NCBI RefSeq assembly: GCF_937129525.1
Contig: NZ_CAKZNK010000025.1
Span: 1 to 42,171 of the forward strand
From: an uncultured Chloroflexus sp.
GTDB taxonomy: Bacteria; Chloroflexota; Chloroflexia; Chloroflexales; Chloroflexaceae
Direction: 5' to 3'
Length of the DNA: 42,171 nucleotides
This document shows, piece by piece, positions 1 through 42,171 of the stretch (positions are counted from its first letter, which is position 1; each line of letters begins with the position of its first letter). Under the pieces are notes generated by a model that searched no databases, was not told the DNA's origin, and worked only from the letters and a program-made list of their open reading frames with translations. A program made the position numbers and the translations under genes.

Positions 1-2516
1 TCCCCGGCCTCAGCGAGGGCGGCGGCCAGCTCCCCCAGGGCCTTGGCGCGCTGCTCCGCATCCGCAATCGCCTCGGCGGCGGCGCGGGCGCGGTGGAAGA
101 TGTCGGCCACAGCCGCGCCTGCGCCCCGCTGCCGCGCGGCAGCGCCAATCGCTATCAGCATCTCCGCGCGTCGCTGCGGGTCGCTCAGCAGCTCGGCGCG
201 GTCGCGCGCTTCGCCCACGCGCCCCATCGCCACCAGCGCCGTGAACATCTCGTCCGGCCAGCGATCGGTCTGGCTGCTCAGCGAGACGCGCAGCAGGCTG
301 TACCGCCACAGGCGGGGCAGGCTCCGCATCAGGGCGGCGCGTTCTCCGCCGGCAGCCTCAATCACCGCAGCGCGCGCTCGATCGAGGTCGCGCGTCGCCT
401 GACGCAAGCCGGGGTCGGCCTGCCGCTGCGCCGCGCCGAATGCATCGGCGTCGAGCACGTCCCACAGGCGCTCGTAATCGCGCGCGGCGGCCAGGTGGGT
501 GATCAGGTGTTCCTGCCCGTAGCGACGCCGCTCGGCCTCAACCGGATCCTCGACAGCCTCCCAGAGACGGGCCGGCGTCGGGTCGTCGCACCACTGCGCC
601 AGGCGCGCGTGGAACGCGCGGCGATCGTCGTCGGTGGGAAAGAGCTGCGCGCGCAGGTAGTCGATCACCTTGAGGTGGAGCAGATAGTAGCGCGGTCGTC
701 CGCGCCAGTCGCGTTCGCCCAACAACCCGCCCAGCAAGCGCGCGGCCTTTTCCACCTCTTCGGGGAGGATACCGAGCGCGGCGCGCAACGCCGCCGCGCT
801 CAACGGCGCTTGCGCGACCAGCAACACCCCTAGCATCGGTCGGATGACATTCGTCCAGCGCTGACGGTCGGCATCCATGAGCCGCTCGAAGGTCGGCGTG
901 AAGATGTCGATTGGATTGTCCAGCACCCGCCGGATGAGATCCTCGGTTTGGGCCGTGTCCGGCTGGTTGCGCAACTCCTGGGTCAGGAAACTCAGGTCGA
1001 AGGCATTGCCGTGCAGCGCCTTGTGCAGGCGCGCCTGCTCGTCTGCGCTCAGTCGCGCGCCGCGCCGTTCGAGCAGGCGAGCAAAATCGGCCAGACTGAG
1101 CGGCGGCAGCCGGTACTCGACCGGCGGCGCGCACACCTGCAGCGGCGCCAGGGTGTCGTCGGGGCGGGCGCTGACGATGATGACGGCGCCAGTGGGCAGC
1201 CGTTCGGGCAGGAAGCTGAGGTCGCGCTCGCCGAGACGGGCATCGATCGGCAACTGGTCGAGGCCGTCAATCACCAGAGTTACCGGCTTCTCCGCGCTGA
1301 GCTGTTCGAGCAGGGTCGCAAAGCTGTTGCGCGCAGCGATCAGATTGGCGGATTCAGACAGGTAGATGGTCGCATCCGCCTCGCGCCGATGCAGGCGCAG
1401 CAGTTCGGCCATCAGGTGCCCGAGCAGCGCGACCTGTTCGTCGGCGCCGGGTCGGAAGCGGATGAAGTAAGCTGGCACCGGCAGGCGGTCGTCCTGTTGT
1501 TGGCGTTTGATCCAGGCCGCGAGCAGGCTGCTCTTGCCCTGCCCGGCCACCCCGGTCACCCGCAGATAGCCGCCGCCGCGCGCGCGCAAAGCGCCCAGAT
1601 GCCGATCGAGGTCTGCCAGCTCATCCTCGCGTCCGACAAACTCCCGGGTCAGCTCAGTGATCCGGCTGGCCGTGTCCGGCGAATACCACTGGTTCAGCAG
1701 GCGCTGCGCTTCGGCCCGGCGCTGTTCTGCCTGACGCCGTTCTTCCCGGCGCGCGCGGTAATCGGCCAGCACCAGGCGGGCATTGCCCTCGGTAAGGATG
1801 TAGGGGCGTTGCCCGTGTGGAGCGTCTGCAGACTTGATGGCTTCGCCGAGCGCTTCACCCGTCAGCTCGCCGGTATCGGTCATCTGCTCGCCGCGCAGCC
1901 AGGGCAGCATAAGGCTGGTCATCCAACCGCCGCTCTCCGTCTCGCGCGCCGGCTGGCCGGGACTGGTGGCGGCGAGAATGGCGCGGTAGCGATCGGTGAA
2001 GACCGGCGCGCGATCTCTTTGCCGGTACTGTTCAATTACAGCGAACAGGTCGATCACGTGGCGTTCGCCCGGCACGGTCGCGATGTCGCCAGCGTAGCAG
2101 CAATCGAGCATGAGCAGCGCGCTGCGCGGCGCGCGCGCCGCGTACACTTGTTCGTAGAGCCAGCGCAGCGAGAGGAAGCGGTGCCGATCGCGGGCCGCGT
2201 GCGCCTGGCGAAAATCCGCAGTGACCAGGAACGTTTCGTTGCTGCCATCGTCGCATTGCACCGGCAGGCCGTGGCCGCAGAAGGCGATCAGCAGGTCGAG
2301 CGGTTTGGTTTCGACCTGACTAATCCATTCCACGATGGTGTCGCGCGCAGCGGTGGCAGTCGCTTGCTCGCCGAGCAATAGGGTCACTTCAAAGCCGCAG
2401 GCCGGCTCTTCGAGCGCTGCCGCCAGCCTGCGCGCGTCGCTTTCGGCGCTGCGCAGGGGGGCGAGGTGTGATTCGTTGGAGGCGTGGTTGACGCCGATGA
2501 TCAATGCGCGTTTCAT
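1..2516 (-). CDS. Caspase-like (C14) protease fused to STAND-type ATPase and helical repeats, C-terminus outside window
   Basis: Reading the minus strand from ATG at 2516 gives 838 uninterrupted codons that run off position 1. Residues about 1-250 form a caspase/metacaspase-like domain: it begins MKRALIIGVNHASN, has FCGHG (His82) and LDCCYAG (Cys140), the expected His-Cys dyad. A charged helical linker (about 250-290) leads to VGRE (294), a P-loop GVAGQGKSS (322-330) and a Walker B-like LVIDGLDQL (414-422), typical of STAND/NACHT-related NTPases. From about residue 740 there are Ala-rich helical repeats resembling TPR-type sensor arrays, cut by the window edge. STAND proteins usually sense a ligand through the C-terminal repeats, oligomerise and activate the N-terminal effector, here a protease. 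A role in abortive infection or regulated death is inference. The gene is monocistronic at its 5' end with its own promoter. The start is supported by the canonical N-terminal strand. Confidence 0.9.
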   Translation of the reverse strand, partial: MKRALIIGVNHASNESHLAPLRSAESDARRLAAALEEPACGFEVTLLLGEQATATAARDTIVEWISQVETKPLDLLIAFCGHGLPVQCDDGSNETFLVTADFRQAHAARDRHRFLSLRWLYEQVYAARAPRSALLMLDCCYAGDIATVPGERHVIDLFAVIEQYRQRDRAPVFTDRYRAILAATSPGQPARETESGGWMTSLMLPWLRGEQMTDTGELTGEALGEAIKSADAPHGQRPYILTEGNARLVLADYRARREERRQAEQRRAEAQRLLNQWYSPDTASRITELTREFVGREDELADLDRHLGALRARGGGYLRVTGVAGQGKSSLLAAWIKRQQQDDRLPVPAYFIRFRPGADEQVALLGHLMAELLRLHRREADATIYLSESANLIAARNSFATLLEQLSAEKPVTLVIDGLDQLPIDARLGERDLSFLPERLPTGAVIIVSARPDDTLAPLQVCAPPVEYRLPPLSLADFARLLERRGARLSADEQARLHKALHGNAFDLSFLTQELRNQPDTAQTEDLIRRVLDNPIDIFTPTFERLMDADRQRWTNVIRPMLGVLLVAQAPLSAAALRAALGILPEEVEKAARLLGGLLGERDWRGRPRYYLLHLKVIDYLRAQLFPTDDDRRAFHARLAQWCDDPTPARLWEAVEDPVEAERRRYGQEHLITHLAAARDYERLWDVLDADAFGAAQRQADPGLRQATRDLDRARAAVIEAAGGERAALMRSLPRLWRYSLLRVSLSSQTDRWPDEMFTALVAMGRVGEARDRAELLSDPQRRAEMLIAIGAAARQRGAGAAVADIFHRARAAAEAIADAEQRAKALGELAAALAEAG

Positions 2517-2555
2517 GGTCGGCGCAGGATATTTAGATCGATGTCTTAATGATAA

Positions 2556-2564
2556 AGTATAGCA
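2556..2564 (-). promoter_or_regulatory. Extended -10 promoter of the caspase-STAND gene
   Basis: On the minus strand the sequence reads TGCTATACT, a TGn extended -10 element. No good -35 lies 17 bases upstream (TCCCTG). Predicted transcription start is near 2549, giving a leader of about 33 bases to the ATG at 2516, with no obvious Shine-Dalgarno. Confidence 0.55.
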
Positions 2565-3022
2565 GAAACGCAGCGGAACAGGGAGTGCGTCGGCTGCTCA
2601 GGAGCTGGGGAGAGCAGGTAACATTGCCAGCACACGCAACGCTTCCGGCAATGTCTCAGGCGACCTGGCAGAGTGTCGGTGTTCTGTTGGCGCGCGATCA
2701 TAGGGCATAGGTTGCTCGCCACTCGCTCATCAGTGCATTCAATTGTAGCCGCTGCTCATGCGCTTCGTCAACCACTAGACGCAGCAGGCGTTGAGGGAAT
2801 GGCCACAATTGCTGGTGTGGGCGCCGGGGTTTGGAAGCAAAGCCTAGCGGCGCGGGCTGAACAAACGCGGGCTGTGTGGATTGATCGCGCGCGCCAATCT
2901 TGTGCTATAGTTGACGTATCGACTATGGGAATGGCATACCTTCAGCGCTGCAACTTTGGCGGCAGAGCTTCAGTCAAACCACACAAACACTATCTCAAGC
3001 AGAGATCAGAGGAAGAACAGCC
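2565..3022. other. Intergenic region between divergent genes
   Basis: No convincing gene lies here. It holds a perfect 8-base inverted repeat, ACATTGCC/GGCAATGT (2621-2628 and 2647-2654, 18-base loop), of unknown role. It also holds an open minus-strand frame of 69 codons (2698-2904) that ends in TGA, is bounded upstream by TAG and has no ATG before its last few codons; its translated end looks protein-like and could be a gene remnant. The promoter of the zinc-ribbon/FHA gene lies at the right end. Confidence 0.4.
2881..2911 (+). promoter_or_regulatory. Promoter of the zinc-ribbon/FHA gene
   Basis: TTGATC at 2881-2886 and TATAGT at 2906-2911 are separated by 19 bases, longer than ideal. TGC immediately before the hexamer makes an extended -10 (TGCTATAGT). 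The predicted start near 2918 leaves a leader of about 105 bases. Confidence 0.45.
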
Positions 3023-3772
3023 ATGCCATTCTGCCCGCAATGTGGTGTTTCCAATCCCGATAGCGCCCGCTTTTGCGATCAGTGCGGCGCCCAATTGATA
3101 CCGGTTCCGGCCCGGCCTGCGTCTGCGCCGGTAGCGCCATCGCCGCCGGTCAGCGGGACGGTAAGCGCCGGCGTTACGAGTTGCCCACAGTGTGGCGCCG
3201 GGGTGATACCGGGTGAAGCTTTTTGTGACAGTTGTGGCGCGCCGTTGTTTCGCCCGCCAGCGAGCGCGGCGGCGCCGGCGCCCGATCTGCCTTTCCCCGG
3301 CGCGCCGCCGCAACCGGTCTATCCTCCGCCACAGCCGGCCACGATGATCACGCCGCCACAACCTGCTGCGCCGCCGGTGGCGCCTCCAGCGCCACCGCGA
3401 CCCGCCGTAACGCCACCCGCGTCGTCGGTCGGGCCAGTCCGCCAGACTCTGGCCGGGGTTCGGTTGCGGCTGCCAACCGGCGCAACATTGCCGCTGCCCG
3501 CCGCGATGCAGGCGCTCATCGGGCGCGCCGATCCGGTGAGCAACTTCTACCCGGAGATTGATTTGACTGCGCATGGCGGTCTCGAACGCGGCGTTGGCCG
3601 CCGTCACGGACGCTTTTTCATTCAGCAGGGCGCTGTCTATTATGAAGACCTGGATAGCACCAACGGGAGTTTTCTGAATGGGCGGAAGTTGCCGCCGCGC
3701 CAACCCCAACCGGTGCGGCACGGCGAAGAACTGCGGTTAGGGACGCTCGCGCTGGTGGTTGAATTGCAGTAA
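3023..3772 (+). CDS. Double zinc-ribbon and FHA domain protein
   Basis: 249 residues. Two N-terminal zinc ribbons are visible: CPQC/CDQC (Cys4, 7, 18, 21) and CPQC/CDSC (Cys54, 57, 68, 71). A Pro/Ala-rich low-complexity linker covers about residues 76-140. The C-terminal FHA domain (about 150-249) contains a GRAD turn, RRHGRFF and DLDSTNGSFLNG, the usual phosphothreonine-binding signature. FHA domains read phosphothreonine, so a partner Ser/Thr kinase is expected, but none is in the window. No signal peptide or membrane segment is visible, so it is probably cytoplasmic. A purine-rich AGAGGAAG precedes the ATG at good distance. It is divergent from the caspase-STAND gene and 16 bases ahead of the next gene; a functional link to either is unproven. 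Confidence 0.85.
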   Translation: MPFCPQCGVSNPDSARFCDQCGAQLIPVPARPASAPVAPSPPVSGTVSAGVTSCPQCGAGVIPGEAFCDSCGAPLFRPPASAAAPAPDLPFPGAPPQPVYPPPQPATMITPPQPAAPPVAPPAPPRPAVTPPASSVGPVRQTLAGVRLRLPTGATLPLPAAMQALIGRADPVSNFYPEIDLTAHGGLERGVGRRHGRFFIQQGAVYYEDLDSTNGSFLNGRKLPPRQPQPVRHGEELRLGTLALVVELQ

Positions 3773-3787
3773 TAGAGCGTGAATCGT

Positions 3788-4762
3788 ATGACAACCATGA
3801 CACCGATGCGAATTGCGATTGTTGGCGTGGGTGGAGTTGGTGGCTACTTCGGCGGTCGCCTGGCCCAGGCCGGGCACGAGGTCTTTTTTATCGCTCGCGG
3901 TGACCATCTTGCTGCGATGCGACAGCGTGGCTTGCAGGTGCGCAGCATTGCCGGCGATTTTACGTTGCCTGACGCGCGCGCGACAGACGATCCGGCGGAA
4001 GTCGGGCCGGTCGATCTGGTACTGGTGGCCGTGAAGGGCTGGCAGGTGCGCGAAGTCGCAGCGGCGATGCGCCCGCTGATCGGCGCCGAGACGGCGGTAT
4101 TGCCGTTGCTCAACGGCGTCGATGCGCCGAGCGAGCTGGCCGAGACGTTGGGAGCTGAACACACGCTGGCCGGTCTCTGTCGGATTATCGCCTACCGTGA
4201 AGCGCCGGGAGTGATCGTTCACGCGGGAGTCCATCCAACTTCGATTGATTTTGGCGAGCTTGACAATCGCAAAACGCCGCGCTTGCAGCGAATCAAAGCC
4301 GTGTTGGAGAGCGCTGGCATTCAGGGCAATATTCCGGCGGACATTCACGTTGCCCTCTGGCAGAAGTTTATGCTGGTGTGCGCCTGGAGCGGTTTTGGCG
4401 CTGCGACCCGCGCTCCGATTGGCGTCTGGCGCTCGCTGCCCGAAACTCGTCCGCTGGTTCAGCGCTGCCTGGAAGAAGTGGTGGCGGTGGCGCGCGCGCG
4501 TGGCATTGCGATGCCTGAAGAGGCGGCGGCGAATATGATGGCTTTTATCGATAGTATGCCCTACGAAGGCACTGCTTCGTTGCAACGCGATATTGTTGCC
4601 GGACGACCATCTGAGTTGCAGAACCAGAATGGCGCGCTGGTGCGACTGGCGCGCGAAGCCGGTGTGTCGGTTCCGGTGAATGAGATGCTGTACGCTATCC
4701 TGCTGCCGCAAGAGCTGGCGGCGCGCGGGCAGTTGCGATGGAATGCTGCGATGATAGATTGA
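3788..4762 (+). CDS. panE: 2-dehydropantoate 2-reductase family protein (ApbA/PanE)
   Basis: 324 residues from ATG 3788. The N-terminal Rossmann fold starts MRIAIVGVGGVGGYFGG, a dinucleotide-binding GxGxxG motif. The C-terminal helical domain carries WQKF (Lys193) and GRPSEL (Glu276), at the positions of the catalytic Lys and the Glu that binds pantoate in PanE. The family reduces ketopantoate to pantoate with NADPH in pantothenate/CoA biosynthesis, but many paralogues act on other 2-keto acids; no other pan gene is nearby, so the substrate is uncertain. The start is ambiguous: in-frame ATGs at 3788, 3797 and 3806 all lack a clear ribosome site, and 3806 matches the usual family start. The gene follows the FHA gene closely and may be cotranscribed with it. 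Confidence 0.8.
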   Translation: MTTMTPMRIAIVGVGGVGGYFGGRLAQAGHEVFFIARGDHLAAMRQRGLQVRSIAGDFTLPDARATDDPAEVGPVDLVLVAVKGWQVREVAAAMRPLIGAETAVLPLLNGVDAPSELAETLGAEHTLAGLCRIIAYREAPGVIVHAGVHPTSIDFGELDNRKTPRLQRIKAVLESAGIQGNIPADIHVALWQKFMLVCAWSGFGAATRAPIGVWRSLPETRPLVQRCLEEVVAVARARGIAMPEEAAANMMAFIDSMPYEGTASLQRDIVAGRPSELQNQNGALVRLAREAGVSVPVNEMLYAILLPQELAARGQLRWNAAMID

Positions 4763-4828
4763 CAGCGCAGGAAGCTGGTTTGAGCGAGCTGTTGGCGAAT
4801 GAGTCAGGACATTCAGGGGTAAGGTGTG

Positions 4829-5938
4829 ATGTCAGAGCGACTTCAGCGATTGGTCAATCGACTTGCTGAGGCGGGTTGGGTGGGCGCAGCGCTCATGCCG
4901 GCAACCAACCTGGCCTATCTCACCGGGTTGCGTTTTCATCCGGGCAAGCGGCTGACGTTGCTGCTCGTGCCGGCGAATGGCGCCACGCCGGTTATGGTGT
5001 TGCCGCAACTCGAACTCGAGCGCGTGCGCGCTTCCGCCCCCTTCCCGATGCGTTACGTTACCTGGAGCGACGATACCGGCCCCTCGGCGGCGCTGGCTGC
5101 CGGTATGGAAGCGGCGTTTGGCGCGGGAACGCCGGACAAACCGCTGGCAGTTGAGCCTGCGGCGATGCGGTTGCTAGAGCTGCGCGCGCTCGAAGCGGTT
5201 GCCCCCGGTCTGCGTACCGCCGACGTTGATCCGCTGTTGAGTGAGCTGCGCATGGTTAAAGACACCGCCGAGCTGGATCTGATGGAACGGGCGGTAGCAA
5301 TTATCGAGCAAGCGCTGCGCGTTGCGCTGGATCAGGTTCGTCCTGGAATGAGTGAACGAGCGCTCTCGCGGATGTTGAGCGATGCGATCTTCGCTGCCGG
5401 GGCCGATGGCGAGAGCTTCGCCAACATCGTGGCAAGTGGTCCTAACGCAGCCAATCCCCACCATGAAAATAGCGAACGTTTGCTGCAAGCCGGCGATCTG
5501 GTCATTATCGACTGTGGCGCCATCTACCGCGGTTACCACTCGGACATTACCCGCACGATTGCTATCGGTGAACCAGACGCTGAAGCGCGCCGTATCTACG
5601 AGATTGTGCTGGCCGCCAATGAAGCTGGCCGCGCTGCCGCTCGTCCCGGCGTGACCGGCGCGGCGATTGACGCCGCTGCTCGCGCCGTGATCGAAGCGGC
5701 GGGGTACGGCGCTGCCTTCGTTCACCGCACCGGTCATGGCCTGGGCACCGAAACGCATGAACTGCCCAATATCGTCGCCGGCAGCGATACACCGCTCGCG
5801 CCGGGGACAGTCTTTACGGTCGAGCCGGGCATCTATTTGTCGGGCCGCCTGGGGGTGCGCATCGAGGATGATGTGGTTATCACTGCCGACGGTAGCCGGA
5901 CGCTGACCAGTTTCCCGCGCGAATTGATCGTGGTGTAA
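4829..5938 (+). CDS. M24 family aminopeptidase (Xaa-Pro peptidase)
   Basis: 369 residues from ATG 4829 (AAGG and AGGGG lie just upstream; GTG 4826 is an alternative). The N-terminal creatinase-like domain (about 1-130) precedes a pita-bread catalytic domain (about 140-365). All five metal ligands are seen: Asp228 and Asp239 (IIDCGAIYRGYHSDITRT), His303 (GHGLG), Glu332 (VEPGIY) and Glu346 (IEDDV). The complete ligand set argues for an active dimetal peptidase that removes residues before proline from peptides in the cytoplasm. Length and domain order fit Xaa-Pro aminopeptidase/dipeptidase; which of the two cannot be settled from sequence. Confidence 0.9.
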   Translation: MSERLQRLVNRLAEAGWVGAALMPATNLAYLTGLRFHPGKRLTLLLVPANGATPVMVLPQLELERVRASAPFPMRYVTWSDDTGPSAALAAGMEAAFGAGTPDKPLAVEPAAMRLLELRALEAVAPGLRTADVDPLLSELRMVKDTAELDLMERAVAIIEQALRVALDQVRPGMSERALSRMLSDAIFAAGADGESFANIVASGPNAANPHHENSERLLQAGDLVIIDCGAIYRGYHSDITRTIAIGEPDAEARRIYEIVLAANEAGRAAARPGVTGAAIDAAARAVIEAAGYGAAFVHRTGHGLGTETHELPNIVAGSDTPLAPGTVFTVEPGIYLSGRLGVRIEDDVVITADGSRTLTSFPRELIVV

Positions 5939-5976
5939 GAGGTCACTTCCCTGTGAGAGTGGGTACTGTCGAGGGC

Positions 5977-6109
5977 AGAGACGCGACAGCGCTGCGCGTT
6001 GCGCCATAGCAAGCGCCTTCCGCCAGAGCAAAGGGATAGCGTTGCATCCACTGCGCTCTGACTTGCGATTACAGGAGCGAAGGCGTAAGCGCAACGCTAC
6101 TGCGTCTCT
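5977..6109. repeat. Element with imperfect inverted termini upstream of the arg promoter
   Basis: AGAGACGC at 5977-5984 is perfectly inverted as GCGTCTCT at 6102-6109. Inward, the pairing continues imperfectly over 5985-6005 and 6081-6101, sharing AGCG, TGCGC and CGCC blocks. The whole unit is about 133 bases with no coding capacity. A 14-base direct repeat (GCTGCGCGTTGCGC) occurs at 5991-6004 and again at 6112-6125, where it overlaps the -35 of the next promoter. It may be a decayed small mobile element or a structured regulatory site. Confidence 0.55.
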
Positions 6110-6119
6110 ATGCTGCGCG

Positions 6120-6148
6120 TTGCGCGCTTGCCCCGGCTGTGATATACT
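6120..6148 (+). promoter_or_regulatory. Promoter of the arginine operon
   Basis: TTGCGC (6120-6125), a 17-base spacer and TATACT (6143-6148), with TGA at 6140-6142 making an extended -10. The predicted start near 6155 produces a leader of about 230 bases that contains a short reading frame and several stems. Its -35 overlaps the second copy of the 14-base repeat (6112-6125). Confidence 0.7.
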
Positions 6149-6188
6149 GCTTGCGCGATACGTTGCAGGCAAGGAAGCGATCAGTCCG

Positions 6189-6287
6189 ATGAATAGCATT
6201 GCTCAGATCCGCAATCACCGCAACTCTCCGGTCAGGCATCGTCGCCGCCGTCGTTGCTGTTGCCAGTCGATTGCGCGATCTGGCTAG
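6189..6287 (+). CDS. Arginine-rich leader peptide of the arg operon
   Basis: A 32-codon frame starts at ATG 6189, with AAGGAAG at 6171-6177 as a somewhat distant ribosome site, and ends at TAG 6285-6287. Nine of its 32 residues are Arg, five of them consecutive (codons 18-22, 6240-6254, CGT/CGC only), in the stretch HRRRRRCCC. It lies about 35 bases after the predicted transcription start and directly before stems that can form alternative structures. The five genes downstream include argJ, argH and an acetylglutamate synthase. A run of codons for the pathway's end product is the hallmark of a ribosome-mediated attenuation leader, so the peptide probably has no function except to stall ribosomes when charged tRNA-Arg is scarce. 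Three Cys codons follow the Arg run, so a cysteine input cannot be excluded. A longer in-frame frame from 6042 exists but starts before the promoter. Confidence 0.75.
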   Translation: MNSIAQIRNHRNSPVRHRRRRRCCCQSIARSG

Positions 6288-6341
6288 CCGTGCCTGCCCT
6301 TCAGGAGGAACCGTTCTCAGGCCAGCACTGCCAGCGCGCAG
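6262..6341 (+). promoter_or_regulatory. Alternative RNA stems of the arginine attenuator
   Basis: Stem 1:2 pairs GCCAGTCG (6262-6269) with CGATCTGGC (6276-6284), leaving one bulged base and a 6-base loop; it overlaps the end of the leader frame. The competing antiterminator pairs 6271-6284 with 6330-6341: GCGCG and CTGGC against GCCAGCGCGC, extended by a U-A and a G-U pair, with two bulged bases. It would consume the inner part of the terminator hairpin. A ribosome stalled on the last Arg codons would cover the left arm of stem 1:2, free the right arm and favour the antiterminator. A ribosome at the stop codon would mask the right arm and let the terminator form. The pairings are read directly; the mechanism is inference from known attenuators. 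Confidence 0.65.
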
Positions 6342-6354
6342 GCTGGCCTCTTCT
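6319..6354 (+). terminator. Conditional terminator hairpin of the arg leader
   Basis: AGGCCAG (6319-6325) pairs perfectly with CTGGCCT (6343-6349). Inside, CTGC (6328-6331) pairs with GCAG (6338-6341) around a 6-base loop. CTTCT follows, only a modest U tract. It lies 32 bases past the leader stop and 32 bases before the first structural gene, the right place for an attenuator. The weak U run lowers certainty. Confidence 0.6.
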
Positions 6355-6385
6355 ATGCTATTCGCATATAACCAGTCGAGGACGT

Positions 6386-7084
6386 ATGACACATCTCTAT
6401 CTGATCCGTCACGGCGAATCGGTTGCGAATGTTCAGCCGATTGTCGCCGGTATGCGTGGCGATGCCGGTTTGACTCCGCGCGGGATCGCTCAGGCCGAAC
6501 GGCTGCGCGATCGCCTGGCAACGAGTGGCGAGATTAAAGCCGATGTCTTCATCTCATCGACCCTGCCGCGCGCGTGGCAGACGGCTGAGATCATTCAGCC
6601 AGCGCTGGGATTGCCGATCATCTTCGATGACGAGGTGCAGGAGTTGCGCGTTGGCGAAGCTGATGGAATGTCGAATCAGGAGGCCTGGGCGCGCTTTGGG
6701 ACGCCCGATTTTGATCGTTATCCGCTGCGTCCAATCGCGCCCGGTGGCGAGAGTTGGGGCGACTTTACGCTGCGGGTGAGTCGCGCTCTGACGCGCATTA
6801 CCACCGAGCACGCCGGAAAGACGATTGTGATTGTCTGTCACGGTGGCGTGATCGATTGTTCATTCATCCACTTCTTCCGTATGCCGAGTCTGGTCGTGCC
6901 GCCAATCGATTTTCATACTCGCAATACCAGTATCACCTGGTGGGAGCTGGTTGAGCGGCGGCATCAACGCCTCTGGCGCTTGAATGCGTATAATGACATC
7001 GCTCATTTGCAAGGGATCGGCGCCATTGAGTCGGTACGCTGGGAAGACACCCATCCCGCCGTGCCGGTGCCGACGGAGGAGTAG
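6386..7084 (+). CDS. Histidine phosphatase superfamily protein
   Basis: 232 residues from ATG 6386, with CGAGG upstream. The phosphate pocket is complete: LIRHGES (His9, the phosphohistidine nucleophile), a Glu in ELRVGEADGM, and CHGG (His152). This is the phosphoglycerate mutase-like branch, which includes metabolic phosphatases with many small phosphorylated substrates. The reading frame can be extended upstream to 6254 but that would cross the attenuator, so 6386 is preferred. It is the first structural gene behind the arg attenuator and is separated from argJ by only 4 bases, so it is very probably cotranscribed. The substrate is unknown. No arginine-pathway step obviously needs it, so the link may be regulatory convenience. 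Confidence 0.85.
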   Translation: MTHLYLIRHGESVANVQPIVAGMRGDAGLTPRGIAQAERLRDRLATSGEIKADVFISSTLPRAWQTAEIIQPALGLPIIFDDEVQELRVGEADGMSNQEAWARFGTPDFDRYPLRPIAPGGESWGDFTLRVSRALTRITTEHAGKTIVIVCHGGVIDCSFIHFFRMPSLVVPPIDFHTRNTSITWWELVERRHQRLWRLNAYNDIAHLQGIGAIESVRWEDTHPAVPVPTEE

Positions 7085-7088
7085 TGCT

Positions 7089-8306
7089 ATGCTCAGCCTT
7101 CTCGCCGATGGACACGTCACCAGTCCACGTGGGTGGAGTGCCGCGGTCGCCGCATGCGGGATCAAGTATGCCAATCGCGACGATCTGGCGCTGGTCGTGA
7201 GTGATCGACCGGCCACCGCCGTAGCAGTCTTTACAACCAACGCGGTTAAAGCTGCGCCGGTGCTGTACGATATGGCGTTGATGGCGTCGGTTGCTGAACT
7301 GCGGGCAGTGGTGATCAATGCCGGCAATGCCAATGCCTGCACCGGTAGCGATGGCGATGCTGCGGTGGTAGCAATGGCTCAGGCGGTCGAAGCGGCGCTC
7401 GATCTACCACCCAGGAGCGTCTTTGTGATGTCTACCGGCACGATTGGCGTGCCGATGCCGGTTGCGAAGATTACGCGCGGTATCGCTGAAGCGGCAACGC
7501 GGCTTAGCCCTGATTGCGGTATTGCCGCTGCCCGGGCAATTATGACCACCGATACGCGCCCGAAACATTGCGCAGTGAAGGTTGCGCTACCCGATGGAAG
7601 CGCGATTACTATCGGTGGAATGGCCAAAGGCGCGGGGATGATTCATCCCAACATGGCAACGATGCTGGCAGTGGTAACGACCGATGCCGCTGTGCCGCGC
7701 GATGTGCTCGATGCAGCGATGCGGCAGGCGCTCGAGGTCAGTTTCAACAGTATCAGCATCGATGGCGATACCAGCACCAATGATACGCTGCTGGTGATGG
7801 CCAATGGCGCGAGCGGCGCGCCGCCGATTGTCGATCTCGATTCGCCCGCCGGCGCGGCGTTTCGCGCCGGGCTGATCGCAGTCTGCCAGCATCTTGCGCA
7901 TGCTATCGTGCGCGATGGCGAGGGCGCAACCCGCTTTGTGACCATTACGGTGCGCGGCGCGATGAGCAATGCTGATGCCCGCCTGGCCGCAATGACCATT
8001 GCCCGTTCGCCGCTGGTGAAGACGGCGTTGTTCGGAGCCGATCCGAATTGGGGCCGGGTGCTCTGCGCAATCGGGTACTCTGGCGCAACGGTCGATCCCA
8101 ATCGGGTTGTGTTGCACTTTGGCGGTATGCGCGTGCTCGAGAACGGTTTGCCACTACCGTTCGACGAGCAGGCCGCTCATCAGTTGCTCGATGTGCCCGA
8201 AATCACCATCGACGCCGATCTTGGTCTCGGCGACGGTCAGGCCACGGTCTGGACATGCGATTTTAGCTACGATTACGTGCGGATTAACGCTGAATACCGG
8301 ACATGA
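7089..8306 (+). CDS. argJ: Bifunctional ornithine acetyltransferase / N-acetylglutamate synthase ArgJ
   Basis: 405 residues from ATG 7089, preceded by a strong GGAGGAG. ArgJ transfers acetyl from N-acetylornithine to glutamate, recycling the acetyl group in arginine synthesis; bifunctional forms also use acetyl-CoA. The conserved autocleavage site KGAGMIHPNMATML is present, with Thr191 as the expected new N-terminal nucleophile after self-processing into alpha and beta chains. Motifs VINAGNANACTG, SIDGDTSTNDT and GADPNWGR are all intact. The C-terminus ends YDYVRINAEYRT, as is usual for the family. Mono- versus bifunctionality cannot be read from motifs alone, but a separate acetylglutamate synthase gene lies in the same operon. 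Confidence 0.96.
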   Translation: MLSLLADGHVTSPRGWSAAVAACGIKYANRDDLALVVSDRPATAVAVFTTNAVKAAPVLYDMALMASVAELRAVVINAGNANACTGSDGDAAVVAMAQAVEAALDLPPRSVFVMSTGTIGVPMPVAKITRGIAEAATRLSPDCGIAAARAIMTTDTRPKHCAVKVALPDGSAITIGGMAKGAGMIHPNMATMLAVVTTDAAVPRDVLDAAMRQALEVSFNSISIDGDTSTNDTLLVMANGASGAPPIVDLDSPAGAAFRAGLIAVCQHLAHAIVRDGEGATRFVTITVRGAMSNADARLAAMTIARSPLVKTALFGADPNWGRVLCAIGYSGATVDPNRVVLHFGGMRVLENGLPLPFDEQAAHQLLDVPEITIDADLGLGDGQATVWTCDFSYDYVRINAEYRT

Positions 8307-8335
8307 GTTCGACTTCTTGCAGGTGAGGGAGGGCG

Positions 8336-9076
8336 ATGGATTCCACTGCGCGCCAGCAGATTGCGCGTGAACTGTGTCAGCGTCTCGCCACGACGAGGAC
8401 GGATGTTGTTGTGGCCGGGATGCTGGCGCCTTCTGCGCCATTAACCGACTTTGAGCCGCTTGAGTTGCTGGTGGTAGTGGCCAATACAGTTACCCGAACG
8501 CGGCGCAGTTTCCTGATGCAGGATGTAGTAGTAACGGTACATTCCATCGCGCGCGCCGAACTCGAGTCGGTGTTGCGCGCTCCCGATCTGCGCTGGCCGC
8601 AGTGGTTGCACTGGCTGGCAACGCTACAACCGCTGATTGGCCAGCCCGAGCAGGTCAATCGATGGCTGGCCGAAGCTTCCGCCGTCGCCGAACAGGATTT
8701 TCATCGCCGCATCCTGGCTCACCTGCCAGACCTGGTCTTTGCCTGTTACGGTGAACTGCGCGCAGCCGCAGCTCGTCTGAGTGATCGCGATGCGCTGTTG
8801 CTGGTTCCGGTCTTGCTCACCGAGATGCATACGGCGCTCTGCCTGATTAACCGGCGTTGGCCGACGCAACGCGGCTTCGCCGGTCTTGAAGAGAGTTTTG
8901 CTTTTCCCTTGCAACCGCGCGACTGGCCACAACTGGCGACGGACCTGCTTGGCGCTCATCATCTCGCTGATATTGCCCGCCTGGCCGGCGCGCTGGTTAG
9001 TCAATACTGGCAACTACTCGCGCGCTGTAGCCTGACGATTGAACACCATCAAACGATTGCCACGACGCCGTTGTGA
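8336..9076 (+). CDS. Possible nucleotidyltransferase-fold protein of unknown function
   Basis: 246 residues; ATG 8336 has GAGGGAGGG just upstream. I do not recognise a specific family. The N-terminal pattern AGMLAPSAPLTDFEPLELLV resembles the Gly-Ser...Asp-x-Asp/Glu strand-turn of kanamycin-nucleotidyltransferase-like proteins, but the first catalytic acid position is replaced, leaving one Glu. The remainder is mainly helical with several Trp, including two helices rich in Leu/Ala around 130-180 that resemble the helical domain of such enzymes. There are no membrane segments. It sits between argJ and argH with short gaps (29 and 18 bases) and is part of the operon. It could be a degenerate, non-catalytic member or an unrelated fold; an arginine-related function is only suggested by position. 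Confidence 0.6.
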   Translation: MDSTARQQIARELCQRLATTRTDVVVAGMLAPSAPLTDFEPLELLVVVANTVTRTRRSFLMQDVVVTVHSIARAELESVLRAPDLRWPQWLHWLATLQPLIGQPEQVNRWLAEASAVAEQDFHRRILAHLPDLVFACYGELRAAAARLSDRDALLLVPVLLTEMHTALCLINRRWPTQRGFAGLEESFAFPLQPRDWPQLATDLLGAHHLADIARLAGALVSQYWQLLARCSLTIEHHQTIATTPL

Positions 9077-9094
9077 TGGGGAGGAGTAGAGGAG

Positions 9095-10486
9095 ATGGAA
9101 CACCGGCTCTGGGGTGGACGGTTTAGCGAGCCTACGGCGGCTGAGATGCGCCGTTTCAACGACTCGTTTCGTTTCGATGCGCGACTGGCCGAGGTCGATA
9201 TTGCCGGCAGTATTGCGTGGGCCGGCGCGCTGGCCCAGGCCGGTTTGATCAGCGAGGTTGAGCGCGCCGACCTGGTGCGTGGGTTGGAACTGGTGCGCGC
9301 TGAATTTGCGAACGGCACCTTTGTGGCCACCGAGGGCGATGAAGACATCCATACCGCTGTCGAGCGGCGTCTGCGTGAACTGATCGGCGATGCTGCGCTC
9401 AAATTACATACCGGTCGCTCGCGCAATGATCAGGTTGCCACCGATATGCGCCTGTACACCATCGGTATTGCCCGCCAGCTCGACCGTCGCCTGCGTGATG
9501 TGCAACTGGCGCTGCTGGCCCAGGCTGAACGACATACCGATACCCTCATGCCGGGCTATACCCATCTGCAACGCGCTCAACCGATCACCTTCGGCCACTG
9601 GTGTCTGGCTTATGTCGAAATGTTTGCCCGCGACCGCAGCCGGTTGCGCGACGCAATCACCCGCATGCGGGTCTTGCCGTTGGGCGCGGGAGCGTTGGCC
9701 GGCAACTCGCTGGGGGTCGAACGTGAACGACTTACCGAATTGCTCGATGAATTTGATGAACTGGCGGCCAATTCACTCGATGCGGTGAGCGATCGCGACT
9801 TCGTAGCTGAAATTCTCTTTGCCTGCGCCTTGATCGGCGTTCATCTCAGTCGGCTGGCTGAAGATGTTATTCTCTACGCCAGCGCTGAATTTGGCTTTGT
9901 GGAACTGGCTGACGCCTACAGTACCGGCTCAAGTCTGATGCCGCAGAAGAAAAACCCTGATAGTATGGAACTGTTGCGCGGCAAGAGTGGTCGGCTGCTC
10001 GGTAATCTGGTTGCGCTGTTGACCGTCTTGAAGGGGTTGCCGCTCACGTACAACAAGGATATGCAGGAAGACAAAGAGCCGCTCTTTGACAGTTTCGATA
10101 CGCTCGATCTGGGTTTGCAGGTAGCGGCGGCGGCAATTGCAACGATGAAGGCGCGTCCTGAACGGATGGCGGCAGCGCTCGATGATGCGATGCTGGCTAC
10201 CGACCTTGCCGATGAGTTGGTGCGGCGCGGCGTCCCTTTCCGCGTTGCGCATGGCAAAGTCGGGCAACTGGTGCAGCGCGCGCTGGCGCTGGGGGTAAGT
10301 TTGCGCCATCTGCCGTTGAGCGAGTATCAGGCGGTTGAGCCGGCGCTTGATGCCAGTGTGTACGAAATCTTCAACATGGCGCGCAGCGTGGCGCAGAAGG
10401 CGAGTTATGGCGGCACGGCGCCGCAACGAGTGCGCGAGCAGTGTAGCCGCTGGCGTGAATTGTTGCAAGAGATTGATGAAGCGTGA
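9095..10486 (+). CDS. argH: Argininosuccinate lyase ArgH
   Basis: 463 residues, the usual length. GAGGAG precedes the ATG. ArgH cleaves argininosuccinate to arginine and fumarate, the last step of arginine synthesis, as a cytoplasmic tetramer. The start MEHRLWGGRF, the HTGRSRNDQV substrate-binding segment, TPGYTHLQRAQP-type region (His157) and the superfamily signature GSSLMPQKKNPD (about 278-289, with the flexible-loop serine) are all intact. It follows the unknown gene by 18 bases. argG and the other arg genes are not in the window. Confidence 0.97.
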   Translation: MEHRLWGGRFSEPTAAEMRRFNDSFRFDARLAEVDIAGSIAWAGALAQAGLISEVERADLVRGLELVRAEFANGTFVATEGDEDIHTAVERRLRELIGDAALKLHTGRSRNDQVATDMRLYTIGIARQLDRRLRDVQLALLAQAERHTDTLMPGYTHLQRAQPITFGHWCLAYVEMFARDRSRLRDAITRMRVLPLGAGALAGNSLGVERERLTELLDEFDELAANSLDAVSDRDFVAEILFACALIGVHLSRLAEDVILYASAEFGFVELADAYSTGSSLMPQKKNPDSMELLRGKSGRLLGNLVALLTVLKGLPLTYNKDMQEDKEPLFDSFDTLDLGLQVAAAAIATMKARPERMAAALDDAMLATDLADELVRRGVPFRVAHGKVGQLVQRALALGVSLRHLPLSEYQAVEPALDASVYEIFNMARSVAQKASYGGTAPQRVREQCSRWRELLQEIDEA

Positions 10487-10579
10487 GCGTCGATACCACG
10501 GCGCATAAACGCAGGTTTTTGCGCAGTCACCTTGGGGAATGTAACCGTTTTGAGTTGATCACAGGAATCAAACACAACT

Positions 10580-11098
10580 ATGACCAGCCCGTTATACACA
10601 CCACCGGTCAGCCTGCCGGTATTGCACATTCGGCCTGACGTCGCCGTGACCATTCGACGCGCGCGAGTTGGCGATGTGCCGCGCCTTTACGAGATCATCA
10701 ACTATTACGCCGCGCGCGGCGACATGCTGCCCAAAACGCTCGATCAGCTCTACAATCGGGTGCGCAACTTCAACGTCGCCGAGGTCGATGGTGAAGTGAT
10801 TGGGTGCGCAGCTTTGCACATCACCTGGGCCGATCTGGCCGAAGTGGTTAGCGTTGCCGTTCATCCCTCGTTTCAGGGGCGCGGTATTGGCCGTCGCCTG
10901 GTTGAACCACTCTTTACCGAAGCGCGCGAATTGGGTATTCCGACGCTCTTTACGCTGACCTTGCAGGTTGGTTTTTTCAGCTCACTCGGTTTCCGCGAGG
11001 TGCCGAAATTGCGTTTGCCGCACAAAATCTGGCAAGACTGCGCGACCTGTTTCAAGCAGGATCGGTGCGACGAGGTGGCGATGATCCGGCAAGTGTAA
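10580..11098 (+). CDS. argA: Short GNAT N-acetylglutamate synthase
   Basis: 172 residues. A single GNAT domain is present, with the acetyl-CoA pyrophosphate-binding loop FQGRGIGRRL and the tail GFREVPKLRLPHKIWQDC, followed by two more Cys. The combination LPxKIWxDCxxC is characteristic of the short acetylglutamate synthases that lack the amino-acid-kinase domain. It would supply N-acetylglutamate from glutamate and acetyl-CoA to start or replenish the ArgJ acetyl cycle. The 93-base gap after argH shows no strong promoter, and a hairpin terminator follows the gene, so it is probably the last gene of the operon. Feedback inhibition by arginine is usual for this type but cannot be seen here. Confidence 0.85.
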   Translation: MTSPLYTPPVSLPVLHIRPDVAVTIRRARVGDVPRLYEIINYYAARGDMLPKTLDQLYNRVRNFNVAEVDGEVIGCAALHITWADLAEVVSVAVHPSFQGRGIGRRLVEPLFTEARELGIPTLFTLTLQVGFFSSLGFREVPKLRLPHKIWQDCATCFKQDRCDEVAMIRQV

Positions 11099-11110
11099 TG
11101 GTTAATCGGG

Positions 11111-11136
11111 AGAGCCGCTCTCACGGGCGGTTCTTT
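11111..11136 (+). terminator. Terminator of the arginine operon
   Basis: AGAGCCGC (11111-11118) pairs with GCGGTTCT (11127-11134), including one G-U pair, around an 8-base loop and is followed by TT. The U run is short. It sits 12 bases after the acetyltransferase stop codon. Confidence 0.6.
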
Positions 11137-11273
11137 GCTCTGGTGATCTTCACTCTGTCACTGGAGTATCCTCCCTGGTAAGCAGCGCCGAATAACTCTA
11201 TCGCTTGCTGAGATCCAATGCGACAATTGCTCCGTATCATTGAGTGACAATCTTGCAATGCAGGAGCATTTCT

Positions 11274-11633
11274 ATGCTGATGAATAGCGCGATAGCTGCT
11301 GCTATGTTGCTGCTTGTGCTCGGTATCGGCGGCGTTTTTTCAACTGGCGCCGTTACGTCAGCGATTCCGGCGCTGTTTGGGTTGGCGCTGGGCGGGTTGG
11401 GGGTCGCCATTGAACGCAGCCGCGCGCCGCGCCGTTTCGAGTTGCTGGCTGCGCTGGTCGGACTGCTCGGTGTTATCGCGCCGGCTGCCAACCTGGTTCG
11501 GATTATCAACCAGACTGGCCTGGTGATCAATGCTGCGGTCTTTGCCAACCTGACAATGGCCGGGGTGTGCGCTCTCTACCTGCTGGTCTGGCTGTGGGAA
11601 CAGCGCACTGGCGAGCGGTTGCGCATTAAGTGA
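11274..11633 (+). CDS. Small four-helix membrane protein of unknown function
   Basis: 119 residues from ATG 11274, chosen because AGGAG lies 7 bases upstream; an upstream in-frame GTG at 11244 is less likely. Four hydrophobic stretches are visible: AAAMLLLVLGIGGVF, ALFGLALGGLGVAI, LLAALVGLLGVIAP and a longer one ending ALYLLVWLW. A basic loop, ERSRAPRRFE, separates helices two and three. The C-terminus is short and charged. No enzymatic motif or recognised family. It stands alone between the arg operon terminator and a strong convergent terminator, so it appears to be a single-gene unit. Confidence 0.65.
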   Translation: MLMNSAIAAAMLLLVLGIGGVFSTGAVTSAIPALFGLALGGLGVAIERSRAPRRFELLAALVGLLGVIAPAANLVRIINQTGLVINAAVFANLTMAGVCALYLLVWLWEQRTGERLRIK

Positions 11634-11650
11634 CGGCATTATGGCAGGCG

Positions 11651-11691
11651 ACCGAGTCCACAAATGCTGCCTGATGTGGACTCGGTCTTGT
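11651..11691 (+). terminator. Strong terminator between convergent genes
   Basis: A perfect 12-base inverted repeat, ACCGAGTCCACA (11651-11662) and TGTGGACTCGGT (11675-11686), with a 12-base loop and CTTGTTCT after it. The T-rich side serves the plus-strand gene; the stem may also help end the convergent dehydrogenase transcript. Confidence 0.85.
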
Positions 11692-11696
11692 TCTGA

Positions 11697-12602
11697 TTAA
11701 CTGTTGTTTTGCGGCTGGCCAACCTCAATTCCGGCCAGCCGTTCGAGCGCCTTGATCAAGGCGTGATTGCCTTCATGCCCCAGACCGGCGGCCTGGAGCG
11801 TTCGGTAGAGGTGAAAGACAGTTGATGTTGCCAGCATCGGCGCGCCGACGGCATCGGCAGCAGCCAGCACCAATCGCAGGTCTTTCTGCTGAAGATCGAT
11901 GGTGAAGCCGGGTCGCCAGTCGCGCCTGATCACTTGCGGTCCCCGGTTCGAGAGCATCCAGCTTCCTGCCGCGCCGCCACTCACCGCGGCCAGTGTCTTT
12001 TCCAGATCAACCCCACTGGCCTGAGCAAAGACCAGCGCCTCGCTGATCGCCAGCATCGTGCCGACGACCAGAATCTGATTGACCAGCTTCACCGTCTGTC
12101 CGGCGCCGTGCCCGCCGACGTGGGTGATGGTTTTGCCCATCGCCTGGAAGACCGGCATGGCCCGCTCGACCAGTTCGGATGGGCCGCCAACCATAATGCT
12201 GAGCGTTCCGCGCGCTGCCCCTTCACTACCACCACTAACTGGCGCATCGAGAAAGCCGATCCCGCGCTCGCTCAGCCGGGAGGCACATTGTTGCGCGCCC
12301 TGCGGGCTGATTGTGCTCATATCGATCATCAACATGCCAGCGCGCGCGCCTTCAATAGCGCCTTGCGGTCCAAACAACACTGCCTCAACATCGGGGGTGT
12401 CGCTGACACAACTGATCACAATATCGCTGCGAGCTGCCAGATCAGCCGGTGACGAAGCAAGCTGCGCTCCGGCGGCAACTAGCTCATCGGCCCGCCCCGG
12501 TGTGCGGTTCCAGACGGTCAGCGGGAAACCGGCGCGCAGAATGTTGGCGGCCATCCCTCGCCCCATGATTCCCAATCCAATAAAACCAATCCGTTCGGCC
12601 AT
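11697..12602 (-). CDS. Beta-hydroxyacid dehydrogenase (3-hydroxyisobutyrate / tartronate semialdehyde reductase family)
   Basis: 301 residues, normal for the family; GAGGAG lies upstream of the ATG. The N-terminal Rossmann fold has GFIGLGIMGRGMA (GxGxxG at 9-14). The substrate-binding motif DAPVSGG (119-125) and the catalytic Lys172 in GAGQTVKLVNQ are present, and the C-terminal half is the all-helical dimerisation domain. Members oxidise or reduce 3-hydroxyacids such as 3-hydroxyisobutyrate, glycerate/tartronate semialdehyde or succinic semialdehyde with NAD(P). The NRT after the second strand (residues 32-34) fits NADP preference, as inference. It is divergent from a CoA-transferase gene, 161 bases away; the exact substrate cannot be assigned. 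Confidence 0.9.
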   Translation of the reverse strand: MAERIGFIGLGIMGRGMAANILRAGFPLTVWNRTPGRADELVAAGAQLASSPADLAARSDIVISCVSDTPDVEAVLFGPQGAIEGARAGMLMIDMSTISPQGAQQCASRLSERGIGFLDAPVSGGSEGAARGTLSIMVGGPSELVERAMPVFQAMGKTITHVGGHGAGQTVKLVNQILVVGTMLAISEALVFAQASGVDLEKTLAAVSGGAAGSWMLSNRGPQVIRRDWRPGFTIDLQQKDLRLVLAAADAVGAPMLATSTVFHLYRTLQAAGLGHEGNHALIKALERLAGIEVGQPQNNS

Positions 12603-12763
12603 GGTACACTCCTCATTGCTATGCGCTGTGTGCGGCGTGTCAGAATGGTATCATACCTGCCGGCTGCGCCGGACAACTATGAGTACAGAACGTGAGGCGT
12701 GCTTCACCCTGCGCTCTGAGCAGAAAAAATCCCGCTCGCAAAAAACATCAGAAAGGATGTCCT

Positions 12764-13939
12764 ATGCCCGCTGCGCTATCCGATCTCCTCGTTCTCGACT
12801 TTAGCCGGGTTCTGGCCGGCCCTTATGCCACTATGGTGCTGGCCGATTTAGGGGCGCGAGTGATCAAGATTGAGCAACCCGGCAGCGGCGATGAGACCCG
12901 GCAGTGGGGACCACCGTTTGCCGAAAATGGTTTGAGTGCCTATTTCATTGCCGTCAATCGCAACAAGCAGAGTGTTACCCTCAACCTCAAACACCCTGCT
13001 GGTCAGGCTATCGCGCGCAAACTAGCCCGGCAGGCCGATGTCCTGATCGAAAACTTCTTGCCCGGCACGATGACCCGGCTCGGTCTCGGCTACGAAGAGT
13101 TGCGATTGTCCAATCCCGGCCTGATCTATTGCAGCATCACCGGCTACGGTCAGTATGGCCCCGACGCAGCGCGGGCCGGTTATGACACGGTGATTCAGGC
13201 CGAAGGCGGTTTGATGAGTATCACTGGCGAACCAGACGGTCAACCGCTCAAGACAGGGGTAGCCGTGGCCGACATCACGACCGGTCTGTATGCCGCGACC
13301 AGCATTCTGGCAGCGTTGCATTACCGTTCGCAGAGCGGAGAAGGGCAGTATATCGACCTGGCGCTCTTCGATGTTCAGCTTAGCTGGCTGGCGAATGTCG
13401 CCTCGGCCTATCTGGTTTCCGGCAACCCACCCAAACGGTACGGCAACAGCCACTCTACTATCGTGCCGTATCAACCTTTTGCCACCGCTGATGGCTGGAT
13501 TATGATCGCAGTCGGCAATGATCGCCAATTCGCTCGCCTGTGTGCCGTTCTTGGTCGGCCCGATTGGCCTGCTGATGAGCGATTTGCAACCAACCCGGCC
13601 CGGGTCAAACACCGGGAGCTGCTGATACCGCTGATCGCTGCTATCATCGCTCACGAACCGACGGCAGTCTGGATCGAGCGACTGCGCGCCGCCGAGGTGC
13701 CGTGCGGCCCGGTGAACGATATTCCAACGGCATTGCATAGCCCTCAAGCGCAGGCGCGCGCAATGGTGCAGACTATCGATGGAGTGCGCGTCGTTGGCCC
13801 GGCGCCAAAATTCAGCGCTACGCCGGCGTCTATTCGCTCCGCGCCACCGGCACTGGGCGCCGACACCGAAGCGGTGTTGCAAGAGCTGGGCTACACCCTT
13901 GAAGATATTAACGCTTTGCGTTCAGCCGGGGCAGTGTGA
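12764..13939 (+). CDS. Class III (CaiB/BaiF) acyl-CoA transferase
   Basis: 391 residues from ATG 12764 (AAAGGA upstream); the frame can be extended to 12692 but without family-like sequence. The family moves CoA between an acyl-CoA and a free acid through an aspartyl-CoA thioester. The start LDFSRVLAGPYATMVLADLG, VNRNKQSVTLNL, and GYDTVIQAEGG with the likely catalytic Asp141 are classic. The C-terminus, ending with a linker-like helix after GPAPKF, is complete. In phototrophic Chloroflexota related enzymes act on succinyl-, citramalyl- and mesaconyl-CoA, so an organic-acid role is reasonable, but substrates are not predictable from motifs. It is divergent from a hydroxyacid dehydrogenase. Confidence 0.92.
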   Translation: MPAALSDLLVLDFSRVLAGPYATMVLADLGARVIKIEQPGSGDETRQWGPPFAENGLSAYFIAVNRNKQSVTLNLKHPAGQAIARKLARQADVLIENFLPGTMTRLGLGYEELRLSNPGLIYCSITGYGQYGPDAARAGYDTVIQAEGGLMSITGEPDGQPLKTGVAVADITTGLYAATSILAALHYRSQSGEGQYIDLALFDVQLSWLANVASAYLVSGNPPKRYGNSHSTIVPYQPFATADGWIMIAVGNDRQFARLCAVLGRPDWPADERFATNPARVKHRELLIPLIAAIIAHEPTAVWIERLRAAEVPCGPVNDIPTALHSPQAQARAMVQTIDGVRVVGPAPKFSATPASIRSAPPALGADTEAVLQELGYTLEDINALRSAGAV

Positions 13940-13990
13940 CCGGATGTCAGGCGAAACACCGACTACGATAAAGGAGACCGGACGCTTTCG

Positions 13991-13999
13991 TGCTACAAT
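13991..13999 (+). promoter_or_regulatory. Extended -10 promoter of the GH31 gene
   Basis: TGCTACAAT, an extended -10 with no good -35. The predicted start near 14006 gives a 46-base leader. A direct repeat of TGCAGGC (14009-14015 and 14018-14024, 9-base period) lies at the start of the transcript and could be a regulator site. Confidence 0.45.
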
Positions 14000-14051
14000 G
14001 CCGCTACTTGCAGGCAGTGCAGGCCTGAGGTAACCAGACGGAGCAACGGTA

Positions 14052-15950
14052 ATGCGACACGAACTCCATAGTCCAGCCGGCACGGTGTCGTTCGATGGCA
14101 CCGGACGAATGATATTTGCCCACGAAGGGCGTGTAGTGCTCCAGAGTCTTGGCGCAGTGGCTCATGCGTATGGCACTGACTTCCCCATTACCGGCGTCGC
14201 CAATGCAGACATTACCGAACGCCACGCTCGCATTCACTTCACGACCACTCGTCCCGAAATCACGCTTCGCCTTGAGCTGGAAGCGACACCGACCGGTTTT
14301 CGTCTGTCGTGGTCTGGCCCGCCGCATCTGCACGCAGTGCGTGTCGAATGGCAGCTCGATCCCGGACGACCCTGGTATGGGATGGGTGAGCGGATCTTTC
14401 AGCACTGGCCGCTTGATGCCGCGCCGGTCATCTCTGACCCATTCGAGCCGATCGATCATGGCCGCGATGGAACGCTCAATATCGCCACACCCTTCTGGCT
14501 GAACGCCGCCGGAGCTGCGCTGTTGCTCGAAGAAGGCGATGGGGAGCTGGCCGTCACCATCGATCGGGCCGGCGATGGGTTGTTACAGATTACGTCTCGC
14601 GAGGCGCCGCCGCCGCCAAACCTCGGCTTCGACGAGCGTTACGCCGCGCCCGGCCCCAGTCTCACCAGTCACGTTATTTTGGCTGCGCATGCGCCGGCTG
14701 CATTCTACGCGGCCTTGCCTCTGCTCGGACGACCTACCGCAGCGCCGCCAGGCGATCTCTTCGCTCGCCCGATCTGGACGACCTGGGCGCATTACAAGAT
14801 GCACGTCACCCAGCGCGACGTAACTGACTTCGCCGCTCAGATCGTGTCCCGCGGCTATCCCTACTCGGTCATGGAAATTGATGATCGCTGGCAGCGCAGC
14901 TATGGCGCCTACGTCTTCGATCAGCGAAAATTTCCCGATCCGCGCGCAATGGTCGATGAACTGCACGCCGCCGGTTTCAAAGTTACTCTCTGGACACCGA
15001 TCTTTTTCGATCCGACTGATCCGGCGTTTTCCGTTGCCGCGCGTCGCGGCTACCTGGTCCGCCACCCTGCCGACGGCTCGCCCTACCTGGTGCGCTGGTG
15101 GCAAGGCTACGGTGGCGTACTCGATCTGACGAATCCAGAAGCGGTAGCCTGGTGGCTGAGCGAGCTGCGCGCGCTTCAGGCTGAAACCGGCGTAGACGGC
15201 TTTAAATTCGATGCCGGTGAAGCGAACTTTATCCCACCTGACGCGATCTGCTACGCGCGCGAGCCGCGCCGACGTTACGCCGACCGCTACACCGAGTTTG
15301 TCGCCGACCATTTTGCGTATACCGAAGTTCGCACCGGCTGGCGCAGTCAGCGCCGCGGCATTCTCTTCCGCGAGTGGGATAAGTGGAGCCGTTGGGGGAT
15401 CGATAACGGGCTGCACAGTGTGTTGACGCAGGCGCTTACCCTGAGCATCTGCGGTTATCCGTTCGTGTTGCCTGATATGATCGGTGGCAACGCCTACCAG
15501 AGTGAGGTCCCCGATGGTGAGCTGATGGTACGCTGGACACAACTGAGCGCATTGCTTCCCACGATGCAGTTCAGCGTGCATCCGTGGCAGTACGGGCCGG
15601 AAGTCGATGCAATTTGCCGTCAGTACGCTCACCTGCACACCGGCCTCGCTCCGTATCTGGCCGAATTGATTGAAGAAAATCTGCGCGATGGCACTCCGCT
15701 GGTGCGTCCGCTCTTCTGGCATGCGCCAGAGGATGAAAAGGCGCTGCGCTGTGATGACCAGTTTCTGCTCGGCGCTCGCTACCTGGTAGCGCCTGTTATG
15801 CGACCCGGTCAGCGTCAGCGCGATGTCTATCTGCCGGCAGGAGTCTGGCGCGACTACTGGCGCGGCGCACTCCATCAAGGGCCGGCGGTGTTAACCGATG
15901 TGCCGGCGCCACTCGACCAGATGCCGTTGTTTGAGCGACAGGACGGGTAG
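14052..15950 (+). CDS. Glycoside hydrolase family 31 (alpha-glycosidase)
   Basis: 632 residues. An N-terminal beta-sandwich (about 1-225) precedes a (beta/alpha)8 barrel starting near WTTWAHYKMH. The nucleophile motif GFKFDAGEAN places Asp387, and Asp443 in REWDKWSRWG is the likely acid/base. The KFDAGE form resembles the MYORG-like GH31 branch, some of which are alpha-galactosidases, more than classic alpha-glucosidases. No signal peptide is seen, so it probably acts inside the cell on imported oligosaccharides. It has its own promoter and is followed after 217 bases by a GH35 gene on the same strand. The sugar specificity is inferred, not shown. Confidence 0.9.
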   Translation: MRHELHSPAGTVSFDGTGRMIFAHEGRVVLQSLGAVAHAYGTDFPITGVANADITERHARIHFTTTRPEITLRLELEATPTGFRLSWSGPPHLHAVRVEWQLDPGRPWYGMGERIFQHWPLDAAPVISDPFEPIDHGRDGTLNIATPFWLNAAGAALLLEEGDGELAVTIDRAGDGLLQITSREAPPPPNLGFDERYAAPGPSLTSHVILAAHAPAAFYAALPLLGRPTAAPPGDLFARPIWTTWAHYKMHVTQRDVTDFAAQIVSRGYPYSVMEIDDRWQRSYGAYVFDQRKFPDPRAMVDELHAAGFKVTLWTPIFFDPTDPAFSVAARRGYLVRHPADGSPYLVRWWQGYGGVLDLTNPEAVAWWLSELRALQAETGVDGFKFDAGEANFIPPDAICYAREPRRRYADRYTEFVADHFAYTEVRTGWRSQRRGILFREWDKWSRWGIDNGLHSVLTQALTLSICGYPFVLPDMIGGNAYQSEVPDGELMVRWTQLSALLPTMQFSVHPWQYGPEVDAICRQYAHLHTGLAPYLAELIEENLRDGTPLVRPLFWHAPEDEKALRCDDQFLLGARYLVAPVMRPGQRQRDVYLPAGVWRDYWRGALHQGPAVLTDVPAPLDQMPLFERQDG

Positions 15951-16167
15951 AGCGTTTCTAGCGTCTCATGACTCACTGGGAAAGCTGTTGGCAGCAGAGC
16001 ATATGGGGCGCAGCAACCTTGCTGTGCCCCTGTGCTTTGCTGTGTCAACGGTCATTGAACGGCAGGGATATTGCGTTTTTTGTCACAACTTTGCATTCGA
16101 CAGTTGCGCCGGCCTGTGTCATGATGACAGCGCGCCGCAAGCAACGTTTGATGAGCGAGGTTTCATT

Positions 16168-18858
16168 ATGAGTGGCAGAGTAACAGTTGGCCGCAACGGT
16201 ATCGAGCTTGATGGGCGGCCATTCTATCTGCTTTCCGGGTGTATTCACTACTTTCGCTGGCCGCGCGCCGAGTGGCGGCCACTGCTTGAACAGGCACGCT
16301 GGGCCGGTCTGAACACGATTGATACGGTCATCCCGTGGAACCGGCACGAACTGCAACCAGGCGTATTCGATTTTAGCGATGAAGCCGATCTCGGCGCATT
16401 TCTCGATCTCTGTCAGGAACTCGGCCTGAAGGCAATCGTTCGTCCAGGACCCTACATCTGCGCTGAGTGGGAAAATGGCGGTCTGCCGGCATGGTTGACG
16501 GCCAACGGCAATGTGCGCCTTCGTACCGATGATCCCACTTTTATGGAAGCGGTGCTGCGCTGGTTCGATACATTGATGCCAATTCTCGCGCCTCGTCAGT
16601 ACACCCGCGGCGGGCCGATCATTCTCTGCCAGATCGAGAATGAGCATTGGGCATCGGGCGTATATGGCGCTGACGAACATCAATTAACCCTGGCCCGCGC
16701 GGCCTATGAGCGCGGGATCGAGGTGCCCCAGTACACCTGTATGGGTGCTACTCCTGGCTACCCGGAATTTCGCAATGGCTGGAGCGGGATCGCCGAGAAG
16801 CTCGTCCAGACTCGTCAGCTCTGGCCTGATAATCCGATGATCGTTTCGGAACTGTGGAGCGGCTGGTTTGACAACTGGGGTGGTCATCGACAGACACGCA
16901 AGACCGCAGCGAAGCTCGATCTGACGTTGCATCAACTGACCGCCGTCGGCTGCGCCGGTTTCAGTCATTGGATGTGGGCCGGCGGAACCAATTTCGGGTA
17001 CTGGGGCGGGCGCACCGTTGGCGGCGACCTGATCCACATGACAACGAGTTATGACTATGATGCGCCGGTTGACGAGTATGGCCAACTGACCGCGAAAGCG
17101 TTTGTGGCCCGGCGTCACCATCTTTTCCTGAGCTGCTTCGGCGCCGAACTATCGGCAGTGCTGGCCGATGCCGTTCCCGGCGGGATCACGGTGATTTCAC
17201 CGGCCCCAATTGCTGGCCGGAGCGAGGGCGGCGCGCAGCCGTACCGCACCGCACGCGCCGGCCCAACCGCTCCGCCGGCATGGCGTGACTTCTGCGCCAC
17301 CTTCCTCGCCAATCCTGGCCTTGAAGCAACTACTTACGAGGTCTTCTTACCCGCAGGCGATCATCTGAGCGTCGAAGTTGAGCCGGCTTCCATCCGCCCA
17401 ATCTTTGCCAATCTCCCGCTGGGCGAAAGCGGAATCGTCATTGCCGCCCATACTGGCCGCATCCTCGGCTATTGGCCTGACCAGGGCACGCTGGTCATCT
17501 ATGGTCGTGAAGGCGAGCAAGGCACGTTAAAACTGCGTCTCCCCACTCCCCCGGCAGGCATTCACGCCGATGATGCTGGCTTAACGGCGCGCGTGCAGTG
17601 GCGCGAGGATGGGTTGAGCATCGACTACTGGCTCACTGCTGAAGGTCGCCGGATCGAGATTGCCTGGGAAGATCACGCCCTCTTGATCGAGTTGCTGCCC
17701 GAAACGCTGGCCGAACGCTATGGCAGTCAGCCGCTGCCACCAGCCGCGCCGACGCATCGGCAGATCCTGCCGGCGCGCTCTTTCGCCGTCGTCGAAGCAA
17801 CTGCCACTACCGATTGGCAACCGATTGCCGCCCCTGCTCCACTCGAACAACTCGGATGCCTGTACGGTTATGGATGGTATCGAGCCGAGTTTGAACTTGC
17901 TGTGCCGCTAACGACAAACCTGATTGCGCCTGAACTCAACGACCGCGCGCTGGCCCTGCTCGATGGTGAATTCGTAGGCGTGCTAGGCGCCACGCCCAAC
18001 GGCCCACGCTACACGTTGCCGATCAGCCTGAGCGCCGGCTCGCACGATTTGCGCTTGCTGGTCGATAATCTTGGTCGTTTCAACTACGGTCTCAAGCTGG
18101 GTGAACACAAAGGCTTACTCGCGCCACTCTTTCTCGACGGTAGTCAGATCGACATCTCGGCGGGATGGTCAGCCTACTGGCAAGAGGTGCAATTCGCCGG
18201 TGAAGCGGTCGCTAACGTCAAGCCGTGGGCCGCTCGTCCTGATGCTGACAACGTTCATCTGGGCCGGTTTGCCTGGACGGGACCGATGGTCTGGTTGATC
18301 CGACCGATTGAGGTAGAGGCCGGGCGTCGCTATCGCGTTCACATCACCGGCGACCGCAATTCAGGCGCTTTCTTTGTGAATGGTGTTGCCGTTGAGCGGT
18401 TTAGCCGCCATCGCAGCGGTGGCCTGATCGCAGCCGACATCACCGATCTGCTGCAACCGGGAACCAACACGCTAGCGCTGCAAATCCTCAACTATGCCGG
18501 AGCGCCCTGGCGCGCCACGCTGATCAGCTATCCTGCCGACCGACCGCTGCCGGCAAACTGGAGCTTCCGCGCTGGCGTGACGGTGAGCGACCAGCCGGCG
18601 CCGCCGACCGGCCCGGCCTTCGTGCAAGCCGTGTTTACCCGGAATGAATTGCCGGCAACCCTCCGGCGTCTGGCGCTGCGGCCTGGCGTCTTCGATAAAG
18701 GTCAGATATGGCTCAATGGGCAAAACTGCGGACGATTCTGGCAGATTGGGCCACAAGAAGCGTACAAACTCCCGATCTCGTGGTTGGCTACGCACAACGA
18801 ATTACTGCTCTTCGTCGAGCAGAGTCGAGGCGGCGCAATTGAGCTAATATACGCTTAA
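16168..18858 (+). CDS. Glycoside hydrolase family 35 beta-galactosidase
   Basis: 896 residues from ATG 16168, with GCGAGG upstream; an in-frame extension to 15898 overlaps the GH31 gene and lacks family similarity. The catalytic barrel (about 5-330) shows the GH35 signature GGPIILCQIENEHW with acid/base Glu159, and nucleophile Glu228 in VSELWSGWF. Beta-sandwich domains follow, including two jelly-roll segments (about 560-680 and 690-890) containing YGYGWYRAEF and GQIWLNGQNCGRFW, typical of large GH35 enzymes. No signal peptide or anchor is present. The expected reaction is removal of terminal beta-galactose from oligosaccharides in the cytoplasm. Cotranscription with GH31 is possible. Confidence 0.93.
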   Translation: MSGRVTVGRNGIELDGRPFYLLSGCIHYFRWPRAEWRPLLEQARWAGLNTIDTVIPWNRHELQPGVFDFSDEADLGAFLDLCQELGLKAIVRPGPYICAEWENGGLPAWLTANGNVRLRTDDPTFMEAVLRWFDTLMPILAPRQYTRGGPIILCQIENEHWASGVYGADEHQLTLARAAYERGIEVPQYTCMGATPGYPEFRNGWSGIAEKLVQTRQLWPDNPMIVSELWSGWFDNWGGHRQTRKTAAKLDLTLHQLTAVGCAGFSHWMWAGGTNFGYWGGRTVGGDLIHMTTSYDYDAPVDEYGQLTAKAFVARRHHLFLSCFGAELSAVLADAVPGGITVISPAPIAGRSEGGAQPYRTARAGPTAPPAWRDFCATFLANPGLEATTYEVFLPAGDHLSVEVEPASIRPIFANLPLGESGIVIAAHTGRILGYWPDQGTLVIYGREGEQGTLKLRLPTPPAGIHADDAGLTARVQWREDGLSIDYWLTAEGRRIEIAWEDHALLIELLPETLAERYGSQPLPPAAPTHRQILPARSFAVVEATATTDWQPIAAPAPLEQLGCLYGYGWYRAEFELAVPLTTNLIAPELNDRALALLDGEFVGVLGATPNGPRYTLPISLSAGSHDLRLLVDNLGRFNYGLKLGEHKGLLAPLFLDGSQIDISAGWSAYWQEVQFAGEAVANVKPWAARPDADNVHLGRFAWTGPMVWLIRPIEVEAGRRYRVHITGDRNSGAFFVNGVAVERFSRHRSGGLIAADITDLLQPGTNTLALQILNYAGAPWRATLISYPADRPLPANWSFRAGVTVSDQPAPPTGPAFVQAVFTRNELPATLRRLALRPGVFDKGQIWLNGQNCGRFWQIGPQEAYKLPISWLATHNELLLFVEQSRGGAIELIYA

Positions 18859-18882
18859 GTGGAAACATGCGCAGAGGCTGAC

Positions 18883-18917
18883 TTCCGTGCCGGTCTGCCA
18901 CAATTCCCGGCACGGAA
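18883..18917. terminator. Stem-loop between convergent genes (first of two)
   Basis: TTCCGTGCCGG (18883-18893) and CCGGCACGGAA (18907-18917) form a perfect 11-base stem with a 13-base loop, 25 bases after the GH35 stop. There is no long T run on either strand, so termination efficiency is uncertain. Confidence 0.6.
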
Positions 18918-18920
18918 TCG

Positions 18921-18947
18921 CCTGCTGCCGAAACCGGAAGCAGCAGG
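18921..18947. terminator. Stem-loop between convergent genes (second of two)
   Basis: CCTGCTGC (18921-18928) pairs perfectly with GCAGCAGG (18940-18947) around an 11-base loop. GTTAACTT follows on the plus strand. It lies in tandem with the 18883-18917 stem between GH35 and the antiporter gene. Confidence 0.5.
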
Positions 18948-19020
18948 GTTAACTTCAGTGGCGCGCGGGTTCATCACCTGCGCAGAATCAGGCAGGTCGA
19001 GGGCATTCCGCCCCGGAGCT

Positions 19021-21048
19021 TCACCCAACCAGCGCCGCTTCGTCGGCAACCGAAACGCCACAGATCAACTGCTCGGCAGCGGCAATCTGATCGTGGTCGC
19101 CGATCAGCCCCAGCAGATCGCCTGCCTGAAACACTGTGCTCGATTTTGGGTTGGCGATCAATTGCTGATTGCGAATCAACGCAATCACCGACGCGCCAGT
19201 GCGGGCGCGAATGTTGGCTTCAGCCAGAGTCTGGCCGATCAGCGAACTCTGCTCGCCGACCAGACGCCAGGCAATCTCGATCCCACGGGCGGCGCGCACC
19301 ATCTGATCCAGCGCCTGATGTTCGGCGGGAGTCGAAACGGTTGTGTTGTACTCATCGCGCCTGACGGCATCGGTATAGCCCTGAACTTGCGTTGCCGGAT
19401 AGCCAAGACAGAGCAGCGTATGGCGCATCACCTCTAACCCGCCTTCAAGTTCGGGGTGAATGACATCGCGCGCGCCGAGATTCATCAACCGGCCAACGCC
19501 GCTGGTGGTTGCTGCGCGGGCAATAATCGGCAGGTTCGGCGCAATGTTCCGCGCCGCCGCCACAACCATTTCGGTCGCCGTCTCGTCAGGCAAAGTTACC
19601 ACCAGTGCCCGCGCCCGTTCGAGACCGGCGTGCATCAACACATCGGAGTTAGCCGCGTCACCGAAGAGGGTTGGAACGCCGCGAGCATTAAACTCGGCAG
19701 CCCGGCCCGAGTCAATCTCGATCACCAGGCGCGGCACACCTAACCGCTCCAGCACGGTGACGATATGCTGACCGACTCGCCCATAGCCCACCACGACCAC
19801 GTGATCGGCCTGCGGCAGGGCCAGATCGCCCGGTTGGGCCGGATGGCTGTCGAACCATTGCCAGAGACGGGGTGACATCCGCTGCATGAGCTGCTCAACT
19901 GGCCTGATCAGGCGGAACATGAGCGGATTGAGCATAATCGAAAGCAGCGATCCGGCCAGAATCAGCGAATATTGTTCCTGGCTCAGCAGACCGAGCGCCA
20001 TACCAGTGCTACCAAGAATGAATGAGAATTCACCGATCTGGCTGAGACCGGCGGCAACGACCAGCATGGTGCGCCCGCTGGCCGGCAGAAGGAAGCCGAG
20101 CAACTGAGTAATGAGAGCTTTCCCTGCGACGATCAATGCCGTCAAGGCCAGCACCTGGCCGGCGTTGGCCCAGAGATAGACCGGGTTGACGATCATGCCA
20201 ACCGAGACGAAGAAGATCACGGCGAATGTCTCGCGGAAGGGCAACACGTCGTCACCGATTTGATGACTAAACTGCGACTCGCTCAACACTACGCCGGCCA
20301 GAAACGCGCCAAGCGCCAGTGACACGTCGAAAAAGGCTGCGGCGCCGAAAGCGGTGCCGAGCGCAATGGCTACCGCGGCCAGAATGAACAGTTCGCGCGA
20401 ACGAGTGCTGGCAATCATATCGAGCAATCTGGGCAATAGTCGGCGACCGGCAAACAACATTACCGCCACGAACAGCGCCGCCTTGAACAACGACAATGCC
20501 GCCGACCAAAATGATTGCTCGTTATGCTGACCAAAGATAATCGGCAACAACACCAGGATCAAGACCGTTGCCAGATCTTCCAGCACCAGCCAGCCAATCG
20601 CGATTCGTCCGGCGCTGGTATTCAGCATGCCGTTGTCCATCAATCCGCGCAACAACACCACGGTGCTGGCAATCGAAATCGACAGGCCGAGGATCAGACC
20701 CGACACCGGCGTCCACTCCCAAACCTGACTGAGCGCAAAGCCGAGCGCCGTCGCGATGATCATTTGCAAGATGGCGCCGGGCAACGCAATCTGGCGCACA
20801 GCCCACAAATCCTTGAGCGAAAAGTGTAGTCCAACGCCAAACATGAGAAAGATAACACCGATCTCGGCCAATTGACTGATGTCGCTCACATCACCGACAA
20901 ACCCTGGAGTGAACGGCCCAATCGCCATACCGGCCAGCAAATAGCCGACAATAGTTGGCAGCCCGATCCGCCGGGCCAATACACCGCCGACAAATGCTAC
21001 GACGAGCGCGATTGCCAAATTTGCCAGCAACGAAATGTCGTGATGCAT
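19021..21048 (-). CDS. CPA2 family monovalent cation:proton antiporter with RCK domains (Kef/YbaL type)
   Basis: 675 residues. The first 390 or so are a membrane domain of about 12 helices with the CPA2 pattern: RRIGLPTIVGYLLAGMAIGP near the N-terminus and FLMFGVGLHFSLKDL. An RCK/TrkA-N nucleotide-binding domain starts near 415 with VVVVGYGRVGQHI and a following VIEID acid; a TrkA-C domain occupies about 585-665. Such proteins exchange K+ or Na+ for H+ and are gated by NAD(H) or small ligands through the RCK domain. GGAGCTGAG precedes the ATG. It is convergent with the GH35 gene and divergent from a glycosyltransferase. The leader carries a near-consensus promoter followed at once by a terminator-like hairpin. 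Confidence 0.92.
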   Translation of the reverse strand: MHHDISLLANLAIALVVAFVGGVLARRIGLPTIVGYLLAGMAIGPFTPGFVGDVSDISQLAEIGVIFLMFGVGLHFSLKDLWAVRQIALPGAILQMIIATALGFALSQVWEWTPVSGLILGLSISIASTVVLLRGLMDNGMLNTSAGRIAIGWLVLEDLATVLILVLLPIIFGQHNEQSFWSAALSLFKAALFVAVMLFAGRRLLPRLLDMIASTRSRELFILAAVAIALGTAFGAAAFFDVSLALGAFLAGVVLSESQFSHQIGDDVLPFRETFAVIFFVSVGMIVNPVYLWANAGQVLALTALIVAGKALITQLLGFLLPASGRTMLVVAAGLSQIGEFSFILGSTGMALGLLSQEQYSLILAGSLLSIMLNPLMFRLIRPVEQLMQRMSPRLWQWFDSHPAQPGDLALPQADHVVVVGYGRVGQHIVTVLERLGVPRLVIEIDSGRAAEFNARGVPTLFGDAANSDVLMHAGLERARALVVTLPDETATEMVVAAARNIAPNLPIIARAATTSGVGRLMNLGARDVIHPELEGGLEVMRHTLLCLGYPATQVQGYTDAVRRDEYNTTVSTPAEHQALDQMVRAARGIEIAWRLVGEQSSLIGQTLAEANIRARTGASVIALIRNQQLIANPKSSTVFQAGDLLGLIGDHDQIAAAEQLICGVSVADEAALVG

Positions 21049-21105
21049 AGCTCAGCTCCGGCGATCAAGCGAATAATGATGAGGTCTGCTTTGGTGAATA
21101 CTGGG

Positions 21106-21131
21106 AAAAAACCTTGCGCGCCATGGCGCAA
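21106..21131 (-). terminator. Terminator-like hairpin in the antiporter gene leader
   Basis: On the minus strand TTGCGC (21131-21126) pairs with GCGCAA (21119-21114) around a 6-base loop, and GG plus six T residues follow (21111-21106). This looks like an intrinsic terminator, yet it lies between the antiporter promoter and its start codon, with no minus-strand gene upstream to terminate. It may be a promoter-proximal attenuator. Confidence 0.55.
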
Positions 21132-21147
21132 AATCAGTGTACTGAGT

Positions 21148-21176
21148 ATGATAAAGAAAAGATGAAGGGCTGTCAA
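21148..21176 (-). promoter_or_regulatory. Near-consensus promoter of the antiporter gene
   Basis: On the minus strand a perfect TTGACA (21176-21171), a 17-base spacer and TATCAT (21153-21148). The predicted start near 21141 gives a leader of about 93 bases that begins with the 21131-21106 hairpin. Confidence 0.75.
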
Positions 21177-21192
21177 AAGCGATGGCTTCCTG

Positions 21193-21201
21193 TGGTACAC
21201 T
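21193..21201 (+). promoter_or_regulatory. Possible extended -10 promoter of the GT2 gene
   Basis: TGGTACACT on the plus strand with no recognisable -35. The predicted start near 21208 leaves about 157 bases to ATG 21365. The region up to that ATG holds no other gene. Confidence 0.35.
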
Positions 21202-21364
21202 ACCAGCGCTGCTGAGTCATGGTGGTCGTTTGAGCAATACCTGGAGCGCCTGACAGCGCCGAATCGTGCTGACCATGAGATGGATGTCCCTCGATCCAGG
21301 CGGAACAGGTCGTAGCGCCGCCTTTCCTGCTGCGACGCTCACTGACAACGACGCAAAACGCGCT

Positions 21365-22366
21365 ATGCTGGCCATTGTGATCGTCTCGTGGAATGTCAAA
21401 GATCTGCTGCGTCGTTGCCTCGTTGCCACGCAGGCATCGCTACAGGCAGGGGATCTCGCTGCCGAAATCATTGTGGTAGACAATGCCAGCCACGATGGCA
21501 CGCCAGCCATGCTGCGCAGCGAGTTTCCAGAGGTGCAGCTCATCGAAGCCGGCGCTAACCTCGGTTTTACCGCCGGCAACAATCTGGCGCTGCGCATGTT
21601 GTTGCAGCGCCCTGATGGCGGCCCCGAATTCGCGCTCTTGCTGAATCCCGATACCGAACCGGTTGCCGATGCGATCCCACGACTGGTCGCCTTTCTCCAG
21701 CGCCACCCGGCAGCAATTGCCGTTGGGCCGCGCCTCCTCTATAGCGATGGGAGTCTGCAATCGTCTCGTCGCCGCTTCCCGACTCCGCTCACTATGATCT
21801 GGGAGAGTACGCCATGGGAACGGCTATGGCCGCGCAATCCATGGGCGCGGCGCTACCATTGTGCCGATCGTCCGGCTGACCGCGCGCAACGGGTGGGATG
21901 GCTGGTCGGCGCGGCCCTGCTGATCCGTACCTCTGCAATTCGCAAAGCCGGCTTGCTCGATGAGCGTTTCTTTATGTACAGTGAAGAGCTGGAGTGGCAA
22001 TGGCGTCTGCAAGTGGGCAACCCGGCGGCTCCGCCACCTGACCGCTCGCGGCGTGAAACGGTTGAGGTTGGGAGCCAGATCTGGTATCTACCTGAGGCAG
22101 TGGTGATTCATCACGAAGGCAAGAGCAGCGAGCAGGTTCCGGTCGATCGCCATCGCTACTTTCAGCTTAGTCGCCTGCATTTGACCCGTATGTGGTATGG
22201 CTGGCATGTCGCCGCCGTAGTGCGTCGGCTGATCGGCCTTGGGTATCAGTACGAGCTAATAATTGAAGCGATCAAACTGGCCCTCGGCCACAAACCGGCG
22301 TTGCGCCGTCAGCGGATCGCGACCTATCAGCAGGTGTTATGGGCACTGGACAGGTTTGATCGATAG
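21365..22366 (+). CDS. Glycosyltransferase family 2 (rhamnosyltransferase-like)
   Basis: 333 residues from ATG 21365, where the GT-A fold begins (MLAIVIVSWNVKDLLRRCL). In-frame upstream starts at 21266, 21275 and 21284 exist; the extra sequence is not family-like, but no start has a clear ribosome site. The nucleotide-sugar motif IIVVDNASHDGT, the segment NLGFTAGNNLAL and the acidic LLLNPDTEP match the WbbL/rhamnosyltransferase branch of GT2, as does DERFFMYSEELEWQWRL, which contains the likely catalytic acids. The C-terminal part is helical and amphipathic and may touch the membrane. It probably adds a sugar to a surface glycan; donor and acceptor are unknown. The GH2 gene follows after 46 bases. 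Confidence 0.88.
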   Translation: MLAIVIVSWNVKDLLRRCLVATQASLQAGDLAAEIIVVDNASHDGTPAMLRSEFPEVQLIEAGANLGFTAGNNLALRMLLQRPDGGPEFALLLNPDTEPVADAIPRLVAFLQRHPAAIAVGPRLLYSDGSLQSSRRRFPTPLTMIWESTPWERLWPRNPWARRYHCADRPADRAQRVGWLVGAALLIRTSAIRKAGLLDERFFMYSEELEWQWRLQVGNPAAPPPDRSRRETVEVGSQIWYLPEAVVIHHEGKSSEQVPVDRHRYFQLSRLHLTRMWYGWHVAAVVRRLIGLGYQYELIIEAIKLALGHKPALRRQRIATYQQVLWALDRFDR

Positions 22367-22412
22367 TGACTCCATCGCATGGTGTGGCGTCTTTGCCCGG
22401 AATGTCAGCGCT

Positions 22413-24575
22413 ATGTTTCTCTACACCATAACCGACGGCTGGCAGATTCGCCCGGTTACCGAATTTACTCAGGGCATCTACCCGCGCCACGAGAACGGCT
22501 GGCTGCCGGCAATCGTGCCGGCGCACTGGCAACAACTGCCCGGCCTCGAAACGCATAGCGGCAAGGTTGTCTATCGTTGCCGTTTTGCCAACCCCAATCC
22601 GCCAGACCGCCTCGCCGATGAACGGCGCTGGTTGCGGATCAACGGCGCCTTCTATTACCGGCACACCTATTTGAACGGCGTAGACCTGGGAACACACGAA
22701 GGCTATTTTGAGCCGACCGAGCGCGATGTTACCGCTCTGCTCAACCAGCAGAATACGCTGATTATCGAACTCGACTGTCCCGATGAGCATAATAAGGTCG
22801 GTAAGCGCATGATTACCGGCGTCTTCTCGCACTGGGACTGCTTCGATCCCCTGTCCAATCCTGGCGGGATCTGGCTACCGGTCGAGCTTCACCGCAGCGG
22901 GCCGGTTCGATTGCGCCAGGCGCGCCTGCGCACCGAATATTGTGACGCTCGTCTTGCCCAGTTGCGCTTCGCGCTCGATCTCGATGCGGCGCAGGCGGTG
23001 ACGATCAAGAGTGAGATCATCTTTGCTCCGCTCACGTTCCAGGGTGAAACACAGGTCTTTACCGTGCAACGACGCTTGCGCGGCGGCGCGCAGACGGCGC
23101 AGGGGCTGCTGAAGCTGCGCGAACCCCGCCGCTGGTGGACGCACGATCTTGGCCGGCCCGATCTCTATCAGGTGACGGTGCGCATCTGGCTGGATGGCTT
23201 GCTGAGCGATGAGCAGTCATTTGCCTTCGGTGTGCGCATGTTCGAGCTGCGTGACTGGATTCCATATCTTAACGGCGAGCGGTTTCTGGTCAAGGGCAAC
23301 AACTACCCGCCGGGTGATATGCGCATCGCGACGATGAACCGCGAACGCGCCGAGCGCGATCTGGTCCTGGCTCGCGATTGCCACATGAACATGTTACGTG
23401 TCCATGCCCACATCGATCATCCGGCATTCTACGACGCTGCCGATGCCGCCGGCATCCTGCTCTGGCAAGACTTCCCCCTTCAGTGGCTGTACCGTCCAGA
23501 GGTATTGCCCGCCGCGCGCCATCAGGCGCGGGCGATGGTGCGCCTGCTCGGCAATCATCCCAGCATTGCGGTCTGGTGTATGCACAACGAGGCGATCCAT
23601 CTCGAAGATACTGCCGATGAATCGTTGCCGGCTCGCCTCCGCACGTACCAGTCAGCCTTCATCTTTAGCTGGAATCGCGACGTGATGGATGTGCAATTGA
23701 AGCAGATTGTCGCCGAAGAAGACCCCACTCGTCCGGTGGTGCGTTCGTCAGGCGAGCCAGATGTGCCCTATCTGCGTTCCGGTACCGATGCGCACGCCTA
23801 CTTTGGCTGGTATCGCACCTATGGCACGCTGGCCGATGGCGAGGCGGCCCGCTTGCGTTTTCCTGGCAATCTGCGCTTCGTCACCGAGTTTGGCGCGCAA
23901 AGTTTCCCCAATCTGGAAAGCAGCCTTCGCTTTATGCCCGATCCGCTTGACGAGGCAGCGATTGCCCGCCTCGTTGCTCGCCACGGTTTGCAAGCTGATA
24001 TTATGTCGGCCTGGTACCCCTGGCGACAGGCTACCAGCCTGGCCGAGGTGGTCGAGATGTCGCAGACTTACCAGGCTGAGCTAAATCGCTTCTACATCGA
24101 TCGCCTGCGCTATCACAAATACCGTCCAACCGGCGGGATTATCGCGTTTTTATTTGTCGATCCGTATCCGGCAGTGTTGTGGAGCGTCATCGATTACTGG
24201 CGGGTGCCCAAGCGTTCGTACTACGCTATGCGCGACAGCTTTCGCCCGCAGTACGTCTTCACGCTGATCGAACCGCGCGAGTTTGCCATCGGCGAGGCAA
24301 TCGAGCTGCCGGTTTATGCGGTCAACGATGCCCGCCAGCCACTGACCGGCGCTCAGGTCACTGTTACTTTGCTTGACCCCGAGGCAAGCGAGCTGGCGAC
24401 GGTTACCCGCTACTTCGATCTGCCCGCCGACTCGCTGGCGACCGAGATCGACCGATTGCGACTCACTCCAACCCGTCCCGGTCGCTATACCATCGAATTG
24501 AGTCTGATCGGGGCTGGGCCTGAGTTCACCAACCGCTACCATCTTACTGTCGCTGCGCCAATATCAGCTCGATAA
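22413..24575 (+). CDS. Glycoside hydrolase family 2 protein
   Basis: 720 residues from ATG 22413; the frame extends upstream to 22263 only by overlapping the GT2 gene. Domain order: jelly-roll (about 1-170, with GVFSHWDCFDP and NPGGIWLPVEL), immunoglobulin-like (about 175-285), and a barrel from about 290. GNHPSIAVWCMHNE supplies acid/base Glu393, and Glu492 in FVTEFGAQSF is the likely nucleophile. A final beta-rich domain covers about 630-720. The family covers beta-galactosidase, beta-mannosidase and beta-glucuronidase activities; the motifs do not decide among them. There is no signal peptide. Being directly behind a glycosyltransferase gene is unusual for a degradative enzyme; it may trim or recycle a glycan. 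Confidence 0.88.
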   Translation: MFLYTITDGWQIRPVTEFTQGIYPRHENGWLPAIVPAHWQQLPGLETHSGKVVYRCRFANPNPPDRLADERRWLRINGAFYYRHTYLNGVDLGTHEGYFEPTERDVTALLNQQNTLIIELDCPDEHNKVGKRMITGVFSHWDCFDPLSNPGGIWLPVELHRSGPVRLRQARLRTEYCDARLAQLRFALDLDAAQAVTIKSEIIFAPLTFQGETQVFTVQRRLRGGAQTAQGLLKLREPRRWWTHDLGRPDLYQVTVRIWLDGLLSDEQSFAFGVRMFELRDWIPYLNGERFLVKGNNYPPGDMRIATMNRERAERDLVLARDCHMNMLRVHAHIDHPAFYDAADAAGILLWQDFPLQWLYRPEVLPAARHQARAMVRLLGNHPSIAVWCMHNEAIHLEDTADESLPARLRTYQSAFIFSWNRDVMDVQLKQIVAEEDPTRPVVRSSGEPDVPYLRSGTDAHAYFGWYRTYGTLADGEAARLRFPGNLRFVTEFGAQSFPNLESSLRFMPDPLDEAAIARLVARHGLQADIMSAWYPWRQATSLAEVVEMSQTYQAELNRFYIDRLRYHKYRPTGGIIAFLFVDPYPAVLWSVIDYWRVPKRSYYAMRDSFRPQYVFTLIEPREFAIGEAIELPVYAVNDARQPLTGAQVTVTLLDPEASELATVTRYFDLPADSLATEIDRLRLTPTRPGRYTIELSLIGAGPEFTNRYHLTVAAPISAR

Positions 24576-24597
24576 CGCAATGCACAATCCCTACTGA

Positions 24598-24606
24598 TGG
24601 TACAAT
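24598..24606 (+). promoter_or_regulatory. Extended -10 promoter of the CpXC-gcv operon
   Basis: TGGTACAAT with a poor -35. The predicted start near 24613 leaves only about 39 bases before ATG 24652, too short to contain a glycine riboswitch. Confidence 0.45.
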
Positions 24607-24651
24607 ACAGCGGAGACAGAAAATAATTGATCGGCAAGGTTGCAGAAACGT

Positions 24652-25806
24652 ATGCCCATCTCGTATCGCGAGCAGGCCCCACTGACGTGTCCGCATTGCG
24701 GCGCCGATTTTAGCGCCGACATCTGGTTGATTATCGACGCCGACGAAGAACCGGAAGTTGCGGCAGCTTTGCGGCGCGAAGAAGTGAATATCGTGACCTG
24801 CCCGCACTGCGGCGCGCGTGGGCCGGCAGGCGCGCCACTGATCTACCACGATGCGCGCGCTCGACGTGTGTTGTTTGCGCCGGCTCCTGGTTCAGCCGAT
24901 CACGAAATCCGCGAACAGGCGCGCGACCTGCACGCGCTGCTGGTCGGCTCAATCGACCAGGAGCAGCGCCGTCCGTACCTGGCCGATGTTGACATCGCTC
25001 AGGATGTGAGCGGAATGGCGCATCTGTTGCGCCGCATCGACACCCGTCAACGCGCATCGGCAGCGCCGCCCGCCGCGCCGCCCGCCGCGCCATCACCTGC
25101 GCCTCCTTCCCCAACCGAACGGCCACCGCTGCTGGCGGCAGTCGAAGCGCTCCTGGCGGCTGATACTGCCGCCGATCTTGAACAGGCATTGTCTGACCAT
25201 CCCGAATTGCTCGATCCGGCGACCATTGCCACGCTGACCCAACTCGCTGAAGTTGCCGCTGCGCAAGGCGAGCATGAGATCGCGCAAGGATTGCGCAACG
25301 CGCGCGATCTCCTGTCCGGTATGAGTAACCGGTCTGAACCTGAACGTTTAACTGAGATCCCACCGGCAGCGCTGCAAGAGTTGTTGAGTGCCCATAGTGA
25401 TGCTGAACTTGAACAGGTGATTGCCCGACATCCACTGTTGCTGCGCCCTGAGATCGATGAACTCCTGGCTATCGAGATCGAAACAGCCCTGGCCAGCGAT
25501 GCCGAACAATTAGCGCAATTGCTGGAAGCGCGACGGATAGCGCTGGCCGCATTTCGCGCTGCGCCGGCAGCCGGCGCCGATCTTGAGGCAGCAATCGAAG
25601 CGCTCTTGCTTGCCGATGATGAAGAGGCTTTTGCCCAGGCGCTCGATCAGTATCCGGCATTGTTAAGCGAAGCGGCAGAGCAAGCGCTCTGGGAATTTGC
25701 CGCTGAAGCTCGCGCTGGCGGGGATGAAGAACTGGCTCGTCACGCAATCGCTTGCCGTGAACTTGTGCGCCGTGTGCGCGCCGGCCTTGAACAAGACCGT
25801 TCATAG
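24652..25806 (+). CDS. CpXC-domain protein with alpha-helical repeats
   Basis: 384 residues from ATG 24652; a TTG at 24640 is in frame but less likely. The N-terminus (about 10-85) is a CpXC zinc-binding domain: CPHCGADF and CPHCGARG, with YHD after the second pair. An Ala/Pro-rich linker at about 135-160 is followed by three related helical units of about 60 residues (roughly 165-225, 240-295 and 305-375). Each has the pattern LEQAL..HPELL then a Leu/Ala-rich helix; similar repeats occur in CHAT, TPR and NACHT proteins. The function is unknown. It ends 18 bases before gcvT and shares the operon, but no role in glycine cleavage is known for this family. No membrane segment is seen. Confidence 0.75.
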   Translation: MPISYREQAPLTCPHCGADFSADIWLIIDADEEPEVAAALRREEVNIVTCPHCGARGPAGAPLIYHDARARRVLFAPAPGSADHEIREQARDLHALLVGSIDQEQRRPYLADVDIAQDVSGMAHLLRRIDTRQRASAAPPAAPPAAPSPAPPSPTERPPLLAAVEALLAADTAADLEQALSDHPELLDPATIATLTQLAEVAAAQGEHEIAQGLRNARDLLSGMSNRSEPERLTEIPPAALQELLSAHSDAELEQVIARHPLLLRPEIDELLAIEIETALASDAEQLAQLLEARRIALAAFRAAPAAGADLEAAIEALLLADDEEAFAQALDQYPALLSEAAEQALWEFAAEARAGGDEELARHAIACRELVRRVRAGLEQDRS

Positions 25807-25824
25807 TTGACGGGAATATTGGGT

Positions 25825-26928
25825 ATGCTGAAACGAACTCCACTGTACAACGCGCACCTCGCAATGGGCGCGCGCATGGTCGAATTTGGCGGCTGGGAGA
25901 TGCCGGTTCAATACCGTGGCATCATCGAGGAACACCACGCCGCGCGCAATCGGGCAGGCCTGTTTGACATCAGTCACATGGGTCGCTTTATGGTGCGCGG
26001 GCCACACGCTGAAGGTTTCCTCCAGCACATGGTAACGTGCAACGTTGCCGCCATCCCACTCGGACACGCTGGCTATGGCCTGCTTTGCCGACCTCACGGC
26101 GGCATTGTTGATGATGTCTTTATCTATCACCTCCCCGATGAATTTATGGTCGTGGTCAATGCCGCCAACCGCGCCAAAGATTGGGAATGGTTTCAACAAC
26201 ATGCGACCGGGTTTGATGTGGAGATCGAAGATCGTTCGGAACGGTGGGCTATGCTGGCGCTCCAGGGGCCGCAGGCCGAACATCTGCTGGCCGGCGCAGA
26301 GGACTCGACCACGGCTGAGATCGGCTCGCTGCCGTTTCACGGTGTGGCAATGACCACGCTCTTCGGCCAGAATGCCTTGATCGCGCGCACCGGTTATACC
26401 GGTGAAGATGGCTTCGAGATCTTCTTTGAGGCAGCGCATGCCGAACGATTCTGGTACGGTTTACTGGCGCTCGGCGACAATGCCGTGCAGGCCTGCGGCC
26501 TCGGCGCCCGTGACAGTTTGCGCTTTGAGGCCTGTCTCGCCCTGTATGGTCACGAAATTGATGAAACGATTAATCCCTACGAGGCTCGACTCGGCTGGGT
26601 CGTTAAACTCGACAAAGGTGATTTTATTGGCCGCGACGCTTTGCAGGCGATTGAACAGGCCGGCGTCAGCCGTCGGCTGGTAGGATTTGAAATGGTTGGC
26701 AAGGGCATTGCGCGCGGCGGTTATCAGGTACACCGCGTGACCGGCGAACCGGTTGGTTTTGTAACCAGTGGAATGCCTTCGCCAACCCTTGGCCGACCGC
26801 TCGGCATGGCCTATGTGCCCACCGATCTCAGCAGTGAAGGAAGTGAATTCGATGTCATGGTGCGCGAGCGTCCGGTGCGCGCGCGCGTGGTGAAGATGCC
26901 TTTCTACAAGCCGCGCTACAAGCGCTAG
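25825..26928 (+). CDS. gcvT: Glycine cleavage system T protein (aminomethyltransferase)
   Basis: 367 residues from ATG 25825, where the family sequence begins (LKRTPLYNAHLAMGARMVEFGGWEMP without the preceding TTG-initiated tail). GcvT moves the methylene group from aminomethyl-lipoyl GcvH to tetrahydrofolate and releases ammonia. DISHMGRFMVRG, LCRPHGGIVDDVFIYHL, RTGYTGEDGFEIF and GARDSLRFEACLALYGHEI are all typical. The C-terminal barrel with GFVTSGMPSPTL is intact. It follows the CpXC gene by 18 bases and precedes gcvH by 11 bases. Confidence 0.97.
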   Translation: MLKRTPLYNAHLAMGARMVEFGGWEMPVQYRGIIEEHHAARNRAGLFDISHMGRFMVRGPHAEGFLQHMVTCNVAAIPLGHAGYGLLCRPHGGIVDDVFIYHLPDEFMVVVNAANRAKDWEWFQQHATGFDVEIEDRSERWAMLALQGPQAEHLLAGAEDSTTAEIGSLPFHGVAMTTLFGQNALIARTGYTGEDGFEIFFEAAHAERFWYGLLALGDNAVQACGLGARDSLRFEACLALYGHEIDETINPYEARLGWVVKLDKGDFIGRDALQAIEQAGVSRRLVGFEMVGKGIARGGYQVHRVTGEPVGFVTSGMPSPTLGRPLGMAYVPTDLSSEGSEFDVMVRERPVRARVVKMPFYKPRYKR

Positions 26929-26939
26929 AGGAGTTCGAT

Positions 26940-27329
26940 ATGGCTTACAACACTCCGGCAGATTTACGCTACAGCAAAACGCACGAGTGGGTGCGCCAGG
27001 AAGGCGATGAAGTGGTGATCGGCATTACCGATTACGCTCAGCATGCCCTTGGTGATGTGGTCTACATTGAATTGCCTGCCGTCGGCTCAACCATCACTGC
27101 CGGCGAGCCGTTTGGCGTGGTCGAGTCGGTCAAAGCGAGTTCAGATCTCTATGCGCCGTTGAGTGGTGAAGTGGTCGCGGTCAATACTGACCTTGAGAGC
27201 GATCAGGCTCCGATCAATAACGATCCCTATGGCGCGGGTTGGATGCTGCGCGTGCGTCCTTCCGGCGCGAGCGAGGAACTGCTCGACGCCGCGGCCTACG
27301 CCGCGTTTGTGGCAGAAATTGAACAGTAG
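26940..27329 (+). CDS. gcvH: Glycine cleavage system H protein
   Basis: 129 residues; GAGGAG lies just upstream of the ATG. GcvH carries the lipoyl arm that shuttles the aminomethyl group among GcvP, GcvT and dihydrolipoyl dehydrogenase. The lipoylation site is Lys65 in VVESVKASSD, inside the expected hammerhead fold, after YAQHALGDVVYIELP. Length and ends are normal. An 86-base gap with no clear promoter separates it from gcvPA. Dihydrolipoyl dehydrogenase and lipoate synthesis genes are not in the window. Confidence 0.97.
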   Translation: MAYNTPADLRYSKTHEWVRQEGDEVVIGITDYAQHALGDVVYIELPAVGSTITAGEPFGVVESVKASSDLYAPLSGEVVAVNTDLESDQAPINNDPYGAGWMLRVRPSGASEELLDAAAYAAFVAEIEQ

Positions 27330-27415
27330 ATATTGGTGTTCAGCATGGCCCGGCAGCGAGGAGCAGGATCGCTCCCGCCGCCGGACAGTATACAAATCTA
27401 GATGGAATCTTGCCT

Positions 27416-28750
27416 ATGACTCACTATATTCCTGTGACCGATGCCGATCGCGCTGAAATGCTTAAGGCCATCGGGGTGGAGCGAATCGAAGATCTCTTTG
27501 TTGATGTGCCGGAAAGTCACCGCTTCCCGCCGCTCAAGCTGTCACCGCCGCTGTCTGAACCGGAATTGATGGCCGAATTGCACCGCTTGAGCGAATTGAA
27601 CGCCCATGCTCGCCGATACAGCATCTTCCTTGGCGCCGGAGCGTATCATCACTTCGTGCCGGCTGCGGTTGACCAGATCTTGCGCCGGGGTGAGTATTAC
27701 ACGGCTTACACACCTTATCAGCCCGAAATTAGCCAGGGGACGTTGCAGGCCATTTTTGAGTATCAAAGCCTGATCTGCGCCCTGACCGGCATGGAGATTG
27801 CTAACGCTTCGCATTACGATGGCGCAACTGCCCTGGCCGAGTCGGCAATTATGGCGCTGAATGTCGCGCGCAATCGGCGCAAGATTGTGGTGGCTCGCGG
27901 CGTTAACCCGCAGTATCGGGCAGTGCTGCGCACCTATCTGCAAGGGCTTGATGTTGAGATTGTGGGTGATGAAACTCCGGACGCGTCGATTGCCGATGCT
28001 CTCAATCAGGTTGATGAGCAGACGGCGCTATTGATCGTGCAGAACCCCGACTTCCTCGGTCGTTTGCGCGATCTCCGCGGGCTGGGGGCGCAAGTGCAGG
28101 CGCGCGGCGCGCTGCTCGCCGTGCACTTTGACCCGATTGCGCTTGGTCTGTTCCAGACCCCCGCTGAAGCCGGCGCCGACATCGCTACCGGCGAGGGTCA
28201 GCCGCTCGGTTTAGGGCTGGCTTTCGGCGGTCCCTACCTTGGTATCTTCACCACCCGCCAGAAGTATGTCCACAAGATTGCCGGTCGTATCGTCGGCGTG
28301 ACCAAAGATGTCGATGGCCGCATGGCATATGTCCTCACGCTGCGCGCGCGCGAACAGGATATTCGCCGCGAACGAGCAACCAGCAATATCTGCACCAATC
28401 AGGGCTTGATGGCGCTAGCGTCGGCGGTCTATCTGTCCTTGATGGGCAAGCGAGGCATGCGCACCGTGGCCGAAATTACCTACCAGCGCGCTCATTATGC
28501 TGCCCGACGGATCGCCGCGTTGCCCGGCTATCGAGTGCTCGACGATCAACCCTTCTTCCGCGAGTTCGTTGTGCAGTGCCCGCGTCCGGTCGCCGAAATC
28601 AACGCTGCGCTGCGCGCGCAGGGCATTATCGGCGGTTACGATCTCAGCGCGGATGAACCGCAGCTCGGTCACGCGATGCTGGTTGCTGTCACCGAGATGA
28701 ATTCACCGGCAGAGATTGACCGCTTTGTGGCGGCGCTGGCCGCGATCTGA
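27416..28750 (+). CDS. gcvPA: Glycine dehydrogenase (decarboxylating) subunit 1
   Basis: 444 residues from ATG 27416 (an in-frame TTG at 27410 is less likely). This is the N-terminal half of the P protein in the two-subunit form; it pairs with GcvPB to decarboxylate glycine. It shows FLGAGAYHHFVPAAVDQI, YTAYTPYQPEISQGTLQ and the NPDFLGRLRD and RERATSNICTNQGLMAL segments typical of GcvPA. It has the PLP-fold but no PLP lysine, which belongs to subunit 2. In most operons gcvPB follows directly; here a phosphotransferase-like gene is inserted between the two. Confidence 0.96.
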   Translation: MTHYIPVTDADRAEMLKAIGVERIEDLFVDVPESHRFPPLKLSPPLSEPELMAELHRLSELNAHARRYSIFLGAGAYHHFVPAAVDQILRRGEYYTAYTPYQPEISQGTLQAIFEYQSLICALTGMEIANASHYDGATALAESAIMALNVARNRRKIVVARGVNPQYRAVLRTYLQGLDVEIVGDETPDASIADALNQVDEQTALLIVQNPDFLGRLRDLRGLGAQVQARGALLAVHFDPIALGLFQTPAEAGADIATGEGQPLGLGLAFGGPYLGIFTTRQKYVHKIAGRIVGVTKDVDGRMAYVLTLRAREQDIRRERATSNICTNQGLMALASAVYLSLMGKRGMRTVAEITYQRAHYAARRIAALPGYRVLDDQPFFREFVVQCPRPVAEINAALRAQGIIGGYDLSADEPQLGHAMLVAVTEMNSPAEIDRFVAALAAI

Positions 28751-28789
28751 CCCGATGGAGTGTCTGGAAAGGTTGGTTGGATCGTAGCG

Positions 28790-29782
28790 ATGGTTGAGTC
28801 GGTCTCGCTTCCTCAGATTGAACGGATAGTTACCCGCATTCTGCCCGGAGTGCGGATCCGTGACGTGGCGCCGCTCGGCGCGCGCAGCCTGCTGGTCTCT
28901 TTGAGTGACCGGCAGATTGTGCTACGCTTGCCCGCCGGCGTCGATCGCTGGGCCGGCGAGGCGCTGCGCGCCGAAGCGCTTGCGCTGCGCGCCTTGCAAG
29001 CCGAGATCGACCTGCCATTGCCCGGCGTGGTTGGTCAGACCGACTCCGGCGGCGATGACCCGCCGGCGCTGGCGCTGAGTTATCTGTCCGGCACGCCGCT
29101 GCCTGAGGTCATCGCTGCAATCGATGCCGAGTCGCGCTTCGCCATCGGCCAGGCCCTGGCCAGAGTGATGGCGCGGGTGCATAGCTACCTGACACCTGCC
29201 TATGGCCCATTGCTCGCCGAGTCCTTGCCCACCCCCGCCGATCATGCTGCCGTTCTCGGCGCTGATGTGGCCTATCTGCGCGAGCGCGTCGCGGTTGCCG
29301 CGGCTGAAGCCCTGGCTCAGGGCCAGCTCAACGATGACCAGAGCCGGTGGTTGCAACAGCGGCTCGCCGCCTGGATCACGACGACCGGACGCCCGGCCAG
29401 CCTCGTTCACGGCGATCTCCACCCCCGCCGGCTAATTGTCCGCCGTCGCGAACGTGATTGGCGGCTGGTCGGTGTGGTTGGGTGGGGTTTTGCGCAAGCG
29501 TGGCGACCGGCCTGGGATCATGCGACACTCCATCTCAACTTTGCCGATCCCGATTATTTCGATGTGCGCGTTGGCTACGGCGCCGCTTACGATGAGACAA
29601 CCGATCGCCGCTACGATCAGGTGCGCGAATTTGCCCTGCTCCCATACCGGCTCGCTCTGCTCCTCGAGCGCGAGCGGGCCGATCTGGCGCTGCGCATTGC
29701 CGCCGAGCTTGATAGCGTGCATGCGCCGCCGATTATTGCTACCCCTGATGAACCTGTGAATGGAGTATCACGCGATGAATAA
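28790..29782 (+). CDS. Phosphotransferase (APH-like) family protein, probably degenerate
   Basis: 330 residues from ATG 28790; GTG 28760 is an alternative and neither has a clear ribosome site. The N-lobe has IVLRLPAG and EALALRAL (ATP-site Lys replaced by Arg), and the hinge LSYLSGTPLPEV is typical. The catalytic loop reads LVHGDLHPRRLIV: the HGD aspartate is kept, but the metal-binding Asn of HGDxHxxN is Arg. The following metal site, normally IDW, reads VVGWGF. These losses suggest a pseudokinase or a changed activity. It lies between gcvPA and gcvPB and its stop overlaps the gcvPB start, which suggests translational coupling. Substrate unknown; a role in regulating glycine cleavage is only a guess from position. 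Confidence 0.8.
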   Translation: MVESVSLPQIERIVTRILPGVRIRDVAPLGARSLLVSLSDRQIVLRLPAGVDRWAGEALRAEALALRALQAEIDLPLPGVVGQTDSGGDDPPALALSYLSGTPLPEVIAAIDAESRFAIGQALARVMARVHSYLTPAYGPLLAESLPTPADHAAVLGADVAYLRERVAVAAAEALAQGQLNDDQSRWLQQRLAAWITTTGRPASLVHGDLHPRRLIVRRRERDWRLVGVVGWGFAQAWRPAWDHATLHLNFADPDYFDVRVGYGAAYDETTDRRYDQVREFALLPYRLALLLERERADLALRIAAELDSVHAPPIIATPDEPVNGVSRDE

Positions 29783-31253
29783 CGAAGAACTGCCCATTTT
29801 TACCTATTCTCAGCCGGGTAAAATCGGTGTGAATCTACCGGATGCCAGCGTCGAGACAACGCCACTGCCTGCCGATCTGCTGCGCCAGGATGACCTGGCC
29901 GGGTTGCCCGAACTGACCGAGCCAGAGGTGATACGTCACTTCACCCGCATCAGCCAGCGCAACTACTCAATCGATACCGGCTTCTACCCGCTGGGATCGT
30001 GTACGATGAAGTACAACCCCAAACTGCACGAAGAAGCGGCTCGCCTGCCCGGTTTTGCCGCCGCTCATCCGCTGCAAGACGAAGCATTGAGTCAGGGCGC
30101 TTTGCAATTAATGTACGAGTTGCAGCGCGACCTGGCCGAGATCAGCGGATTTGATGCGGTCAGTCTGCAACCGGCTGCCGGCGCGCAGGGTGAATTGACC
30201 GGTATTCTCGTCTTCCGCGCCTACCATCGCGATCGCGGCGACACGCAGCGCACCGAAGTGCTGGTACCCGACTCGGCTCATGGCACCAATCCGGCTACTG
30301 CGGCGATGGTGGGTTTGAAAGTAGTTGAACTGAAGAGCGATGCGCGCGGCAACGTCGATCTGGAAGATCTCAAGGCCAAACTCTCGCCGCGCACCGCCGG
30401 GATGATGCTCACCAACCCGAACACTCTGGGCTTGTTTGAAGAGCATATTGTCGAGATCTGCCGTCTCGTTCACGAAGCTGGCGGCCTGATGTACGGCGAT
30501 GGCGCCAATTTCAATGCCATCCTCGGCATCGCCAAACCCGGCGAATTGGGCTTCGACTTCATGCACTACAACCTGCACAAGACCTTCACCACACCGCACG
30601 GCGGCGGTGGCCCCGGCTCCGGCGCAGTTGGCTGCACCGCGGCGCTGGCCCCTTACCTGCCCGGCCCGCGTGTGCGCCAACGCGAAGACGGTCGGTACGA
30701 ATTCTTTACGCCGGAAAAGAGTATTGGCCGCATGAAAGCGTTCCACGGCAATTTCGGCATGCTGGTGCGAGCCTGGACATACATTCGCTCGATGGGAGCC
30801 GCCGGTTTGCGCAAAGTGAGTGAAACCGCTGTGCTCAATGCGAACTATGTTCGGGTGATGCTCAAAGACATCTACCCGCAGGCGGTTGATCGCATCTGCA
30901 TGCACGAAGTGGTCTTGCGCGGCCAGATTGCCGGCGCGCCGAAAGATGTGCGCGCGCTCGACATTGCCAAACGCTTGATCGATTACGGGTTCCATCCGCC
31001 AACGATCTACTTCCCGCTCATCGTGCCAGAAGCGTTGATGATCGAACCGACCGAAACTGAAAGCAAGCAGACCCTCGACCGATTCATCGCCACGATGCGC
31101 CAGATCGCCGGCGAAGCGATCGAGACGCCCGAAGTGTTGCACGCTGCGCCAACCAAAGCGCCGGTGCGCCGCCTTGACGAAGTGCGCGCCGCTCGCCAGC
31201 CGATTTTGCGCTATGACGCTGCCGCAATAAGCCGTTTGCAGAGCGAATCCTAG
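29775..31253 (+). CDS. gcvPB: Glycine dehydrogenase (decarboxylating) subunit 2
   Basis: 492 residues from ATG 29775, overlapping the previous gene by 8 bases, with GGAG 9 bases upstream. This is the PLP-binding subunit of the split P protein. YPLGSCTMKYNPK, VPDSAHGTNPATAAM and YNLHKTFTTPHGGGGPGSG are intact, with Lys269 as the PLP Schiff-base residue. It decarboxylates glycine and passes the aminomethyl group to GcvH. Length is normal. A strong hairpin after the gene marks the end of the operon. Confidence 0.97.
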   Translation: MNNEELPIFTYSQPGKIGVNLPDASVETTPLPADLLRQDDLAGLPELTEPEVIRHFTRISQRNYSIDTGFYPLGSCTMKYNPKLHEEAARLPGFAAAHPLQDEALSQGALQLMYELQRDLAEISGFDAVSLQPAAGAQGELTGILVFRAYHRDRGDTQRTEVLVPDSAHGTNPATAAMVGLKVVELKSDARGNVDLEDLKAKLSPRTAGMMLTNPNTLGLFEEHIVEICRLVHEAGGLMYGDGANFNAILGIAKPGELGFDFMHYNLHKTFTTPHGGGGPGSGAVGCTAALAPYLPGPRVRQREDGRYEFFTPEKSIGRMKAFHGNFGMLVRAWTYIRSMGAAGLRKVSETAVLNANYVRVMLKDIYPQAVDRICMHEVVLRGQIAGAPKDVRALDIAKRLIDYGFHPPTIYFPLIVPEALMIEPTETESKQTLDRFIATMRQIAGEAIETPEVLHAAPTKAPVRRLDEVRAARQPILRYDAAAISRLQSES

Positions 31254-31277
31254 CGGCTGCCAGCGCGGTGTCTCGCT

Positions 31278-31311
31278 TATGCGTCGCCGACACATCGATC
31301 GGCGACGCATA
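31278..31311 (+). terminator. Terminator of the glycine cleavage operon
   Basis: A perfect 13-base inverted repeat, TATGCGTCGCCGA (31278-31290) and TCGGCGACGCATA (31299-31311), with an 8-base loop. TCTACGCATTTCC follows, so the U tract is poor, but the stem is very stable. Confidence 0.75.
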
Positions 31312-31417
31312 TCTACGCATTTCCTGGCATCACTCCAGACGGCATACATGCGGCCCTGGCAGCCTTCCTCTGTCAGCAGACGGATGTTTGCCCGGCAGTG
31401 ACTGCGCAAAAACCCTC

Positions 31418-31446
31418 TCGCCAAGACGGGAAGGGCGCAGTATAAT
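31418..31446 (+). promoter_or_regulatory. Promoter of plsC
   Basis: TCGCCA (31418-31423), a 17-base spacer and a perfect TATAAT (31441-31446). The predicted start near 31453 leaves an 85-base leader to plsC. The spacer overlaps a GC-rich palindrome-like segment (31403-31439). Confidence 0.65.
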
Positions 31447-31537
31447 ATCTTTAGAGTGAAAAAACATCATGTTCTCTAAGCAGCATTACGAGCCAGTTTG
31501 CGATTCGGGCGAGAACTATCTCGACGAGGAATGAGAT

Positions 31538-32227
31538 ATGAGTCTCTATCGCAGCCGCCACGTTGCGGCCCGTTTTGTTCCAATCCTCTTTCGCGCCTTT
31601 GTTCGGCTCTACGTGCGACCGCGCGTCGAGGGAATCGAGCACATTCCGCGGGAAGGAGCTTTCATTATTGCCTCAAATCACGTCAGCCATGCCGACACGG
31701 CGGTTATCTATACCGTCTTGCCGCGCGAAGTGCGCGCGCGCTTCGTTGCCGCCGCCGCGCAGGACTATTTCTTTCAAGGTGGCGCGATGCAATTTCTCTC
31801 GCGGATTCTGTTTAATGCCATTCCAATCGCGCGCGACCGTCGCGGAGGCCAGGATCCGCTCCGTCACGCGGCCCGCGCCCTGCGCGAAGGCTATGCCTTG
31901 CTGCTGTTTCCCGAAGGCACGCGCAGCACAACGGGCGAGATCGGCCCCTTCCGCAGCGGGGTAGGTCGGTTGATCGCCGAGTTCCCCGGCACGCCGGTCA
32001 TTCCCACGTATGTTGGCGGCACCAACCGCGTCATGCCGAAAGGAAAGGTCATTCCGCGTCCTTACAAAGTCACCGTGCGCTTCGGCGAGCCAATGTACTT
32101 GAAAGCGCATCCAAAATTGCGCGCAACCTGGCAAACTGCCGCTGACGAAGTGCGCGAAGCAGTGCTCCAGTTGAGTGGAGTGGCGCTCGCGTATAGCGCA
32201 GAAACGCCGTCAAATCAGAATGGGTAA
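31538..32227 (+). CDS. plsC: 1-acylglycerol-3-phosphate acyltransferase
   Basis: 229 residues with GAGGAATGAG before the ATG. The HX4D catalytic motif is NHVSHADT (His48, Asp53), and FPEGTRS supplies the phosphate-binding motif; PTYVGGTNRVMP completes block IV. The enzyme adds the second acyl chain to lysophosphatidate in phospholipid synthesis at the membrane. An amphipathic N-terminal helix (residues about 8-30) could mediate membrane association; there is no clear transmembrane segment. Its stop overlaps an in-frame ATG of the next gene, so the two are probably cotranscribed. Confidence 0.92.
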   Translation: MSLYRSRHVAARFVPILFRAFVRLYVRPRVEGIEHIPREGAFIIASNHVSHADTAVIYTVLPREVRARFVAAAAQDYFFQGGAMQFLSRILFNAIPIARDRRGGQDPLRHAARALREGYALLLFPEGTRSTTGEIGPFRSGVGRLIAEFPGTPVIPTYVGGTNRVMPKGKVIPRPYKVTVRFGEPMYLKAHPKLRATWQTAADEVREAVLQLSGVALAYSAETPSNQNG

Positions 32228-32298
32228 TGGCAGCGTGGCTGGATGGATCGGCGACAGCAGCGCTGCTTCTTACCGTTGCTTGCACCGGGAGAAACCAA

Positions 32299-34905
32299 AT
32301 GGCTGCTTCCTCCGATCCATCTATGATCTTTGTCGGGTATGCACAGAAAAACCTGCAACACTTGCTGCGCTTCCTGGTCACGCTGACTATTCTGGGTGTT
32401 ATCGCCTATACGCTGCTGAGTCCCATCGATCCCTCGCTCATTCCCCAACGCCTGTTGATCGTTGTACCGCTGCTAGGATTGTTGTTCTTCGACCTCTGGC
32501 TGGTGCATCAACAACGTTTGCGTTTAGCAAGTCTTCTGCTTGTTGCGGCAATATGGCTGGTCTCGATCGTTGCCGCAACGATTAGCGGCGGCGTGCGCGC
32601 GCCGGCGTTCGCTGCCATGACGATTGTGGTCGTCCTGGCCGGCATTCTACTCGGCCATCACGCGACCTGGCTGGCGACGGCGCTGTCAATCGGCACTGGC
32701 GCGCTCTTTACCCTTTTTGCTGATCACCTACCGCCGCCGCCATTGCCCCATTCTGCCCTGAGCTGGTTCATCGCTTATACCATCTACCTCAGCCTGACTG
32801 CCTATACGATCACGCAGGTTATGCATCATTTTCATCAATCATTGCAGGCAACCGATAAAGAGCTTGCCGAACGGAGACAGGTTGAGCAACAACTACGCTT
32901 CTCTGAAGAGAAATTTGCCCGCGTGTTCGACTCGGCGCCGTTTGCAATGCTGATCGCGCGCCTGAGCGATGATCTTATCGTGAATGCTAATGCTGCGTGT
33001 CGCGAGTTTTTTGAACTGAGTAGCGATCAGATCATCAAGCAGCCGGTGAACGCGCTGATCCAGTCGCAATTGCCCGCTCGATGGTCAGTGATTAAAGAAA
33101 TGTTGCAGCAACAGGGCGCGATCAATGGGTTTGAGTTTAGCTTCCAGCGCCGCGATGGTTCGCTCGGCTTTGGTCAGCTTGCGGCGGAAGTGGTCGAACT
33201 GACGGAAGAACTGTGCGCGCTCGTGGCGTTGCAGGATGTAACGCCATTGCGGCGCGCCAACGAGCGTCTGGCCGAGCTGGCGGCGCGCCAGGAACAACTG
33301 GCCTCGCTGGCTCGCGAAGCGCTGGCAAATTCTCATCTGGATACGCTCTTTGCCACCGCTGTTGAACAGACAGCGCAGACCCTTCATCTGAGTGGGATTG
33401 AACTGATTGAAATGGACGAAGAGGGGCCGCGCATACGCGCAAGCTGGGGGCAGACGCCTGCTCAACCGCTTCCGGCTGAACTCTTCCGCGATGTGCCTGA
33501 CGATCATCCCGGCTGGAACCGGTTACCAGCCGCTTTGGCCGACCGCATCGTTCCTCCGGCAAGGCATGGCGCTACCATGCTCATTCGCGGGAAGGATCGG
33601 TTGTTCGGCGCATTGCTGGCCTACGCGCCCGATCCGCTGGATACCGAGGCTGTGTTCTTCCTGAGCGGAGTCGCAAATGTGTTGGCCGTTGCCATTGAAC
33701 GGTTTTACACTGAACAAGAGCGCCGCCAGATTGAAACCCAGATGTTGCAGGCGCAAAAACTGGAGAGTCTGGGGTTGCTGGCCGGCGGCATTGCCCACGA
33801 TTTCAACAATCTGCTCACGGGTATCATGGGCCACACCAGTCTGGCCTTGCTCGATCTGCCACCACATCACGAATTGCAACCACACCTGACCGCCATCGAT
33901 CAGGCAGCGCAGCGCGCCGCCGAGCTGTGCAGCCAACTGCTGGCTTACGCCGGACGCGGTCAGCGTTCGCTTGAGCCGGTCGATCTCTCGACGCTGGTGC
34001 GCGAGATGGGCAGTATCTTGCGCTTGCCGGCCAATCGGAATGGGCAGGTGACGATTGCCTTCGAGCTGGCTGCCGATCTCCCTGTGGTCGTTGTCGAAGC
34101 AACCCAAATCCGGCAGGTCGTGCTCAATTTGCTGACCAACGCTATCGAAGCAATCGGCGAGCGCAGCGGCACGGTGACTCTGCGCACTAGCGCTGTGTCA
34201 TTGAGCGCTGCTGATATGCGCCGTCTGCAACTTGTGCCGGCCATCCCACCCGGTCAATATGTGACCCTCACCGTCAGTGATACCGGTGTCGGCATGGACG
34301 AAGCAACCCTGCGCCAGATCTTCGATCCCTTCTTCTCGACCAAACCCAAAGGACACGGGCTTGGTCTCGCTGCGGTGCAGGGTATCGTGCGCCGCCATCA
34401 CGGCGCAATTCGGGTTGACAGTCTGCCCGGCCTTGGCTCAACCTTTACTGTCTACCTCCCGGCTGTCAAGAGTGCCACAATCGCTGGTCAACCTGCGCCT
34501 GCTCCTGGCCTGATTACACTCAGCGGCACTGCCCTGATCGTTGATGACGAAGACGCCGTGCGCACCACTGTCAGCCGCATCTTTGAGCGCGCCGGCATGG
34601 TGACCATTGAAGCGGGTGATGGTCACACGGCCCTGTCATTGCTCACCGAATCGGCGATTAACGTTGACGTAGCTCTGATCGATCTGGCAATGCCGGGGAT
34701 GAATGGTATCGAACTGCACGCAGCGATCCGTCGGCGCCTGCCTCGCCTGCCCATCTTGCTCATGAGTGGCAATGCCGATCATGTAATCCTGCCATCCGAT
34801 CCATTCACCGACTTCCTCGCCAAACCGTACCGTTCACGCGACTTGCTCGAAAAGGTGCGTAGCCTGATGCAACGGGCCGCAATGTCGCCGACGCAACACC
34901 GCTAG
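32299..34905 (+). CDS. Membrane hybrid sensor histidine kinase (PAS-GAF-HisKA-HATPase-REC)
   Basis: 868 residues from ATG 32299, which has GGGAG 7 bases upstream; an ATG at 32227 overlapping plsC would add 24 residues. About six membrane helices occupy residues 20-175, with no large extracellular loop. A PAS domain (about 200-320) and a GAF-like domain (about 340-480) follow. The HisKA motif GIAHDFNNLL has the phospho-acceptor His500. The ATPase domain has N614 (NAIEA), DTGVGMD (661) and GHGLGLA. A receiver domain (about 745-865) has the phospho-acceptor Asp795 in LIDLAMPGMNG. The attached receiver suggests a phosphorelay or self-control. No DNA-binding partner is adjacent on this strand, so its output is unknown. 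Confidence 0.93.
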   Translation: MAASSDPSMIFVGYAQKNLQHLLRFLVTLTILGVIAYTLLSPIDPSLIPQRLLIVVPLLGLLFFDLWLVHQQRLRLASLLLVAAIWLVSIVAATISGGVRAPAFAAMTIVVVLAGILLGHHATWLATALSIGTGALFTLFADHLPPPPLPHSALSWFIAYTIYLSLTAYTITQVMHHFHQSLQATDKELAERRQVEQQLRFSEEKFARVFDSAPFAMLIARLSDDLIVNANAACREFFELSSDQIIKQPVNALIQSQLPARWSVIKEMLQQQGAINGFEFSFQRRDGSLGFGQLAAEVVELTEELCALVALQDVTPLRRANERLAELAARQEQLASLAREALANSHLDTLFATAVEQTAQTLHLSGIELIEMDEEGPRIRASWGQTPAQPLPAELFRDVPDDHPGWNRLPAALADRIVPPARHGATMLIRGKDRLFGALLAYAPDPLDTEAVFFLSGVANVLAVAIERFYTEQERRQIETQMLQAQKLESLGLLAGGIAHDFNNLLTGIMGHTSLALLDLPPHHELQPHLTAIDQAAQRAAELCSQLLAYAGRGQRSLEPVDLSTLVREMGSILRLPANRNGQVTIAFELAADLPVVVVEATQIRQVVLNLLTNAIEAIGERSGTVTLRTSAVSLSAADMRRLQLVPAIPPGQYVTLTVSDTGVGMDEATLRQIFDPFFSTKPKGHGLGLAAVQGIVRRHHGAIRVDSLPGLGSTFTVYLPAVKSATIAGQPAPAPGLITLSGTALIVDDEDAVRTTVSRIFERAGMVTIEAGDGHTALSLLTESAINVDVALIDLAMPGMNGIELHAAIRRRLPRLPILLMSGNADHVILPSDPFTDFLAKPYRSRDLLEKVRSLMQRAAMSPTQHR

Positions 34906-34944
34906 CCCCGACTACGCACTACTCACCGCCAGAGACGCGATCGG

Positions 34945-36933
34945 CTACGATTGCGCCGGTGTCGCAGCCAGCTTGCGCGCCAGCTCGACAAAAAACTGGA
35001 GCGATTCAGGATTGCGCAGCGAATCAGGATTGGCTGCCCGCTCAACCGGCACTCCCATCAGAATCTTCTTTACCGGCACTTCCAGCTTCTTGCCACTCAG
35101 CGTTAGCGGCACTGCCGGCACCTGGAAAATGTCATCGGGCACGTGGCGCGGCGAAAGCGCATTCCGAATTGTTTGTTTGATCCGTTGTCGTAAATTGTCA
35201 TCGAGCGTCACCCCCTCGCGCAACACGACAAACAACGGCATGTACGAGCGCCCCCCTAACCCTTCCAGGTCAATGACCAGGCTGTCAAGAACTTCGGGAA
35301 TGGTCTCAACCGTGCGATAAATCTCGCTGGTGCCCATTCGAATGCCCTGCCGATTGATCGTGCTATCAGAGCGACCGTAAATGACAACTCCACCCCGTTC
35401 ATTGATCACGATCCAGTCACCGTGTCGCCAGATACCGGGGTACTGCTCGAAGTAACTGGCTTTGTAGCGGCTCTGATCCGGGTCATTCCAGAAATAGATC
35501 GGCATTGAAGGCATCGGCGCGGTAATGACCAGTTCACCCATCACGCCGATCACGCTGTGGCCATCGGTATCGTAAGCTTCAGCCTTGCAGCCGAGAATCC
35601 GACACTGAATTTCCCCGCTGTAAACCGGTAACAACGGGCAACCGCCGACAAAACCGCTGCACACATCAGTGCCGCCACTGTACGATACCAGCCAGACATC
35701 GCGCTTGATATGGTCATACACCCACTCAAACCCTTCCGGCGGGAGCGGCGAACCAGTCGAGCCAATCGACTTGATCGAGCTGAGATCGAACTGCGCGCCC
35801 GGCTCGATTCCGCTCTTCATCAGCGCCGTGATGTAACCGGCGCTGGTGCCGAAATAGCGCATCCTGGTCTGTTCGGCCAATCGCCACAACACACCCATAT
35901 CAGGGTAGGCCGGGCTACCATCGTAGAGGATCGGGATCGCGCCTACCAGCAAGCCGCCAATCAGAAAATTCCACATCATCCAGCCGGTAGTGGTATACCA
36001 GAAGAAGGTATCGCCCGGTCGCATATCGAAATGGAGATCGAGCGATTTGATATGTTCGATCAGAATCCCACCCTGGCTATGCACAATCGGTTTGGGCAGA
36101 CCAGTAGTGCCCGATGAATAGAGCACCCAGAGCGGCGAGTTGAACTCAACCGGCGTAAAGGTCAACTCTGCCGGATTCTGGATCGCCTCTTCCCAGCGCA
36201 TCAGCGGGCCGCGCAGGCCGGTCGGTTGGGCCATCGGATCGAGATAGGGAATAAAGATGGTTCGTTCCAGCGTCGGCAACGCCGCCTGGATCGTCGCTAC
36301 CTCGGCGCGCCGATCAAACGGCTCACCACCGTACTGATACCCATCAACCGCCAGCAACACCTTCGGCGCGATCTGGCTGAAGCGATCGATCACGCTCGGG
36401 CTACCGAAATCGGGCGAACAGCTTGACCAGATCGCCCCCAGACTGGCTGTAGCCAGACATCCGATCAGCGCGTGTGGCGTATTGGGCACATAGGCAACCA
36501 CCCGATCACCCGGCCCCACCCCGGCCTGACGCAGCGTCTGCGCCAGCGCCGCCGTCTGCGCCTGCAACTCGGCCCAGCTCAGCGGGGTTGGCGCCTGTCG
36601 CTCGGAAGCGACAATCACCGCCGGACGGTCAGGGGTAGCGTGACGAAAGGCGTGCTCGGCGTAATTGAGCTGCGCGCCGGTAAACCAGCGCGCCCCCGGC
36701 ATCTCACGGCTCGAAAGCACCGTAGTGTACGGCGTGTAAGCCTTGATCTGATAATACTCCCACAACGCAGCCCAAAACGCTTCCAGTTCATCAACCGACC
36801 AGCGGTAGAGGCTATCGTAATCGTCAAAGCGCAGTCCATGCCGTTGCTCAAGCCAGCGCATAAAGGCGCGCATCGTGCAATGCTCGCGCAATTCCGCCGG
36901 CGGCTCCCACAACAAACGCGGCGCAGTGGTCAT
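34945..36933 (-). CDS. Acetoacetyl-CoA synthetase
   Basis: 662 residues from ATG 36933; the adjacent ATG 36936 is only 3 bases from GGAGG, so the second is preferred. It belongs to the ANL adenylate-forming family: LYSSGTTGLPKPIVHS (271-286), GYITALMKSGIEP, SYSGGTDVC and GRSDSTINRQGIRMG are visible, and a C-terminal LSGKKLEVPVKK carries the catalytic Lys. The N-terminal MRAFMRWLEQRHG/YDSLYRWSV region and the WFTGAQLNYAEH segment point to acetoacetate-CoA ligase rather than acetyl-CoA synthetase. The reaction activates acetoacetate with ATP for use as carbon source or for polyester synthesis. It has its own promoter and lies downstream of the symporter gene. Confidence 0.92.
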   Translation of the reverse strand: MTTAPRLLWEPPAELREHCTMRAFMRWLEQRHGLRFDDYDSLYRWSVDELEAFWAALWEYYQIKAYTPYTTVLSSREMPGARWFTGAQLNYAEHAFRHATPDRPAVIVASERQAPTPLSWAELQAQTAALAQTLRQAGVGPGDRVVAYVPNTPHALIGCLATASLGAIWSSCSPDFGSPSVIDRFSQIAPKVLLAVDGYQYGGEPFDRRAEVATIQAALPTLERTIFIPYLDPMAQPTGLRGPLMRWEEAIQNPAELTFTPVEFNSPLWVLYSSGTTGLPKPIVHSQGGILIEHIKSLDLHFDMRPGDTFFWYTTTGWMMWNFLIGGLLVGAIPILYDGSPAYPDMGVLWRLAEQTRMRYFGTSAGYITALMKSGIEPGAQFDLSSIKSIGSTGSPLPPEGFEWVYDHIKRDVWLVSYSGGTDVCSGFVGGCPLLPVYSGEIQCRILGCKAEAYDTDGHSVIGVMGELVITAPMPSMPIYFWNDPDQSRYKASYFEQYPGIWRHGDWIVINERGGVVIYGRSDSTINRQGIRMGTSEIYRTVETIPEVLDSLVIDLEGLGGRSYMPLFVVLREGVTLDDNLRQRIKQTIRNALSPRHVPDDIFQVPAVPLTLSGKKLEVPVKKILMGVPVERAANPDSLRNPESLQFFVELARKLAATPAQS

Positions 36934-36992
36934 CATCGGCCTCCATCTGGCAGCTCAACGCCATATAAACTCATCTGAGCGGCAGTATCTTT

Positions 36993-37001
36993 ATCATACC
37001 A
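36993..37001 (-). promoter_or_regulatory. Extended -10 promoter of the acetoacetyl-CoA synthetase gene
   Basis: On the minus strand the sequence reads TGGTATGAT, with no good -35. The predicted start near 36986 gives a leader of about 53 bases. Readthrough from the symporter operon is also possible. Confidence 0.45.
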
Positions 37002-37079
37002 GAAGGATGGCCTCCGGTTGCAGGCCAGGCAGGAAGGATGGGGAGGATCAGGCGGCAGGCGTAGCGCCAGTCGACTCGC

Positions 37080-39269
37080 TCAGGGGTAGCGCACGTAATC
37101 GACCAGCGCCACCACATCCGGGTCAGGGGGCGGCGTGCTCCGGCTGACCAGCCACGTGACCAGAAAATTAACCGGCAAGCCAAAAATGCCTGCAGCCGAG
37201 CTGGAAATACCGAACAGCGCCCATTCCGGCCTGATGTACGTCAAGGTCATGTAAGCGGCAGTGATCAAAAAACCGCTGACCATGCCGGCAACCGCGCCCT
37301 GGCTATTGGCGCGCCGCCAGAAGATGCCCATCACCAGCGCCGGAAAGATGGTTGCCGCCGCGAATGAAAAAGCCCATGCCACCAACTGCACGATGATCGC
37401 CAGCCGTTGCAAAGCCGTCAAGGCGGCTAAGATAGCCACGACCAGAATTGCCACTCGCCCCAACAACAACCGTTCGCGCGAGCTGGCTCGCGGATTGAGC
37501 GCGCGATGGTAAATATCGTGGACCACTGCCGAAGCGATCACCATCAGCAAACCATCGGCAGTGCTCAGCGCAGCCGCCATGCCCCCGGCGGCGACCAGGG
37601 CCACAACGGTGGCCGGCAGTTCGGCAATCTCCGGGGTGGCCAGCACGACCAGATCCTGATCGATCTGCAGCTCGTTGTACTGCAAGATGCCGTCGCCATT
37701 CCCCCCCATATCAATTTCATCAGCAATCGTCAGCAAACCAGTATTGGCCCAACGATGGATCCAATCGGGCAAGTCTGCCACCGACTGCCCCACCACCGAA
37801 CTCAAAATCTCCCAGCGCGAAAAGGCGGCGTAGGCTGGCGCAGTCAGATAGAGCACACAGATCCAGACTAGCGCCCACGCCACGCTGCTGCGACTGTCGC
37901 GCACCGTCGGCACGGTGTAGAAGCGCACCAGGATGTGCGGCATCCCGGCAGTGCCCAGCATGAGACAAAGTGACAAGGCCAGATAATTCCAAATCGACCA
38001 GTCGTTGAACGGCGCGACGTAACTTTGCAACCCCTGCGCCTGCTCCAGTTGCTCGATATTGCTCAGCGCCGCGCCATACATGACTTGCGGTAGCGCAACG
38101 CCGGTTAGCTTATAGGCCAGCCACGTCACCGGCACAAGGTAGGCGAAGACGAGAATGATCCCCTGCACGCCTTGCGTCCACGTGATGGCCCGCATACCAC
38201 CGAGGTATGAACAGAGCAGCACTGCCGCCAGACCCACGATCACGCCGACCATGTAATTAAGACCGAGGAAACGGCTCATAATGATGCCGATGCCGGTGAC
38301 CTGAGCGGTGACGTAAGTAAAGCTGATGACAATGCTAAACACTGCGGCAATCACCCGCGCCCCGGCGCCCGGATAGCGCGCGCCGATAAAGTCAACCAGG
38401 GTATACTGGCCGAATTTGCGCAAATATGGCGCCAGCAACAAGACCAGCAGCACATAGCCACCCGTCCAGCCGGTGATATACGCCAGACCTTCAAAGCCGA
38501 GCAGGTAAAGCGCGCCGGCCATGCTGATAAACGACGCTGCGCTCATCCAGTCCGAACCAGTGGCGAGGCCATTGAGAATTCCCGGCACCTTGCGGTCGGC
38601 GACATAGTAAGAGTCGAGCGTATCGGCTCGCGAGCGAATGCCGATCACTGCGTAGAGACCTATTGCCAGGGCCAGAAAACTCCAATCGATGACGCCAGCA
38701 GGCAAACCAAACTGCGTTTCCAGCGCGATAAACAATAGCGTCAGCAGCAACAGACCGACCGCAAACGCCAGATAGCGCCTCAAATAGCGCCGGCGCGCAA
38801 GCTGCTCTTCGGTCGTCTCAGCCGGATCAATCCCGTAACGCCGGTCGAGCAACCGCATGCGCCAACTGTAGGCGAAGGTCAAGACGACGAAGCAGATCAG
38901 CGTGCCCTGCGCGCCCATGTAGTAACCCAACGGGAAACCGGTCAATACGCTAATCTGATTGAGCGGCGCGGCCAGCGCGACTGGCAACACAAAACTCAAT
39001 AACCAGATCACCAGGAGCGGGCCGACCAGACGCAGGTTTTCCTGCCAGTAGCGCGGCAACCAGGCCGGCGCTGCCGGCCAGCGCAGAGGTGGCGGCGTGG
39101 CCGTGGTGGCCCTTGGCGCCGACACTGCCCTTGTGCGGAGCGTTTCGGCGCTGCCCTGTACCTGGCGCATCGGTGGAAACAGGCGGTCGATGATAAACAG
39201 CGACACCGCCAGCGCGCCGCCGACTACGAGAAAAAGTTGAAAGAGACCGATCCAGAGATTGGCGCTCAT
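37080..39269 (-). CDS. Sodium:solute symporter with fused DUF4212 small subunit
   Basis: 729 residues. An N-terminal helix (about 6-28) and a Pro/Thr-rich linker precede a DUF4212-like module (about 73-150: YWQENLRLVGPLLVIW, AAPLNQISVLTGFPLGYYM, YSWRMRLLDRRYGI). From about 190 to 720 lies an SSS-family transporter of the acetate/VC_2705 type, with about 13 helices and SDWMSAASFISMAGALYLLG and AAALSTADGLLMVIASAVVHDIYH. In most bacteria these two parts are separate adjacent genes. A soluble loop near 516-530 contains GGNGDGILQYNEL, an EF-hand-like sequence. The expected substrates are short organic acids taken up with Na+. Its start overlaps the kinase stop by 4 bases. Confidence 0.93.
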   Translation of the reverse strand: MSANLWIGLFQLFLVVGGALAVSLFIIDRLFPPMRQVQGSAETLRTRAVSAPRATTATPPPLRWPAAPAWLPRYWQENLRLVGPLLVIWLLSFVLPVALAAPLNQISVLTGFPLGYYMGAQGTLICFVVLTFAYSWRMRLLDRRYGIDPAETTEEQLARRRYLRRYLAFAVGLLLLTLLFIALETQFGLPAGVIDWSFLALAIGLYAVIGIRSRADTLDSYYVADRKVPGILNGLATGSDWMSAASFISMAGALYLLGFEGLAYITGWTGGYVLLVLLLAPYLRKFGQYTLVDFIGARYPGAGARVIAAVFSIVISFTYVTAQVTGIGIIMSRFLGLNYMVGVIVGLAAVLLCSYLGGMRAITWTQGVQGIILVFAYLVPVTWLAYKLTGVALPQVMYGAALSNIEQLEQAQGLQSYVAPFNDWSIWNYLALSLCLMLGTAGMPHILVRFYTVPTVRDSRSSVAWALVWICVLYLTAPAYAAFSRWEILSSVVGQSVADLPDWIHRWANTGLLTIADEIDMGGNGDGILQYNELQIDQDLVVLATPEIAELPATVVALVAAGGMAAALSTADGLLMVIASAVVHDIYHRALNPRASSRERLLLGRVAILVVAILAALTALQRLAIIVQLVAWAFSFAAATIFPALVMGIFWRRANSQGAVAGMVSGFLITAAYMTLTYIRPEWALFGISSSAAGIFGLPVNFLVTWLVSRSTPPPDPDVVALVDYVRYP

Positions 39270-40441
39270 ACCGCTTCCACTGCCGCCGTATCGACGCGCA
39301 CTTCGGCCATGCGTGGCGCCAGCGGCAAGGTAAAGATAAACCGCGCGCCTTTGCCGATCCCGTCGCTCTCGGCCCAGATTTCGCCACCCTGCGCGTAAAT
39401 TAAGTGGCGCGCAATTGCCAGCCCAATCCCGCTCCCGCCACTATTGCGCGCGCGCGACTTGTCAACCCGGTAGAACCGCTCAAACAGGTGCGGGAGATGC
39501 TCGGCAGCGATCCCGATACCGCTATCGATCACTTCCACCCGCGCCTCATGATCGTCGGCGCGCGCCCGCACCGTCACCGTCCCGCCTGACGGCGTATAGC
39601 GGTAGGCATTGGCTAAAATGTTTATCAACACCTGCGCAACCCGATCCGGATCGGCCCAGACCTGGGGCAACTGCTCGGGCGCATCGAGGCAAAGATTGAC
39701 GTGGTTGCTGCTAAACAGCGGCTCAAACTGCGCAATCTGCGCTTCGAGCACCGGGCGCAGATCGATGGCGCGCGCAATCACCGGCAACTGACCGGCCTCG
39801 ACTCGCGACAATAGCTCAAGGTCTTCAATCAGGCGCTGCAAGCGACGGGTTTCGCGCAAAATCAGGTTGAAGGTAGCGGGATTGGCCGAAACCACCCCAT
39901 CAACCAACCCCTCCATATAGCCGCCGATTGTCGCCAGCGGCGTGCGCAGTTCGTGAGTGACATCGGCCAGCAACGCCAGACGTCGCCGCTCAGTCTGATC
40001 GAGCGCATCGGCCAGTTGATTAACGCTTTGCGCCAGTTGGGCAATCTCATCATCGGCGCTAATCGCCGTCCGTTCACGGTAAAATCCCTGCGCCAGCCGG
40101 CGGCTCACCTGCGAGAGGGTCTGAATCGGCTCGACAATCCGCCGCGACACAAACAGGCTGACGACCACTGCCGCCGCCAGCGCAGCAAAACCGCTGATCA
40201 AGAGCGATTGCTGGATCACCGACTGAAACTGTTCTTGCAGCTCAGCCGCCTCGCCGGCCACGCCTGCGCTCAGTTGACCGGTTTCCGCCGCCGCCGACCC
40301 CAGCGTCAGCGGCGCAAAGGTCGTCAACCCGAGGCTGGTCAACACCTGAGCGGCAGCCAGCAACACCACATACGCCATCAACACGATAATCAGGTGCGAG
40401 ATGAACAGCTTCCAGCGAAGTTGATGCAACCACTTCATCAT
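39266..40441 (-). CDS. Membrane sensor histidine kinase (HAMP, HisKA, HATPase)
   Basis: 391 residues. Two membrane helices (about 12-34 and 80-99) flank a short outer loop of about 45 residues; a HAMP linker follows (about 100-152). HisKA has ADVTHELRTPLATIGGY with His163. The ATPase domain shows N278 (ILANAY), DSGIGI (306-311) and GGSGIGLAI. It is a typical PhoR/ResE-like kinase. The gene starts with ATGA overlapping the response regulator stop and ends overlapping the symporter start, so the three are cotranscribed and probably translationally coupled. The outer loop is too small for a large ligand-binding domain, so the signal may be sensed in or near the membrane. Confidence 0.95.
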   Translation of the reverse strand: MMKWLHQLRWKLFISHLIIVLMAYVVLLAAAQVLTSLGLTTFAPLTLGSAAAETGQLSAGVAGEAAELQEQFQSVIQQSLLISGFAALAAAVVVSLFVSRRIVEPIQTLSQVSRRLAQGFYRERTAISADDEIAQLAQSVNQLADALDQTERRRLALLADVTHELRTPLATIGGYMEGLVDGVVSANPATFNLILRETRRLQRLIEDLELLSRVEAGQLPVIARAIDLRPVLEAQIAQFEPLFSSNHVNLCLDAPEQLPQVWADPDRVAQVLINILANAYRYTPSGGTVTVRARADDHEARVEVIDSGIGIAAEHLPHLFERFYRVDKSRARNSGGSGIGLAIARHLIYAQGGEIWAESDGIGKGARFIFTLPLAPRMAEVRVDTAAVEAV

Positions 40442-41142
40442 CGCGCGCCGCCGACAAACTTATAGCCTACGCCGCGCACCGTCTGCACCAACGGCGTTCC
40501 GTGCTGATCGTCATCCAGCTTTCGGCGCAACGTGCCGATATGCACGTCAACCACCCGGTCGATCCCGGCAAAATCCGGCCCCCAGACCCGTTGCAGCAAC
40601 TCTTCGCGAGTAAACACCCGCCCCGGATAACTGGCCAGCGCGTACAGCAGATCGAACTCGCGCGGCGTCAGATCGATCCGCGCGCCGTTCCGCTCCACTT
40701 CGCGTCGTTCCGGATCGATCAGCAAACCATCAAACTGCAAAACCGGACGCTGGTGCGTTTCCGTCGCGCGCAACGCCCGATTGCGCCGCAAAATGGCCTT
40801 GACGCGCGCCACCAGCTCGCGCGGGCTAAACGGCTTGGTCAGATAATCATCGGCTCCCACCGACAAACCGATCAGCTTATCGATCTCATCGGCGCGCGCC
40901 GTGAGCATCAGCACAAACACCGCCGTTTCACGATGCAACTGCCGACAGACCTCGATCCCATCAAGGCCGGGCAGCATGACATCGAGCACCACCAGATCAG
41001 GCTTCACGCTACGCGCCAGCGCCAGCGCGCCTGGGCCATCAAACGCGCGATGGACGACGAAACCCTCATTGGTCAGATAGCTACTTACCAGATCGACGAT
41101 TGGCTGTTCGTCATCGACTACCAGAATCGTAGCTGCTTCCAT
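40438..41142 (-). CDS. OmpR/PhoB family response regulator
   Basis: 234 residues from ATG 41142, with AGGGGG 7 bases upstream; an in-frame TTG at 41166 would add eight residues. The receiver domain has the acidic pair DD (10-11), phospho-acceptor Asp54 in VVLDVMLPGLDG and Lys103 in TKPFSP. The winged-helix DNA-binding domain (about 140-232) has LTPREFDLLYAL, VDVHIGTLRRKL and VRGVGYKF. It forms a two-component pair with the overlapping kinase gene and is likely to control this operon, including the symporter and perhaps the acetoacetyl-CoA synthetase. Confidence 0.96.
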   Translation of the reverse strand: MEAATILVVDDEQPIVDLVSSYLTNEGFVVHRAFDGPGALALARSVKPDLVVLDVMLPGLDGIEVCRQLHRETAVFVLMLTARADEIDKLIGLSVGADDYLTKPFSPRELVARVKAILRRNRALRATETHQRPVLQFDGLLIDPERREVERNGARIDLTPREFDLLYALASYPGRVFTREELLQRVWGPDFAGIDRVVDVHIGTLRRKLDDDQHGTPLVQTVRGVGYKFVGGAR

Positions 41143-41468
41143 TGCAGCGCCCCCTGCTTCCTCCAATGGCGGCAGTGAGAGTGTCGCTTAGATGCCGGCA
41201 ACGCATCCTGCGCCAAAGCATCCCTTCCCCAAACGGGAAGCGGGTTAACCAAACACCAGGTAGCGCAATGTTTGCAAACCAGACCCAAACCGGGGAAAAA
41301 GCAACTCAATAGCTGTTCACCCTGCCAGATAACGCGACCCACGTCAGGCATGACGCCCATGGCCGACGCAACGACAATCAGGATGAAACAATTCCCATTC
41401 GTGCTGTGAAGTATACCACAACTCGCGCCGCGCGCGGATCAGTCAGCGCCTTCGGCCATCGCCAGCAA
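41143..41468. other. Intergenic region upstream of the response regulator
   Basis: No gene is supported. On the plus strand CTTCCC and GGGAAG flank CAAAC at about 41224-41240, a small stem in the presumed leader of the response regulator transcript. The only recognisable promoter is the 41410-41418 element. The region is otherwise featureless to me. Confidence 0.4.
41410..41418 (-). promoter_or_regulatory. Extended -10 promoter upstream of the two-component operon
   Basis: On the minus strand it reads TGGTATACT; the -35 region is GC-rich and poor. The predicted start near 41403 leaves a leader of about 260 bases to the response regulator, which is long, so a nearer promoter may also exist. 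Confidence 0.4.
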
Positions 41469-41855
41469 TCACGCCCACTGCGCTGCCGTCACCGGAACCA
41501 CCGACAGCCGCCCCTGCCGCGCCAGCGCGCAATCGGCAAACAACGGCTCCGCCTTGATTGCCGCCAGCCGCACCGGGCGCGCCAGCGGATGCACCGGCGC
41601 TACCTCCACCACCACCAGGCGCGGATCGGCCTTGTTCGGGTCGGGATACGGATCGCTCACCACCTGCGCCAGGCCGACCGCCTGCCGTTCATTGCCGGTG
41701 TGATAAATCAGCGCCAGGTCGCCGGCCCGCATCGCGCGCAAATGCGCCAGCGCCACCGCATTTTCCACCCCATCCCACACCGTCCGCCCCTCGCGCATCA
41801 GATCGGCAAAGGCATAGACGGTTGGTTCCGTCTTCAGCACCCAGTAATTCGGCAT
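41469..41855 (-). CDS. EVE domain protein
   Basis: 128 residues; TGAGGTTG lies upstream of the ATG. The EVE fold begins MPNYWVLKTEPTVYAF, continues with WDGVENAVALAHLRAMRAGDL and IYHTGNERQAVGLAQVV, and ends LSVVPVTAAQW, matching the thymocyte-nuclear-protein-like group. EVE domains resemble YTH and PUA domains and are thought to bind modified nucleobases in DNA or RNA. Standalone bacterial copies are common and have no settled function. It starts 9 bases after the stop of the TPR-protein gene, so they are likely cotranscribed. No methyltransferase or nuclease gene is visible beside it in the window. Confidence 0.9.
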   Translation of the reverse strand: MPNYWVLKTEPTVYAFADLMREGRTVWDGVENAVALAHLRAMRAGDLALIYHTGNERQAVGLAQVVSDPYPDPNKADPRLVVVEVAPVHPLARPVRLAAIKAEPLFADCALARQGRLSVVPVTAAQWA

Positions 41856-41864
41856 CGCGCAACC

Positions 41865-42171
41865 TCAGATGTCAGGCTTATCCGGCGCGCGAGCGCGCGC
41901 AATCAGGGCATCCGTCTGCGCAACCTGTGACACCAACCCCCGTTCGGCAAACAGCGCTCGCGCTCGCTCGAGATAGGGCAACGCCTCAGCGTTGCGCCCG
42001 CGCTGCAGCAGGGCATTGCCATAGTTGCCGAGATCGACGCCTTCGTGGTACACATCACTCATTGCCCGCCGCAGCGCCAGCGCCTGCTCGAGCAGCCGTT
42101 GTGATGCATCAGGGTCATTATCGATATGCAGCCGGCTGAGCGCGGCCAGCACATGCGCTTCGCCCAGCCGG
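41865..42171 (-). CDS. C-terminal part of a TPR-repeat protein (5' end outside window)
   Basis: The frame is open to the window edge and gives 101 residues before the stop at 41865; a GTG at 42152 lies inside it and is not the true start. It shows tetratricopeptide-like units: DASQRLLEQALALRRAM, GNYGNALLQRGRNAEALPYLERARALF and a final VAQTDALIARAR helix. TPRs mediate protein binding. The rest of the protein, and so its function, is not visible. Such repeats often form the C-terminal part of regulators or STAND ATPases in these genomes, but that is only a possibility here. Confidence 0.8.
   Translation of the reverse strand, partial: RLGEAHVLAALSRLHIDNDPDASQRLLEQALALRRAMSDVYHEGVDLGNYGNALLQRGRNAEALPYLERARALFAERGLVSQVAQTDALIARARAPDKPDI

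Follow-up and report, generated by a model that had tools for sequence, protein, structure and literature searches.

A probable arginine-sensing leader-peptide attenuator before arginine genes of Chloroflexus and its lysine sister leaders in Chloroflexota

The window analysed here, the whole stretch of 42,171 nucleotides from a Chloroflexus-type genome (Chloroflexus islandicus and uncultured Chloroflexus are among the closest named loci), carries a short Arg-rich leader and a terminator-like hairpin before a unit of arginine genes, raising the question whether translation of this leader could set the transcription of the genes behind it. Judged from sequence conservation and modelled folding, the leader is very probably a classical ribosome-mediated transcription attenuator that senses arginyl-tRNA. 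The computed support comes from the conservation of the ORF, the Arg codons and the helices, from covariation, from the match between codons and pathway, and from model folding; promoter use, leader translation, termination and the response to Arg-tRNA are what we infer from it. All attenuator elements named by a previous sequence-only reading are present in the window sequence, and its attenuation interpretation is supported as right in substance.

The leader locus and the gene unit behind it

We located a probable promoter at 6120-6148 (all features are on the forward strand), composed of a weak -35 element TTGCGC (6120-6125), a 17 nt spacer and the extended -10 element TGATATACT that had been pointed out before (TG-A-TATACT, 6140-6148). 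A strict sigma-70 consensus scan of the window found no promoter in its copy of the leader; TATACT or TATAGT is kept at the promoter position in relatives, some of them with a -35 element TTGACT or TTGACG. The Shine-Dalgarno sequence AAGGAAG (6171-6177) precedes the leader ORF of 32 codons plus TAG (6189-6287, stop codon at 6285-6287), which encodes MNSIAQIRNHRNSPVRHRRRRRCCCQSIARSG and includes, as originally read, five consecutive Arg codons (6240-6254), the putative sensor. The distance of 11 bases between ribosome site and ATG, formerly listed as a weak point, exists in the window and is explained by the near relatives, which have GGAG at the position of the Shine-Dalgarno sequence and an extra ATG nearer to it. 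The conserved frame, the in-frame codon bias and the Shine-Dalgarno sequence fit a translated leader ORF, and translation is predicted. The region that separates the promoter from the M24 peptidase gene contains an imperfect inverted repeat (GAGACGC...GCGTCTC, window 5978-6110), noticed by eye and possibly a small mobile element.

No leader ORF with a five-Arg run arose in 3000 dinucleotide shuffles of the leader, and the leader RNA fold has z = -2.5. By itself a short ORF with five Arg codons says little, because the window holds three of them; conservation, rather than the Arg run itself, is the deciding evidence for the leader. Conservation also bears on the three Cys codons after the Arg run (CCC, codons 23-25), which the sequence-only reading had counted against itself and which could point to a ribosome-dependent switch sensing cysteine, or the general translation rate. 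The CCC is real but private to the window genome: CRR stands in its place in near relatives and a Cys cluster is absent from most of the others, whereas Arg is found in every case and the genes behind the leader are arginine genes. Cysteine sensing was rejected on the grounds that the Cys codons are not conserved, and the probability of this kind of switch is practically negligible.

The arginine leader precedes five genes that are probably carried on one transcript. The first gene of the controlled unit encodes a histidine phosphatase superfamily protein (His_Phos_1, 6386-7084; PF00300, E 8.6e-42) and is followed by argJ (7089-8306; TIGR00120/PRK05388 above cut-off), a gene at 8336-9076 for a 246-residue protein with no Pfam or NCBIfam match in profile searches (in Pfam even at E 5), argH (9095-10486; TIGR00838 above cut-off) and a GNAT N-acetyltransferase gene (10580-11098; PRK07757 above cut-off). 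The five-gene unit was described correctly with regard to argJ and argH; the acetylglutamate synthase named with them is likely but not certain, as the GNAT protein stays below the cut-offs of the amino-acid N-acetyltransferase models and exceeds only a generic N-acetyltransferase cut-off.

The argG gene of the window's genus is distant (33% identity) and lies on another contig, away from the leader (G000:C29:30451-31578). Because this is the only argG of the genus, its position suggests that an ancestral leader-linked argG was replaced while the leader was kept.

Alternative helices and modelled folding

We detected three helices, 1:2, 2:3 and 3:4, which share arms and are mutually exclusive, and all three are conserved with compensatory changes. 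Region 1 (6262-6266) pairs with 6280-6284 to give the 1:2 stem, the conserved core of the previously described stem 6262-6269/6276-6284. Region 2 (6280-6296) contains CTGGC (6280-6284), which abuts the stop codon, and GCCTG (6292-6296), its partner being either region 1 or region 3. Region 3 (6318-6334) includes both the antiterminator partner (6318-6322 and 6330-6334) and the terminator 5' arm (6319-6331), and region 4 (6338-6349) is the 3' arm of the intrinsic-type terminator. The 2:3 antiterminator consists of two nested helices, 6280-6284/6330-6334 and 6292-6296/6318-6322; the former is the conserved core of a longer competing stem proposed at 6271-6284/6330-6341, the remainder of which did not hold up, and the latter had been missed. 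The 3:4 terminator (6319-6331/6338-6349) corresponds to the terminator-like hairpin seen earlier at 6319-6349, and its inner part is flagged by the terminator scan. It is followed by the T-rich tail CTTCTA (6350-6355), a U tract rightly called modest in the window, whereas many relatives have longer T runs behind the terminator.

In the proposed mechanism, when arginine is scarce the ribosome would stall in the Arg codons and cover region 1; region 2 would then pair with region 3, the terminator would be blocked and the His-phosphatase-argJ-X-argH-GNAT genes would be transcribed. When arginine is plentiful, the ribosome would reach the stop codon, which lies inside region 2 and is placed so that a terminating ribosome would mask this region, and the 3:4 hairpin would form and end transcription before 6386.

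Across relatives in the family, the scored leaders before arginine genes are Arg-rich in 36 of 36 cases, and the orthologous leaders keep the terminator and antiterminator helices with compensatory changes, in agreement with the sequence-only reading. In 12 sequences, 97.5% of the cells of the 2:3 helix are paired and 5 cells are changed on both sides; no shuffle out of 500 scored as high (the shuffles ignore relatedness), and slid controls were 16-51% paired. In 29 sequences, the 1:2 and 3:4 helices together are 95.4% paired with 18 cells changed on both sides, and the 2:3 helix is 95.2% paired with 6 such cells. The 1:2 protector stem, overlapping region 2, has 94% of cells paired (alignment A3), and some members of the genus Chloroflexus have it in a register displaced by 4 nt. 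In genome G016, region 2 and its two partners have changed together (CTGGC to CCGGT, GCCAG to GCCGG).

In genome G418, from a second family of the order, the switch is altered to GTCCGG/CCGGAC, a further compensatory change, and the Arg leader of this genome has an early stop (AEPRFRRPKPA, then stop).

Of the single features, the hairpin with its T-rich tail is the most strongly conserved, which would suit a constitutive intrinsic terminator behind a chance ORF, or Rho or protein action in place of alternative stems. We consider this extremely unlikely, because conservation extends to the frame, to the identity of the Arg/Lys codons and to the 2:3 helix, in a way that matches the pathway. Attenuation by alternative stems was modelled by folding, with equilibrium estimates and the 5' part hidden by an assumed ribosome footprint. 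With the modelled ribosome at the stop codon, the median terminator probability was 0.89, and folding of the window from beyond the stop gave 0.98-0.99. With the ribosome 10-11 codons before the stop, median antiterminator values of 0.60-0.77 and terminator values of 0.18-0.00 were obtained, and 2:3 was near 0.97 in the nascent RNA. The switch in folding was weaker in the window's own copy, where RNA free from 6260-6264 gave 0.62-0.68 for the antiterminator and 0.12-0.19 for the terminator, with lower values at neighbouring start points. The 1:2 stem is often not dominant in folding without a ribosome. For several sequences, the 2:3 helix is formed while the RNA is nascent but gives way to 3:4 at equilibrium, and the outcome therefore depends on kinetics. 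In these models, ribosome-occluded 5' ends flip the structure in the direction expected of an attenuator.

Relatives of the leader and their sensor codons

Relatives of the His-phosphatase are present in all 41 family genomes, and inspection of the DNA upstream of the orthologues revealed the same leader before the phosphatase gene in the 8 genomes of the genus, in several genomes of the Oscillochloris type and in G016, with leader peptides such as HRRRRRCRRQPIARSG, ALRRRRRQPAMRPG and RRQRRPQPAIGPG. In the majority of the remaining genera, argG precedes the phosphatase gene and has the leader directly in front of it. The argJ-argH setting initially described is that of the window; the leader usually stands before argG, and in other families before argC. 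A covariance model built from 12 Arg leaders (R1) found the leader in 33/41 family genomes and 13/18 genera, with matches also in relatives from the order. A model built from Arg and Lys leaders together (R2) found 64 of the 82 genomes of the order (29/34 genera), the family genomes mostly having two leaders each. Some of the weaker R1 matches are leaders other than Arg leaders: homoaconitase is preceded by ITKQVKRSKKPDVWSG and homocitrate synthase by FSKQFKRSKKPAIRLG. A candidate leader in G224 precedes a gene not tied to arginine or lysine.

R1 matches in G202 and G386 (E 0.002-0.008) were set aside as chance, having no matching ORF or gene.

The Arg leader was lost in some genera, and none was seen before argG in f3, in f2 g19 and in several f1 genera. 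In genera g7, g8, g10 and g17, a tRNA gene (apparently for Ala) and a hairpin are found directly before argG, in the place of the Arg leader. Genome G010 carries a second, near-identical Arg leader 1.8 kb upstream (G010:C607:5743-5865), followed by an apparent M24 peptidase gene fragment, an apparent tandem duplication.

The sensor codons follow the pathway. Scored over codons 19 to 7 before the stop, with counts uncorrected for common descent, Arg exceeds Lys in 36/36 leaders before arginine genes (mean 4.8 vs 0.14), and Lys exceeds Arg in 43/45 leaders before lysine genes (mean 3.7 vs 1.0). Arg leaders have about 4.9 Arg codons in frame, compared with 1.1 and 1.0 in the other frames, and the match of codons to pathway is absent from these two frames. 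The sister leader shares the chassis but carries Lys codons (KQxKRxKKP); the gene behind it encodes homocitrate synthase or homoaconitase, or is lysX. One such leader is found in the window's own genome (G000:C141:11253-11379), encoding MRNETSFTKQSKRAKKPDERSG before homocitrate synthase and having the promoter-like site TTGACA-17-TATAGT. The Arg-only model finds Lys leaders at E down to 2e-7. BLASTP of Arg against Lys leader peptides showed no similarity, and the relatedness of the two therefore rests on the RNA model. The Lys leaders before Lys genes look like a natural codon swap.

A leader peptide could also arrest the ribosome via its nascent chain, sensing free arginine or a metabolite such as ornithine, for which the fungal arginine attenuator peptide (AAP) and E. 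coli SpeFL are reportedly precedents. Several of the peptides contain more Arg than a simple run would give, and their C-terminus shows a conserved [SP]-G-stop, but apart from the Arg codons and the 3' end that takes part in the structure the peptide is poorly conserved, the C-terminal codons are accounted for by RNA pairing, and the Lys version differs mainly in its sensor codons. A terminator forming once the ribosome reaches the stop also fits starvation sensing, and we regard arrest by the nascent chain as very unlikely; sensing of arginyl-tRNA by the translating ribosome is the preferred reading.

We further used a codon-blind DNA pattern (CCNGM or CCNGA, GTCTGG, stop, CCAGAC, with the sensor codons left free) on 400 genomes of the phylum and two distant orders. 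The reversed pattern had no match in the same genomes; some of the pattern's matches in the phylum sample fall within coding sequence and look accidental (G008:C34 and G011:C253 among them). All codon-blind matches in the order to which G400 belongs, an order outside the class of the window, are leaders: five argC leaders, all Arg-rich, two of them stopping earlier (RRSPRR and RRSLRY before the stop), and four homocitrate-synthase leaders, all Lys-rich. In G123 and G442 argC is preceded by RYPRRPRMVAPDDVSG, and in G447 a Lys leader stands in front of a LysX-like gene.

The same chassis also occurs before a LysE/RhtB-type transporter; its ORFs are Lys-rich in family f3 and Gln-rich in family f43 (QQRGQQQPDRRSG and SQRQQPASRSG, both followed by stop). 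The direction of the transporter or the logic of the leader may differ here, because an exporter induced by starvation would be odd.

The window leader belongs to a family of predicted attenuators present in several Chloroflexota groups, with interchangeable Arg or Lys sensors, which is larger than the single locus first described. The shared features are the peptide end ...P-D/A-x-x-S-G-stop, the GTCTGG/CCAGAC switch and the terminator. We lean slightly towards the view that these represent one old modular chassis in Chloroflexota, whose sensors are swapped between Arg, Lys and perhaps Gln per operon and which takes on the task that ArgR and riboswitches have elsewhere. ArgR (PF01316) was detected in none of the 82 order genomes, while the same search was positive in 9/14 control genomes, and the Arg leader is plausibly a substitute for ArgR.

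Known systems and significance

Coupling of transcription and translation has its textbook example in leader-peptide attenuation, and the leaders argue for a coupling in Chloroflexota that is close enough for attenuation. Arginine synthesis is apparently controlled in this way in a lineage without detected ArgR. With Arg and Lys versions paired on a single chassis, the sensor bases can be told from the switch bases, and direct tests become possible in a cultivable phylum.

At the gathering threshold Rfam gave no match in the window, and no relevant match was obtained at E <= 1 for 11 loci. The arginine T-box and the lysine (L-box) riboswitch share RNA-level control of the same pathways, but, unlike the Chloroflexota leaders, bind tRNA or ligand directly without leader translation. 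The fungal arginine attenuator peptide is likewise an arginine-responsive upstream peptide; it is eukaryotic and translational, and senses free arginine through the nascent peptide. The Thermus thermophilus hcs cluster is reportedly controlled by lysine leader-peptide attenuation before homocitrate synthase; by its description this resembles the sister Lys leaders, but is for Lys only and in a different phylum.

In the Salmonella speF leader, two Arg codons of orf34 (SpeFL) report arginine supply (PMC6386406). That system controls ornithine decarboxylase via Rho, RBS masking and RNase G (PMC6386406) and, unlike the Chloroflexota leader, has no intrinsic terminator before arginine biosynthesis genes. 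A survey of Actinobacteria contains no arginine or lysine attenuators (PMC1262725). According to a genome-wide survey of 2010, leader-peptide systems had previously been known only in Proteobacteria and Actinobacteria, to which Firmicutes were added, and no arginine or lysine leader-peptide attenuator is among the systems it covers (PMC2965389). In the open-access literature we found neither an arginine leader-peptide attenuator with an intrinsic terminator, of which an unseen description is possible, nor any description of a Chloroflexota leader-peptide attenuator.

The trp/his-type attenuators of Proteobacteria and Actinobacteria share with the Chloroflexota leader an ORF with end-product codons, a stop codon in region 2, alternative 1:2, 2:3 and 3:4 stems and an intrinsic terminator. 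The differences are the Arg (in the sister leader, Lys) codons, the phylum and an antiterminator of two nested short helices. All features open to computational testing agree between the predicted mechanism and the trp/his type, and the best reading is that the amino acid specificity and the phylum are what is new in an otherwise classical attenuation.
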